Of a stretch of DNA of 40,735 nucleotides, positions 1 through 40,735 are shown in pieces. Every line of letters begins with the position of its first letter. Within the stretch, counting starts at the first letter, position 1. The translations under genes were made by a program, and so were the position numbers. The DNA comes from Alphaproteobacteria bacterium (GTDB lineage Bacteria; Pseudomonadota; Alphaproteobacteria; UBA9655): positions 1 to 40,735 of the forward strand of contig JAKFXB010000006.1 of NCBI GenBank assembly GCA_021731585.1, in the 5' to 3' direction. The notes under the pieces are model-generated. The model had not been told where the DNA came from. It made no database searches and worked only from the letters and a program-made list of their open reading frames with translations.

Positions 1-136
1 ATATAAAAGCTCTTTCTTTATTAAACTTTTGATACCATAACCAGGGTAAATAAAAATTGCACCCCTTTTCTTAAAAATTGAGTTTCGCTTAAGGAAAACC
101 ACTTGATTAAAGACAGCAAAATACTAACTAGAAATA

Positions 137-165
137 TTGAAATAATAATAATTTTTTGTTATAAT
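137..165 (+). promoter_or_regulatory. Predicted sigma70-type promoter for the DUF1059 gene
   Basis: A TTGAAA element (137-142) and a perfect TATAAT (160-165) are separated by exactly 17 bases. They lie about 35 bases upstream of the small gene that starts at 200, which has its own strong AAGGAGG ribosome binding site. Prediction from sequence only. Confidence 0.6.
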
Positions 166-199
166 TAATTATATTCAACATAAAAACTATAAGGAGGTT

Positions 200-394
200 A
201 TGATGAAAGAAAAAAGGAAAGTAATTGATTGTCGCTTGTTTCCAAGCGATAGCAAATGCACTCTTGCTCTATCTGGAACGGAAGAGGAAGTCTTAAAAGC
301 AGCCACTGAGCATGCTATCAGTTGTCATGGGGAAAAAGACACTCCCGAGCTAAAACAAGAAATTCGCAAGATGTTGAAAGAAGAGAATGATTAG
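200..394 (+). CDS. DUF1059 family small protein
   Basis: A 64-residue soluble protein that matches the DUF1059 pattern from memory. An early Cys-Arg-Leu-Phe-Pro-Ser stretch (residues 11-16) is followed by a Cys in the SKCTLALSG segment. A conserved EEEVLKAATEHAISCHG block and a C-terminal acidic helix complete it. The family has no settled biochemical role. The start is fixed by AAGGAGG at 192-198 just ahead of two tandem ATG codons (200 and 203), so either may be used. The gene stands alone behind its own good promoter. There is no signal peptide or membrane segment, so it is probably cytosolic. Confidence 0.8.
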   Translation: MMKEKRKVIDCRLFPSDSKCTLALSGTEEEVLKAATEHAISCHGEKDTPELKQEIRKMLKEEND

Positions 395-533
395 TGGGTG
401 AGATTTTATACCACATCTATAACTCACTACTTTTATTCTCATCTTTCTCTTCATGACATCGCAGGTATGCAATTACAAAACCCTGAGTTCGTCTTATTCA
501 TCAAGAGGCGCTCGGGCAGGCTACTTTGTGCCA

Positions 534-719
534 CTAGTCTTTGAGCCCATGGGCTACGTTTTGGAATGGCGTACAAATAGGGCCTCCTGCCCCTGGAAAA
601 GCAGTACAGAGGCATTGCTGACCTGTTTGAGAGCATTCCTCCGGAGTCAGAGCTTGTCCTGTCTCAGCAAAAGATGAGATCATGGTAAAAAAAAGAACTG
701 GTAAAATTATAAACTTCAT
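534..719 (-). CDS. Small exported Cys-containing peptide (hypothetical)
   Basis: A 61-residue reading frame with a convincing Sec signal: Lys at position 2, a hydrophobic core (IILPVLFFTMISSF) and a likely cleavage site after GQA at residues 21-23. The mature part of about 38 residues holds four cysteines (29, 36, 38, 49) and a Gly-Ala-Gly-Gly turn. A GGGAG ribosome binding site lies about 6 bases before the ATG. I recognise no family. Two other frames of similar size overlap here, but neither has a signal peptide or comparable RBS. It could be a secreted peptide or a chance ORF; comparison with relatives would decide. Confidence 0.45.
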   Translation of the reverse strand: MKFIILPVLFFTMISSFAETGQALTPEECSQTGQQCLCTAFPGAGGPICTPFQNVAHGLKD

Positions 720-829
720 TTTTGTCTCCCATAAGAGTAATATTTTTTTGATTTCGAAATTTTGAGTTTAAAAGCAAACCTTTAAGAAATCATAAATTTT
801 TTGTTTAATCTATAAATACTGAGATAAAA

Positions 830-1321
830 ATGACCCAATGCCTAGATGATTACGGAGACCCTGCCTACCGCCTCGGGGTAGGTATGATGATCTTAAATTC
901 AGAAAGCAAGGTATTTGTGGCACAGCGCTTGGATAACAAAGGCCCTGCGTGGCAAATGCCTCAGGGAGGCATTTCTCCCCATGAAGATACAGATCAAGCC
1001 ATGCTTCGCGAACTGGAAGAGGAAATTGGCACACGTAAAGTCGAAATCATCGTTAAATCCAAGACCTGGTATAAATATGACCTTCCGTCCGAACTGGCGA
1101 CTCGCCTTTGGAGAGGAAAATACAAAGGTCAAAGGCAAATTTGGTACCTTCTTCGTTTTAAAGGCTTAGATAAAGATATCAATATTCACACTTATCACCC
1201 TGAATTTCGAGATTGGAAATGGGTTGATAAGGATGAACTAATTGATCTTGTCATTCCTTTTAAACAAAAGCTCTATGCCCAAATTCTTGAAGATCTATGG
1301 CCGTTTGCCATAAGGAGTTAA
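830..1321 (+). CDS. rppH: RNA pyrophosphohydrolase RppH (Nudix hydrolase)
   Basis: Likely removes pyrophosphate from the 5' triphosphate end of transcripts, which exposes them to RNase E decay; RppH also accepts dinucleoside polyphosphates. The 163-residue length is typical. The N-terminus YRLGVGMMILN is the usual RppH opening. The Nudix box GX5EX7REUXEEXGU is complete at residues 46-68: G46, E52, R60, E61, E64, E65, G67. A following WYKYDLP segment and a GQRQIWYLLRF segment match the RppH subfamily rather than generic Nudix proteins. The ribosome binding site is weak (GAG, 7 bases upstream). The gene stands alone. Confidence 0.92.
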   Translation: MTQCLDDYGDPAYRLGVGMMILNSESKVFVAQRLDNKGPAWQMPQGGISPHEDTDQAMLRELEEEIGTRKVEIIVKSKTWYKYDLPSELATRLWRGKYKGQRQIWYLLRFKGLDKDINIHTYHPEFRDWKWVDKDELIDLVIPFKQKLYAQILEDLWPFAIRS

Positions 1322-1503
1322 TACTTATCTTAAGGGCGGCGAATAATTAATAAAATGTTAACTAATCTTGAATAGAATGCAAGGGTAAGTCATACAAGAC
1401 TAAAGCGACATTCAACAGAACCTTGTCGTTGTATGTTCTCAGGGCCTCGCAATTAACAAAGGGGCTTGATATCGTTAAGAACTAGAAAAAAGGGAAGTCA
1501 ACC

Positions 1504-2019
1504 ATGATTAAAAATTATCTCAAAGGACCTAAACTTTTTTCCCTCTTCTCCATCTGCGCTGTGGGAATTAACATAGGCCCTCTATCCGCAGCGAATCAGT
1601 GTTTGGATGCAGATTCAATTCGAAGCGCATTCAAAACTGAGCACGAGGAGCTTGGATGGAAATATGCTGCTCCTCTCCTGTATTACAGCATGAAGATCAA
1701 CTCTGAAAACTATGTGAGGGTTATCAATCCTGATGAGATTAGCGGTACAACAACCCAGAGCGCTGACGGAACGTGTCATCATAAATTTAACTTTCCTGGC
1801 TTACTTATCGGGAGCTGTAATTTAAATAAATCTGAACTTGATAAAGTATTGGCCAAGAAATATGATGGAGCTATTATTAAAACTTCCCAAGGGAGACTCG
1901 TTCAGATGGAAAACCTTAGCCCTGACATGGTCATTCTTTCAGAAGCTCGAAAAAGTGATGACCCTAAGTTATGTAGCTACAATATGTCAATTGTGGACGC
2001 CTCACATGAGGAACTCTAG
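1504..2019 (+). CDS. Exported protein of unknown function
   Basis: A 171-residue protein with a Sec-type signal peptide: basic start MIKNYLKGPK, hydrophobic LFSLFSICAVGINI, probable cleavage after LSA near residue 29. The mature domain has four cysteines (in NQCLD, GTCHH, GSCNL and KLCSY), which could form two disulfides in the periplasm. I do not recognise the family. A good AAGGGAAG ribosome binding site lies upstream of the ATG. The gene is monocistronic, between rppH and the DivL-like kinase gene. Confidence 0.7.
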   Translation: MIKNYLKGPKLFSLFSICAVGINIGPLSAANQCLDADSIRSAFKTEHEELGWKYAAPLLYYSMKINSENYVRVINPDEISGTTTQSADGTCHHKFNFPGLLIGSCNLNKSELDKVLAKKYDGAIIKTSQGRLVQMENLSPDMVILSEARKSDDPKLCSYNMSIVDASHEEL

Positions 2020-2216
2020 TTTAGTAGCCTCAAAAAAGATTAAATAATAAACTTTATGTAATGTGTATTTTAATTAATCCTGAAAGGAGATTTTTTTAAA
2101 CAATACTCTCAAATCAAGTGAATCTCTTTGTTCTCCCTCTCTTCTATTCTTAAAAAATTTGCCTTTTTGTGAGACTTCTCTTGTTTTTTCATAAATTTTA
2201 TGCCTAAATATAATGC

Positions 2217-4583
2217 ATGGAGGCATACAAAAATCTAATAACAAATATTAGCTTATTTGTTCTTATAGGAGCCGTACCATCATTGTGCTGGGCAGCAGGA
2301 TATTTCTTACCCTTTTCTTTAACCTCTCTCTTTCTTCTACTCGCGGGTTTTCTTGGAATTTCATATTTCAAAACACACGCCCAAGCTCGCTTATTTAAAC
2401 AATTACTTTTAAACCGAGGGGAAGCTTGGGCCATCTGCGAAGGAACTAAAATTATTGAATCTTCCCCGTCTTTTCCCACCACCTCTCTCTCTTCATTAAA
2501 GGATTTTTTTGACCCTGCTATGGAGGAAAGCATCGAAAAAACCCTTAATGACCTCATTTTTCACAATACTTCTTTTCAATTGCGCGTGTCCTCTGCCAAA
2601 AGTGAGGCCGTCTATACCTTTGAAGGGATGCCCTTAGAAGATCGTTTTGTTTTGTGGCTTAAGAATATTACAGATAAGGTACATCAAGAGAAGACGACAA
2701 AGGAATACCTCAAAAGGCGTGAAGAGCAAGTTCACAGTATGCAATCTATCCTCGATTCCATCCCTATTCTTATCTGGCAAAGAGATGAGTATCAAAAAAT
2801 CACCTATTGTAACTATACTTATGCTCATGCCCTTCAAACAACTCCAGAAAAAATTTATGAACAATCTCTTGAACTTACTCAACCTCGCTTTGCAAAAGTT
2901 TTAGCGAGAAAGGCCGTTCACACAGGTGAGTTACAAAGTTTTGAAAGTTCAGCCATTATGGAAGGCGAGAAAAGATATTTCCGAATTTACGAGACTCAAC
3001 ATCCTCTAAAAACAAACTGCACCGTGGGACTTGCTTGTGATATTACAGACCTCAATAACGTTCGCTTAGAGCTTAAGCGGCTTGTGAATGCTCATGATGA
3101 AGTTTTAGCTCACTTATCCACGGCGATTTCAGTTCATGATGCCGAAGGCATCCTTCAATACTATAATCAAGCTTATGTAACTCTTTATGACTTTGACGAA
3201 GAATTTCTTAAAACAAACCCACGTCTTGATGAGGTGCTCGAAGAGTTGCGAGGTCGCCGCCAACTTCCTGAATTTGCGGATTTCCTCTCTTATAAAAAGA
3301 AGCGCATGATGCAACTTAAAGAACAAATTGACCCCTTTGAAGAGCTTATGCATTTACCTGACGAGCGAACTTTGCGAACCTTCAGTGCCCCTCATCCCAT
3401 GGGAGGACTCTTATTTATGAGCGAGGATGTCACGGATTACCTTGCCCTCGAACGCAAAAACAAAAGCTTTTTGGATGCGTATCAAGCCACCCTTGATAAT
3501 CTGTTTGAAGGTGTGATCGTCTTTGGAAGCGATAATCGCCTCAAGATTTTTAACCCCAGTTTTTTAAGGCTTTGGAATTTCGACTCTAAAGATGTCACTG
3601 TTGATCAACATATCACAACCATCATTGACAAATTAAAAGATTTCTTTGATTACGATGATGATTGGGATACGTTTAAGGCTAAATTCTTGGAAAAAATGAC
3701 AGACCGTGTGCCAAAAACAGAGCAGCTTACACGAAAAGATGGGATGATTATCAATTATAGCTATCTCCCTCTTCCTAATGGAGATCATCTTTTAAGCTAT
3801 ACGGATACAACGGATACACTTCGTGTTCAAAACATTCATAAGGAAAAAAGAAATGCCATTGAATCGGCTGAAAAGATAAAATCGGAGTTTATTGCTAACA
3901 TTTCCTATGAATTGCGAGCTCCCTTAAATACAATCATTTCCTTTACAGAAATCCTTTCCAATGAGTATTTTGGCTCCCTTAACAAACGTCAACTTGATTA
4001 TGTGGAGGGAATTGTTTCTTCTTCAGAAAAGCTTTTACACCTTGTTAATGATATTCTCGATTTGGCCTCCCTTGAGGCAGGTTATATCAATATGGAATAT
4101 AGTCCCGTTAATATTCCTAATTTATTAAAAGATATGGTCTCTTTGTTTAGTAAAACAATTGACATGAACAAACAATATCTTGTTATCAAATGCGATAATG
4201 CTCTTAAAGACTGGTCAGTAGATGGAAAAAGACTTAAACAAATCGTCTTAAATTTAATTTCAAATGCGATAAAGTTTACCCCAGAGGGCGGCATTATTAC
4301 TATTGATGCTAGAGTTACTGAAGAAAAACTTGAAATTTCGATTTCGGATACAGGAGCAGGGATGCTCGTTGAAGAACAAGAGACCTTATTTCAAGTCGAT
4401 ATGGACACGGATTCTTCTAACTTGGGCATGGGTCTTGGCTTGTCTTTAGTTAAAAAGTTAATTCAACTCCATGGCGGCGAGATCAAAGTGGAATCGGAGC
4501 CCCAAAAGGGAACAAAAGTTACATGTCTTTTTCCCAAGCCAATAAAAATAGCGGCTCTTGAAAGCCAATTAGAAGCGTCTTAA
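2217..4583 (+). CDS. divL: DivL-like PAS sensor pseudo-histidine kinase with Tyr in the H-box
   Basis: 788 residues. Two membrane segments near the N-terminus (about 7-29 and 31-50) are followed by tandem PAS-like regions (about 170-285, 290-410, 420-535), a dimerisation helix and a HATPase_c domain. The H-box reads SYELRAPLN with Tyr564 where kinases have His. The N-box (about 675-689), G1 box DTGAGM (711-716) and G2 box GMGLGLSL (737-744) look intact. In Caulobacter, DivL has the same Tyr-for-His change and a similar size (about 770 residues), and tunes the CckA-ChpT-CtrA cell-cycle relay through DivK. I infer the same role here. No convincing ribosome binding site precedes the ATG at 2217, so the exact start is uncertain. 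Confidence 0.85.
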   Translation: MEAYKNLITNISLFVLIGAVPSLCWAAGYFLPFSLTSLFLLLAGFLGISYFKTHAQARLFKQLLLNRGEAWAICEGTKIIESSPSFPTTSLSSLKDFFDPAMEESIEKTLNDLIFHNTSFQLRVSSAKSEAVYTFEGMPLEDRFVLWLKNITDKVHQEKTTKEYLKRREEQVHSMQSILDSIPILIWQRDEYQKITYCNYTYAHALQTTPEKIYEQSLELTQPRFAKVLARKAVHTGELQSFESSAIMEGEKRYFRIYETQHPLKTNCTVGLACDITDLNNVRLELKRLVNAHDEVLAHLSTAISVHDAEGILQYYNQAYVTLYDFDEEFLKTNPRLDEVLEELRGRRQLPEFADFLSYKKKRMMQLKEQIDPFEELMHLPDERTLRTFSAPHPMGGLLFMSEDVTDYLALERKNKSFLDAYQATLDNLFEGVIVFGSDNRLKIFNPSFLRLWNFDSKDVTVDQHITTIIDKLKDFFDYDDDWDTFKAKFLEKMTDRVPKTEQLTRKDGMIINYSYLPLPNGDHLLSYTDTTDTLRVQNIHKEKRNAIESAEKIKSEFIANISYELRAPLNTIISFTEILSNEYFGSLNKRQLDYVEGIVSSSEKLLHLVNDILDLASLEAGYINMEYSPVNIPNLLKDMVSLFSKTIDMNKQYLVIKCDNALKDWSVDGKRLKQIVLNLISNAIKFTPEGGIITIDARVTEEKLEISISDTGAGMLVEEQETLFQVDMDTDSSNLGMGLGLSLVKKLIQLHGGEIKVESEPQKGTKVTCLFPKPIKIAALESQLEAS

Positions 4584-4618
4584 GTTACCCTCCAAAAGTA
4601 CTGGCCCATAAACGACTC

Positions 4619-4720
4619 CGTCATCACGAGCCCACGTAGTGGGCGTGGTGATCCATCTTTAGAATACCTATGGATTGCCGCGCCCTCCTTCGCTAAAGCT
4701 CTGATGGACTCGCAATGACG
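4619..4720. repeat. Palindromic intergenic repeat (REP/MITE-like)
   Basis: About 100 bases whose ends are inverted: the left end reads CGTCATCACGAG and the right end reads, on the other strand, CGTCATTGCGAG. An inner hairpin (CCCACGTAGTGGG) sits in the left half. It lies between two convergent genes with no coding potential. This organisation is typical of dispersed extragenic palindromes; no second identical copy is in this window. Confidence 0.6.
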
Positions 4721-4786
4721 AGGTTTTGTTGATTTTCTAAAAAAACTCCCGCAAAGAAAACTGACAAATTCGTTTTGAAGGTATAA

Positions 4787-5818
4787 CTAAGCAGCGTCTA
4801 CAGTGGGGACAGGAACACCGCTAGTTGTCGAATACTCAAAATGATAAACTTCCCCCGGATGAATAAAGGCTCTAATGGCATGAGCAGCTTGAGCAGCTTC
4901 TGCAAAACCCGTCAGGATTAACTTTAGTTTATGAGAGTAATGCGCAATGTCCCCAATGGCAAAAATCCCCGAAATATTTGTTGAACAGTCCTGAGGATCA
5001 ACTTGAATATGAGTTGTATTAAGCTGGAGCCCCCAATGGGCAATCGGCCCCAAATTCATCGCCAAGCCATAAAAGGGAAGAAGGTAATCTGCTTGAAGTT
5101 CTCTCCTCTCTCCGTCTAAAGATTTTACAATAACGCGCTCAAGCTTCCCAGCACTTCCAGAGAGCCCTTCGAGTTGAAAAGGGATCACAAGATCAATGAT
5201 TCCCTTTTGAGCTAATGTATGAAGCTGAGATTCACTTTCAGGAGCAGCACGAAATTTGGGACGACGATGCACGACTGAAACCCTCTTGGCAATCTCTGCA
5301 AGGGAAAGAGCCCAATCCACTGCCGAGTCCCCTCCTCCCGCAATGACAAGGTTCTTTCCTCTAAAATCCTCACGATTTTTCACATAATAAAAAATGCTTT
5401 TGTCTTCAAATTCTTCTAGATTTTCAAGGGGAGGACGATTGGGACCAAAGGCTCCTACGCCAGCAGCAATAAGAACCGTCTTTGCCTCTAATTTCTCTCC
5501 CAAAGAAGTTTCCACTTGCCACAGATTCGTCTCTTCGTTCTTTTTCATTTTCAAAACTTGTTGCCCTAAGTAGTAAGAAGGGGCAAACGGCTCTGCCTGC
5601 TTTTTTAAATTTTCAATAAGCTCTCCCGCCAAGATTTTGGGGTAGGCTGGAATATCATAAATAGGTTTCTCAGGATAAAGGGCGGTACATTGCCCCCCAA
5701 CGGCATCCAAAGCATCCACAACGTGGCATTTAAGACCCATCATGCCGCACTCAAAAATCGCAAAAAGGCCCACGGGACCTGCACCAATAATAATTACATC
5801 TCTGGATTGATGTGACAT
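4787..5818 (-). CDS. Ferredoxin/flavodoxin-NADP+ reductase (thioredoxin reductase-like, YumC type)
   Basis: A 343-residue FAD/NAD(P)-binding oxidoreductase. An N-terminal FAD Rossmann motif IGAGPVG lies near residues 11-17, a VGGQCTALYPEKPIYDIP segment follows, and a second dinucleotide-binding motif IAGGGDSAVDWA lies mid-protein. FAIGDIAHY binds FAD near the C-terminus. The thioredoxin reductase CxxC redox pair is absent, which points to the type 2 ferredoxin-NADP reductase family that recycles NADPH and reduced ferredoxin. An in-frame extension runs to 5896 but crosses the CarD terminator; the ATG at 5818 begins the conserved domain and is the better start. Cytosolic. Confidence 0.85.
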   Translation of the reverse strand: MSHQSRDVIIIGAGPVGLFAIFECGMMGLKCHVVDALDAVGGQCTALYPEKPIYDIPAYPKILAGELIENLKKQAEPFAPSYYLGQQVLKMKKNEETNLWQVETSLGEKLEAKTVLIAAGVGAFGPNRPPLENLEEFEDKSIFYYVKNREDFRGKNLVIAGGGDSAVDWALSLAEIAKRVSVVHRRPKFRAAPESESQLHTLAQKGIIDLVIPFQLEGLSGSAGKLERVIVKSLDGERRELQADYLLPFYGLAMNLGPIAHWGLQLNTTHIQVDPQDCSTNISGIFAIGDIAHYSHKLKLILTGFAEAAQAAHAIRAFIHPGEVYHFEYSTTSGVPVPTVDAA

Positions 5819-5852
5819 TTTCTTTTTTCTCTCAAAAATACTAAAAAAGAAA

Positions 5853-5893
5853 ATCCCTGACTTTCTCGAAAAAATCAAGAAAAAATCAGGGAT
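5853..5893 (-). terminator. Intrinsic terminator after carD
   Basis: ATCCCTGA (5853-5860) and TCAGGGAT (5886-5893) form a perfect 8-bp stem extended by imperfect A/T pairs. On the minus strand a TTTCTTTTTT run follows. It starts 10 bases past the carD stop and ends transcription before the oxidoreductase gene. Confidence 0.75.
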
Positions 5894-5902
5894 CAAGAAA
5901 AA

Positions 5903-6400
5903 TTAAGCTGCTGCTAAAATATTTTCAACTTTTTGAATAGCCAGGTCTTGATCAATACTTTCAACCGCTGCAATTTCACCCGCTAGACGGGTAAGGGCAT
6001 TTTGATATACTTGGCGCTCACTATAAGACTGCTCTGGTTGGTTAGCTGTTCGGTAAAGTTCACGAACAACTTCTGCTAAAAAGATAGGATCGCCAGAATT
6101 TATTTTTGTTTCATATTCCTGAGCACGGCGGCTCCACATTGTGCGGCGGACTCTTGAGCGCGCTTTAAGAGCATTAATAGCTTCACCTAATTCTTTTGTC
6201 GTTGAAACAGGGCGCAAACCAGATGTTTTAGCCTTAGCAACAGGAAGACGCAAAGTCATGCGATCTTTCTCAAAAGAGATAACGAACATTTCAAGTGCAT
6301 GTCCTGCAACTTCATGCGTCTCAATTGATTGAATTTTACCAACGCCGTGTGCTGGATAAACAACATGATTTCCACATGTAAAAGAAGTTATTTTAGCCAT
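5903..6400 (-). CDS. carD: CarD/CdnL family transcriptional regulator
   Basis: A 165-residue protein with the CarD_CdnL_TRCF domain: FTCGNHVVYPAHGVGKIQSIE at the N-terminus binds the RNA polymerase beta subunit (Tudor-like fold). A helical C-terminal part includes the MWSRRAQEYETKINSGD stretch, where a conserved Trp props open the promoter DNA. In alphaproteobacteria CdnL stabilises open complexes at rRNA and growth genes. A strong GGAGGG ribosome binding site sits 6 bases before the ATG. The gene is monocistronic, followed by its own terminator. Length is normal for the family. Confidence 0.93.
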   Translation of the reverse strand: MAKITSFTCGNHVVYPAHGVGKIQSIETHEVAGHALEMFVISFEKDRMTLRLPVAKAKTSGLRPVSTTKELGEAINALKARSRVRRTMWSRRAQEYETKINSGDPIFLAEVVRELYRTANQPEQSYSERQVYQNALTRLAGEIAAVESIDQDLAIQKVENILAAA

Positions 6401-6652
6401 TTTTAACCCTCCGCTAGATGTTGCATAAAGAGCTTTCTGATCTACCTAACCAACGTAGTAGAAGAAAAACTTTTATAAGTGACCTAAAAAATTAACAATT
6501 TATTAACTACTTACATATATGTATCATTTTTTTCCTTTCAAGGCTATAGGCACTCAACAAAGGGAAAGAACTGAAGTTTTTTTTAGTCAAGAGGAAAAAT
6601 CTCTTTAAAATTCAGGATTTGCAAAAGTTAAAAAAGAGTTAAAAAAGATTCC

Positions 6653-8719
6653 TTATTTTTCAAGATGATACTCAAAAGCAATCTGACGCGGCACCGCAGG
6701 CGGAATTTTATAAAATTCAAGGTATTGTTTTAAAAGACGATTAAAGGCCCATCTTACCTTATACTGCTGACCGGGCTTTGTCTTAAGGACCGCTTTAATT
6801 TCAAAACCATAATCACTAATCTCGCTAACGCCATTAATGTCAACCGGCTCTAAAAGGAGAGATTTTATTTTTTTATCTTTACGAAGATCCGCCGAAACTT
6901 TTTCAACAATTTCAAAAACATCATCAATATTCGCGTCTAAACCAACTTTAAAGAGCGCAACAACCGCCGAATAATCCCTATTTTGATTGCACAGAGATGT
7001 GATACTTCCATAAGGATAGGTAAAGAGCGATCCATCGGTAGCACGCAGACGCACAACACGAACCGTTAAGGATTCAATACGCCCCATTTGCCCATTGATG
7101 ACAACCAAATCTCCGACGGCAAAGGCATCTTCTAAAAGCATGAAGAAACCACTCACAAGGTCCTTCACTAAAAATTGAATACCAAAAGAAAGCCCTATGG
7201 ACAAAATACCCACAGTCGCAAGGATAGGAACAACATCAACATCCAGCTCAATAACAATCAAAAGAATTGCGGGAGTCCAAACGGCGATGCGCCACACATT
7301 GCGACTCACACTTGAAATAGTTCGAAAGCGGGCTGTCCTTTGTATTTCCGCTTCATCTAAGGATTTCTTCTCTCGGTTGAGATAACGTTTAAGGAGATCA
7401 TTCCCAAAGCGGGTAATTAAAAGCGCGATAAAAATGATCATAAATATACTAAATGATTTTTGAACAATAAGACGACTTAAAGGAGAAAAGATAAATGTGG
7501 CGGGATCCCAGCCCCAAAGATAAAGAACAAAAAGGATGACCGCTCCATGGAGCAAGAAAAGAAGAGCAAAATCAAGGTGATTGCCGTAATAGCAAATTCG
7601 CTCCGCCAGGGGACGAAAATAGTGTTTTAAATGAAGTTCAAGATAAACGATACGCATTCTACGCAAACAAAACCCCATTAAGCGCAAAATAGGAAAAACA
7701 GCCAAAGTAAGGAGGGATTTCCAAACAACCACTTGGAAAGCATCAAACTCATGAGTCACCCAACTCACATAGCTGACAACGATAAAAGCAATTAAAGGCA
7801 TATAACCATAGCTAACATAGGGTAACATGGCTCTTTTTGTGGGAGATGTTTTAAGATTTCTTTCTTCTTTTCTGACCCAAGCCTTTATTTCTTCATGAAG
7901 AGAAATCATCATAAAAATAGCCAGGATCATGACAACAAATCCTGATCCTTGCAAAAGAAGTCGCTCTCCAGCGCGGGGAAGCTTAATCAAGGCCCCTGTT
8001 TCAAGAGCAAAGTACCCAAAAAGCGCCACTACCCCCATGCGCCGAATCCAAGTGTAAATTGTTGCAAGGACTTCCTCCTTAAGAGGAATGTGTTGATGGC
8101 GTGCACTCATAGGCTTTAAAAAGAGATGAGCAATGTTTAGCAAAATCCATATCGTCACCCAGCCTGAACTTATGATCCGTACAACTTCAAGATAAACTCC
8201 CTTTTGCGGCGTTATTGACCTAAAAAAGGCATATAAAATAAATCCAAACACAAGCGGCGGCAAAGTCGAAAGCAAGATAGCTCCCATAAGCTTTAAGCGT
8301 GTATAGGAGGAGGCTCCTTTTTTCCAGTGAAGCAACTCATTAATTTTTGGACGCACCCATAAAGTCAAGATACGAGAAATACCTATGGCAACCAGAAAAG
8401 CCATAAGTAAACGGAAACTAAAAGATTCCAAAATTTCTCGATTGTGCCCCTCTTGAAGGTTTTTGACGAGCCACTCGCCCGTTTCAACGAAGTCTTTGAG
8501 GGATATAAACCCTTCAAAAACATGCTCCAGTGCGTCTTTTAAAAAGTCATAAACTGTTGAAAAAAGGTTTGCACTAATCTCACTGACTTTTGCAGGCTTT
8601 ATAGGCGGGGCAGAAGCTATTGCTTCCTTTTGTGCCTCCACCAAAGCACCATACTTGCTTGTCCCTCCAAAGCCTTGCAAGGTCATAAAACTTAAAGCCA
8701 AGGTCAAAATGCGTTTCAT
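6653..8719 (-). CDS. Large MscS-family mechanosensitive ion channel
   Basis: 688 residues. An N-terminal signal-like segment (KRILTLALSFMTLQGFGG) precedes a periplasmic stretch and about ten hydrophobic helices. The C-terminal third is the MscS core: a pore helix, a beta domain around AVGDLVVINGQMGRIESL (about residue 534 on), and the ATDGSLFTYPYGSI signature. It opens under membrane tension to release solutes after osmotic downshock. The size suits multi-TM YbdG/MscM-like relatives rather than the small MscS. AGGAG immediately precedes the ATG at 8725, so the next in-frame ATG at 8719, 6 bases further, is the better start. It diverges from uvrB. Confidence 0.88.
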   Translation of the reverse strand: MKRILTLALSFMTLQGFGGTSKYGALVEAQKEAIASAPPIKPAKVSEISANLFSTVYDFLKDALEHVFEGFISLKDFVETGEWLVKNLQEGHNREILESFSFRLLMAFLVAIGISRILTLWVRPKINELLHWKKGASSYTRLKLMGAILLSTLPPLVFGFILYAFFRSITPQKGVYLEVVRIISSGWVTIWILLNIAHLFLKPMSARHQHIPLKEEVLATIYTWIRRMGVVALFGYFALETGALIKLPRAGERLLLQGSGFVVMILAIFMMISLHEEIKAWVRKEERNLKTSPTKRAMLPYVSYGYMPLIAFIVVSYVSWVTHEFDAFQVVVWKSLLTLAVFPILRLMGFCLRRMRIVYLELHLKHYFRPLAERICYYGNHLDFALLFLLHGAVILFVLYLWGWDPATFIFSPLSRLIVQKSFSIFMIIFIALLITRFGNDLLKRYLNREKKSLDEAEIQRTARFRTISSVSRNVWRIAVWTPAILLIVIELDVDVVPILATVGILSIGLSFGIQFLVKDLVSGFFMLLEDAFAVGDLVVINGQMGRIESLTVRVVRLRATDGSLFTYPYGSITSLCNQNRDYSAVVALFKVGLDANIDDVFEIVEKVSADLRKDKKIKSLLLEPVDINGVSEISDYGFEIKAVLKTKPGQQYKVRWAFNRLLKQYLEFYKIPPAVPRQIAFEYHLEK

Positions 8720-8801
8720 ATTCATCTCCTATGGCCTCATACTAACGAAAAAGCATTGCTCATCAAAGATGAAAACGATTTTCTCTCATAAATTAATACC
8801 T

Positions 8802-8859
8802 TGTTCCATTTGTTTCACGTTTCATTTCCTAGGGTGTGAAACATGAAACATGTGGAACA
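8802..8859. repeat. Imperfect inverted repeat built of TGTTTCA half-sites
   Basis: Arms 8802-8824 and 8837-8859 are 23 bases each with 3 mismatches when inverted. Each arm carries copies or near-copies of TGTTTCA or TGTTCCA. It lies in the 320-base gap between mscS and uvrB and has no T-run, so it looks more like a protein-binding array than a terminator. Confidence 0.6.
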
Positions 8860-8901
8860 CTCTCATTAAAATCTTTATTTTTCAAAATATTAAGAAGAAT
8901 T

Positions 8902-8935
8902 GTGTGAAACAAATTCTGTTTCATTTGTTTCACAC
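8902..8935. repeat. Perfect inverted repeat GTGTGAAACAAAT / ATTTGTTTCACAC
   Basis: Perfect 13-base arms at 8902-8914 and 8923-8935 with an 8-base centre that contributes to another TGTTTCA copy (8917-8923). With the inverted repeat just upstream, six exact TGTTTCA/TGAAACA heptamers occur within 8811-8932. A likely operator or binding array of unknown protein. Confidence 0.65.
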
Positions 8936-8976
8936 TTCTCTTTACATAATAATAATTTCAATTACGAACAAAAGCG

Positions 8977-9006
8977 TTGACGGCCCTCCCCTTCTCTCGC
9001 TACCCT
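8977..9006 (+). promoter_or_regulatory. Possible uvrB promoter
   Basis: TTGACG (8977-8982) and TACCCT (9001-9006) are spaced by 18 bases, 34 bases before the uvrB ATG and just downstream of the half-site array. The -10 match is poor, so this is tentative. Confidence 0.3.
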
Positions 9007-9040
9007 TTTTAATAACTGATCATTGAGCCATTGAGAACTG

Positions 9041-11023
9041 ATGTCCTTTACCCTTACCTCTGATTTTGCCCCTGCAGGGGATCAACCCGCCGCCATTAAA
9101 AGCCTGATTCAAGGTATTCACCAAGGCGAGAGGGATCAAGTGCTCCTTGGGGTGACGGGCTCGGGAAAAACCTTTACGATGGCGCAAATCATTGCCCAGG
9201 AAGACCGACCCGCCCTGATCATGGCTCCTAATAAAACCTTAGCGGCTCAGCTATATGGGGAAATGAAGGAGTTTTTCCCGGAAAATGCGGTGGAATATTT
9301 TGTCTCCTATTACGACTATTATCAGCCGGAAGCCTACGTTCCGCGCACAGATACCTATATCGAAAAAGAAGCCACCATTAACGAGCAAATCGACCGCATG
9401 CGCCATTCGGCCACCCAAGCCCTCTTGGAGCGCCGGGATGTGATTATCGTGGCCAGCGTCTCCTGTATTTATGGCATTGGCTCCGTTGAAACCTATAGCA
9501 AAATGGTCATTTCCCTAAAAATAGGCGATCATATTGACCGCAGCGAGCTTTTGCGCCAGTTGGTCGCCCTTCAGTACAAACGCAACGATATCGATTTTCA
9601 CCGAGGCTCCTTCAGGGCCAAGGGAGACGTTATTGAAATATTCCCTTCCCATTATGAAGACCGGGCCTGGAAACTCTCCCTCTTTGGGGATGAAATTGAA
9701 ACTATCACAGAGATAGATCCTTTAACGGGAGCAAAAACTGCCGCTCTTGAGAGCATTAAGGTTTATGCCAATTCCCACTATGTCACCCCTGGCCCCACCA
9801 TCCAGCAAGCCATTGTCGGCATTAAGGCAGAGCTGAAAAGTCGCCTTAAGGAACTCAACCAGGAAGGTAAACTTTTAGAAGCGCAGCGCCTGGAACAGCG
9901 GACAAAATTTGATTTAGAAATGCTGGCGGCCACGGGCATGTGTGCCGGCATTGAAAATTACTCCCGCTTTTTAACGGGTCGGGCACCAGGTGAGCCGCCA
10001 CCTACCCTTTTTGAATATCTGCCCAAGGATGCTCTCCTCTTTGTGGATGAGAGCCACGTGGGCGTGCCCCAGCTGGGCGCCATGTACAAAGGCGACGCCT
10101 CCCGAAAACGGACCCTTTCTGACTTTGGTTTTCGCTTGCCCTCTTGCCGCGATAATCGGCCCCTAAAGTTTGAGGAATGGGAAGCCATGCGCCCTCAGAC
10201 CCTTTATATTTCAGCAACACCAGGCCCCTGGGAGTTGGAAAAAACCCAAGGCACCTTTGTCGAACAAGTCATCCGTCCCACGGGCCTGATGGATCCGGTT
10301 TGCCTCATCCGTCCCGTGGAAACGCAAGTGGAAGATCTTATCCAGGAATGTCTGGAGGTGGCAAAGAAAGACCAGCGCGTTTTAGTGACAACCTTGACTA
10401 AACGTATGGCCGAAGCTCTCACCGAATATCTTAGCGAGGCTGGCCTTAAGGTGCGTTATGTGCATTCTGATGTAGAGACTTTGGAGCGCATTGAAATCAT
10501 TCGCGATTTGCGCCTAGGAGTTTTTGATGTACTGATTGGCATTAACCTGTTGCGGGAAGGGCTCGACATCCCTGAATGTGGTTTGGTGGCCATTTTGGAT
10601 GCGGATAAAGAAGGTTATTTACGCTCGAAAACCTCCCTGATCCAAACCATTGGACGTGCTGCTCGTAATGTGGATGGTCGCGCGATTTTATATGCGGATC
10701 GTATCACAGGCTCCATCAAATCTGCCCTTGAAGAAACCAATCGCCGGCGAGAAAAGCAACAAGCCTATAACGCAGCCCACGGCATCACACCGCTTAGCAT
10801 CAAAAAATCCATCAATAAAATTTTGGCAAGTGTATACGAAAAAGATCACACTACCGTCCCTCTTGAAGAGGATCCCTACCTGAGAATGAATCCCAAAAAG
10901 CAAAAAACGCACCTTGAAAGCCTGGAGAAAAAAATGTTTGCGGCAGCCGGAAATCTGGAGTTTGAAGAGGCCGCCCGCTTGCGTGATGAGTTAAAACGCC
11001 TTGAGAAGCTGGAGATCAGGTAG
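9041..11023 (+). CDS. uvrB: Excinuclease ABC subunit B, UvrB
   Basis: 660 residues, full length. UvrB loads onto damaged DNA with UvrA and recruits UvrC in nucleotide excision repair. Visible motifs: Walker A GVTGSGKT (37-44); the damage-sensing beta-hairpin [12 protein letters not shown] with the following TDTYIEKEA segment; DESHVG near 335; the helicase motifs [23 protein letters not shown] and QTIGRAARN; and a C-terminal UVR motif ([21 protein letters not shown]) that contacts UvrC. The ribosome binding site is weak. Base use looks richer in G and C than neighbouring genes. It is monocistronic and divergent from mscS. Confidence 0.96.
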
Positions 11024-11236
11024 AGCTTGTATTTTTTCCCAAAATGACATAAACGACATCTTAGGAAAAAAATTTTGACATAAAAGTTTTCCCATAAGCC
11101 CAATTTTAATCCACTTAGAGGATGTCTCGGATGCTATACGGGATTCAGGCTTTTTTTATAGAATCGTAGATATTGGCACTTTTCTTGAAATACCAAATTA
11201 GGTGTTTATATTAATTTGAGGTTATGGATTGCTGTT

Positions 11237-12604
11237 ATGAGATATTACTTTTTTCTATTTTGCTTTCTGTCCACTTCATCCTCTATGGCTATAGATCCTG
11301 AGGAACACCCCCCTCTCTCTTCACATCAGCCGAACGCCAAGCGTACAAGACGGCTAGGAGAAGAGACAGATGATAACAAACGAAGCAGAACGCAAAAAAG
11401 TTTCGGAAAAGACGTTTCAAAGAAACCTGCAACTTTACCGACGGTGTCTCAAAGCTCCCTTTTACGATCAAGCAACTCCAGATTTACTTCCTTTTCCATT
11501 CCTATGAATGGACCTATAGCTTTCTCCTCTAATCAAAGATCAGTTTCAAGCTCATCCTCATCAAGGCCTTCAAATTATGGTCGAGTCCCCAGGGGGAAAT
11601 CTCCCGAAAATAATATGGAAGTCATTAATCGGTTAAGACAGGCCGCAGAAAAAGGGGATGTAACTGCACAAAGACGTCTTGGTTGGATGTACATGTATGG
11701 TCGAGCCCCAGGGGAAAAATCGCTAAAAAATGATGTGGAAGCCTTTAAATGGTTGAGACAAGCTGCAAAAAACGGAGATGCAACTGCACAAGGCTGTCTT
11801 GGAATAATGTACATGTCTGGACGAGTTCCCGGGAAAACAGCCTCAGAAAATAATGTGAAAGCCGTTAAGTGGTACGGAAAAGCCGCAGCACAAGGGGATA
11901 TCATTGCACAAAACAACCTTGGAAATATGTACAAGGATGGTAGCGTTCCTGGCAAAAGATCGCCGGAAAATGATGCAGAAGCCGTTAAGTTATTTGGGCA
12001 GGCCGCAGAAAAAGGGGATGTACTTGCACAATACAACCTTGGAGAGATGTACGCGACTGGTCGAGTTCCTTGCAAAAGATCGCCGGAAAATGATGCAGTA
12101 GCCGTTAAGTTATTTAGGCAAGCCGCAGACAATGGGAATGTGCCTGCACAAAGCTATCTTGGTTGGATGTACATGACTGGTCGCGTTCCCCCCGGAAGAT
12201 CGACGGAAAATGATAAAGAAGCTGTTAGGTTGTTGAGCCAGGCTGCAAAAAAAGAGAACGTACTCGCACAAGTCTATCTTGGAATGATGTATGCATGTGG
12301 AAGAGTCTCTGGGGGAGAATCCCCAGAAAATGATGCAGAAGCCGTTAGCTTGTTGAGGCCGGCCGCAGAAAAAGAGAATGTACTTGCACAATTTCAGCTT
12401 GTGTGGATGCACAAGACTGGCCGAATTTCCGGGGGAAGATCGCCAGAAAATGATATGGAAGCCGTTAAATGGTTCGGACAAGTTATAGGAAATAGGTTAT
12501 TTATGGAAGCTATAGAACGGTTGAAAAAATCAAAAGATCAAGAAGATAAGGAACTGGTAGATAAACTAAATGTAATACTCTGCTTTCAACCTGGGAGTTC
12601 TTAA
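11237..12604 (+). CDS. Exported Sel1-like repeat protein
   Basis: About 455 residues. A signal peptide (MRYYFFLFCFLSTSSSMA) is followed by a Ser-rich, basic, probably disordered region of about 95 residues. Seven tandem 40-residue Sel1-like units and a degenerate eighth come next. Each unit has the Sel1 pattern AAEKGD-x2-AQ-x2-LG-x-MY-x2-GR followed by a loop of the type VPGKRSPENDAEAVK. Sel1 solenoids bind other proteins, and exported ones in host-associated bacteria are often interaction factors; that role is inferred. An upstream in-frame TTG at 11216 exists, but the ATG at 11237 opens the signal peptide and a GAGG lies upstream, so I prefer it. Confidence 0.8.
   Translation: MRYYFFLFCFLSTSSSMAIDPEEHPPLSSHQPNAKRTRRLGEETDDNKRSRTQKSFGKDVSKKPATLPTVSQSSLLRSSNSRFTSFSIPMNGPIAFSSNQRSVSSSSSSRPSNYGRVPRGKSPENNMEVINRLRQAAEKGDVTAQRRLGWMYMYGRAPGEKSLKNDVEAFKWLRQAAKNGDATAQGCLGIMYMSGRVPGKTASENNVKAVKWYGKAAAQGDIIAQNNLGNMYKDGSVPGKRSPENDAEAVKLFGQAAEKGDVLAQYNLGEMYATGRVPCKRSPENDAVAVKLFRQAADNGNVPAQSYLGWMYMTGRVPPGRSTENDKEAVRLLSQAAKKENVLAQVYLGMMYACGRVSGGESPENDAEAVSLLRPAAEKENVLAQFQLVWMHKTGRISGGRSPENDMEAVKWFGQVIGNRLFMEAIERLKKSKDQEDKELVDKLNVILCFQPGSS
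11641..12480 (+). repeat. Seven tandem 120-bp units inside the Sel1 gene
   Basis: The start of each unit (a GCCGCAGAAAAAGGGGATG-like sequence) recurs exactly every 120 bases at 11641, 11761, 11881, 12001, 12121, 12241 and 12361. Units at 11881, 12001 and 12121 are the most alike, which suggests recent duplication. Confidence 0.85.
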
Positions 12605-12746
12605 TGAAATGAGGCAAAACGTCTTCTCATGCAAACACGAAGGCATATGGCTGACCTGAAACATAAGCAACAAACCGTGCAAAATTGGAAAATCGCTTCT
12701 TGATATTCATTGTCTCTCATTTTTTCACGATTAAGGTACAAATGTT

Positions 12747-13475
12747 TCATACTTTCCGAGCAATAAGACCAACACTTTCTCGACCATCAAGATGCATATC
12801 CTCAGGCCACGTCGGTTGTGAAAAATATTCGGCGATCTCTATCGTAAACCCCTGCTTTTCAAAAACTACTTTTAAATCATCCGGATGAAAAAAATGCATA
12901 AAGCCCGGTAAGTGATCAATCCTTGAGGTGTTCTTAAATATTTTAAGGTCCGCAACATAGCCTGGCCATTTGAGATTATTTTTTCTATTGCTTTCAAATT
13001 GAGGAATAAAATCTTGAAACATACGCACATAAGGAGAAGCCGCAATGATAAAAACCTTTCCCCCTGACTGTAGCCATTCAAAGGTTTTTTGAGCTGCGAG
13101 TTCAATCTCCTCTCCTTTTAAAAAATGTAAAACATTTGAAAGCAAAATGGCTTTGAAAGATTCAGGCTTATAAACTAAATCCGTTGGAAATCTTCCTGGA
13201 GAAAGAATGAGAAGAGGCTTTAAGTTTTCAGGAACCTGTTCCATCAAAATCTCAAGGTGTTTTGGCTCTATATCATTAGCAACGATCTTTATCCCCTTAT
13301 TAAGAACTTTTAAAGTTGAAGAACCATAGGCTGTCGCAATATCGAGAACGGGTCCCCCTGATGCGGTACTAAATTTAAGAAATTCATCCCCATAGGGGGT
13401 AGGAGAATTAAACATATACCCCATGTTATTAAGGGTTGGAACTAAAGGATCCGTTAAATTTTGTTTAGGTATCAT
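12747..13475 (-). CDS. Class I SAM-dependent methyltransferase of unknown substrate
   Basis: 242 residues from the ATG at 13475 (a GTG at 13481 is also in frame). Motif I is GPVLDIATAYGSSTLKVL; the acidic residue after the second strand is in IVANDIEPKH; the LLSNVLHFL and GGKVFIIAASPY segments fit the later strands of the Rossmann methyltransferase fold. AGGGTG lies 4 bases before the ATG. The gene begins about 8 bases after the stop of the MHS-type transporter gene and is probably co-transcribed with it, so the substrate may be related to what the transporter carries; this is inference. Confidence 0.75.
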   Translation of the reverse strand: MIPKQNLTDPLVPTLNNMGYMFNSPTPYGDEFLKFSTASGGPVLDIATAYGSSTLKVLNKGIKIVANDIEPKHLEILMEQVPENLKPLLILSPGRFPTDLVYKPESFKAILLSNVLHFLKGEEIELAAQKTFEWLQSGGKVFIIAASPYVRMFQDFIPQFESNRKNNLKWPGYVADLKIFKNTSRIDHLPGFMHFFHPDDLKVVFEKQGFTIEIAEYFSQPTWPEDMHLDGRESVGLIARKV

Positions 13476-13482
13476 TATCACC

Positions 13483-14739
13483 CTATGATCTAAAACTCAT
13501 TGTCAGTTCCTTCTGTCTGTATGCCGTATAAGAACTCACTGCTATGTAAAAAAGAGAGACCCCCATCAGATAAAAGGCTGGGGAATAGGAGAGGTTTGTT
13601 GTTTGTATTAAATATGCAGAGATCATTGGAGCGGTCCCCCCAAAAAGGGCTAAACCTATATTAAAACCAAAGGCAATGCCTGAATATCTTTGTTGAGGGG
13701 GAAAAATCTGGATCATAATAGGATAGGCGGGAGAACAAACCCAAGCCGCAAGCGCTGCAAATATCAAAAGCCCCAAGAGACTTAAACTTCCTTCAGAGAC
13801 ACTCATTAAGAGAAACAAAGGAACAGAAAGAACTAATACGCCATAACATGCGTGGAGCAGAGAATTCTTATATCCAATTTTATCCGCAAGAGCTCCAAAC
13901 AAAGGAAGAAAAACAATAAAGCCACCAATACCACAAGTTGCATAGACGAGGGAAAGAGTTATGCTTAAACCAACAGTTTGCTGAAAAAAGAGATTCATAA
14001 AGGCCAGTATCATATAAGCAAACGTTCCTGCCATTCCTCCTAAGGAAACAGAGAGAAAAATTTGTTCTTTATTTTCTGAGAGAACTTTTATGAGGGGAAA
14101 CTTTAACACCTTGTTTTCCCGCAAAAGAGTTTCAAAAATAGGCGTTTCTGGAATTTGTGTTCTTAAATAGAACCCCACAAAACCGAGGGCCCCTCCTAAA
14201 ATAAAAGCATAACGCCAACTTAAGCTTTCCGGAAAAATTGAGCTCATTCCTAGCCCTACAAGAGTTGCAAAAAAAGCGCCTATAAAATTAGAAGAGGTAA
14301 TAATTCCTCCAAGATAGCCAGCGTTGAGCTTGTTATTATGTTCTAAGATAAAGATGGCGGAACCTGCCCCCTCCCCTCCTATGCTAAGCCCCTGAATCAA
14401 TCGACACAGTATCAAGAGAAACGGCGCAACAACTCCTAAAGTTTCATAGCCGGGCATAAAGCCAATAGCAAGCGTGGGAAGAGCCATACAGGCAATGGAC
14501 AATGTGAGGGCTTTCTTTCGCCCAACCTTGTCCCCAATATGACCAAAAAGAACCGCCCCAAGGGGACGCATGAGAAACCCAACCGCAAAGACAGCGAGAG
14601 GAAGAAGCATTTTTAAATTGTCATCTTCCGTTGAAAAAAACGTCCGCCCAATTTCTGCTGAAAAAACAGCAAAAATGGTAAAGTCATAATATTCTAATGC
14701 ATTTCCGACAAGAGAAGAGAGAAGAGTTTTATAACGCAT
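13483..14739 (-). CDS. MFS transporter of the metabolite:H+ symporter (ProP/MHS-like) family
   Basis: 418 residues with about twelve hydrophobic helices. The N-terminal signature GNALEYYDFTIFAVFSAEIG is typical of the MHS family (proline/betaine ProP, citrate, alpha-ketoglutarate carriers). The loop 2-3 motif GHIGDKVGRKKAL and the LIQGLSIGGEGAGS segment confirm it. It likely imports a small organic acid, amino acid or osmolyte by proton symport; substrate cannot be read from sequence. GGGAG lies about 6 bases before the ATG and a good promoter is visible upstream. The next gene on the strand is the methyltransferase. Confidence 0.85.
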   Translation of the reverse strand: MRYKTLLSSLVGNALEYYDFTIFAVFSAEIGRTFFSTEDDNLKMLLPLAVFAVGFLMRPLGAVLFGHIGDKVGRKKALTLSIACMALPTLAIGFMPGYETLGVVAPFLLILCRLIQGLSIGGEGAGSAIFILEHNNKLNAGYLGGIITSSNFIGAFFATLVGLGMSSIFPESLSWRYAFILGGALGFVGFYLRTQIPETPIFETLLRENKVLKFPLIKVLSENKEQIFLSVSLGGMAGTFAYMILAFMNLFFQQTVGLSITLSLVYATCGIGGFIVFLPLFGALADKIGYKNSLLHACYGVLVLSVPLFLLMSVSEGSLSLLGLLIFAALAAWVCSPAYPIMIQIFPPQQRYSGIAFGFNIGLALFGGTAPMISAYLIQTTNLSYSPAFYLMGVSLFYIAVSSYTAYRQKELTMSFRS

Positions 14740-14762
14740 TATTGACTCCCTATTTTTTCTTA

Positions 14763-14791
14763 TTAGTAATTAAAGTCAATGATAAAGTCAA
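14763..14791 (-). promoter_or_regulatory. Predicted promoter of the MHS transporter gene
   Basis: On the minus strand, TTGACT (14786-14791) and TACTAA (14763-14768) are 17 bases apart and the -10 ends 24 bases before the ATG at 14739. A second TTGACT lies 12 bases downstream of the first. Confidence 0.5.
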
Positions 14792-14846
14792 AAAAATTGC
14801 CCCTCACGTAAAACATTTTTTTAATTTTTTTTAATTTCTTTTTTAC

Positions 14847-14875
14847 TTGCTATTATTATAGCTTTAAGGTATATT
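14847..14875 (+). promoter_or_regulatory. Predicted plus-strand promoter reading into a hairpin
   Basis: TTGCTA (14847-14852) and TATATT (14870-14875) are spaced by exactly 17 bases. No plus-strand gene follows; the next element is the hairpin and T-run at 14905-14931. Confidence 0.35.
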
Positions 14876-14881
14876 AATAAT

Positions 14882-14932
14882 TAGGGCGGAGATTAATTAA
14901 GAAAGATGCTCGCAGCATCTCTCTTTTTTCTC
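14882..14932 (+). ncRNA. Candidate short RNA of about 50 nt
   Basis: Expected start about 7 bases after the -10 box. The transcript would run from a GGGCGGAG segment to the perfect hairpin AGATGCT-CGC-AGCATCT followed by CTCTTTTTT, a plausible intrinsic end. The 5' part resembles bases 1331-1354 at 20 of 24 positions. The hairpin may simply be the terminator of timA on the other strand. Confidence 0.3.
14905..14921 (-). terminator. Terminator hairpin downstream of timA
   Basis: AGATGCT and AGCATCT pair around CGC. On the minus strand it sits about 20 bases past the timA stop and is followed by TTTCTT. On the plus strand it is followed by CTCTTTTTT, so it may work in both directions. Confidence 0.55.
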
Positions 14933-14941
14933 CGTCCCTTT

Positions 14942-15559
14942 TTATGCTTCCGGAATTTGCGTTGCCACAAGCTTCCAGTTCGGATTTGAGCTATTAAGCG
15001 GCCTGGAAAAAGTCCAAATATCAGTCACTTCTGTAAAACGATCAGGGTCCCCTTCCAGAACTTTTCCCTTAGAATTACGGGTCACCAAACATTGCTCTGA
15101 CACGAAACGAACTGTCACATACCCTACGCCTTTTTCTTCCCGCTGGGTCAAAATTTCAGAAGTTACGATACGAGCTATTTCAACCTCTAATGTTTTCTTT
15201 ACTTTTTTACGTTTTTCAATCGCATCTTCAAAGGTTTCCAAAAGCGGCCCTTCCAAAAGCTTTTGAAGAACAAGCGTCTCTCCTAAAGCATAGGCTTGAA
15301 CGATTTTGCGAAAGGCCATTTCAGCGCCTTGTAAAAATCGATCTTCATCGATGTCTTTAGAGGCACTTTGCGCCTCTGGCTCTTTTTCCTTAGATTTTGC
15401 AGAAAAAGACTGAGCACGCACTGGAACAACATTATCATCCTCAGTAGAGCGCCTTTTACGAATGGGCTTATCCTTTTCGTGGGTTCCCAAAATAAGCCAC
15501 AGACGATACCCTAAGAAAGCCGCAAGAGCAGCGAGAAGAATAAGATCTAAAAAAGCCAT
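14942..15559 (-). CDS. timA: Tim44-domain protein (TimA-like)
   Basis: 205 residues. One N-terminal membrane helix (FLDLILLAALAAFLGYRLWLIL) is followed by a charged linker of about 60 residues and a C-terminal Tim44-like domain beginning around FLQGAEMAFRKIVQAYALGE. That domain has the family pattern of a first helix pair, a long VKKTLEVEIARIVTSEIL segment, and a final WTFSRPLNSSNPNWKLVATQ strand pair. Alphaproteobacterial TimA is the bacterial relative of mitochondrial Tim44 and sits at the inner membrane; its role is not firmly set. GAGG lies 7 bases before the ATG. Confidence 0.85.
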   Translation of the reverse strand: MAFLDLILLAALAAFLGYRLWLILGTHEKDKPIRKRRSTEDDNVVPVRAQSFSAKSKEKEPEAQSASKDIDEDRFLQGAEMAFRKIVQAYALGETLVLQKLLEGPLLETFEDAIEKRKKVKKTLEVEIARIVTSEILTQREEKGVGYVTVRFVSEQCLVTRNSKGKVLEGDPDRFTEVTDIWTFSRPLNSSNPNWKLVATQIPEA

Positions 15560-15646
15560 AGAAAAACCTCAATTTTCCGTTTCCCCTTTTATATAGGGAT
15601 TTCTTGATTTTGTCATTAGATCCTTTATGGGATCACAAACTTCCTC

Positions 15647-17035
15647 TCATGTATTCGGCGCCAACAAGGTCCCTTTGAGAGCATTCAAAAAAGTTTTTTC
15701 GAGTAAATAAGGATAACTTCCTAATTTTGCCGAGAGGATATTCCCATCTTTACCTTTTGTGAAGGTAAATTTTTCCCCGATACTCGCATATCCTATCAGG
15801 TTATCACACAAATACTCTTCTCCATTTTGACTTGATAAGACCATAACTTCATCATTAGGGGCCCAATTTTCTAGAGGGAAGCCCAACCCCTTTTTCTTTG
15901 TGAGAACGAACACAAGGCCCCACCATTTATTCATCAAAGGACCTCCTATTATCGCCTTCTTAGCTTCTTCAGAGGTAAAGGTCGAATCAACTTTATTAAA
16001 AATTTGGATAATTGACCGTACAGCTCTCATCGGCATAACTTCATTCGTATTCAACAAAAAACTAACAACATATTTTGTGCCCAGTGCATGGGTGGTGACG
16101 CTCGAGAAACCAGGATAGCCACCATTGTGGCCCACAAGCTCCATATCTGGAAAACTAGCAAATTGAAGACCAAGTCCATATCTTTCTTGGGGCGCGTTTT
16201 TTACAGACCAATTGAGGGACAAAAGTTCTTTTTGGGCATCTTGTTTCAACAACCCTTTTCCCAACAGCAGTGTCTCAAAAAAGCGACTTGTCTCTTCTGC
16301 ATTTCCACAAAGCCCTGTAGCAGGCGCCAAGGCAAACGTAGGAACATGCTTGAAGGGAAGGCGCTTTTGTTCCAAGAATGGCCTTGAATGCCCATCTGCA
16401 AATAGACTCTTTTGGTGATCGGAGTAGTCGGTTAAGATATGAGTATCCTTAAGTTTTTTCAAAACTAGAGTGTCTATAACGTTTTGATAAGGTATATTCA
16501 AAGCCTTTTCAAGAATAAGTCCGAGCAAGGAAAAGCCCATATTTGAATATTTGGTACATTCATTTGGGGCATAAATAAGATTAGAGGATAAGACATCCTC
16601 AATAAGCTTCTCTTTTGAAGGAAAAGGCTTTTGAAGATCCCAAAACTCAGAATCAATCCCATCCCGAAAAAGACCAGAACGATTCGATAAAAGATCACGA
16701 ACTGTTATTTGTTTAAAACGCTTATCCTTATGGTTTTTAAATTCAGGAAGATAATCCAAAATTGACTGATGAAGGTTAAGCATCCCTTGTTCAACGAGCT
16801 GCAAAACAGCACAGCTGGTAAAGGTCTTTGAATGAGAGGCAATATGGAAAAGATCCTTGGTGGTTAATGGCTTTTTCATAAGGAGATTGGCATACCCATA
16901 AGCTTTACTAAAAACAATCTCGCTTTCCTTCCTTATGCATACCTGAAAACCAGGAAGATCACTAAAGCGAGAACGGTAGTCAAGCCAAGTATCAATCACT
17001 TTTAAGGCTAATTTTTCTTTATCACTTATGTTCAT
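15647..17035 (-). CDS. Beta-lactamase/transpeptidase-fold serine hydrolase
   Basis: 462 residues. Class C beta-lactamase-type motifs are present: SHSK (Ser67 to Lys70) as the SxxK nucleophile box, Y163-S-N165 as YxN, and HNGGYPG as the third box. The domain covers about residues 10-330; a C-terminal part of about 100 residues resembles the extra beta domain of esterase-like members. No signal peptide is visible, so a cytosolic esterase or peptidase is likelier than antibiotic resistance. AGGAGG lies 7 bases before the ATG. The gene is in line with timA with a gap of 87 bases and no terminator. Confidence 0.8.
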   Translation of the reverse strand: MNISDKEKLALKVIDTWLDYRSRFSDLPGFQVCIRKESEIVFSKAYGYANLLMKKPLTTKDLFHIASHSKTFTSCAVLQLVEQGMLNLHQSILDYLPEFKNHKDKRFKQITVRDLLSNRSGLFRDGIDSEFWDLQKPFPSKEKLIEDVLSSNLIYAPNECTKYSNMGFSLLGLILEKALNIPYQNVIDTLVLKKLKDTHILTDYSDHQKSLFADGHSRPFLEQKRLPFKHVPTFALAPATGLCGNAEETSRFFETLLLGKGLLKQDAQKELLSLNWSVKNAPQERYGLGLQFASFPDMELVGHNGGYPGFSSVTTHALGTKYVVSFLLNTNEVMPMRAVRSIIQIFNKVDSTFTSEEAKKAIIGGPLMNKWWGLVFVLTKKKGLGFPLENWAPNDEVMVLSSQNGEEYLCDNLIGYASIGEKFTFTKGKDGNILSAKLGSYPYLLEKTFLNALKGTLLAPNT

Positions 17036-17141
17036 TTTCTATTCCTCCTACACATTTCATTATCATAAAAACTCACATTTCTCAAATTTAGGTTTCCTTG
17101 ACGAGCACATTTGGTAACAAAATAGACTAAAAAGCTAGGGC

Positions 17142-17169
17142 TTGCATTCTGAGAAAAGAGTGCTAATAT
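17142..17169 (+). promoter_or_regulatory. Predicted promoter of the rimP-nusA-infB-rbfA operon
   Basis: TTGCAT (17142-17147) and TAATAT (17164-17169) are 16 bases apart, with a TGC just before the -10 (extended -10). It lies about 77 bases upstream of the rimP ATG and directly before a terminator-like leader. Confidence 0.5.
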
Positions 17170-17197
17170 ATAAGTTAAATTACTACTGGATAACAGG

Positions 17198-17222
17198 AGT
17201 GGGTCGTGGCCCACTTTTTTTA
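17198..17222 (+). terminator. Terminator-like leader hairpin before rimP (attenuator candidate)
   Basis: AGTGGG and CCCACT pair around a short loop and are followed by a run of seven T. This intrinsic terminator lies after the predicted promoter and ends only 24 bases before the rimP start, so most transcripts would stop unless read-through occurs. Terminator-bearing rimP leaders are known from gammaproteobacteria; whether NusA controls this one is inference. Confidence 0.6.
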
Positions 17223-17245
17223 TTGCATATCACATTGTGAGGAAC

Positions 17246-17719
17246 ATGAGCGTAGAAAACCGCATACTTGAGATTATCACCCCTTCCCTCGAGGAAAAGG
17301 GATACCATCTCGTACGCGTGCAGCTTCAAGGCTCAAAGAGGAAAACCCTCCAAATTATGATTGAAAAGCGCGACGAGAGCCATATTACAGTTGATGATTG
17401 TGCTTCTGTGAGTCGCATCGCTTCTGTTTTATTGGACGTTAATGATCCCATTCACGAATCATATGATTTAGAGGTAACCTCTCCTGGCTTGGACCGTCCA
17501 CTTGTCATTAAAGAAGATTATAAAAGATTTGCTGGCTCAATGGTGAAAATTGAGTTAAAAATCCCCTATGAAGGAAGACAACGTTTTCATGGACTTCTCT
17601 TAGGGGTTGAGGGGAATTTAGTAAAACTTGAACTTTCTCCCGAAAAGGAAATTACAGAATTTGCTTTTTCTGACATAAAAAAAGCAAAACTGGTTCCTGA
17701 TTATGAAATGTCTCAATAG
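17246..17719 (+). CDS. rimP: Ribosome maturation factor RimP
   Basis: 157 residues. RimP helps assemble the 30S subunit. The N-terminal domain has the family pattern GYHLVRVQLQGSKRKTLQIMIE and the central DDCASVSRIASVLLDVNDPI stretch; YDLEVTSPGLDRPL is the RimP signature. A C-terminal SH3-like domain follows. A GTG at 17237 is in frame, but GAGG at 17239-17242 places the start at the ATG at 17246. It is the first gene of the nusA operon, 12 bases before nusA. Confidence 0.95.
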   Translation: MSVENRILEIITPSLEEKGYHLVRVQLQGSKRKTLQIMIEKRDESHITVDDCASVSRIASVLLDVNDPIHESYDLEVTSPGLDRPLVIKEDYKRFAGSMVKIELKIPYEGRQRFHGLLLGVEGNLVKLELSPEKEITEFAFSDIKKAKLVPDYEMSQ

Positions 17720-17731
17720 GTTGAGGAAAAG

Positions 17732-19261
17732 ATGACTGATACACACACAGGCCCTGGAAATCGAGAACTTTTACTGGTCGCTGAAACGGTGGCGCGCGAA
17801 AAGTCCATTGAAAAAGATCAAGTTTTAGAAGCTATGGAACAAGCTATCCAAAAAGCTGGCCGTTCCAAATATGGCTATGAACACGATATTCGCGCCAAAA
17901 TTGATAGAAAAACAGGCGAAATAACTCTTGTACGTTGTCAAGAAGTGGTGGAAGAGCTTGAAAACCCCGCAACACAGCTCACTTTAGAAGAAGCGCAAGT
18001 CATTGATCCCAACCTTAAGGTAGGCGACGTGATAACAGAGCCTCTCCCCCCCATTGACTTTGGACGTGTCGCTGCGCAAACAGCCAAGCAAGTCATCTTT
18101 CAAAAAGTAAGAGACGCAGAAAGGCACCGTCAATACGAAGAATATAAAGATCGCGTTGGTGAAGTTGTTAGCGGCATCGTCAAACGGGTTGAATTTGGTA
18201 ATATTTTCATTGAACTTGGAAAGGCTGAGGCTCTTTTGCGTCGCGATGAAATGATTCCCCGAGAGAACATTCGTGTGGGAGATCGAGTACGTGCTTACAT
18301 TTATGATGTAAGAGAAGAGCCTCGAGGTGCTCAAATTTTCGTCTCCCGGACCCGTCCTGAATTCATGGCTAAACTTTTTATGCAAGAAGTTCCAGAGATT
18401 TATGATGGAATCATTGAAATCAAAACCGTTGCCCGTGATCCGGGAAGCAGAGCTAAAATTGCCGTTACCTCCTCTGATCCTTCCATTGACCCTGTGGGAT
18501 CCTGCGTAGGTATGCGAGGAAGCCGTGTTCAAGCTGTTGTTTCAGAACTTCAAGGGGAAAAAATTGATATTATCCCTTGGTCAGCAAATCCAGCAACATT
18601 TATCGTCAACGCTCTCGCCCCGGCAGAAGTAGCTAAAGTTGTTGTTGATGAAGCCAGTCAACGTATTGATGTGGTCGTTCCTGATGAGCAATTAAGCCTT
18701 GCCATTGGGCGGCGTGGACAAAATGTTCGCCTCGCCTCCATTCTTTCTGGATGGAAGATTGATATCCTGACAGAAGCTCAAGAATCGGAAAGACGTACGG
18801 AAGAAGTCAACCTTCGCTCAAAAACATTTGTGGAAGCATTGGACGTTGATGAAATGATTGCTCACCTTCTTATTGCTGAAGGGTTCGCGAAAATTGAAGA
18901 AGTTGCCTATATTGACCTTAAAGAGCTTTCTTCAATCGAAGGTTTTGACGTTGACTTGGCAACTGAACTTCAGAGCCGCGCGAAAACGTACCTTGAAGCT
19001 CAAGAACAGCATTTGACAAAACGTATAAAGGAGCTCAAACTTGCTAAAGATTTGACATCCTTAGAAGGATTAGACTTAGAAGCTCTTGTTACCTTGGGCG
19101 AAAAGAATATCAAAACCCTTGATGATCTTGCTGATCTGGCTGCTGATGAGCTCCTTGAACTTCTTCCAGAAGCTCGTCTGACGGAGGAAAAGGCTCAAGA
19201 AATTATTATGGCTGCTCGTGCCCATTGGTTTGAAGCAGAGAAAGAATCAACTGAAAGTTAG
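17732..19261 (+). CDS. nusA: Transcription termination/antitermination factor NusA
   Basis: 509 residues. NusA binds RNA polymerase and modulates pausing, termination and rRNA antitermination. Domains: N-terminal RNAP-binding region (1-130); S1 (about 139-206, with [20 protein letters not shown]); KH1 with GMRGSR (260-265); KH2 with [11 protein letters not shown] (about 325-335); and two C-terminal acidic helix-hairpin-helix repeats (about 360-500), typical of proteobacterial NusA. It lies 12 bases after rimP and 5 bases before infB. The usual ylxR gene between nusA and infB is missing. Confidence 0.97.
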
Positions 19262-19266
19262 TTACG

Positions 19267-21717
19267 ATGACGGATAAAGACGCAACAAAAGGCACTGAAA
19301 AGCCACTTACTCTTTCACCAAAGACGCTCACTCTAAAAAAGGGAGCTGAAGGGGGACACGTGCGTCAAAGTTTTGCTCATGGTCGCTCAAAAACAGTCAC
19401 TGTTGAAGTTAAAAGAAAGCGTGTCATTCTCCCAAATCAAGGTAACGGGGGCAAAAAGGGAGAGACCGAAGATAAGACTTTAGGAAGCTCAGGGTTAACG
19501 CAACAGCAAATTCAAGAACGCCTCAATGCTTTGCACGGCGCCATGCGTACTCAAGCTGAAGAATCCCTTCGCGCCCAAGCAGAGGCTTCAAAAAAAGCGG
19601 AACAAGTTAAACTTGAGGAAGAGCAAGTTAAACCTTCTGAGAAGAAAGTTGTTGAAGAAATCTCTACAAGTCCTTCTATAGAAGAGTCTCTACCTTCTAC
19701 AGAGCAACAACCTAGAAAAAAGACCGTCTATTCTTCTTATGAAGAGGAAGACGATTCTGCTCGACGCAGCAAGGGCGAGGTCAAAGCCAAGGTTCCTGCT
19801 GTTAAAAGAATGGAACCACGTCGCCGTGGAGGTAAACTTACGGTTGTTCAAGCACTCCGTAGCGATGACGACAAGCCAACGCGCAGCCTTGCATCTATGC
19901 GTCGCTTTCGTGAAAAACGAAAATTAGCAGGCCTTGACGTTCCCAAGCAAAAAGTTGTTCGTGAAGTTATTATCCCCGAAGTCATAACTGTTCAAGACTT
20001 GGCAAGTCGTCTTGCTGAACGCGGCGCAGATGTTATCAAAGCTCTCATGAATATGGGAGTTATGGCCACAATTACCCAATCTATTGATGCGGACACAGCT
20101 GAACTCATTGCTACAGAATTTGGCCATCAAGTTAAGCGCGTTTCGGAAGCAGATATTGAAATGGGTCTGCATATTACTGATGACGATACAACTCTTTTAA
20201 AACCACGTGCTCCGGTCGTTACGGTTATGGGCCATGTTGACCATGGAAAAACCTCTCTTCTAGATGCTTTAAGAAAAACTGACGTTGTCGCTGGAGAAGC
20301 CGGCGGAATTACTCAACATATTGGGGCTTATCAAGTCACGATGAAGTCAGGAGATAAAATTACCTTTATCGATACTCCAGGCCATGCAGCTTTCACGGAA
20401 ATGCGGGCGCGAGGAGCGCATGTCACGGATATCGTTGTTCTTGTCGTTGCTGCCGATGATGGCGTTAAGGATCAAACGATCGAAGCCATACGTCATGCAA
20501 AAGCTGCAAAAGTTCCTATTATCATTGCTATCAATAAAATGGATAAACCTGAAGCTAACCCTGAACATGTTCGAAATATGCTCATGCAGCATGAAATTTT
20601 TCTTGAAAAAGTGGGCGGTGATATTTTAGATGTGGAGGTTTCTGCAAAAACAGGCCTTAACCTTGATAAACTTGAAGAAACCATTCTCCTTCAGGCGGAA
20701 ATTTTAGAACTTAAAGCCAACCCTGCCAGAACTGCTGAAGGAACTGTGATCGAGTCTAAGCTAGAGCGCGGTCGCGGCGTTGTTTCCACCGTTCTTGTGC
20801 AAAAAGGAACCCTAAAGGTGGGAGATCTTTTCGTTGCAGGAGCTGAATATGGTAAAGTCCGAGCCCTTCTTGATGATCGGGGTAACCAAATTGACTCTGC
20901 GGGACCATCAGTTCCTATCGAAGTCTTGGGATTCAATGGCGCTCCTATGGCCGGAGATGATTTCGTTGTTGTAGAAAATGAAAATCAAGCGCGTGAAATT
21001 TCCGAATTTCGGCAACGCCGGGCCCGAGAGACAAAATCAGCTCTCTCAGCTCGCGGCACTATGGAGCAAATGTTCTCGAAAATCACGGAAGAAGGTGATA
21101 TGCGTGCGCTCCCTCTTATCATCAAATCCGACGTCCAAGGCTCTATGGAAGCCATTTGCGGGAGTTTAGCCAAACTTTCTACGGATGAAGTCAAAGTTAA
21201 TGTTCTCCATCAAGCCGTGGGTGAAATTACGGAAAGCGATGTTACCCTTGCAAAAGCCTCACAAGCACTGATTATTGGGTTTAATGTTCGTGCTAATCCT
21301 CAAGCTCGGGAGACAGCCCGTCGGGACGGCGTTGATATTCGTTATTATTCAATTATTTACGACGTTGTGGATGACATTAAAGCCTCTCTTGAAGGATTAT
21401 TAGCTCCCACCTTACGTGAAAAATATCTTGGAAAAGCAACCATTCGTAATATATTTACTATTTCAAAAGTAGGCAAAATTGCAGGTTGCATGGTTACCGA
21501 AGGCATTGTGAAGCGTGGCGCCAAAGTCCGCCTCCTGCGGGACAATATCGTGATCCATGAAGGAAGCCTTAAAACCCTTAAACGCTTTAAAGACGAAGTT
21601 AAAGAGGTACGCGAAGGTTATGAATGTGGTATGGCCTTCGAAAATTATAACGATATCAAAGAAAATGACATCATCGAATGCTTTGAGATTGAAGAAATTT
21701 CACGGAAACTGGATTAA
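19267..21717 (+). CDS. infB: Translation initiation factor IF-2
   Basis: 816 residues. IF-2 is the GTPase that places initiator tRNA on the 30S subunit and promotes subunit joining. An N-terminal IF2-associated segment ([10 protein letters not shown] to VKRKR) is followed by a charged Glu/Lys/Gln-rich linker, a second IF2_N domain ([11 protein letters not shown]) and the G domain. G-domain motifs: GHVDHGKT (about 321-328), DTPGH (about 369) and NKMD (about 423). Domains II to IV follow. It follows nusA by 5 bases, and its TAA shares its last base with the ATG of rbfA. Confidence 0.97.
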
Positions 21718-22103
21718 TGACAAAAAAAGTAAGTCCCAGCCAACGCCAATTGCGCGTTGGTGAAGAAATCCGTCATATTTTAGCCGAGACTCTTTTTCTC
21801 AGACACTCTGGCGATCCCCTTCTTGATCGCTCTTCCATTACGGTCACGGAAGTTCGGGTTAGCCCTGACCTGCAAAATGCGACAGTCTTTGTCGTACCTT
21901 TAGGAGGCTTACATGTTCCTGAAATTCTTGCGGCCCTTAAGGATAAGTCGAAATATTTCAGAAAAGAAGTGGCTCATAAACTAAAAACCCGCATTACCCC
22001 TCGCCTCTTCTTCCAGGCCGATCTTTCCTTTGATGAAGCCTCCCGCATTGAGTCCCTTCTTAAGACCATAAAAGCTAAAAATACTCCTTCAGAAGAGGAC
22101 TAG
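21717..22103 (+). CDS. rbfA: 30S ribosome-binding factor RbfA
   Basis: 128 residues, normal size. RbfA binds the 30S neck during cold adaptation and 16S 5'-end maturation. The KH-like fold pattern is visible: RQLRVGEEIRHILAETLF at the start, ITVTEVRVSPDLQNATVFV in the middle, and ELRKR-type LKTRITPRLFFQADLSFDEA near the end. The ATG overlaps the infB stop (TAATG), which implies coupled translation. Unlike many genomes, truB, rpsO and pnp do not follow. Confidence 0.94.
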   Translation: MTKKVSPSQRQLRVGEEIRHILAETLFLRHSGDPLLDRSSITVTEVRVSPDLQNATVFVVPLGGLHVPEILAALKDKSKYFRKEVAHKLKTRITPRLFFQADLSFDEASRIESLLKTIKAKNTPSEED

Positions 22104-22246
22104 TTTATTCTTATAACTTAAGGATAAATCAACTTCAGCCTAAATTTACGATATTTTTTCATCATTTACGAAAGAAAGCTCTGGAAATCTTCCCTCTTTT
22201 ATATATACAATTAAGTCCTTGTTAACACTTAATTTGGTAATTTGTC

Positions 22247-22978
22247 TTGAATGAAACTTTAGATAATTTTTTAGGCGGCCGTATTAAACTTGTTCAACCG
22301 TCGGAAGGCTATAGAGCCGGTATTGATCCCATTTTTTTAGCAGCTTCTATTCATCCTAAATCCCAAGATCGCATCCTTGATGTAGGCTCTGGCGGTGGAA
22401 TTTCCTGCATTTCATTGGCTGTTCGTTGCCCTAATGCTGAAATCATAGGTCTCGAAATTCAGCCTGATCTCGTCGAGATGGCCCAAACCAATATTCGCGA
22501 AAACAATCTTGAGAATCGTGTAAAAATACTTAAAGGAGATCTTGAATCGCCCCCTCCCCTTGTCGTCGAGAATTCCTTTGACCATGTCATGACAAACCCT
22601 CCTTATTTTGAAGAAAAGAGGGTCAAGATATCACCCGTCCTCGGACGCGCTCAAGCGAATACTGAAACCGTGGATTTAGGGACATGGATCAAGTGTTGCC
22701 TTAAGTTTCTTAAGCCAAAAGGTATTTTTACCATGATTCACCGAACTGAACGCCTCTCAGAAATTTGCGCCCACCTTGGCACAAAGGTAGGAGACCTTGT
22801 CATTTATCCCTTATGGCCTACGGCGAACAAACCTGCGAGACGGGTCATTATCCAAGGACGTAAAAACACTGGTGGAGAACCCCGTCTCGCCCGAGGACTT
22901 ATTCTTCATGGAGAAATGGAAAAATATACCCCAGAAGCTGAAGCCGTTTTGCGTCATGCGGAGCCGATTGTCCTTTAA
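22247..22978 (+). CDS. TrmN6-like tRNA/DNA adenine-N6 methyltransferase (COG4123)
   Basis: 243 residues. The N-terminal FLGGRIKLVQPSEGYRAGIDPIFLAA is the family opening. The SAM motif is LDVGSGGGISCISLA, the acidic residue is in IIGLEIQPDLV, and the catalytic NPPY lies at 117-120, followed by F. Relatives methylate A37 of tRNA-Val; the alphaproteobacterial group has not been studied closely. The start is TTG at 22247: an in-frame stop TAA at 22238-22240 excludes anything longer and no later start keeps the conserved N-terminus. It lies 143 bases after rbfA. Confidence 0.85.
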   Translation: MNETLDNFLGGRIKLVQPSEGYRAGIDPIFLAASIHPKSQDRILDVGSGGGISCISLAVRCPNAEIIGLEIQPDLVEMAQTNIRENNLENRVKILKGDLESPPPLVVENSFDHVMTNPPYFEEKRVKISPVLGRAQANTETVDLGTWIKCCLKFLKPKGIFTMIHRTERLSEICAHLGTKVGDLVIYPLWPTANKPARRVIIQGRKNTGGEPRLARGLILHGEMEKYTPEAEAVLRHAEPIVL

Positions 22979-23007
22979 TTAACCTCATTATGGTCTTAGG
23001 ACTTAAA

Positions 23008-23260
23008 TTAGAACTTGTAGGTAAAGCTAAGATCAACAAATTAACCTCGAAGAGGTTCCTTATAAAACACTCGAACTAAAGTTTTTAAGCCTGGGGTTGA
23101 GTCCAAGTCCACCATAAACAAGCTGGATTTGAAATTCTTTGGTATACATATACTGAACACCCAATGATCCTACTACCAATTGATCAGCAGGAGAGATGGC
23201 AGGTCTGTAAGGAAGAGGTTGCAGGCTTGCACCGCCACTTTTTACTAGAGTTTTAAATTT
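23008..23260 (-). pseudogene. Decayed C-terminal end of an outer-membrane beta-barrel gene
   Basis: On the minus strand, a frame covering about 23070-23260 reads like barrel strands (for example SPADQLVVGSLGVQYMYTKE, then IQLVYGGLGLNPRLKNF) before a stop. After a frame change, the last codons read VDLSFTYKF followed by TAA at 23008, a classic barrel C-terminus ending in Phe. In-frame stops and the missing N-terminal part show it is broken. A FadL/OMPP1-type protein is possible but unproved. It fills most of the gap between the TrmN6-like gene and the next gene. Confidence 0.5.
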
Positions 23261-23336
23261 TGTTCACAAATCATATTGCTTTTTTTAAATATATATTATA
23301 TAAAAAAGCAATATGTATTTCTTATTGGAGTTTTTT

Positions 23337-24638
23337 ATGAAAAATTATTCAAAAAAATTATATCTTATCATTGCTTGTTCTTTATTTTTTTGGGAGCCAG
23401 TCTATGGTATGGGAGAGACGGCTGAAGAATTGATCGATGCGCATTCCTCAACTCCTGCTAAAATTAAAGAACACATTGGAGAAATTTATAATTATACGGT
23501 TCAATGCGCCCAAGGAACAAACGACCCTCGCTTTACCAGAGCTTTAACCTATTTAGAAAACCAAGCAGGTGAGGATTCAGATGACTTTGGTTATAATGTC
23601 ATTCTCGGGGCGTTGTCATGGCTGCAGCAAGTGACTCAAAAAGTAGATCCGGTAAATCAAGACATTATTGAAGCTGCAGAAGCTGCAAGTCTTCTTTTAT
23701 CACCAGAGCTTTTTAATCAAGATTTTCAATATCCTACAAAATATGGGATGTATGATACAATACTCTCTAAAAGAAGTGGGTATTATGTCTTAGGCATGAA
23801 TCAACAAAATAAGCTATCAAAAGAACAATCAGAAAAAATTTCTGAAATATTTCCAAGAAAGTTTAGTGAGAATTATGCGCTTATTTCTCGTTATTTTACG
23901 CCGATGGTTTTAAGGGGAGATAAGGCGATTTTTTCAGAAGAGACCTACCTTTATGCTTTAAGTAAAGGCATCATCCTTTATGGCTTAACAGATGGCTTAA
24001 CCTTGGCACACGGCGGCATCTATAAGCGACCTATAGAGTTATTTATCCATGATCAAGGTCATCATAATGAGATTTTAGATCCTGATCCGGAAGTAAAAGT
24101 TTCTAAGCACACGTACTCTAGATTATCACAACTTGTGCAAGAAATGGCTGCTCAATTTTATACCCTAATCAAGCATTCAGGAATTTTTGAGGAAGCGGAG
24201 AAGAAGAAGGCCTTTAGAGCTGCGTTTAATTTGCTTCATGAACATGAAATTTTTTCATGTCGAACCCAATTAACACAAATTTCCGTTACGAAACAAGATC
24301 TTCTCGGCATTCTTAAAGATCGTTTTATTGATCGTACTTTAAGTAGATTTCCGATAAATAACAAAATGAAGCCTCCTTCTTTGATGAGTTCAGGAGAAAA
24401 AGCTCTCCGCTCTCCTTACGCAGGTTTGGCTCAAAAAGATGAATTTTACTTCAATGAACGTTTTTATAGTGATTTAGCAACAGGTATTATCGATATTTAT
24501 CCTGATGCTGAATCTGAAATCTTTGGAACAGAAACAGACTTAGATCGAAATATCTGGTATGATTTTCAGAGTACGAGAAAATGGAATGGAACTTTAATTG
24601 AGTGGTTTTATGATAAAATTAAAGATCAAATACATTAA
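23337..24638 (+). CDS. Exported protein of unknown function (HDQGHH motif)
   Basis: 433 residues from the ATG at 23337, which has a TTGGAG ribosome binding site. An upstream in-frame ATG at 23313 lacks one. Signal peptide: KNYSKKLYLIIACSLFFW with cleavage around VYG. The mature part is helical and soluble. A polar HDQGHHNE motif (His238, His242, His243) could bind a metal, but I cannot assign a family. Base use is AT-rich. It lies between a decayed barrel gene and a decayed transposase, a setting typical of a fast-changing region. Confidence 0.75.
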   Translation: MKNYSKKLYLIIACSLFFWEPVYGMGETAEELIDAHSSTPAKIKEHIGEIYNYTVQCAQGTNDPRFTRALTYLENQAGEDSDDFGYNVILGALSWLQQVTQKVDPVNQDIIEAAEAASLLLSPELFNQDFQYPTKYGMYDTILSKRSGYYVLGMNQQNKLSKEQSEKISEIFPRKFSENYALISRYFTPMVLRGDKAIFSEETYLYALSKGIILYGLTDGLTLAHGGIYKRPIELFIHDQGHHNEILDPDPEVKVSKHTYSRLSQLVQEMAAQFYTLIKHSGIFEEAEKKKAFRAAFNLLHEHEIFSCRTQLTQISVTKQDLLGILKDRFIDRTLSRFPINNKMKPPSLMSSGEKALRSPYAGLAQKDEFYFNERFYSDLATGIIDIYPDAESEIFGTETDLDRNIWYDFQSTRKWNGTLIEWFYDKIKDQIH

Positions 24639-24798
24639 GAGAAGATGGAGGAGAGTCAATCTCCTCCCTTCTTAAGAAGAAATACCTATTCACGGAGTTG
24701 AAACACAGGAATACGAGTGAATCATGGGACTGATGCGAACGTGTAGATTTAGGTATTTGGATTAAAAAAGAAGCAAGAGAAGTGTGTAGATATTTTTT

Positions 24799-25190
24799 TG
24801 AAATTCTATGATGAATAAATCAACAAACATCTTATTTTTCTAATAACGTTGACTTACCCGCTCTTGTGAGCGCAAAATTGTACACAAGTCGTTGGCAAGT
24901 GGAACTTTTTTTTAAGTGAATAAAATAGCGTCTGTGGATTAAAGCTTTTTTGGAACCAGTGATAACGCTGTTAAAACACAAATTTGGATTGCGATTGGGG
25001 TTTATGTGCTGGTAGCAATTGTTAAGAAATGTTTGAAGAGTAAATTGTCACTCTACACAATTTTACAAATTTTGAGTCTAACTCTCTTTGAGAAAACACA
25101 TTTAGATCAACTGATTAATAGCTCTCCCAACAAAAATCTCGAAGGTTTCTCTTCTAAGTAGTTGTATTTGTTTGATTTACGAGGGACAGC
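24799..25190 (+). pseudogene. 3' remnant of an IS4-family transposase
   Basis: Conceptual translation gives KFYDE-stop-INKHLIFL, then after a frame change NNVDLPALVSAKLYTSRWQV, then ELFFK with the expected Trp codon changed to TGA and a Gln codon to TAG. After a one-base loss the frame resumes GTSDNAVKTQIWIAIGVYVL and ends near YLFDL. This is the C-terminal part of an IS4-type DDE transposase (the SRWQVELFFKWIKQ region). At least four lesions show it is long dead. No terminal inverted repeats could be placed. It fills the gap between the unknown exported gene and tRNA-Tyr. Confidence 0.75.
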
Positions 25191-25251
25191 AGTGCCCCAG
25201 CGTATACCCAAGAAAATCAGTCTTTCTTAAACAATCCTGAAACCCTTTGAC

Positions 25252-25337
25252 TGGTGGAGGGAGCAGGATTCGAACCTGCGTAGACGTACGTCGGCAGATT
25301 TACAGTCTGCTGCCTTTGACCGCTCGGCCATCCCTCC
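25252..25337 (-). tRNA. tRNA-Tyr (anticodon GTA)
   Basis: The minus strand folds into a class II tRNA. The acceptor is GGAGGGA with TCCCTCC, discriminator A and an encoded CCA. The D-arm contains GCCGAGCGG, the anticodon loop CTGTAAA has GTA (complement at 25301-25303), a long variable arm follows, and the T-loop reads GGTTCGAATCC. The long variable arm and GTA identify tyrosine. Confidence 0.95.
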
Positions 25338-25350
25338 ACAGCTACTCATG

Positions 25351-25379
25351 GGAATAAGAGATTTAACGCCATCTGTCAA
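25351..25379 (-). promoter_or_regulatory. Predicted promoter of tRNA-Tyr
   Basis: On the minus strand a perfect TTGACA (25374-25379) and TATTCC (25351-25356) are 17 bases apart, with the -10 ending 13 bases before the tRNA 5' end. Confidence 0.6.
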
Positions 25380-25416
25380 TTGGAGATGTGCAGAAAAGAA
25401 AACTTTCTCTTATCCT

Positions 25417-26604
25417 CTACTCCCCTGCGCTTGTAAGTTTAATAGAATCAACGGAAAGAATCTTCTTAACTTGATCACTTGGCGTTGGCTGCACGGAGAG
25501 AGCTAAATCAGGATCAGAAACCGTGAAATTCATATTTTTTAAATCATAAGGGGTATAACCAGTGATGATCGAATAGGCAAACAATGATCTATCTCCCTGA
25601 AAACGCACTATATCATTGGTATAATAGACCCCTTCATCTAAATCTTTGATGGTACTCCAAAGTGTAAGAGCTGCCCCTTTCAAGGGAGGGACAGACAAAG
25701 AGGAATTCAAAGCATTAGCTTGAGCAAGAGCCACATCTCGCGATGAAGGCTCAGGGAAATTGTTTAATAAAACCCGCGCCCGTGCAAAACGTGAAGGAGG
25801 TGTAAAATCTCCCAATGTTCCTAAGAGATTAGCTTCTCCCTTGTGCGCAGCGGTATCATAAATTTCATTATAATCATAAACGGTTTTGCTAAACTCTTCA
25901 TTAGGACCTGTATTGGTCGCAAGCAAAGAATCATAATGAGAAGCATTCTTTAATTGCCAATCAAAGGGAGGAGAATTCGTGATAATATCTCCAGCCTTTT
26001 CATAAATCTTAACCTTGCCATCAATAAATTCAACAACGGCGCTGTCCCCAGTTTTATCTCTCATCACGTAATGAATAGGAATATCTTTGACAAAAACCCC
26101 ATTTTCGGTTTGAGCAGCTGACTGTACCAGTTGGTAAGAACGCAGCAAATGTACACCTTCAGCAACGGTAGCAACTTGTCCTAGAAGGAAAGAAGCAATA
26201 TCATAAATACTCAAAACCTTTCTTTGATCTTTCGAATCATAGACAGGAAATTTTGAACCGGGCAGATACAAAATAGCCACCGAAAGACCTTGGGTATTCA
26301 TTCCATCAATGATCCTGCTACCTTTAAAGGCAGCTCTTCCGAAATAGCCGTATTTATTTTCCCAGGTGGCTAGTTTTTCTGCAGGAATTTTATCAGCATC
26401 AAGAACCACATCCGTTTTATTTTTGGCTCCAATAAACCCCGCCCGATTATCAAAGGCAAGGTTAACAAGAAAATCTAAGGTCCTCGCCTCAATATGATAC
26501 CCAGGTTTGTTAATAAAAACATCACTACACGCAATACCCTGATTTTCCATAGACAAAAGCCCCGCGATTAGAGCTCCAAATCCAAGTTTATTTATTTTTT
26601 TCAT
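25417..26604 (-). CDS. Exported linear amide C-N hydrolase (choloylglycine hydrolase/penicillin V acylase family)
   Basis: 395 residues. Signal peptide KKINKLGFGALIAGLLSM with cleavage expected after Ala25, which leaves Cys26 as the N-terminal nucleophile of an Ntn hydrolase (ACSDVF). Other family positions are visible: the ARTLDF segment with Arg41 and the NSPPFDWQ segment with Asn210. The family cleaves amide bonds in bile salts, penicillin V or acyl-homoserine lactones; which is used here cannot be told. The enzyme is likely periplasmic or secreted. It is the only gene between tRNA-Tyr and the CoA-transferase on this strand. Confidence 0.85.
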   Translation of the reverse strand: MKKINKLGFGALIAGLLSMENQGIACSDVFINKPGYHIEARTLDFLVNLAFDNRAGFIGAKNKTDVVLDADKIPAEKLATWENKYGYFGRAAFKGSRIIDGMNTQGLSVAILYLPGSKFPVYDSKDQRKVLSIYDIASFLLGQVATVAEGVHLLRSYQLVQSAAQTENGVFVKDIPIHYVMRDKTGDSAVVEFIDGKVKIYEKAGDIITNSPPFDWQLKNASHYDSLLATNTGPNEEFSKTVYDYNEIYDTAAHKGEANLLGTLGDFTPPSRFARARVLLNNFPEPSSRDVALAQANALNSSLSVPPLKGAALTLWSTIKDLDEGVYYTNDIVRFQGDRSLFAYSIITGYTPYDLKNMNFTVSDPDLALSVQPTPSDQVKKILSVDSIKLTSAGE

Positions 26605-26702
26605 GACTCATTTTCTCCCATTATAGATTTTTCTAAGATTATCATAAAATTTGGGCATCTCAAATAACTTTTATAAACAGGTCAGAAATCGATCTTTCTT
26701 CC

Positions 26703-27866
26703 TTACAATTCTTCAAGTTCATCCTCAGTTAAAATCTCGCGCAATACCTCAGTTGTATGCTCTCCCAGATGAGGTGGACGATAGCGATAGGTAGGCTTTG
26801 ACTTCAAAAGATTCAGAGGCGAAGCTACCGTTTTTAATCCCTCAAGAGGAGTTGCAATTTGATGAGCCATCACTTGAGGGTCCTCAAAAGCTTCTTTCAA
26901 TGAATTTACAGGGCCTACGGGAATTCCAATTTTATCAAGCTGTTCAATCCAATAGGCTTTGGATTTTTTCTCAATAAGGGCCTGAATTTTTCCGTTCACC
27001 TCAGCACGGTGAAGAACACGATCCTTGTTTGTTGGGTAGGCTTTAAAAAAAGTTTTGTCCTTTACAAAGGTACAAAACTTTTCAAATTGGGCGTCAGTGC
27101 CAATAGCAATAATAACGTAACCATCCTGGGCTTCAAACAGCCCATAGGGCACGATATTGGGATGTCCATTTCCAATACGCGGAGGCAATTTTCCATCCAA
27201 AAGATAAGATTGGGCAGCAAAAGAAAGAAGTCCCATGGTGGAATCCAAAAGGGCCATGTCAATATATTGCCCCTCTCCCGTTTGAGTTCGCTGATAAAGA
27301 GCTGCAAGAATGGCAATAGCGCTATAAAGGCCCGTGCCGATATCCCCAATCGAAATTCCTGCCCGCAGGGGAATGCCCTCAGGCTCGCCGATAAGGCTCA
27401 TTAAACCGGAAAGACCTTGAACTTGAAAATCATACCCAGGGCGCTGGGCATAAGGCCCTGTTTGGCCAAAACCCGTAATAGAACAATAAATAATGTCGGG
27501 CTTAATTTTTTTAACGTCTTCATAACTTAAGCCGTGAGCAGCTAGAAACCCCACCTTGAAATTCTCGACGAACACATCGGATGTAGCGATAAGCTTTTTC
27601 GCCATCTCAAGCCCTGCCGAAGTCGTTACATCAAGGGCTACTGATCGCTTATTTCGATTACAACTTAAATAATAAGCGCTCTCGCCTGTCTCTTCTCCCT
27701 TAAGATCGCGCTCAAAAGGAGGGCCCCAGGCGCGGGTCATATCCCCATGAACAGGATATTCAATTTTTAGAACATCCGCGCCAAGATCGCCAAGAATTTG
27801 AGTGCAAAAGGGCCCTGCTAAGACACGGGTCATATCAAAGATGCGAAGGCCCTTAAGCGCTTGCAA
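26703..27866 (-). CDS. CaiB/BaiF family CoA-transferase
   Basis: 387 residues. A family III CoA-transferase moves CoA between carboxylic acids through an acyl-enzyme intermediate. Motifs: GLRIFDMTRVLAGPFCTQ at the N-terminus, LGDLGADVLKIE, ENFKVGF, the ITGFGQTGPYA segment, and GISIGDIGTGLYS whose Asp175 is the likely nucleophile. The substrate is unknown. The start is TTG at 27866, 3 bases after the FKBP stop, with AAGTAGG just upstream; the first ATG would cut into the conserved N-terminus. It is co-oriented with and probably co-transcribed with the FKBP gene. Confidence 0.88.
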   Translation of the reverse strand: MQALKGLRIFDMTRVLAGPFCTQILGDLGADVLKIEYPVHGDMTRAWGPPFERDLKGEETGESAYYLSCNRNKRSVALDVTTSAGLEMAKKLIATSDVFVENFKVGFLAAHGLSYEDVKKIKPDIIYCSITGFGQTGPYAQRPGYDFQVQGLSGLMSLIGEPEGIPLRAGISIGDIGTGLYSAIAILAALYQRTQTGEGQYIDMALLDSTMGLLSFAAQSYLLDGKLPPRIGNGHPNIVPYGLFEAQDGYVIIAIGTDAQFEKFCTFVKDKTFFKAYPTNKDRVLHRAEVNGKIQALIEKKSKAYWIEQLDKIGIPVGPVNSLKEAFEDPQVMAHQIATPLEGLKTVASPLNLLKSKPTYRYRPPHLGEHTTEVLREILTEDELEEL

Positions 27867-27869
27867 AGC

Positions 27870-28283
27870 CTACTTAACCCCAAGAAGCTTAACGTCAAAA
27901 ACAAGGGTCGCTTTGGGAGGAATAATGCCCCCTGCCCCACGTTCACCATAAGCTAGCTCTGCAGGAATAATAAGCTGACGCTCGCCACCAACTTTCATGC
28001 CAGCTACACCTTCATCCCAGCCTCGAATAACGTCACCTTTACCTAAGCTAAAAGTAAAGGGCTCACCACGATCAACGGAGCTATCAAATTTTTGATCGTT
28101 TTTCTCAAGCCTTCCTGTGTAATGAACAGTGACCTCAAGGCCAGGTTTGGCTTCTGCGCCCTCTCCCACTTTTACATCTTTATAGACAAGTCCTGAGGCG
28201 GTTGTTATTGTATTTGTCATGGCTGCTGATCCTATGTTAGGGGTTAAAAAAGCAAAAAGAGCGGCAAATGCTGCAAATTTCAT
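27870..28283 (-). CDS. Exported FKBP-type peptidyl-prolyl isomerase
   Basis: 137 residues from the ATG at 28283, which opens a signal peptide (KFAAFAALFAFLTPNIGSAA). An upstream in-frame ATG at 28325 would bury it. The FKBP domain is complete: VTVHYTGRLEKNDQKFDSS, GEPFTFSLGKGDVIRGWDEG, MKVGGERQLIIPAELAYG and GIIPPKATLVFDVKLL. Key pocket residues Tyr, Phe, Asp, Trp and Phe are in place. It likely folds proteins in the periplasm. GGAAAGGAAA precedes the ATG. The CoA-transferase starts 3 bases after the stop. Confidence 0.9.
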   Translation of the reverse strand: MKFAAFAALFAFLTPNIGSAAMTNTITTASGLVYKDVKVGEGAEAKPGLEVTVHYTGRLEKNDQKFDSSVDRGEPFTFSLGKGDVIRGWDEGVAGMKVGGERQLIIPAELAYGERGAGGIIPPKATLVFDVKLLGVK

Positions 28284-28321
28284 GGAATTGTTTCCTTTCC
28301 TTTTATCTCCCTTCTTTATAG

Positions 28322-28537
28322 TCATTTTTTTGTTTTCTTTGCAAGAAGCTCCTTAATTTCACCCATAAGGCGTTGAATATCTTCATCTTTTAAATCAGCA
28401 AGGGAAAGTTTTTTTTGAATCGAAAGTTTAATTAAAAACTCCTTTGCCTTTAAGGCCACTGCCAAATTTCCTTTTTCTAAGGCAAGAGTATAAATATGCT
28501 CTAAATCCTCAATAATATTTTCATCAAAAGAATTCAT
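28322..28537 (-). CDS. Small helical protein of unknown function
   Basis: 71 residues from the ATG at 28537, which has GGGGGA about 5 bases upstream; a longer in-frame start at 28573 is possible. Predicted mostly helical, with a NLAVALKAKEFLIKLSI segment and a Lys-rich tail (KELLAKKTKK). I do not recognise a family; the alternating acidic/basic helices could dimerise. It lies 39 bases upstream of the FKBP start on the same strand. Confidence 0.6.
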   Translation of the reverse strand: MNSFDENIIEDLEHIYTLALEKGNLAVALKAKEFLIKLSIQKKLSLADLKDEDIQRLMGEIKELLAKKTKK

Positions 28538-28625
28538 AGAGTCCCCCGTCCTCCCTTTTAGGGTATCAAACATCTAGAAAGATCAAAGAAGTTCAATTGG
28601 TCATTTTGAGGAAAGTTGACTCAAG

Positions 28626-29114
28626 TTACTTTTTCCGCAGGCGCACATAATACGCCCCTGCCCCACCATGATGAAGTCGGGCAGGATTATGGTAGGAGGA
28701 AACCATGCTTTTCAAAGGCGTTTCTTCTAGCCAGCGAGGTAATTGATGCCGCAGGGTATGTTCTTCACTCAAGGAGCCCTTCCCTGTAATAACAAGGACG
28801 GTCTTAAAATGCTTTTCTTGAGCCCTTCGTAAAAATTGTTCAAGGATATCATAAGCTCTTTCGAGACTCAGCCCATGCAAGTCTAATTGCGCCTCAATCT
28901 GAACCTGACGCAGCTCCCGTCGTTGAAAGGGTTGGAGCATATCCGTGGACTTTGTCTTTTTCAAAGGAGGGTCTTTTAGAGGCTGCTGAGGTGGAGGAGG
29001 AAGCTCTTTTTTTTCGTCCTCAAAGACCTTTTTGACTTTTGACAAAGGCTTTACGTCTTTTAATTGATTTTGCCACAAACGTAACTCTTCTGAGGTGAGT
29101 TTTCCTTTACTCAC
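28626..29114 (-). CDS. Smr-domain protein (MutS2-type nuclease domain)
   Basis: 162 residues. A charged N-terminal half rich in Lys, Pro and Gln is followed by an Smr domain (about residues 75-160). The LDLHG motif, a helix ERAYDILEQFLRRA, the TVLVITGKGS strand-loop with the GKG motif, and a C-terminal GAYYVRLRKK strand are visible. Smr domains nick or bind branched nucleic acids; stand-alone SmrA-like proteins act on RNA or DNA, and the target here is unknown. GTG start at 29114 overlaps the DUF1284 stop (GTGA), so translation is probably coupled. Confidence 0.88.
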   Translation of the reverse strand: MSKGKLTSEELRLWQNQLKDVKPLSKVKKVFEDEKKELPPPPQQPLKDPPLKKTKSTDMLQPFQRRELRQVQIEAQLDLHGLSLERAYDILEQFLRRAQEKHFKTVLVITGKGSLSEEHTLRHQLPRWLEETPLKSMVSSYHNPARLHHGGAGAYYVRLRKK

Positions 29115-29515
29115 AGCTCCTCCCGATGGGTTTTAAGGGCTTTTTCACAAATGCCTAAAGACTTCCACTGACACCCCTTGCACGCCTCATGGAAGGCCGA
29201 AAGAGTCATGTTTTCTTTAATCCGCTGCTTTGCCGCGGCCCATGTTAAAACGTCGCCTGGCGCAAGCTCTAAGACCTGGGAATGACGATTATCAAGAGCG
29301 CGGATTTTTTCTTCCGTATCACAAACGCCGCCTTGATTATGGGGACACCCGCCGCACACAGAATCCAAGTGAGGGATAACGTGAATGGGAAGCTCTTCAT
29401 TGTTTTGAAGAGCCTCCTTCACATGAGTATAGTTTTTGACAAAGTCCGGAGAATACCCCTTCCCTTCAAACCCAAGGGTACAAAGGAAGTGGTGAGGACG
29501 AAAGAAAAATTTCAT
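29111..29515 (-). CDS. DUF1284 family putative Fe-S protein
   Basis: 134 residues from the ATG at 29515, whose ATGA overlaps the bioY stop. The family opening FFFRPHHFLCTLGFEGKGYS is clear. Cysteines group as CGGCPHNQGGVC and CKGCQWKSLGIC, a pattern that could hold an Fe-S cluster. The function is unknown. The overlap with bioY and with smr implies one operon; DUF1284 genes next to bioY occur in other alphaproteobacteria (from memory), so a link with biotin is possible. Confidence 0.85.
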   Translation of the reverse strand: MKFFFRPHHFLCTLGFEGKGYSPDFVKNYTHVKEALQNNEELPIHVIPHLDSVCGGCPHNQGGVCDTEEKIRALDNRHSQVLELAPGDVLTWAAAKQRIKENMTLSAFHEACKGCQWKSLGICEKALKTHREEL

Positions 29516-30060
29516 CTCTGGCGATAATAACGCACAATTTGTAAAGCTGTACACAAAAGGCCAGCTTTAATAATCCCTGGAAAGATGAAAGGAAGTAAGC
29601 CATGCATCAAGGCGTTTGAGAAACCAATCAGCTGAGAAAGCCATCCAACCCCAAAGGTGAAAACCACAAGAGTCCCTATAAGACAGAGCATCACATCAGA
29701 TTTCCAAGAGCTTAGAGAGAGCTTTTCCTTGAGAGTCGCCATAAGATAGGAAGATACGACAAAGCCTAGAAGATAACCAAGAGTAGGTCCTGCAAAATAA
29801 GATAATCCCCCGGCAAACCCTGAAAGCACCGGCGCTCCTGCGGCAGCCAGTCCTAGCCAAATCAAGTGGGACTCAAGAGCCCGACGGGGCGTATAGGTAA
29901 GCCCCATCAACATCACAGCCACCGTTTGAAGATTAATGGGCACAGGTTTTAATGGAATTTCAATTTGAGAGGCTGCAAAAAGAAGGGCCACCCCTCCCAA
30001 TGTAAGTAGAATCTCCCGTAAAGCTGAGGATTTTGTTTTAAGCGTTGAAAGAATATCCAT
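29512..30060 (-). CDS. bioY: BioY biotin transporter substrate-binding component
   Basis: 182 residues with about six hydrophobic helices. The BioY signature region KPVPINLQTVAVMLMGLTYTP follows the first helix, and GPTLGYLLGFVVSSYL lies mid-protein. BioY is the S component of ECF-type biotin importers and can also work alone or with shared EcfAT; no bioM or bioN is next to it. It indicates dependence on imported biotin, as in many host-associated bacteria, though biosynthesis genes could be elsewhere. It overlaps the DUF1284 gene by 4 bases. Confidence 0.92.
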   Translation of the reverse strand: MDILSTLKTKSSALREILLTLGGVALLFAASQIEIPLKPVPINLQTVAVMLMGLTYTPRRALESHLIWLGLAAAGAPVLSGFAGGLSYFAGPTLGYLLGFVVSSYLMATLKEKLSLSSWKSDVMLCLIGTLVVFTFGVGWLSQLIGFSNALMHGLLPFIFPGIIKAGLLCTALQIVRYYRQR

Positions 30061-30243
30061 TCTTCTTCTCCTTATAAATCATGTCTCTTAATGTTGTATT
30101 AAGAGATGCCCTCATCCTGGCACATGTTATTTTGAAGAGCAAGGGGGTTTCCTGTCAGCCTTGAGTTTACTGGCTTTGCTTTAGAATATCCAGATCTAGA
30201 AAATGGGTCACAAGCTGTGACACAATTGCCCTGGGGAGATCTC
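30061..30243. other. Intergenic gap between bioY and rsmD
   Basis: 183 bases with no recognised feature. A minus-strand frame runs through it and into rsmD, but it has no signal, RBS or family. The segment may be a decayed repeat; I could not find a second copy in the window. Confidence 0.4.
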
Positions 30244-30804
30244 TCACTTTTCACAGCGGCAAAACAACAGCTTCGCTGCTCCAGAAGTTCTTTCAAGAAT
30301 CAACGTCAGGAAAGAAGGGATAATAATATTCTCATTCTTTGCCATCTCCATGACAACAATAGCGCCTTCTCCAAGCCATCCTTTGTGATAAAGGTTTTCG
30401 AGGCTGGGTAGCAAAAGATTTTGATGATAGGGCGGATCCAGGAAAATGAGATCAAAAGGAGCCATGGGCGAGCGGGACAAGTGAGTGGCGTCCTCTTCAA
30501 AAATCTGTAAAGCCGGTAAATCAAAGGTTTTTAGATTTTCACGCAACACCTTAATGGCGCTGAGATCATTCTCGATAAAAGAAACGGTCTCAGCGCCGCG
30601 GGAGAGAGCCTCCAATCCCAAAGCGCCTGTTCCTGCGAACACATCTAAAACCCTCTTTCCTAAAAGGGCTTGTGATCCCAAATGGGGATTATGAAGGAGA
30701 ATATTAAAGAGAGTTTCCCGCGCTCGATCAGAGGTAGGACGCGTCCCTTGGTGAGTAGGATTTGTCAGCTTTTTTCCACGAAATCGACCCCCGACAATCC
30801 TCAT
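30244..30804 (-). CDS. rsmD: 16S rRNA (guanine966-N2)-methyltransferase RsmD
   Basis: 186 residues. RsmD methylates G966 of 16S rRNA in assembled 30S particles. The opening MRIVGGRFRGKKL and RPTSDRARETLFNIL are the family signature; the SAM motif is LDVFAGTGALGLEALSRG (about 53-70) and the catalytic DPPY lies at 123-126. Its start lies 7 bases after the stop of the DoxX gene on the same strand, so it may share that transcript. Confidence 0.95.
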   Translation of the reverse strand: MRIVGGRFRGKKLTNPTHQGTRPTSDRARETLFNILLHNPHLGSQALLGKRVLDVFAGTGALGLEALSRGAETVSFIENDLSAIKVLRENLKTFDLPALQIFEEDATHLSRSPMAPFDLIFLDPPYHQNLLLPSLENLYHKGWLGEGAIVVMEMAKNENIIIPSFLTLILERTSGAAKLLFCRCEK

Positions 30805-30811
30805 TAACCCT

Positions 30812-31288
30812 CTAAAAACTCTTCCAGGAAGAGTTGCTCCCTAACAGCCATTTTCGTATAAAAAAGTCACAAGATATGCTCCCGGGCCCATAACAAATAA
30901 TTAACCCTAAAAGCATCCCCCAATAGATATGTTCATTCACGCATAAATACGTACATTGAATCACTAGAGTCATAATCAACATAGGAATGGCTGCAAGGCG
31001 GGAAGCAAAGCCAATAACAATCAGAACAGGGCAGGTAAGCTCAATAAGAGTCGCAAAGTAAGCAGCAAGCGTTGGAGGGAGAGCCGGCACCTTATATTCA
31101 TTTTTGAAAAGCATCAGCGTGGTGGGCCAACTTTGGATTTTGCAAAGACCGGAATCCCAAAAAATGCGGGCAATCCATAAACGAACAGATAGAAAAAAAA
31201 GAGGACCTATAAACTTTTCTAAAAAGAAAAGAAGATTTAAATATCCCTTAATCCAGCGAGAGCGAAGAAGTGTTTTGGAAAGCGCCAT
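30812..31288 (-). CDS. DoxX family membrane protein
   Basis: 158 residues with about four membrane helices. Family features: LFFLSVRLWIARIFWDSGLCKI after the first helix, the FFATLIELTCPVLIVIGF-like second helix and the LAAIPMLIMTLVIQ third helix. DoxX proteins are small integral membrane proteins of uncertain role; some operons pair them with DUF692 and DUF2063 genes, as here, in the bufferin (copper-binding RiPP) clusters. It starts 16 bases after the DUF2063 stop and ends 7 bases before rsmD. Confidence 0.8.
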   Translation of the reverse strand: MALSKTLLRSRWIKGYLNLLFFLEKFIGPLFFLSVRLWIARIFWDSGLCKIQSWPTTLMLFKNEYKVPALPPTLAAYFATLIELTCPVLIVIGFASRLAAIPMLIMTLVIQCTYLCVNEHIYWGMLLGLIICYGPGSISCDFFIRKWLLGSNSSWKSF

Positions 31289-31304
31289 TCTAAAGTCCTT
31301 TTTG

Positions 31305-32069
31305 TTATTCTGCTAAGAACATATAATCTGAAAATACTCCATTTTTAAGAGAAAAGGAAAGGATTTCCTGAAAGTCAAACTTTCTCTCCCCTATTTTTTC
31401 CAAAACTTCCCCCAAAGGAATCCCCTTTGAAACAAAGGAAAAAAAAGTGAATTCAGCTTCAGACAGCCAATAAGTATTTACCTGCCCTTCTTGCCTGATG
31501 ATTAAGGCATAAGAGCCCCTATGCTCAAGAACCACCGATGGCACTTTTTCCTCAACAACTTCTAAGACCTGATCTAAGGGATAGGGTGAGCTGAAAAGAA
31601 AAAGTGACGGATGAGCGATAAAAACAAGCCTTTCATAGAGATGAGGAGGTATGTTTTTTAAATCTTCCGCTATCAAAGGAGTTTTCTCTTCAGCGTACAA
31701 GGACTCCCCAGTGATATATTCTAGTTTTGCAAAATGCGAGAGATAAGAGAGAGTCTTTGTCGCTTCAAAAGCTTCCAAAAATTCGGGAAAGTCTCTTCCC
31801 CAATTTAAAAGTGTTCCCTCTTGCGGATAAGACTTTTGAGCACGAATAAAAGCATAGGCCGCGCTATCAGCACAGTTTTGACCGATCAACTTCCAGGTAA
31901 AAGGATACGTCCCCTCAAGGGCTTTCCGAAATGCGCCCTCCACATTTCCCTTATAAACTGAAAAGCGGTTCTCAGGAGAAACAGCATTTATTTTAACAAA
32001 GTCTTTAAATGACCTTGTTCCTTCATAGGTTTCTAAAAAAGCCTTTTGGAGAGAATAGAGCTTTAGCAC
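31305..32069 (-). CDS. DUF2063-domain protein (BufC/MbnC-like)
   Basis: About 254 residues from a GTG at 32069. The N-terminal DUF2063 domain reads YSLQKAFLETYEG, then FSVYKGNVEGAFRKALEG and a conserved YPFTWKLIGQNCADSA region, then LNWGRDFPEFLEAF. In related systems this partner works with the DUF692 enzyme to bind peptide substrate. The frame stays open to an ATG at 32150, but that stretch lies inside the antitoxin gene and resembles no DUF2063 N-terminus. The GTG, 7 bases after the antitoxin stop, gives the normal family start. It is separated from its usual DUF692 partner by the toxin-antitoxin pair. Confidence 0.8.
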   Translation of the reverse strand: MLKLYSLQKAFLETYEGTRSFKDFVKINAVSPENRFSVYKGNVEGAFRKALEGTYPFTWKLIGQNCADSAAYAFIRAQKSYPQEGTLLNWGRDFPEFLEAFEATKTLSYLSHFAKLEYITGESLYAEEKTPLIAEDLKNIPPHLYERLVFIAHPSLFLFSSPYPLDQVLEVVEEKVPSVVLEHRGSYALIIRQEGQVNTYWLSEAEFTFFSFVSKGIPLGEVLEKIGERKFDFQEILSFSLKNGVFSDYMFLAE

Positions 32070-32076
32070 AAGCAAA

Positions 32077-32364
32077 TCATAAATTAAGGTGTCCAGCTGA
32101 ATATTTGTGTAATATGCTGGCAATAAGGGTCTGATAGGGTAGTCCTTCATAAGCCGCCATCTGCTTTAGTCTCTCTAGATCACTGGATGAAATGCGAACG
32201 TTAATTCTTGCATTTTTACGAAAGTATTGAGAAGCGGCTTGGCGCGTTTTTTGTATTTCTTCTTCCAAATTTTCTATACTTTCCCATTCACCTCGATCAA
32301 AGGAATCGGATAATTCCTTTTCAACGTCATCTAGATGAAAAATATCTTTCTTTCTCTTTGTCAT
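32077..32364 (-). CDS. CopG/BrnA-like antitoxin
   Basis: 95 residues from the ATG at 32364 (a GTG at 32370 is also in frame). GAGG overlaps the toxin stop and lies about 9 bases before the ATG. The acidic first half (DSFDRGEWESI, typical of this antitoxin group) likely neutralises the toxin. The C-terminal half (INVRISSSDLERLKQMAAYE and LPYQTLIASILHKY) is a ribbon-helix-helix DNA-binding domain that would repress the pair's own promoter. It lies 11 bases after the toxin gene, the order toxin then antitoxin being usual for BrnTA-type pairs. Confidence 0.82.
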   Translation of the reverse strand: MTKRKKDIFHLDDVEKELSDSFDRGEWESIENLEEEIQKTRQAASQYFRKNARINVRISSSDLERLKQMAAYEGLPYQTLIASILHKYSAGHLNL

Positions 32365-32375
32365 AATCACTTACC

Positions 32376-32657
32376 TCACTTATGCAGATATTTTTTTGTT
32401 GCTTTTTGATGGGGAAAAGCTGTTTTCAAAAATATTGTGTTTTCCTTTTCTACAAAGGGTACCAAATAAACATAATCATTAACATCAATCACATACATCT
32501 TTTGATGGGAATACTTTGTGGTATTATAATGTTTAATAATGTCGAGAGGACCTTTGCTTTCTAAAATGGCAATGATCTCCTCAAAACTAATCCCTCGAAG
32601 TTCTATAAGTTTTTTATTCTTTTGAGGATCAAAGTTATAAGTGTACTCCATTGTCAT
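32376..32657 (-). CDS. BrnT-like toxin of a type II toxin-antitoxin pair
   Basis: 93 residues. The NFDPQKNKKLIELRGISFEE stretch matches the start of the BrnT fold (DPxKN...RGISFEE). The middle strand pair (KMYVIDVNDYVYLVPFVE) and the final FLKTAFPHQKATKKYL, in place of the usual ISAR...Y ending, fit the variant of this fold that pairs with CopG antitoxins. BrnT is an RNase-like growth inhibitor; activity here is inferred. AAGG lies 7 bases before the ATG. It begins 25 bases after the DUF692 stop. Confidence 0.78.
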   Translation of the reverse strand: MTMEYTYNFDPQKNKKLIELRGISFEEIIAILESKGPLDIIKHYNTTKYSHQKMYVIDVNDYVYLVPFVEKENTIFLKTAFPHQKATKKYLHK

Positions 32658-32682
32658 ATGTTAGCCTTTTGTATGCCTATTG

Positions 32683-33510
32683 TCAACATTTTTGCATCTC
32701 GATTTCAGCAAGCCGAGCCTCTCCCATCAATACCTCAAAGTCTGGAATATCCGCATCCCATTCAATAAGCGTTGGCGCCCCCATCCCCAATTGAAGAGCT
32801 TCAGCATAAAGGGCCCATACCTTTTCACACACGTGGGAAGAATGGGTGTCGATTAAAAGGGAAGAGCCATCTTCAAAAGTTTTTTGGCTATGACCCGCCA
32901 GGTGAATTTCACCAACAAGGGAAGGTGAAATGTTTTTGAGATAAAAGGAGGGATCCCATCCATGGTTTACGGAAGAGACATAGATATTATTAATATCCAA
33001 CAAAAGCTTGGCGCCTGTTTTTTGACAAAGAGCATTTAAAAACTCAGGCTCTGTCATAGTTGACACGATGTATTCAAGATAGGAGGAAGGATTTTCAATC
33101 AAAATCTCTCGCCCTAAAAAGCTTTGGGCTTCATCAATATGATTTGAAAAAATTTCCAAAGCTTCATCCGTATAGGGAACTGGCAAAAGATCAGGTAAAT
33201 ATTGTCCTTTAATCCGGGACCAGGAGAGATGCTCGGAAACTAAAAAAGGAGAAAACCGCTCTATCAGAGTTTTGAATTGTTTTAAATGATCCCGATCAAT
33301 TCTCTCCGCCGATCCTAAGGAAAGACCAACCCCGTGAAGACTTAAAGGATACTTTTCACAGATTCGCTCTAATCGTTGAAGGGCAGGATCTCCCTTCATA
33401 AAGAAATTTTCAGGGTGAACTTCAAACCAACCTATAGAAGGGGCGTTGTCTAAAACATATTGATAGTGGGGAAGGCGCAAGCCAATCCCCACACATTTAT
33501 TTATAGGCAC
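32683..33510 (-). CDS. DUF692 family multinuclear iron enzyme (BufB/MbnB-like)
   Basis: 275 residues, TIM-barrel. DUF692 enzymes are mixed-iron oxygenases that modify cysteines in ribosomal peptides (methanobactin, bufferins). Likely metal and catalytic residues: His59 in LHGVGLSLG, Glu93/His94 in SEHLSW, Glu139 in IENPSSYL, Asp172 in LLLDINN, His203/His207 in EIHLAGH, Asp221/His223 in DTHSSH, and Glu250 in IEWD. GTG start at 33510 with AAAGG upstream. No canonical BufA precursor (DUF2282) lies upstream. It heads a run that continues into the toxin, antitoxin, DUF2063 and DoxX genes. Confidence 0.88.
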   Translation of the reverse strand: MPINKCVGIGLRLPHYQYVLDNAPSIGWFEVHPENFFMKGDPALQRLERICEKYPLSLHGVGLSLGSAERIDRDHLKQFKTLIERFSPFLVSEHLSWSRIKGQYLPDLLPVPYTDEALEIFSNHIDEAQSFLGREILIENPSSYLEYIVSTMTEPEFLNALCQKTGAKLLLDINNIYVSSVNHGWDPSFYLKNISPSLVGEIHLAGHSQKTFEDGSSLLIDTHSSHVCEKVWALYAEALQLGMGAPTLIEWDADIPDFEVLMGEARLAEIEMQKC

Positions 33511-33530
33511 CCTAAAGCCTTTGTTTTCAT
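33501..33530 (-). CDS. Nine-codon ORF overlapping the DUF692 start
   Basis: ATG to TAA encoding MKTKALGCL. It overlaps the GTG start of the DUF692 gene and could be a leader peptide, the remnant of a precursor gene's signal peptide after deletion, or chance. Confidence 0.2.
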   Translation of the reverse strand: MKTKALGCL

Positions 33531-33595
33531 AGTTAATTCCCCAGTAGATTGATTAAAATCTTATCCTATACCTAAAAAACTTCAAGAGGCCTTAC

Positions 33596-33622
33596 AAAAA
33601 ACCCCGTGGAGGGGCCACGGGG
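33596..33622 (-). terminator. Strong intrinsic terminator upstream of the DUF692 gene
   Basis: CCCCGTGG (33602-33609) and CCACGGGG (33615-33622) form a perfect 8-bp GC-rich stem with a 5-base loop. On the minus strand it is followed by six T. It ends a minus-strand unit lying upstream, best explained by the small peptide gene at 33731-33892. Confidence 0.85.
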
Positions 33623-33645
33623 CGTCATCAAAAGAGAGGGTGACG

Positions 33646-33666
33646 TTCCGCGGTTAAACCGCGGAA
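33646..33666. repeat. Perfect palindrome TTCCGCGGTT-A-AACCGCGGAA
   Basis: Two perfect 10-base arms around one base, 24 bases upstream of the terminator hairpin on the minus strand. It has no T-run. It may be an extragenic palindrome or an RNA-stabilising hairpin. Confidence 0.6.
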
Positions 33667-33730
33667 TCCATCTATATTTAACGGCCTTTACGACGGGAAA
33701 ACGCTGGCCTTTTTGCCGCAGTCCTACCTC

Positions 33731-33892
33731 TCACACTTGATGCTGACCTTGCATCACATCCCTATAAAATCTTGCTTTAGGCTGTTCCTCAACATCAAAA
33801 TAAATAGCGAGATCTTTTGCTTGTGAATTTGCACCACAAAGATTCAAAGCACCACTTACAAATAAAATAAAATAACCAACAATTTTCCGCAT
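33731..33892 (-). CDS. Small exported peptide, possibly frameshifted
   Basis: 53 codons. AGGA lies about 9 bases before the ATG. Signal peptide RKIVGYFILFVSGALNLCG with likely cleavage after NSQA, followed by a mature part of about 29 residues (KDLAIYFDVEEQPKARFYRD...). The frame stops at 33731, but the next frame continues from about GCDA through a basic, Ser- and Arg-rich stretch and ends RRKGR at 33678, just before the hairpins. A single-base shift near RFYRD would therefore give a peptide of about 71 residues with a strongly basic tail. Its own terminator follows. I recognise no family. It sits upstream of the DUF692 gene but is not a known bufferin. Confidence 0.5.
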   Translation of the reverse strand: MRKIVGYFILFVSGALNLCGANSQAKDLAIYFDVEEQPKARFYRDVMQGQHQV

Positions 33893-33979
33893 AATAAATA
33901 ATCCTAAAAAAATATTAACAACTAGCTATACATATAATAACTTTTCACTCACTTTCAAGAGCGAATTCACATTTTGCGT

Positions 33980-34084
33980 TAGGACGTGTCGACATTTATC
34001 TCTCCGTTATTAAAAAAATGTGTAAGAGAATCAAACACTTTCACCTCTCCACACAAGGGGAGAGGTAAATGTCGACATATCCTA
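33980..34084. repeat. MITE-like element with 26-bp terminal inverted repeats
   Basis: Arms at 33980-34005 and 34059-34084 match at 23 of 26 positions when inverted and centre on TGTCGACATTTA. An inner hairpin ACCTCTCC/GGAGAGGT (34043-34066) sits in the right half. No coding potential. It occupies part of the 425-base gap between the small peptide gene and ppx. Confidence 0.65.
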
Positions 34085-34109
34085 GACCAGCTATGTTATT
34101 GAAGAGATT

Positions 34110-34137
34110 CTGAGCTCGCCACGTTGTGGCTTCTCAG
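34110..34137. repeat. Short extragenic palindrome
   Basis: CTGAG (34110-34114) and CTCAG (34133-34137) flank an inner GCCAC/GTGGC stem. It lies between the MITE-like element and the next palindrome. Confidence 0.4.
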
Positions 34138-34171
34138 TATGATATTTTTCCAATAAATACAAATAGTTGTC

Positions 34172-34209
34172 ATCCTGAGACCCCGAGTCAAACGAGTGGG
34201 GCTCAGGAT
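34172..34209. repeat. Extragenic palindrome ATCCTGAG...CTCAGGAT
   Basis: Perfect 8-base arms (34172-34179, 34202-34209) plus an inner CCCC/GGGG pair. This GTCATCCTGAG-type sequence is a common form of dispersed extragenic repeat. Confidence 0.5.
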
Positions 34210-34317
34210 CTCATGGATAATTATTAAGATCGAATCCCACTTTAAATCTGCGGGGTATCACCCTCTCTCCACAATATAAAAGTTGCCCCTAAGAAGAACT
34301 CGCTTTAGTGTAGAGCT

Positions 34318-35307
34318 ATGGATGAAGATCTTTTAAAAGATGACGTTACCTCAACTCCCCAAGAGTACATTGCTTCTCTTGACTTGGGAACAAATACCTG
34401 TCGTCTTTTAATTGCGGAAATCACGCCAAATGGCCCCAAAGTTATTGATTCTTTTGTTAAGGTGGTTCGTCTGGGTGATGAGCTAGCGACAAAAGGACAT
34501 ATCTCGAAGGAAGCTGCGCGTAGAGCCCTATCTGCCCTTAAAATTTGCGCTGAAAAGCTTAAAGCCTACTCTATTGCCCGAGGACGTTATATTGCCACAG
34601 CCACCTGTCGTCAGGCATCGAACCGTCAAGCATTTCTTGACATGATTCGTTCTCAAACGGGTATTCAATTAGAGGTCATCTCTCCTGCGGAAGAGGCACG
34701 GCTTGCCATTCTTGCTTGTGCCGATCTTTTAGATTCCAGCACTAAGTATGCGATTGCTTTTGATATTGGAGGCGGCAGCACAGAAATTATGTGGATGGAA
34801 CTTTTCTCTCAAAAACATCCTGAAATCATTGAGTGTATGTCTCTTCCCCTTGGCGTGGTGACCGTTGCTGAGATGACGCGATTTAATAAAGTGCCTTTGG
34901 CTTCCCTTCAAAAAATTCGAAAATTAGTTGCAAAAGAAGCCAAAAGTTTTTCCGACAAAACCCATATCTATCCCCAGATGCGCAAGAATAATGTTCAGCT
35001 AATTGGAACGAGCGGAACTGTGACAACGATTTCAGCCATTCACATGAAACTTGAGCGCTATGATAGAACGCGGGTGAGTGGCCAATTGTTAACTCCAGAG
35101 ATGATCAATAAAACCATTTCCTCACTTTTTTCCATGAGCGTTGAAGAGCGATTGATTCACCCCTGCATTGGCCCCATGCGCTCTGAACTCGTTCTGGGGG
35201 GCATGGCCATTTTTCAAGGCATCTATGATGTCTTTCCAATAAATCCTGTACGCGTGGCAGATCGTGGCGTGCGAGAAGGAATCCTTTTGGACTTGATATC
35301 CCCATGA
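34318..35307 (+). CDS. ppx: Ppx/GppA family exopolyphosphatase
   Basis: 329 residues. It hydrolyses terminal phosphates of polyphosphate or the 5' phosphate of pppGpp. The ASKHA fold is evident: phosphate 1 loop SLDLGTNTCRLLIAEI, phosphate 2 loop FDIGGGSTEIMWME, the RYIATATCRQASNR segment, and GTSGTVTTISAIH. The C-terminal HD-type domain of long Ppx proteins is absent, as in many alphaproteobacteria. It overlaps rlmE by 4 bases (ATGA) and leads a tightly packed operon through prmC. Confidence 0.88.
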   Translation: MDEDLLKDDVTSTPQEYIASLDLGTNTCRLLIAEITPNGPKVIDSFVKVVRLGDELATKGHISKEAARRALSALKICAEKLKAYSIARGRYIATATCRQASNRQAFLDMIRSQTGIQLEVISPAEEARLAILACADLLDSSTKYAIAFDIGGGSTEIMWMELFSQKHPEIIECMSLPLGVVTVAEMTRFNKVPLASLQKIRKLVAKEAKSFSDKTHIYPQMRKNNVQLIGTSGTVTTISAIHMKLERYDRTRVSGQLLTPEMINKTISSLFSMSVEERLIHPCIGPMRSELVLGGMAIFQGIYDVFPINPVRVADRGVREGILLDLISP

Positions 35308-35975
35308 AAAATAAAAACACCTCAGGTCGCCCTCTTTCTGTGCGCCTTAAAACAGCGCGAGGGAGAAAAATATCTTCCCAAAGATGGCTGACACGGCAAT
35401 TGAACGACCCTTATGTACAAAAAGCTAAAAAGGCGAATTATCGCTCCCGAGCCGCTTATAAACTGCGGGAAATTGATGATAAATTTAAAATCTTGAAGCC
35501 GGGTGCTCATGTGGTTGACCTTGGGGCAACTCCCGGGGGATGGTGTCAAGTGGCCCTCGAACGGGTTGGCTCTCAAGGAAAAGTTATTGCCATTGATTTG
35601 AATCCCATGGAGCCGCTTAAGGATGTTCATTTCATTTGTGGAGACTTTACGGATCCTACGGTCCTCAACGCCCTAAAAGAAGCTTTAGGGGGCCCTGTCA
35701 ACGTGGTGTTAAGCGATATGGCTGCCTCCAGCACAGGCCATACACAAACGGACCATTTACGCATTATGGCCCTTGCAGAAGAAGCCTATCTTTTTGCTCA
35801 AGAAGTGTTAGAAATGGACGGCTCTCTCGTGATAAAAGTCTTACGTGGCGGAGCTGAGAAGGAAATTTTAACATTAATGAAAAAATATTTTAAAAAAGTG
35901 GCCCATTTTAAACCACCGGCAAGTCGAGCAGATTCAGCAGAAATATATGTGATCGCTATAGGATTTCACCCATGA
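35304..35975 (+). CDS. rlmE: 23S rRNA (uridine2552-2'-O)-methyltransferase RlmE
   Basis: 223 residues. RlmE (RrmJ/FtsJ) methylates U2552 in the A-loop. The FtsJ fold shows RSRAAYKLREIDDKF with the first catalytic Lys, the SAM motif VVDLGATPGGWCQVAL, the catalytic Asp in LSDMAASSTGH, and LVIKVLRGG with the second Lys. The N-terminus is basic, as usual for RNA binding. It overlaps ppx and rsmB by 4 bases each. Confidence 0.95.
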   Translation: MKNKNTSGRPLSVRLKTARGRKISSQRWLTRQLNDPYVQKAKKANYRSRAAYKLREIDDKFKILKPGAHVVDLGATPGGWCQVALERVGSQGKVIAIDLNPMEPLKDVHFICGDFTDPTVLNALKEALGGPVNVVLSDMAASSTGHTQTDHLRIMALAEEAYLFAQEVLEMDGSLVIKVLRGGAEKEILTLMKKYFKKVAHFKPPASRADSAEIYVIAIGFHP

Positions 35976-37255
35976 AGGATGCCGCCCGCCTTCAAAGCGT
36001 CATTGAAATTTTGACGCTCCATGGAGCTGAGAAAAAACCGCTTGATCAACTGAGCCATACCTATTTTAAAACCCGCCGCTACATTGGCTCCAAAGATCGT
36101 CAATCGATTTCAGCTCTCGTTTACGCTATTATACGCCATAGAGCCTCTTGTGATTGGTGGGCCTTGGAACGAGGTCTTTCTCCCCTTTTAATGGCCCCTT
36201 TTGAAGCGGCACGTATTCGTCTTCTCTCTTATCTTTGGCTCTTTGAAAAAATGCCCCGAGAAAAATTTGGCATCTTATTTTCTGGGGAAAAATATGCTCC
36301 AGAAAGACTGTCCGATAAAGAGCGCTCCATTTTTGAAGTCCTGCCAAAACTTGATAAGCTTCCTCCTTGGGTTGAGGGGGAGTATCCCGAGTCCCTTTTT
36401 CCTTTCTTAAAACGCCGTTTTGGAGATAATCTACAGGCTGAAGCTCGCTCCTTTTTAAAGCAAGCACCCTTAGATTTACGGGTTAACCTTTTAAAAACGA
36501 CCCGTGAGGCAGCCTTAAAGAATTTGAACAGCACCGGACTCGATGCTGAAATAACCCCCTATTCTCCTTGGGGTTTGCGTATCAAGAGCCGTGAAAACAT
36601 TACCCAAACAAAGGCCTTCCAAGAGGGGCTTGTTGAAGTTCAAGATGAAGGCTCTCAAATGGTTGCCCAGCTCTTGGAGATTCAACTCGGTCAAAGCGTC
36701 TTGGATCTATGTGCAGGCGCAGGCGGGAAAACTTTGGCTCTTGCAGCGCTTCTCAACAACAAGGGGCGCGTTGTCGCAACAGATACGGCCGCCTGGCGCC
36801 TCAAGCGTACTAAGGAGCGCCTGAAGCGGGCAGGAGTTTGCAATGTAGAGCTGCGCGAAATTTCAAGCATAACAGACAAATGGCTGAAACGGCAAAAAGA
36901 ACGCTTTGATCATGTCTTGGTAGATGCTCCTTGTTCGGGCAGTGGCACCTGGCGGCGCAATCCCGATCAAAAGTGGAACATTACTTCTCAAGATATTGCT
37001 GAGCTGACAGCTCTTCAAAAAAGTCTTATTAATGGGGCTGCAGCCCTGGTAAAGCCTGGAGGCAGCCTTGTGTATGCTACCTGCTCCTTCTTCTGTGAGG
37101 AAAATGAAGATATCGCTCAAACTTTTTTAAAGGACAATCCAGACTTTACCCTGGTCAATTGTGGCCTTCAGGAAGCACCCTTTTTAAGTCTTTCTCCTCT
37201 CCAAAATAATACCGATGGCTTCTTTGCCGCCAAATTTATTAAAGGCGCTTTATGA
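35972..37255 (+). CDS. rsmB: 16S rRNA (cytosine-C5)-methyltransferase, RsmB-like
   Basis: 427 residues. An N-terminal NusB-like helical domain (about 1-140) is followed by a NOL1/NOP2/Sun methyltransferase domain. The SAM motif is LDLCAGAGGKTLALAALL; the two cysteines of the m5C mechanism are Cys321 in DAPCSGSGTWRRNP and Cys371 in YATCSFFCEENE. The target is probably C967 of 16S rRNA, as for RsmB. It overlaps rlmE and hprK by 4 bases. Confidence 0.92.
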   Translation: MKDAARLQSVIEILTLHGAEKKPLDQLSHTYFKTRRYIGSKDRQSISALVYAIIRHRASCDWWALERGLSPLLMAPFEAARIRLLSYLWLFEKMPREKFGILFSGEKYAPERLSDKERSIFEVLPKLDKLPPWVEGEYPESLFPFLKRRFGDNLQAEARSFLKQAPLDLRVNLLKTTREAALKNLNSTGLDAEITPYSPWGLRIKSRENITQTKAFQEGLVEVQDEGSQMVAQLLEIQLGQSVLDLCAGAGGKTLALAALLNNKGRVVATDTAAWRLKRTKERLKRAGVCNVELREISSITDKWLKRQKERFDHVLVDAPCSGSGTWRRNPDQKWNITSQDIAELTALQKSLINGAAALVKPGGSLVYATCSFFCEENEDIAQTFLKDNPDFTLVNCGLQEAPFLSLSPLQNNTDGFFAAKFIKGAL

Positions 37256-37674
37256 CACTTTTAACTCTCCACGGCACCGCCATAGAAATACAAGGAAAAG
37301 CAGTCCTTCTTACGGGAAAACCGGGGATGGGAAAATCATCTCTGGCTTTGCAGCTTATCGATCGTGGAGCCTATCTTGTGGCCGATGATCAAACATGTCT
37401 TACCCTTGAAAAGGGAGAGCTCCATGTCTCTTCTCCTGACGCCTTAAAAGGTCTTCTTGAAGTGCGCGGTGTTGGCATTTATCCCTTCCCTTCTCAGAAC
37501 AAATCGCCCTTAAACCTTGTGGTTGAAATTTGCGAGTTAGATGAAGTCCTCCGGTTGCCCGATCCCACTTTTGTCCAGTATCATAATATCCCTATTCCTT
37601 CCTTAAAACTAGCCAAGTATGATCCTCTAGGGGCCCTTAAAGTGGAATTAAAAATGGGGAAAAAAAATGCTTAA
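37252..37674 (+). CDS. hprK: HPr kinase/phosphorylase, short form (C-terminal domain only)
   Basis: 140 residues. Only the catalytic domain of HprK is present, as in other alphaproteobacteria. The P-loop TGKPGMGKSS has GKPGMGKS at 22-29; YLVADDQTCL and LEVRGVGIYPFP are the family's catalytic loops. It would phosphorylate Ser of HPr or NPr in the PTS-Ntr system; no HPr gene is in the window. It overlaps rsmB by 4 and dapB by 8 bases. Confidence 0.88.
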   Translation: MTLLTLHGTAIEIQGKAVLLTGKPGMGKSSLALQLIDRGAYLVADDQTCLTLEKGELHVSSPDALKGLLEVRGVGIYPFPSQNKSPLNLVVEICELDEVLRLPDPTFVQYHNIPIPSLKLAKYDPLGALKVELKMGKKNA

Positions 37675-38461
37675 TATAGCGCTTGCAGGTGTAACAGGAC
37701 GGATGGGTCAATTAACCCTCAAAGAAATCACAGAGCACGCCGATGTTGAAATTGTGGGCGTTTTAACGCGACCAGGCAATCCTTTTGTAGGCTCTGATGC
37801 AGGAACTTTCATTGGGACGCCTCCTATAAATCTTTCCATTACCGATTCCCCGAAAAAAGCTTTTATAGGTGCTCAAGTCATTATTGATTTTAGCCATCCT
37901 GAGGGGCTGGAACTCCATCTTTTAGAAGCTCTTCAACAGGAAAAACCTTATGTGGTTTGTATAACAGGCTTGAGCAATACACAGCAGGATACTTTAAAAA
38001 AGGCCGCCTTCCAAATTCCTATCTTGCTAGCTCCCAATACCAGTTTTGGAATCGCCCTTTTGAAACAACTCATAACAATAGCCTCAAAAGCTCTTGGCTC
38101 TAGTTATGATGTTAGTCTTCTTGAAATGCACCATCGTCATAAAACCGATGCTCCCTCAGGAACCGCTCTTTCTCTTGCAAAAGCCCTTGCTGAAGACATG
38201 AATTTAAACCATAACGCTCCCCCCTACTCTTCCCAATCCCCGCGCCCTTCTCGTACCATTGAATGTGCCGTCTTAAGGGGTGGAAGTGTTGTGGGAGATC
38301 ACTCTGTCATCTTTGCTGGAGAAAAAGACATGATTACCCTAGAGCATCGCGCCCTTCACCCTTCCCTCTTTTCTCAAGGCGCTATTAAGGGAGCTCTGTG
38401 GCTTAAGGGCAAGGCGCCGGGTCTCTACACTATCGATCATGTGTTAGGTTTTTGCCAATGA
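37667..38461 (+). CDS. dapB: 4-hydroxy-tetrahydrodipicolinate reductase DapB
   Basis: 264 residues. DapB makes tetrahydrodipicolinate in the lysine and diaminopimelate pathway. The NAD(P) motif is GVTGRMGQ; the catalytic stretch EMHHRHKTDAPSGTAL has His155, His156, His158 and Lys159; LAPNTSFGIALLK and GDHSVIF are also as expected. Its presence fits a peptidoglycan-making cell. It overlaps hprK by 8 bases and its TGA is part of the ATGA start of nth. Confidence 0.96.
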   Translation: MLNIALAGVTGRMGQLTLKEITEHADVEIVGVLTRPGNPFVGSDAGTFIGTPPINLSITDSPKKAFIGAQVIIDFSHPEGLELHLLEALQQEKPYVVCITGLSNTQQDTLKKAAFQIPILLAPNTSFGIALLKQLITIASKALGSSYDVSLLEMHHRHKTDAPSGTALSLAKALAEDMNLNHNAPPYSSQSPRPSRTIECAVLRGGSVVGDHSVIFAGEKDMITLEHRALHPSLFSQGAIKGALWLKGKAPGLYTIDHVLGFCQ

Positions 38462-39120
38462 CGTCCCTGATGACTTCTATGGAAATTGAGCAATTTTTTA
38501 AAAAGTTATCAGCTCAAAACCCTGATCCTAAGGGAGAGCTCTACTCAATAAATTCATTTACTCTTCTAGTTGCCGTTGTTTTATCGGCTCAAGCCACAGA
38601 CAAAGGAGTCAATAAGGCCACTACCCAGCTTTTCAAGGTGGCAGATACACCTGAAAAAATGCTCGCTTTAGGAGAAAATGGTCTTAAAAAATATATTAAC
38701 ACCATTGGTCTTTACAATGCTAAGGCCCGGAATTTAATGGGACTTTGTCAAAAGCTTGTTAGCCAATTTAATGGGATTGTTCCTGATAAAAGAGAAGATC
38801 TTGAATCCTTGCCCGGCGTGGGGCGTAAAACCGCCAACGTGGTCTTGAATGCGGCCTTTCAAGAACCGGTAATTGCTGTGGATACCCACATCTTCCGCGT
38901 TTCAAATCGAACGGGGCTCGCCCACGGCAAAACGCCGCTTGAAGTTGAAAAACAGCTCATGAAACGAATCCCGCCCCAGTGGCTTTTAAAGGCTCACCAT
39001 TGGCTTGTTCTCCATGGACGCTATATTTGTAAGGCACGCAGGCCACTTTGCCCCACCTGTCCTGTTCGGGAAGAGTGCCATTATCCCCACAAAACACTGG
39101 CCCCCTATGACGCTCGCTGA
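38458..39120 (+). CDS. nth: Endonuclease III Nth
   Basis: 220 residues from the ATG at 38458, which overlaps the dapB stop (an in-frame TTG at 38452 and ATG at 38470 are alternatives). A DNA glycosylase and AP lyase for oxidised pyrimidines. The helix-hairpin-helix LPGVGRKTANVVLNAAF carries the catalytic Lys; Asp142 in VDTHIFRVSNR is the second catalytic residue. The C-terminal CKARRPLCPTCPVREEC holds the four cysteines of the [4Fe-4S] cluster. It overlaps prmC by 14 bases. Confidence 0.95.
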   Translation: MTSLMTSMEIEQFFKKLSAQNPDPKGELYSINSFTLLVAVVLSAQATDKGVNKATTQLFKVADTPEKMLALGENGLKKYINTIGLYNAKARNLMGLCQKLVSQFNGIVPDKREDLESLPGVGRKTANVVLNAAFQEPVIAVDTHIFRVSNRTGLAHGKTPLEVEKQLMKRIPPQWLLKAHHWLVLHGRYICKARRPLCPTCPVREECHYPHKTLAPYDAR

Positions 39121-39964
39121 GTGGCGAAAAGAGATCGAAGAAGCAATGATCCAGGCTGGCTTCCAAGAAGCCTCTCAGGAGGCTAAATGGTTGTTAGGAG
39201 CCGCCATCAATCGTGACGGAGCATTTGTAACCTTAAATCCATCCTATAACCCAACTCTATCAGAAGAGGAGACTATTCAGGATTGGCTGGCTCGCCGCCT
39301 TAAGGGAGAGCCCCTTTCACGCATTAAAGGCATGCGAGAGTTTTGGAGCCTTCCTTTTCAACTTAATGAACATACCCTTGATCCGCGCCCCGAATCAGAA
39401 CTCATCATCGAGGCCATTTTAAAATGGATTGGTCCTCGCACCAAAGAGCCGTGGCGCCTCTTGGATTTAGGAACAGGATCCGGGTGTCTTTTGATCTCCT
39501 TATTGCATGAACTCAAAAATGCCTCTGGCGTTGGGGTCGATATTGAAGAAAAAGCTCTCTCTATGGCCAAACAAAATGCTGAACTTAATGGGGTTCTTTC
39601 ACGCGCTTGCTTTCAAATTTCCAATTGGGGAGAAGAGATTCGCGGAGAATTTGACATTATTGTCAGCAACCCTCCCTATATCCCTTTGCAGGAGAAAGAA
39701 ACTTTAGAAAAAGCCGTCTTAAATTACGATCCCCCTCAAGCACTTTTTGGAGGTGAAGAAGGACTTGATTGTTATGTACTGCTTGTAAAAACCATTCCGC
39801 ATCGATTGGCTTCCGGAGGCCTGGTTGTTCTTGAAATTGGCATAGGACAAAGTGATTCTGTAATTTCTCTCTTTCAAGAGCAAGGTTTTCAGTGTTTATT
39901 TATTTTGAACGATCTTCAAGGAATTGAACGAACTCTCGCTTTTGGAAAGGATCCTATTTTTTAA
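39107..39964 (+). CDS. prmC: Release factor glutamine methyltransferase PrmC
   Basis: 285 residues from the ATG at 39107 inside the end of nth; the frame stays open to 39005, but that part is the nth shadow. PrmC methylates the Gln of the GGQ motif in release factors. A helical N-terminal domain is followed by the FWSLPFQLNEHTLDPRPESE linker and a SAM domain (LDLGTGSGCLLISLL). NPPYIP (from Asn188) is the family's catalytic motif. prfA is not adjacent. It ends the operon and converges on tssE, overlapping it by 4 bases. Confidence 0.95.
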   Translation: MTLAEWRKEIEEAMIQAGFQEASQEAKWLLGAAINRDGAFVTLNPSYNPTLSEEETIQDWLARRLKGEPLSRIKGMREFWSLPFQLNEHTLDPRPESELIIEAILKWIGPRTKEPWRLLDLGTGSGCLLISLLHELKNASGVGVDIEEKALSMAKQNAELNGVLSRACFQISNWGEEIRGEFDIIVSNPPYIPLQEKETLEKAVLNYDPPQALFGGEEGLDCYVLLVKTIPHRLASGGLVVLEIGIGQSDSVISLFQEQGFQCLFILNDLQGIERTLAFGKDPIF

Positions 39965-40449
39965 GCTGCCACCTGACCAAATCCTTGCGAATTACGAAAA
40001 AGCTCCAAAGAAAAGTGAATCTCCTTTAAGAGATTTGTTTCTCTTAACAAAGCAGAAACTGCCACTTCTAAAGATTGAAGGGAGATATTATAAGCTTTAA
40101 TTTTAACATGAATGTTTTGAAGGCGCGGCTCGGCGGCTTGAATGGCTGTGGCGATAACCCGAGCGGTTTTTGGCCAGGTTTGCTGATTTGAAGGATCAAA
40201 ATTACTAAAATCTTCAAGCCCAAAAAAATCCGGCAAACCAAAAAGGGGAATTTCATCAATATGATTATCATAAATTACTTTTCTAACCGTACACCGTGTA
40301 TTTAGCATCAAAGACAATTCTTTAATAATTGACTCTTGGAGTCCCTTAGCATCCAAAAGCTGCTTACCTATCACTTGATCTATCTTTTGTTGAATAATCC
40401 GATCAAATAAGGGAGGAAGAACTCCCCTTTGAATCCTATTTTTTTGCAT
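39961..40449 (-). CDS. tssE: Type VI secretion baseplate subunit TssE (gp25-like)
   Basis: 162 residues. TssE is the gp25-like wedge protein of the T6SS baseplate. Features: ESIIKELSLMLNTRCTVRK at the start of the domain, the FGLPDF segment, the TARVIATAIQAAEPRLQN stretch with the conserved EPRL motif of gp25, and a last strand LEVAVSALLRE. AAGG lies 6 bases before the ATG. It is separated from the next gene upstream by a terminator and converges with prmC. Other T6SS genes are expected beyond the right edge. Confidence 0.85.
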   Translation of the reverse strand: MQKNRIQRGVLPPLFDRIIQQKIDQVIGKQLLDAKGLQESIIKELSLMLNTRCTVRKVIYDNHIDEIPLFGLPDFFGLEDFSNFDPSNQQTWPKTARVIATAIQAAEPRLQNIHVKIKAYNISLQSLEVAVSALLRETNLLKEIHFSLELFRNSQGFGQVAA

Positions 40450-40509
40450 GATAACCTTCTCTTAATCTACTCTGTTCTAAGTTTAGCATTGTTTAAAACC
40501 ATTCCCTAC

Positions 40510-40543
40510 AAAAAAAGCGGCCCCTAGTTGAGCCGTTTTTTTC
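40510..40543 (-). terminator. Intrinsic terminator between the partial gene and tssE
   Basis: CGGC and GCCG pair around a 10-base loop, flanked by A-run and T-run that extend the stem. The minus strand ends with seven T. It lies about 30 bases past the stop of the partial gene and may act in both directions. Confidence 0.6.
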
Positions 40544-40573
40544 TGATGAAGTAAGTTGTGATTGCATTTAGGT

Positions 40574-40735
40574 TTAAGCAGCAGGAGCAGCATCACCGCC
40601 ACCAGCATCGCCACCAGCAGCAGGAGCAGCGCCACCCCCTTCACCGCCGGCTGGTGCTTCCCCACCGGCAGGAGCCGCGGCAGCGGCTGGAGCCGCTTGA
40701 AGAGTTCCATTCGTGAAGTCAACGGTTGAAACGTT
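40574..40735 (-). CDS. C-terminal tail of a partial gene, Ala/Gly/Pro-rich (unidentified)
   Basis: Only the last 53 codons are in the window; the gene continues past the right edge. It reads NVSTVDFTNGTLQ followed by a tail of about 40 residues of Ala, Gly, Pro with scattered Glu and Asp (AAPAAAAPAGGEAPAGGEGG-type). Such tails are usually disordered and exported or surface parts. Its position before tssE on the same strand makes a T6SS component possible, but the tail alone does not identify it. Confidence 0.6.
   Translation of the reverse strand, partial: NVSTVDFTNGTLQAAPAAAAAPAGGEAPAGGEGGGAAPAAGGDAGGGDAAPAA

Follow-up and report, generated by a model that had tools for sequence, protein, structure and literature searches.

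Which peptide does the DUF692 enzyme encoded in this stretch of DNA modify? The window, i.e. the whole stretch that was analyzed (40,735 nt, contig C6 of an alphaproteobacterial draft genome, here G000), carries a DUF692 gene, bufB. As the preliminary description had stated, no DUF2282-type precursor is visible near it: there is no DUF2282-like open reading frame (ORF) between ppx and bufB. That description left three possibilities, namely a non-canonical substrate, a substrate encoded elsewhere, or deletion of the precursor and a new role for the enzyme. With a probability of roughly 85%, we regard the locus as one part of a split bufferin system, in which bufB, bufC, and doxX lie in the window, the precursor gene bufA lies unlinked on contig C2 of the same genome, and the small ORF upstream of bufB is an unrelated relic.

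The DUF692 gene and its partner genes

The DUF692 gene (32683..33510, minus strand, GTG start at 33510) encodes a protein of 275 amino acids. This protein matched the NCBIfam equivalog model MNIO_BufB (NF050167) with 369.6 bits (cut-off 310) and PF05114 with 337.7 bits, whereas its score against the HvfB model (229 bits) was under the cut-off of 360. Comparison with PDB entry 3bww gave an E-value of 1.5e-46. All 20 polar residues invariant across 17 other MNIO proteins, taken from the genus and from outgroups, were retained, and dN/dS was 0.08-0.17 among G000 and the sister species G005, G009, and G010. The gene is bufB, encoding a bufferin maturase; NF050167, PF05114, and the invariant residues identify its product as the bufferin-type MNIO enzyme of a Buf1 system.

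On the same strand, bufB is followed by a BrnT/BrnA-like gene pair, bufC, and doxX, in this order. The gene bufC (31305..32150, minus strand) encodes the DUF2063 partner of Buf1 systems (PF09836, 47.2 bits; cut-off 27.2), and doxX (30812..31288, minus strand) encodes a DoxX-family membrane protein of bufferin clusters (PF07681, 57.3 bits; cut-off 23.6), which scored below the cut-off of the HvfX family model (49.3 versus 80 bits). In the genome as a whole, one DUF692, one DUF2282, and one DUF2063 gene were found; as the assembly is a 93%-complete draft of 158 contigs, it may lack a further precursor or MNIO gene.

The BrnT/BrnA-like pair (32077-32657) sits exactly between bufB and bufC. It consists of a BrnT-like toxin gene (32376..32657, minus strand; PF04365, E = 2e-5) and a BrnA/CopG-like antitoxin gene (32077..32370, minus strand; PF12441, E = 7e-6, and PF14384, E = 1e-3), all three matches being below cut-off. 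Alignment of the junction showed that the insertion is confined to G000, with none in G005, G009, or G010, and that it replaces about 44 bp, comprising the final ~11 codons of bufB and the start of bufC. Owing to the insertion, BufB ends in IEMQKC instead of the last ~11 residues of its relatives. The original start of bufC was likely lost as well, with translation restarting at a TTG or GTG near the antitoxin stop. The insertion carries a near-consensus promoter (TTGACA-17-TAACAT), which shares part of its -35 box with the bufB stop. The toxin has homologues at other sites in G004 and G001.

A DUF2282 precursor gene on another contig

A PF10048 search detected a single DUF2282 gene in the genome, the Buf1 precursor gene bufA on contig C2 (G000:C2:49034-49300, i.e. 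L053:6035-6301). The gene is intact and encodes 88 amino acids (40.7 bits; cut-off 22.4). Its product, MNKRSLTTSILAVAFAAVLAEDACADDSKGEKCRINDPSGKSLIKAHMADCASDHSSCAGANSEGDPHAYLYLPEGVCGKIKGGEVVN, has a signal-peptide-like start, judged by eye, followed by the four Cys of Buf1 bufferins. This four-Cys pattern was invariant in ten species of the genus, and bufA dN/dS was 0.13-0.22 among G000 and the three sister species. The suggestion that the substrate is encoded elsewhere was thus borne out by a canonical precursor. The preliminary description had named a DUF2282 gene beside a second DUF692 copy elsewhere as a finding that would refute its view; the DUF2282 gene exists, but no second DUF692 gene was found. 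A search of the genome for a Buf2 precursor found none.

The start of bufA is 2 bases past the stop of a YkuD L,D-transpeptidase gene, and the contig terminates 129 bp beyond bufA. The YkuD-bufA pair and its neighborhood are also present in G005, G009, and G010, so contig C2 did not end up in this genome through a binning error. The contiguous bufABC order of Buf1 systems is broken up in G000, with bufA on C2 and bufBC on C6. The BufA scores, at 40-50 bits, fall short of those of linked DUF2282 genes from outside the genus, which mostly reach 65-95 bits. G009 additionally encodes a divergent DUF2282 protein (L054:6181-6435; 59 bits, cut-off 22.4), its second, which stands alone with no MNIO gene nearby.

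Co-occurrence of enzyme and precursor genes

Among 59 related genomes from the genus, the family, and the class, 28 contained both DUF692 and DUF2282, 28 contained neither, three contained DUF692 alone, and none contained DUF2282 alone. All 28 DUF2282 carriers therefore possess DUF692, and no DUF692-free genome has DUF2282. Two of the three genomes with DUF692 only are 63% and 77% complete. Fisher p-values for this co-occurrence (1e-13 overall, 0.004 in the genus), uncorrected for phylogeny, should be taken as indicative because related genomes are not independent. Within the genus, bufC (DUF2063) was present in 11/11 genomes with bufB and in 0/4 without it; bufA, bufB, and bufC are jointly retained or jointly absent. 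Linkage differed strongly: the DUF692 and DUF2282 genes are no more than 1 kb apart in 18/18 genomes outside the genus versus 2/10 inside, from which we infer that bufA became unlinked in the genus.

According to the 2025 survey, a sizeable share of bufferin precursors is encoded at a distance from MNIO genes; the survey leaves open whether such unlinked precursors get modified and so allows that they stay unmodified (PMC12452194). The precursor might then be truly lost in a functional sense, with an unmodified DUF2282 protein on C2 and a BufB that acts on another substrate or is decaying, and the ~11 residues missing from the BufB C-terminus would fit such decay. We consider this improbable, since the three genes are kept or absent jointly, BufB combines low dN/dS with a full set of invariant polar residues, and the central Cys pattern of BufA does not vary. 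The retained polar residues and the shared fate of the three genes likewise speak against the earlier proposal of a deleted precursor and a new role for the enzyme.

As one MNIO and one precursor, unlinked in the genus, co-occur, BufB most likely acts in trans on the unlinked BufA. By analogy with known bufferins, BufA would be made from its own locus with a signal peptide, and BufB, aided by BufC, would oxidize the two central Cys of BufA in the cytoplasm, either ahead of Sec export or in the course of it. The exported product would bind excess copper in the periplasm. In G001, a gene about 3 kb downstream of bufBCD (L037:12074-14185) has an HMA-like metal-binding motif (GMHCVAC) at its start and probably encodes a copper P-type ATPase, which is in line with a copper role.

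Relation to known MNIO systems

In bufferins, the modification falls on the two central Cys, and a disulphide joins the outer two (PMC12452194). With its BufB equivalog, DUF2063 protein, DoxX protein, and four-Cys signal-peptide DUF2282 precursor, the system described here resembles the Buf1 bufABC and doxX clusters (Antoine et al. 2025, PMC12452194), but its precursor is unlinked and a toxin-antitoxin pair lies between bufB and bufC. Stand-alone precursors of Legionella pneumophila subsp. fraseri are likewise encoded apart from any MNIO gene; that organism has several MNIOs and precursors, so that their pairing is ambiguous, whereas here one of each was found and the split is genus-wide (PMC12452194). 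The captophorins fontiphorin, oxazolin/HvfA, and gonophorin share the action of an MNIO and a DUF2063 partner on precursor Cys and the link to copper (PMC13097082). Their precursors are linked EGKCG-repeat peptides (PMC13097082), and the HvfB model was matched here only below its cut-off, as given above.

Stand-alone precursors are thus already known; what is new is that the split, between one enzyme and one precursor, extends through a genus. With one MNIO and one precursor at separate loci, and both genes kept or lost together in the genus, this genome offers an unambiguous pairing for testing modification in trans. More generally, the lack of a neighboring precursor does not equal a new substrate, and a small ORF upstream of an MNIO gene need not be its precursor.

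Small open reading frames upstream of bufB

The preliminary description listed an exported 53-residue ORF, a basic Ser/Arg tail in a second frame, a strong terminator, and a nine-codon ORF, MKTKALGCL, over the DUF692 start. All of these are present in the sequence. The 53-aa ORF lies at 33731..33892 (minus strand), and the out-of-frame tail, ending VRGRTAAKRPAFSRRKGR, at 33678..33748 (minus strand, TAA at 33678). Residues 1-49 of the ORF are 57% identical to the start of a secreted protein encoded at the end of G009:C36, the DNA being 69% identical over 213 bp. Further on, this protein has a LigT-like region (E about 1e-4 against PF02834/PF13563, just under cut-off) and PLPAPKPA repeats; its reading frame is cut off by the contig end. 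The tail, in turn, matches the end of a repeat gene of G009 (L034; 74% DNA identity over 73 bp), the product of which ends RVAPKRPAPLRRKGR. The first bases of contig C83 already lie in the PLPAPKPA repeats of that gene, which ends right before bufB.

The simplest reading of these alignments is that C36 and C83 would carry a single gene, joined here by inference, that was split by the assembler in its repeats, and that the window copy of this KP-repeat gene would have lost its whole middle, with loss of the frame near 33748. The 53-aa ORF and the tail share the N- and C-terminus, respectively, of the secreted LigT-like KP-repeat protein and would represent the two relic ends of a secreted LigT/2H-phosphoesterase-like gene; the phosphoesterase domain and the repeats are absent from the window. 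As a remnant left by the internal deletion, the ORF between ppx and bufB would have no role in the split bufferin system. Several genes for secreted Nudix or LigT-like domains with long basic KP-rich repeat tails occur in the genus (L035:4620-5462; L106:4448-5365 and 5408-6304; L107:4604-5527; L105:2585-3409).

The ORF could, however, encode a genuine small exported protein that has a function of its own and no connection with bufferins. Its start is intact, it has a signal peptide and a terminator, and its N-terminal part showed a dN/dS of 0.15 relative to the G009 homologue (at a dS of 1.8, near saturation), so that recent translation is still possible. We regard this as unlikely, given that the ORF ends by frame loss at the very place from which the longer gene's C-terminal codons run on in another frame, that it is without the whole LigT-like domain and the repeats, and that its short form was absent from 14 congeners, among which it was met only in G009, as the opening part of a 285-codon open frame. 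The preliminary description had named a lack of conservation in relatives as a finding that would refute its view, and the small ORF was indeed not conserved.

Less likely still is the idea that the 53-aa peptide, or a frameshifted version of 71-73 residues, serves as a non-canonical BufB substrate. The peptide does have a plausible signal peptide, and its ORF shares the strand of bufB and lies just ahead of it; in G002, G013, and G001, too, the ppx-bufB interval codes for exported peptides. Yet its predicted mature part, KDLAIYFDVEEQPKARFYRDVMQGQHQV, is free of Cys (the sole Cys, residue 19, falls in the predicted signal peptide), no Pfam or NCBIfam family matched the ORF, and BufA models scored it no better than shuffles. 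In addition, a terminator stands between the ORF and bufB, and homology accounts for both of its frames as a gene relic. With no mature Cys, no precursor-family homology, and no conservation beside bufB, the 53-aa ORF is not an MNIO precursor. Descent from a decayed bufA copy was also considered and rejected on account of the shuffle-level scores and the better source in G009:C36.

The nine-codon ORF MKTKALGCL (33501..33530, minus strand) overlaps the GTG start and ribosome-binding region of bufB. Its ATG is replaced by GTA in G010 (L013) and by ATA in G009 (L017); the rest of its DNA is conserved on account of the ribosome-binding region and bufB start that it contains. We therefore rejected it as a leader or precursor and consider it a chance frame.

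The intrinsic terminator behind the relic gene (33601..33623, minus strand) has a 9-bp stem and a T tail. Four terminator-like sites were found in the region versus 1.0 expected from shuffles, and hairpins near-identical to this one occur elsewhere in the genome. Between the terminator and bufB lies a conserved upstream region (33502..33589, minus strand), in which about 90 bp are shared with G010 at 94-95% identity. It contains a promoter-like site, TTGAAG-16-TAAGAT, which was called by eye and not returned by a consensus scan. As the terminator closes the relic gene, transcription of bufB probably starts at a promoter of its own and does not include bufA.

The ppx-bufB interval in other species

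The content of the ppx-bufB interval varies from species to species. It comprises (i) two exported peptides in G002, one of which is a canonical BufA; (ii) a two-Cys exported peptide in G013 and G001; (iii) a Cys-free one in G006 and G003; (iv) the KP-repeat gene in G009; (v) another secreted gene in G010; and (vi) a secreted Nudix gene with a KP-rich tail plus a second secreted gene in G005. A profile of the bufB-adjacent peptides of the congeners detected the unlinked bufA genes, and in G000 only bufA, noting that this profile includes the canonical BufA of G002 and that the likeness lies partly in the signal peptide. When mature parts alone were used, the two-Cys peptides of G002 and of G013 outscored each of 200 shuffled controls, while that of G001 did not clearly do so; hhalign of the mature parts gave a probability of 40% and an E-value of 3e-4. 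These comparisons are suggestive of a descent of bufB-adjacent peptides from bufA. For the Cys-free peptides of G006 and G003, such descent was not borne out: their resemblance does not extend beyond the signal peptide, and their mature parts scored no higher than shuffled ones.

In the BufB tree, the window sequence groups with G009, then G005, then G010, and these are the four species without a bufA-like peptide before bufB. Possibly, though we offer this history tentatively and with more doubt than confidence, the canonical bufA moved to an independent site in this genus, and the copy that stayed before bufB decayed stepwise via two-Cys (G002, G013, perhaps G001) and Cys-free forms (G006, G003) until it was lost (G000, G005, G009, G010), leaving BufB to act in trans on a single unlinked substrate.

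Repeats near the ppx-bufB interval

Two repeats were noted close to this interval. At 33979-34084 of the window lies an element of about 107 bp with inverted ends (TGTCGACATTTAyCTCTCC). At least five contigs of the same genome carry, within 270 bases of their start, copies of its 72-bp right part that are 97-100% identical. The element is a MITE-like insertion-sequence derivative that breaks the assembly. The second, at 34080-34238, is a dispersed palindromic repeat of ~150 bp (CCTGAG...CTCAGGATG), of which dozens of copies occur in G000, G005, G009, and G010.
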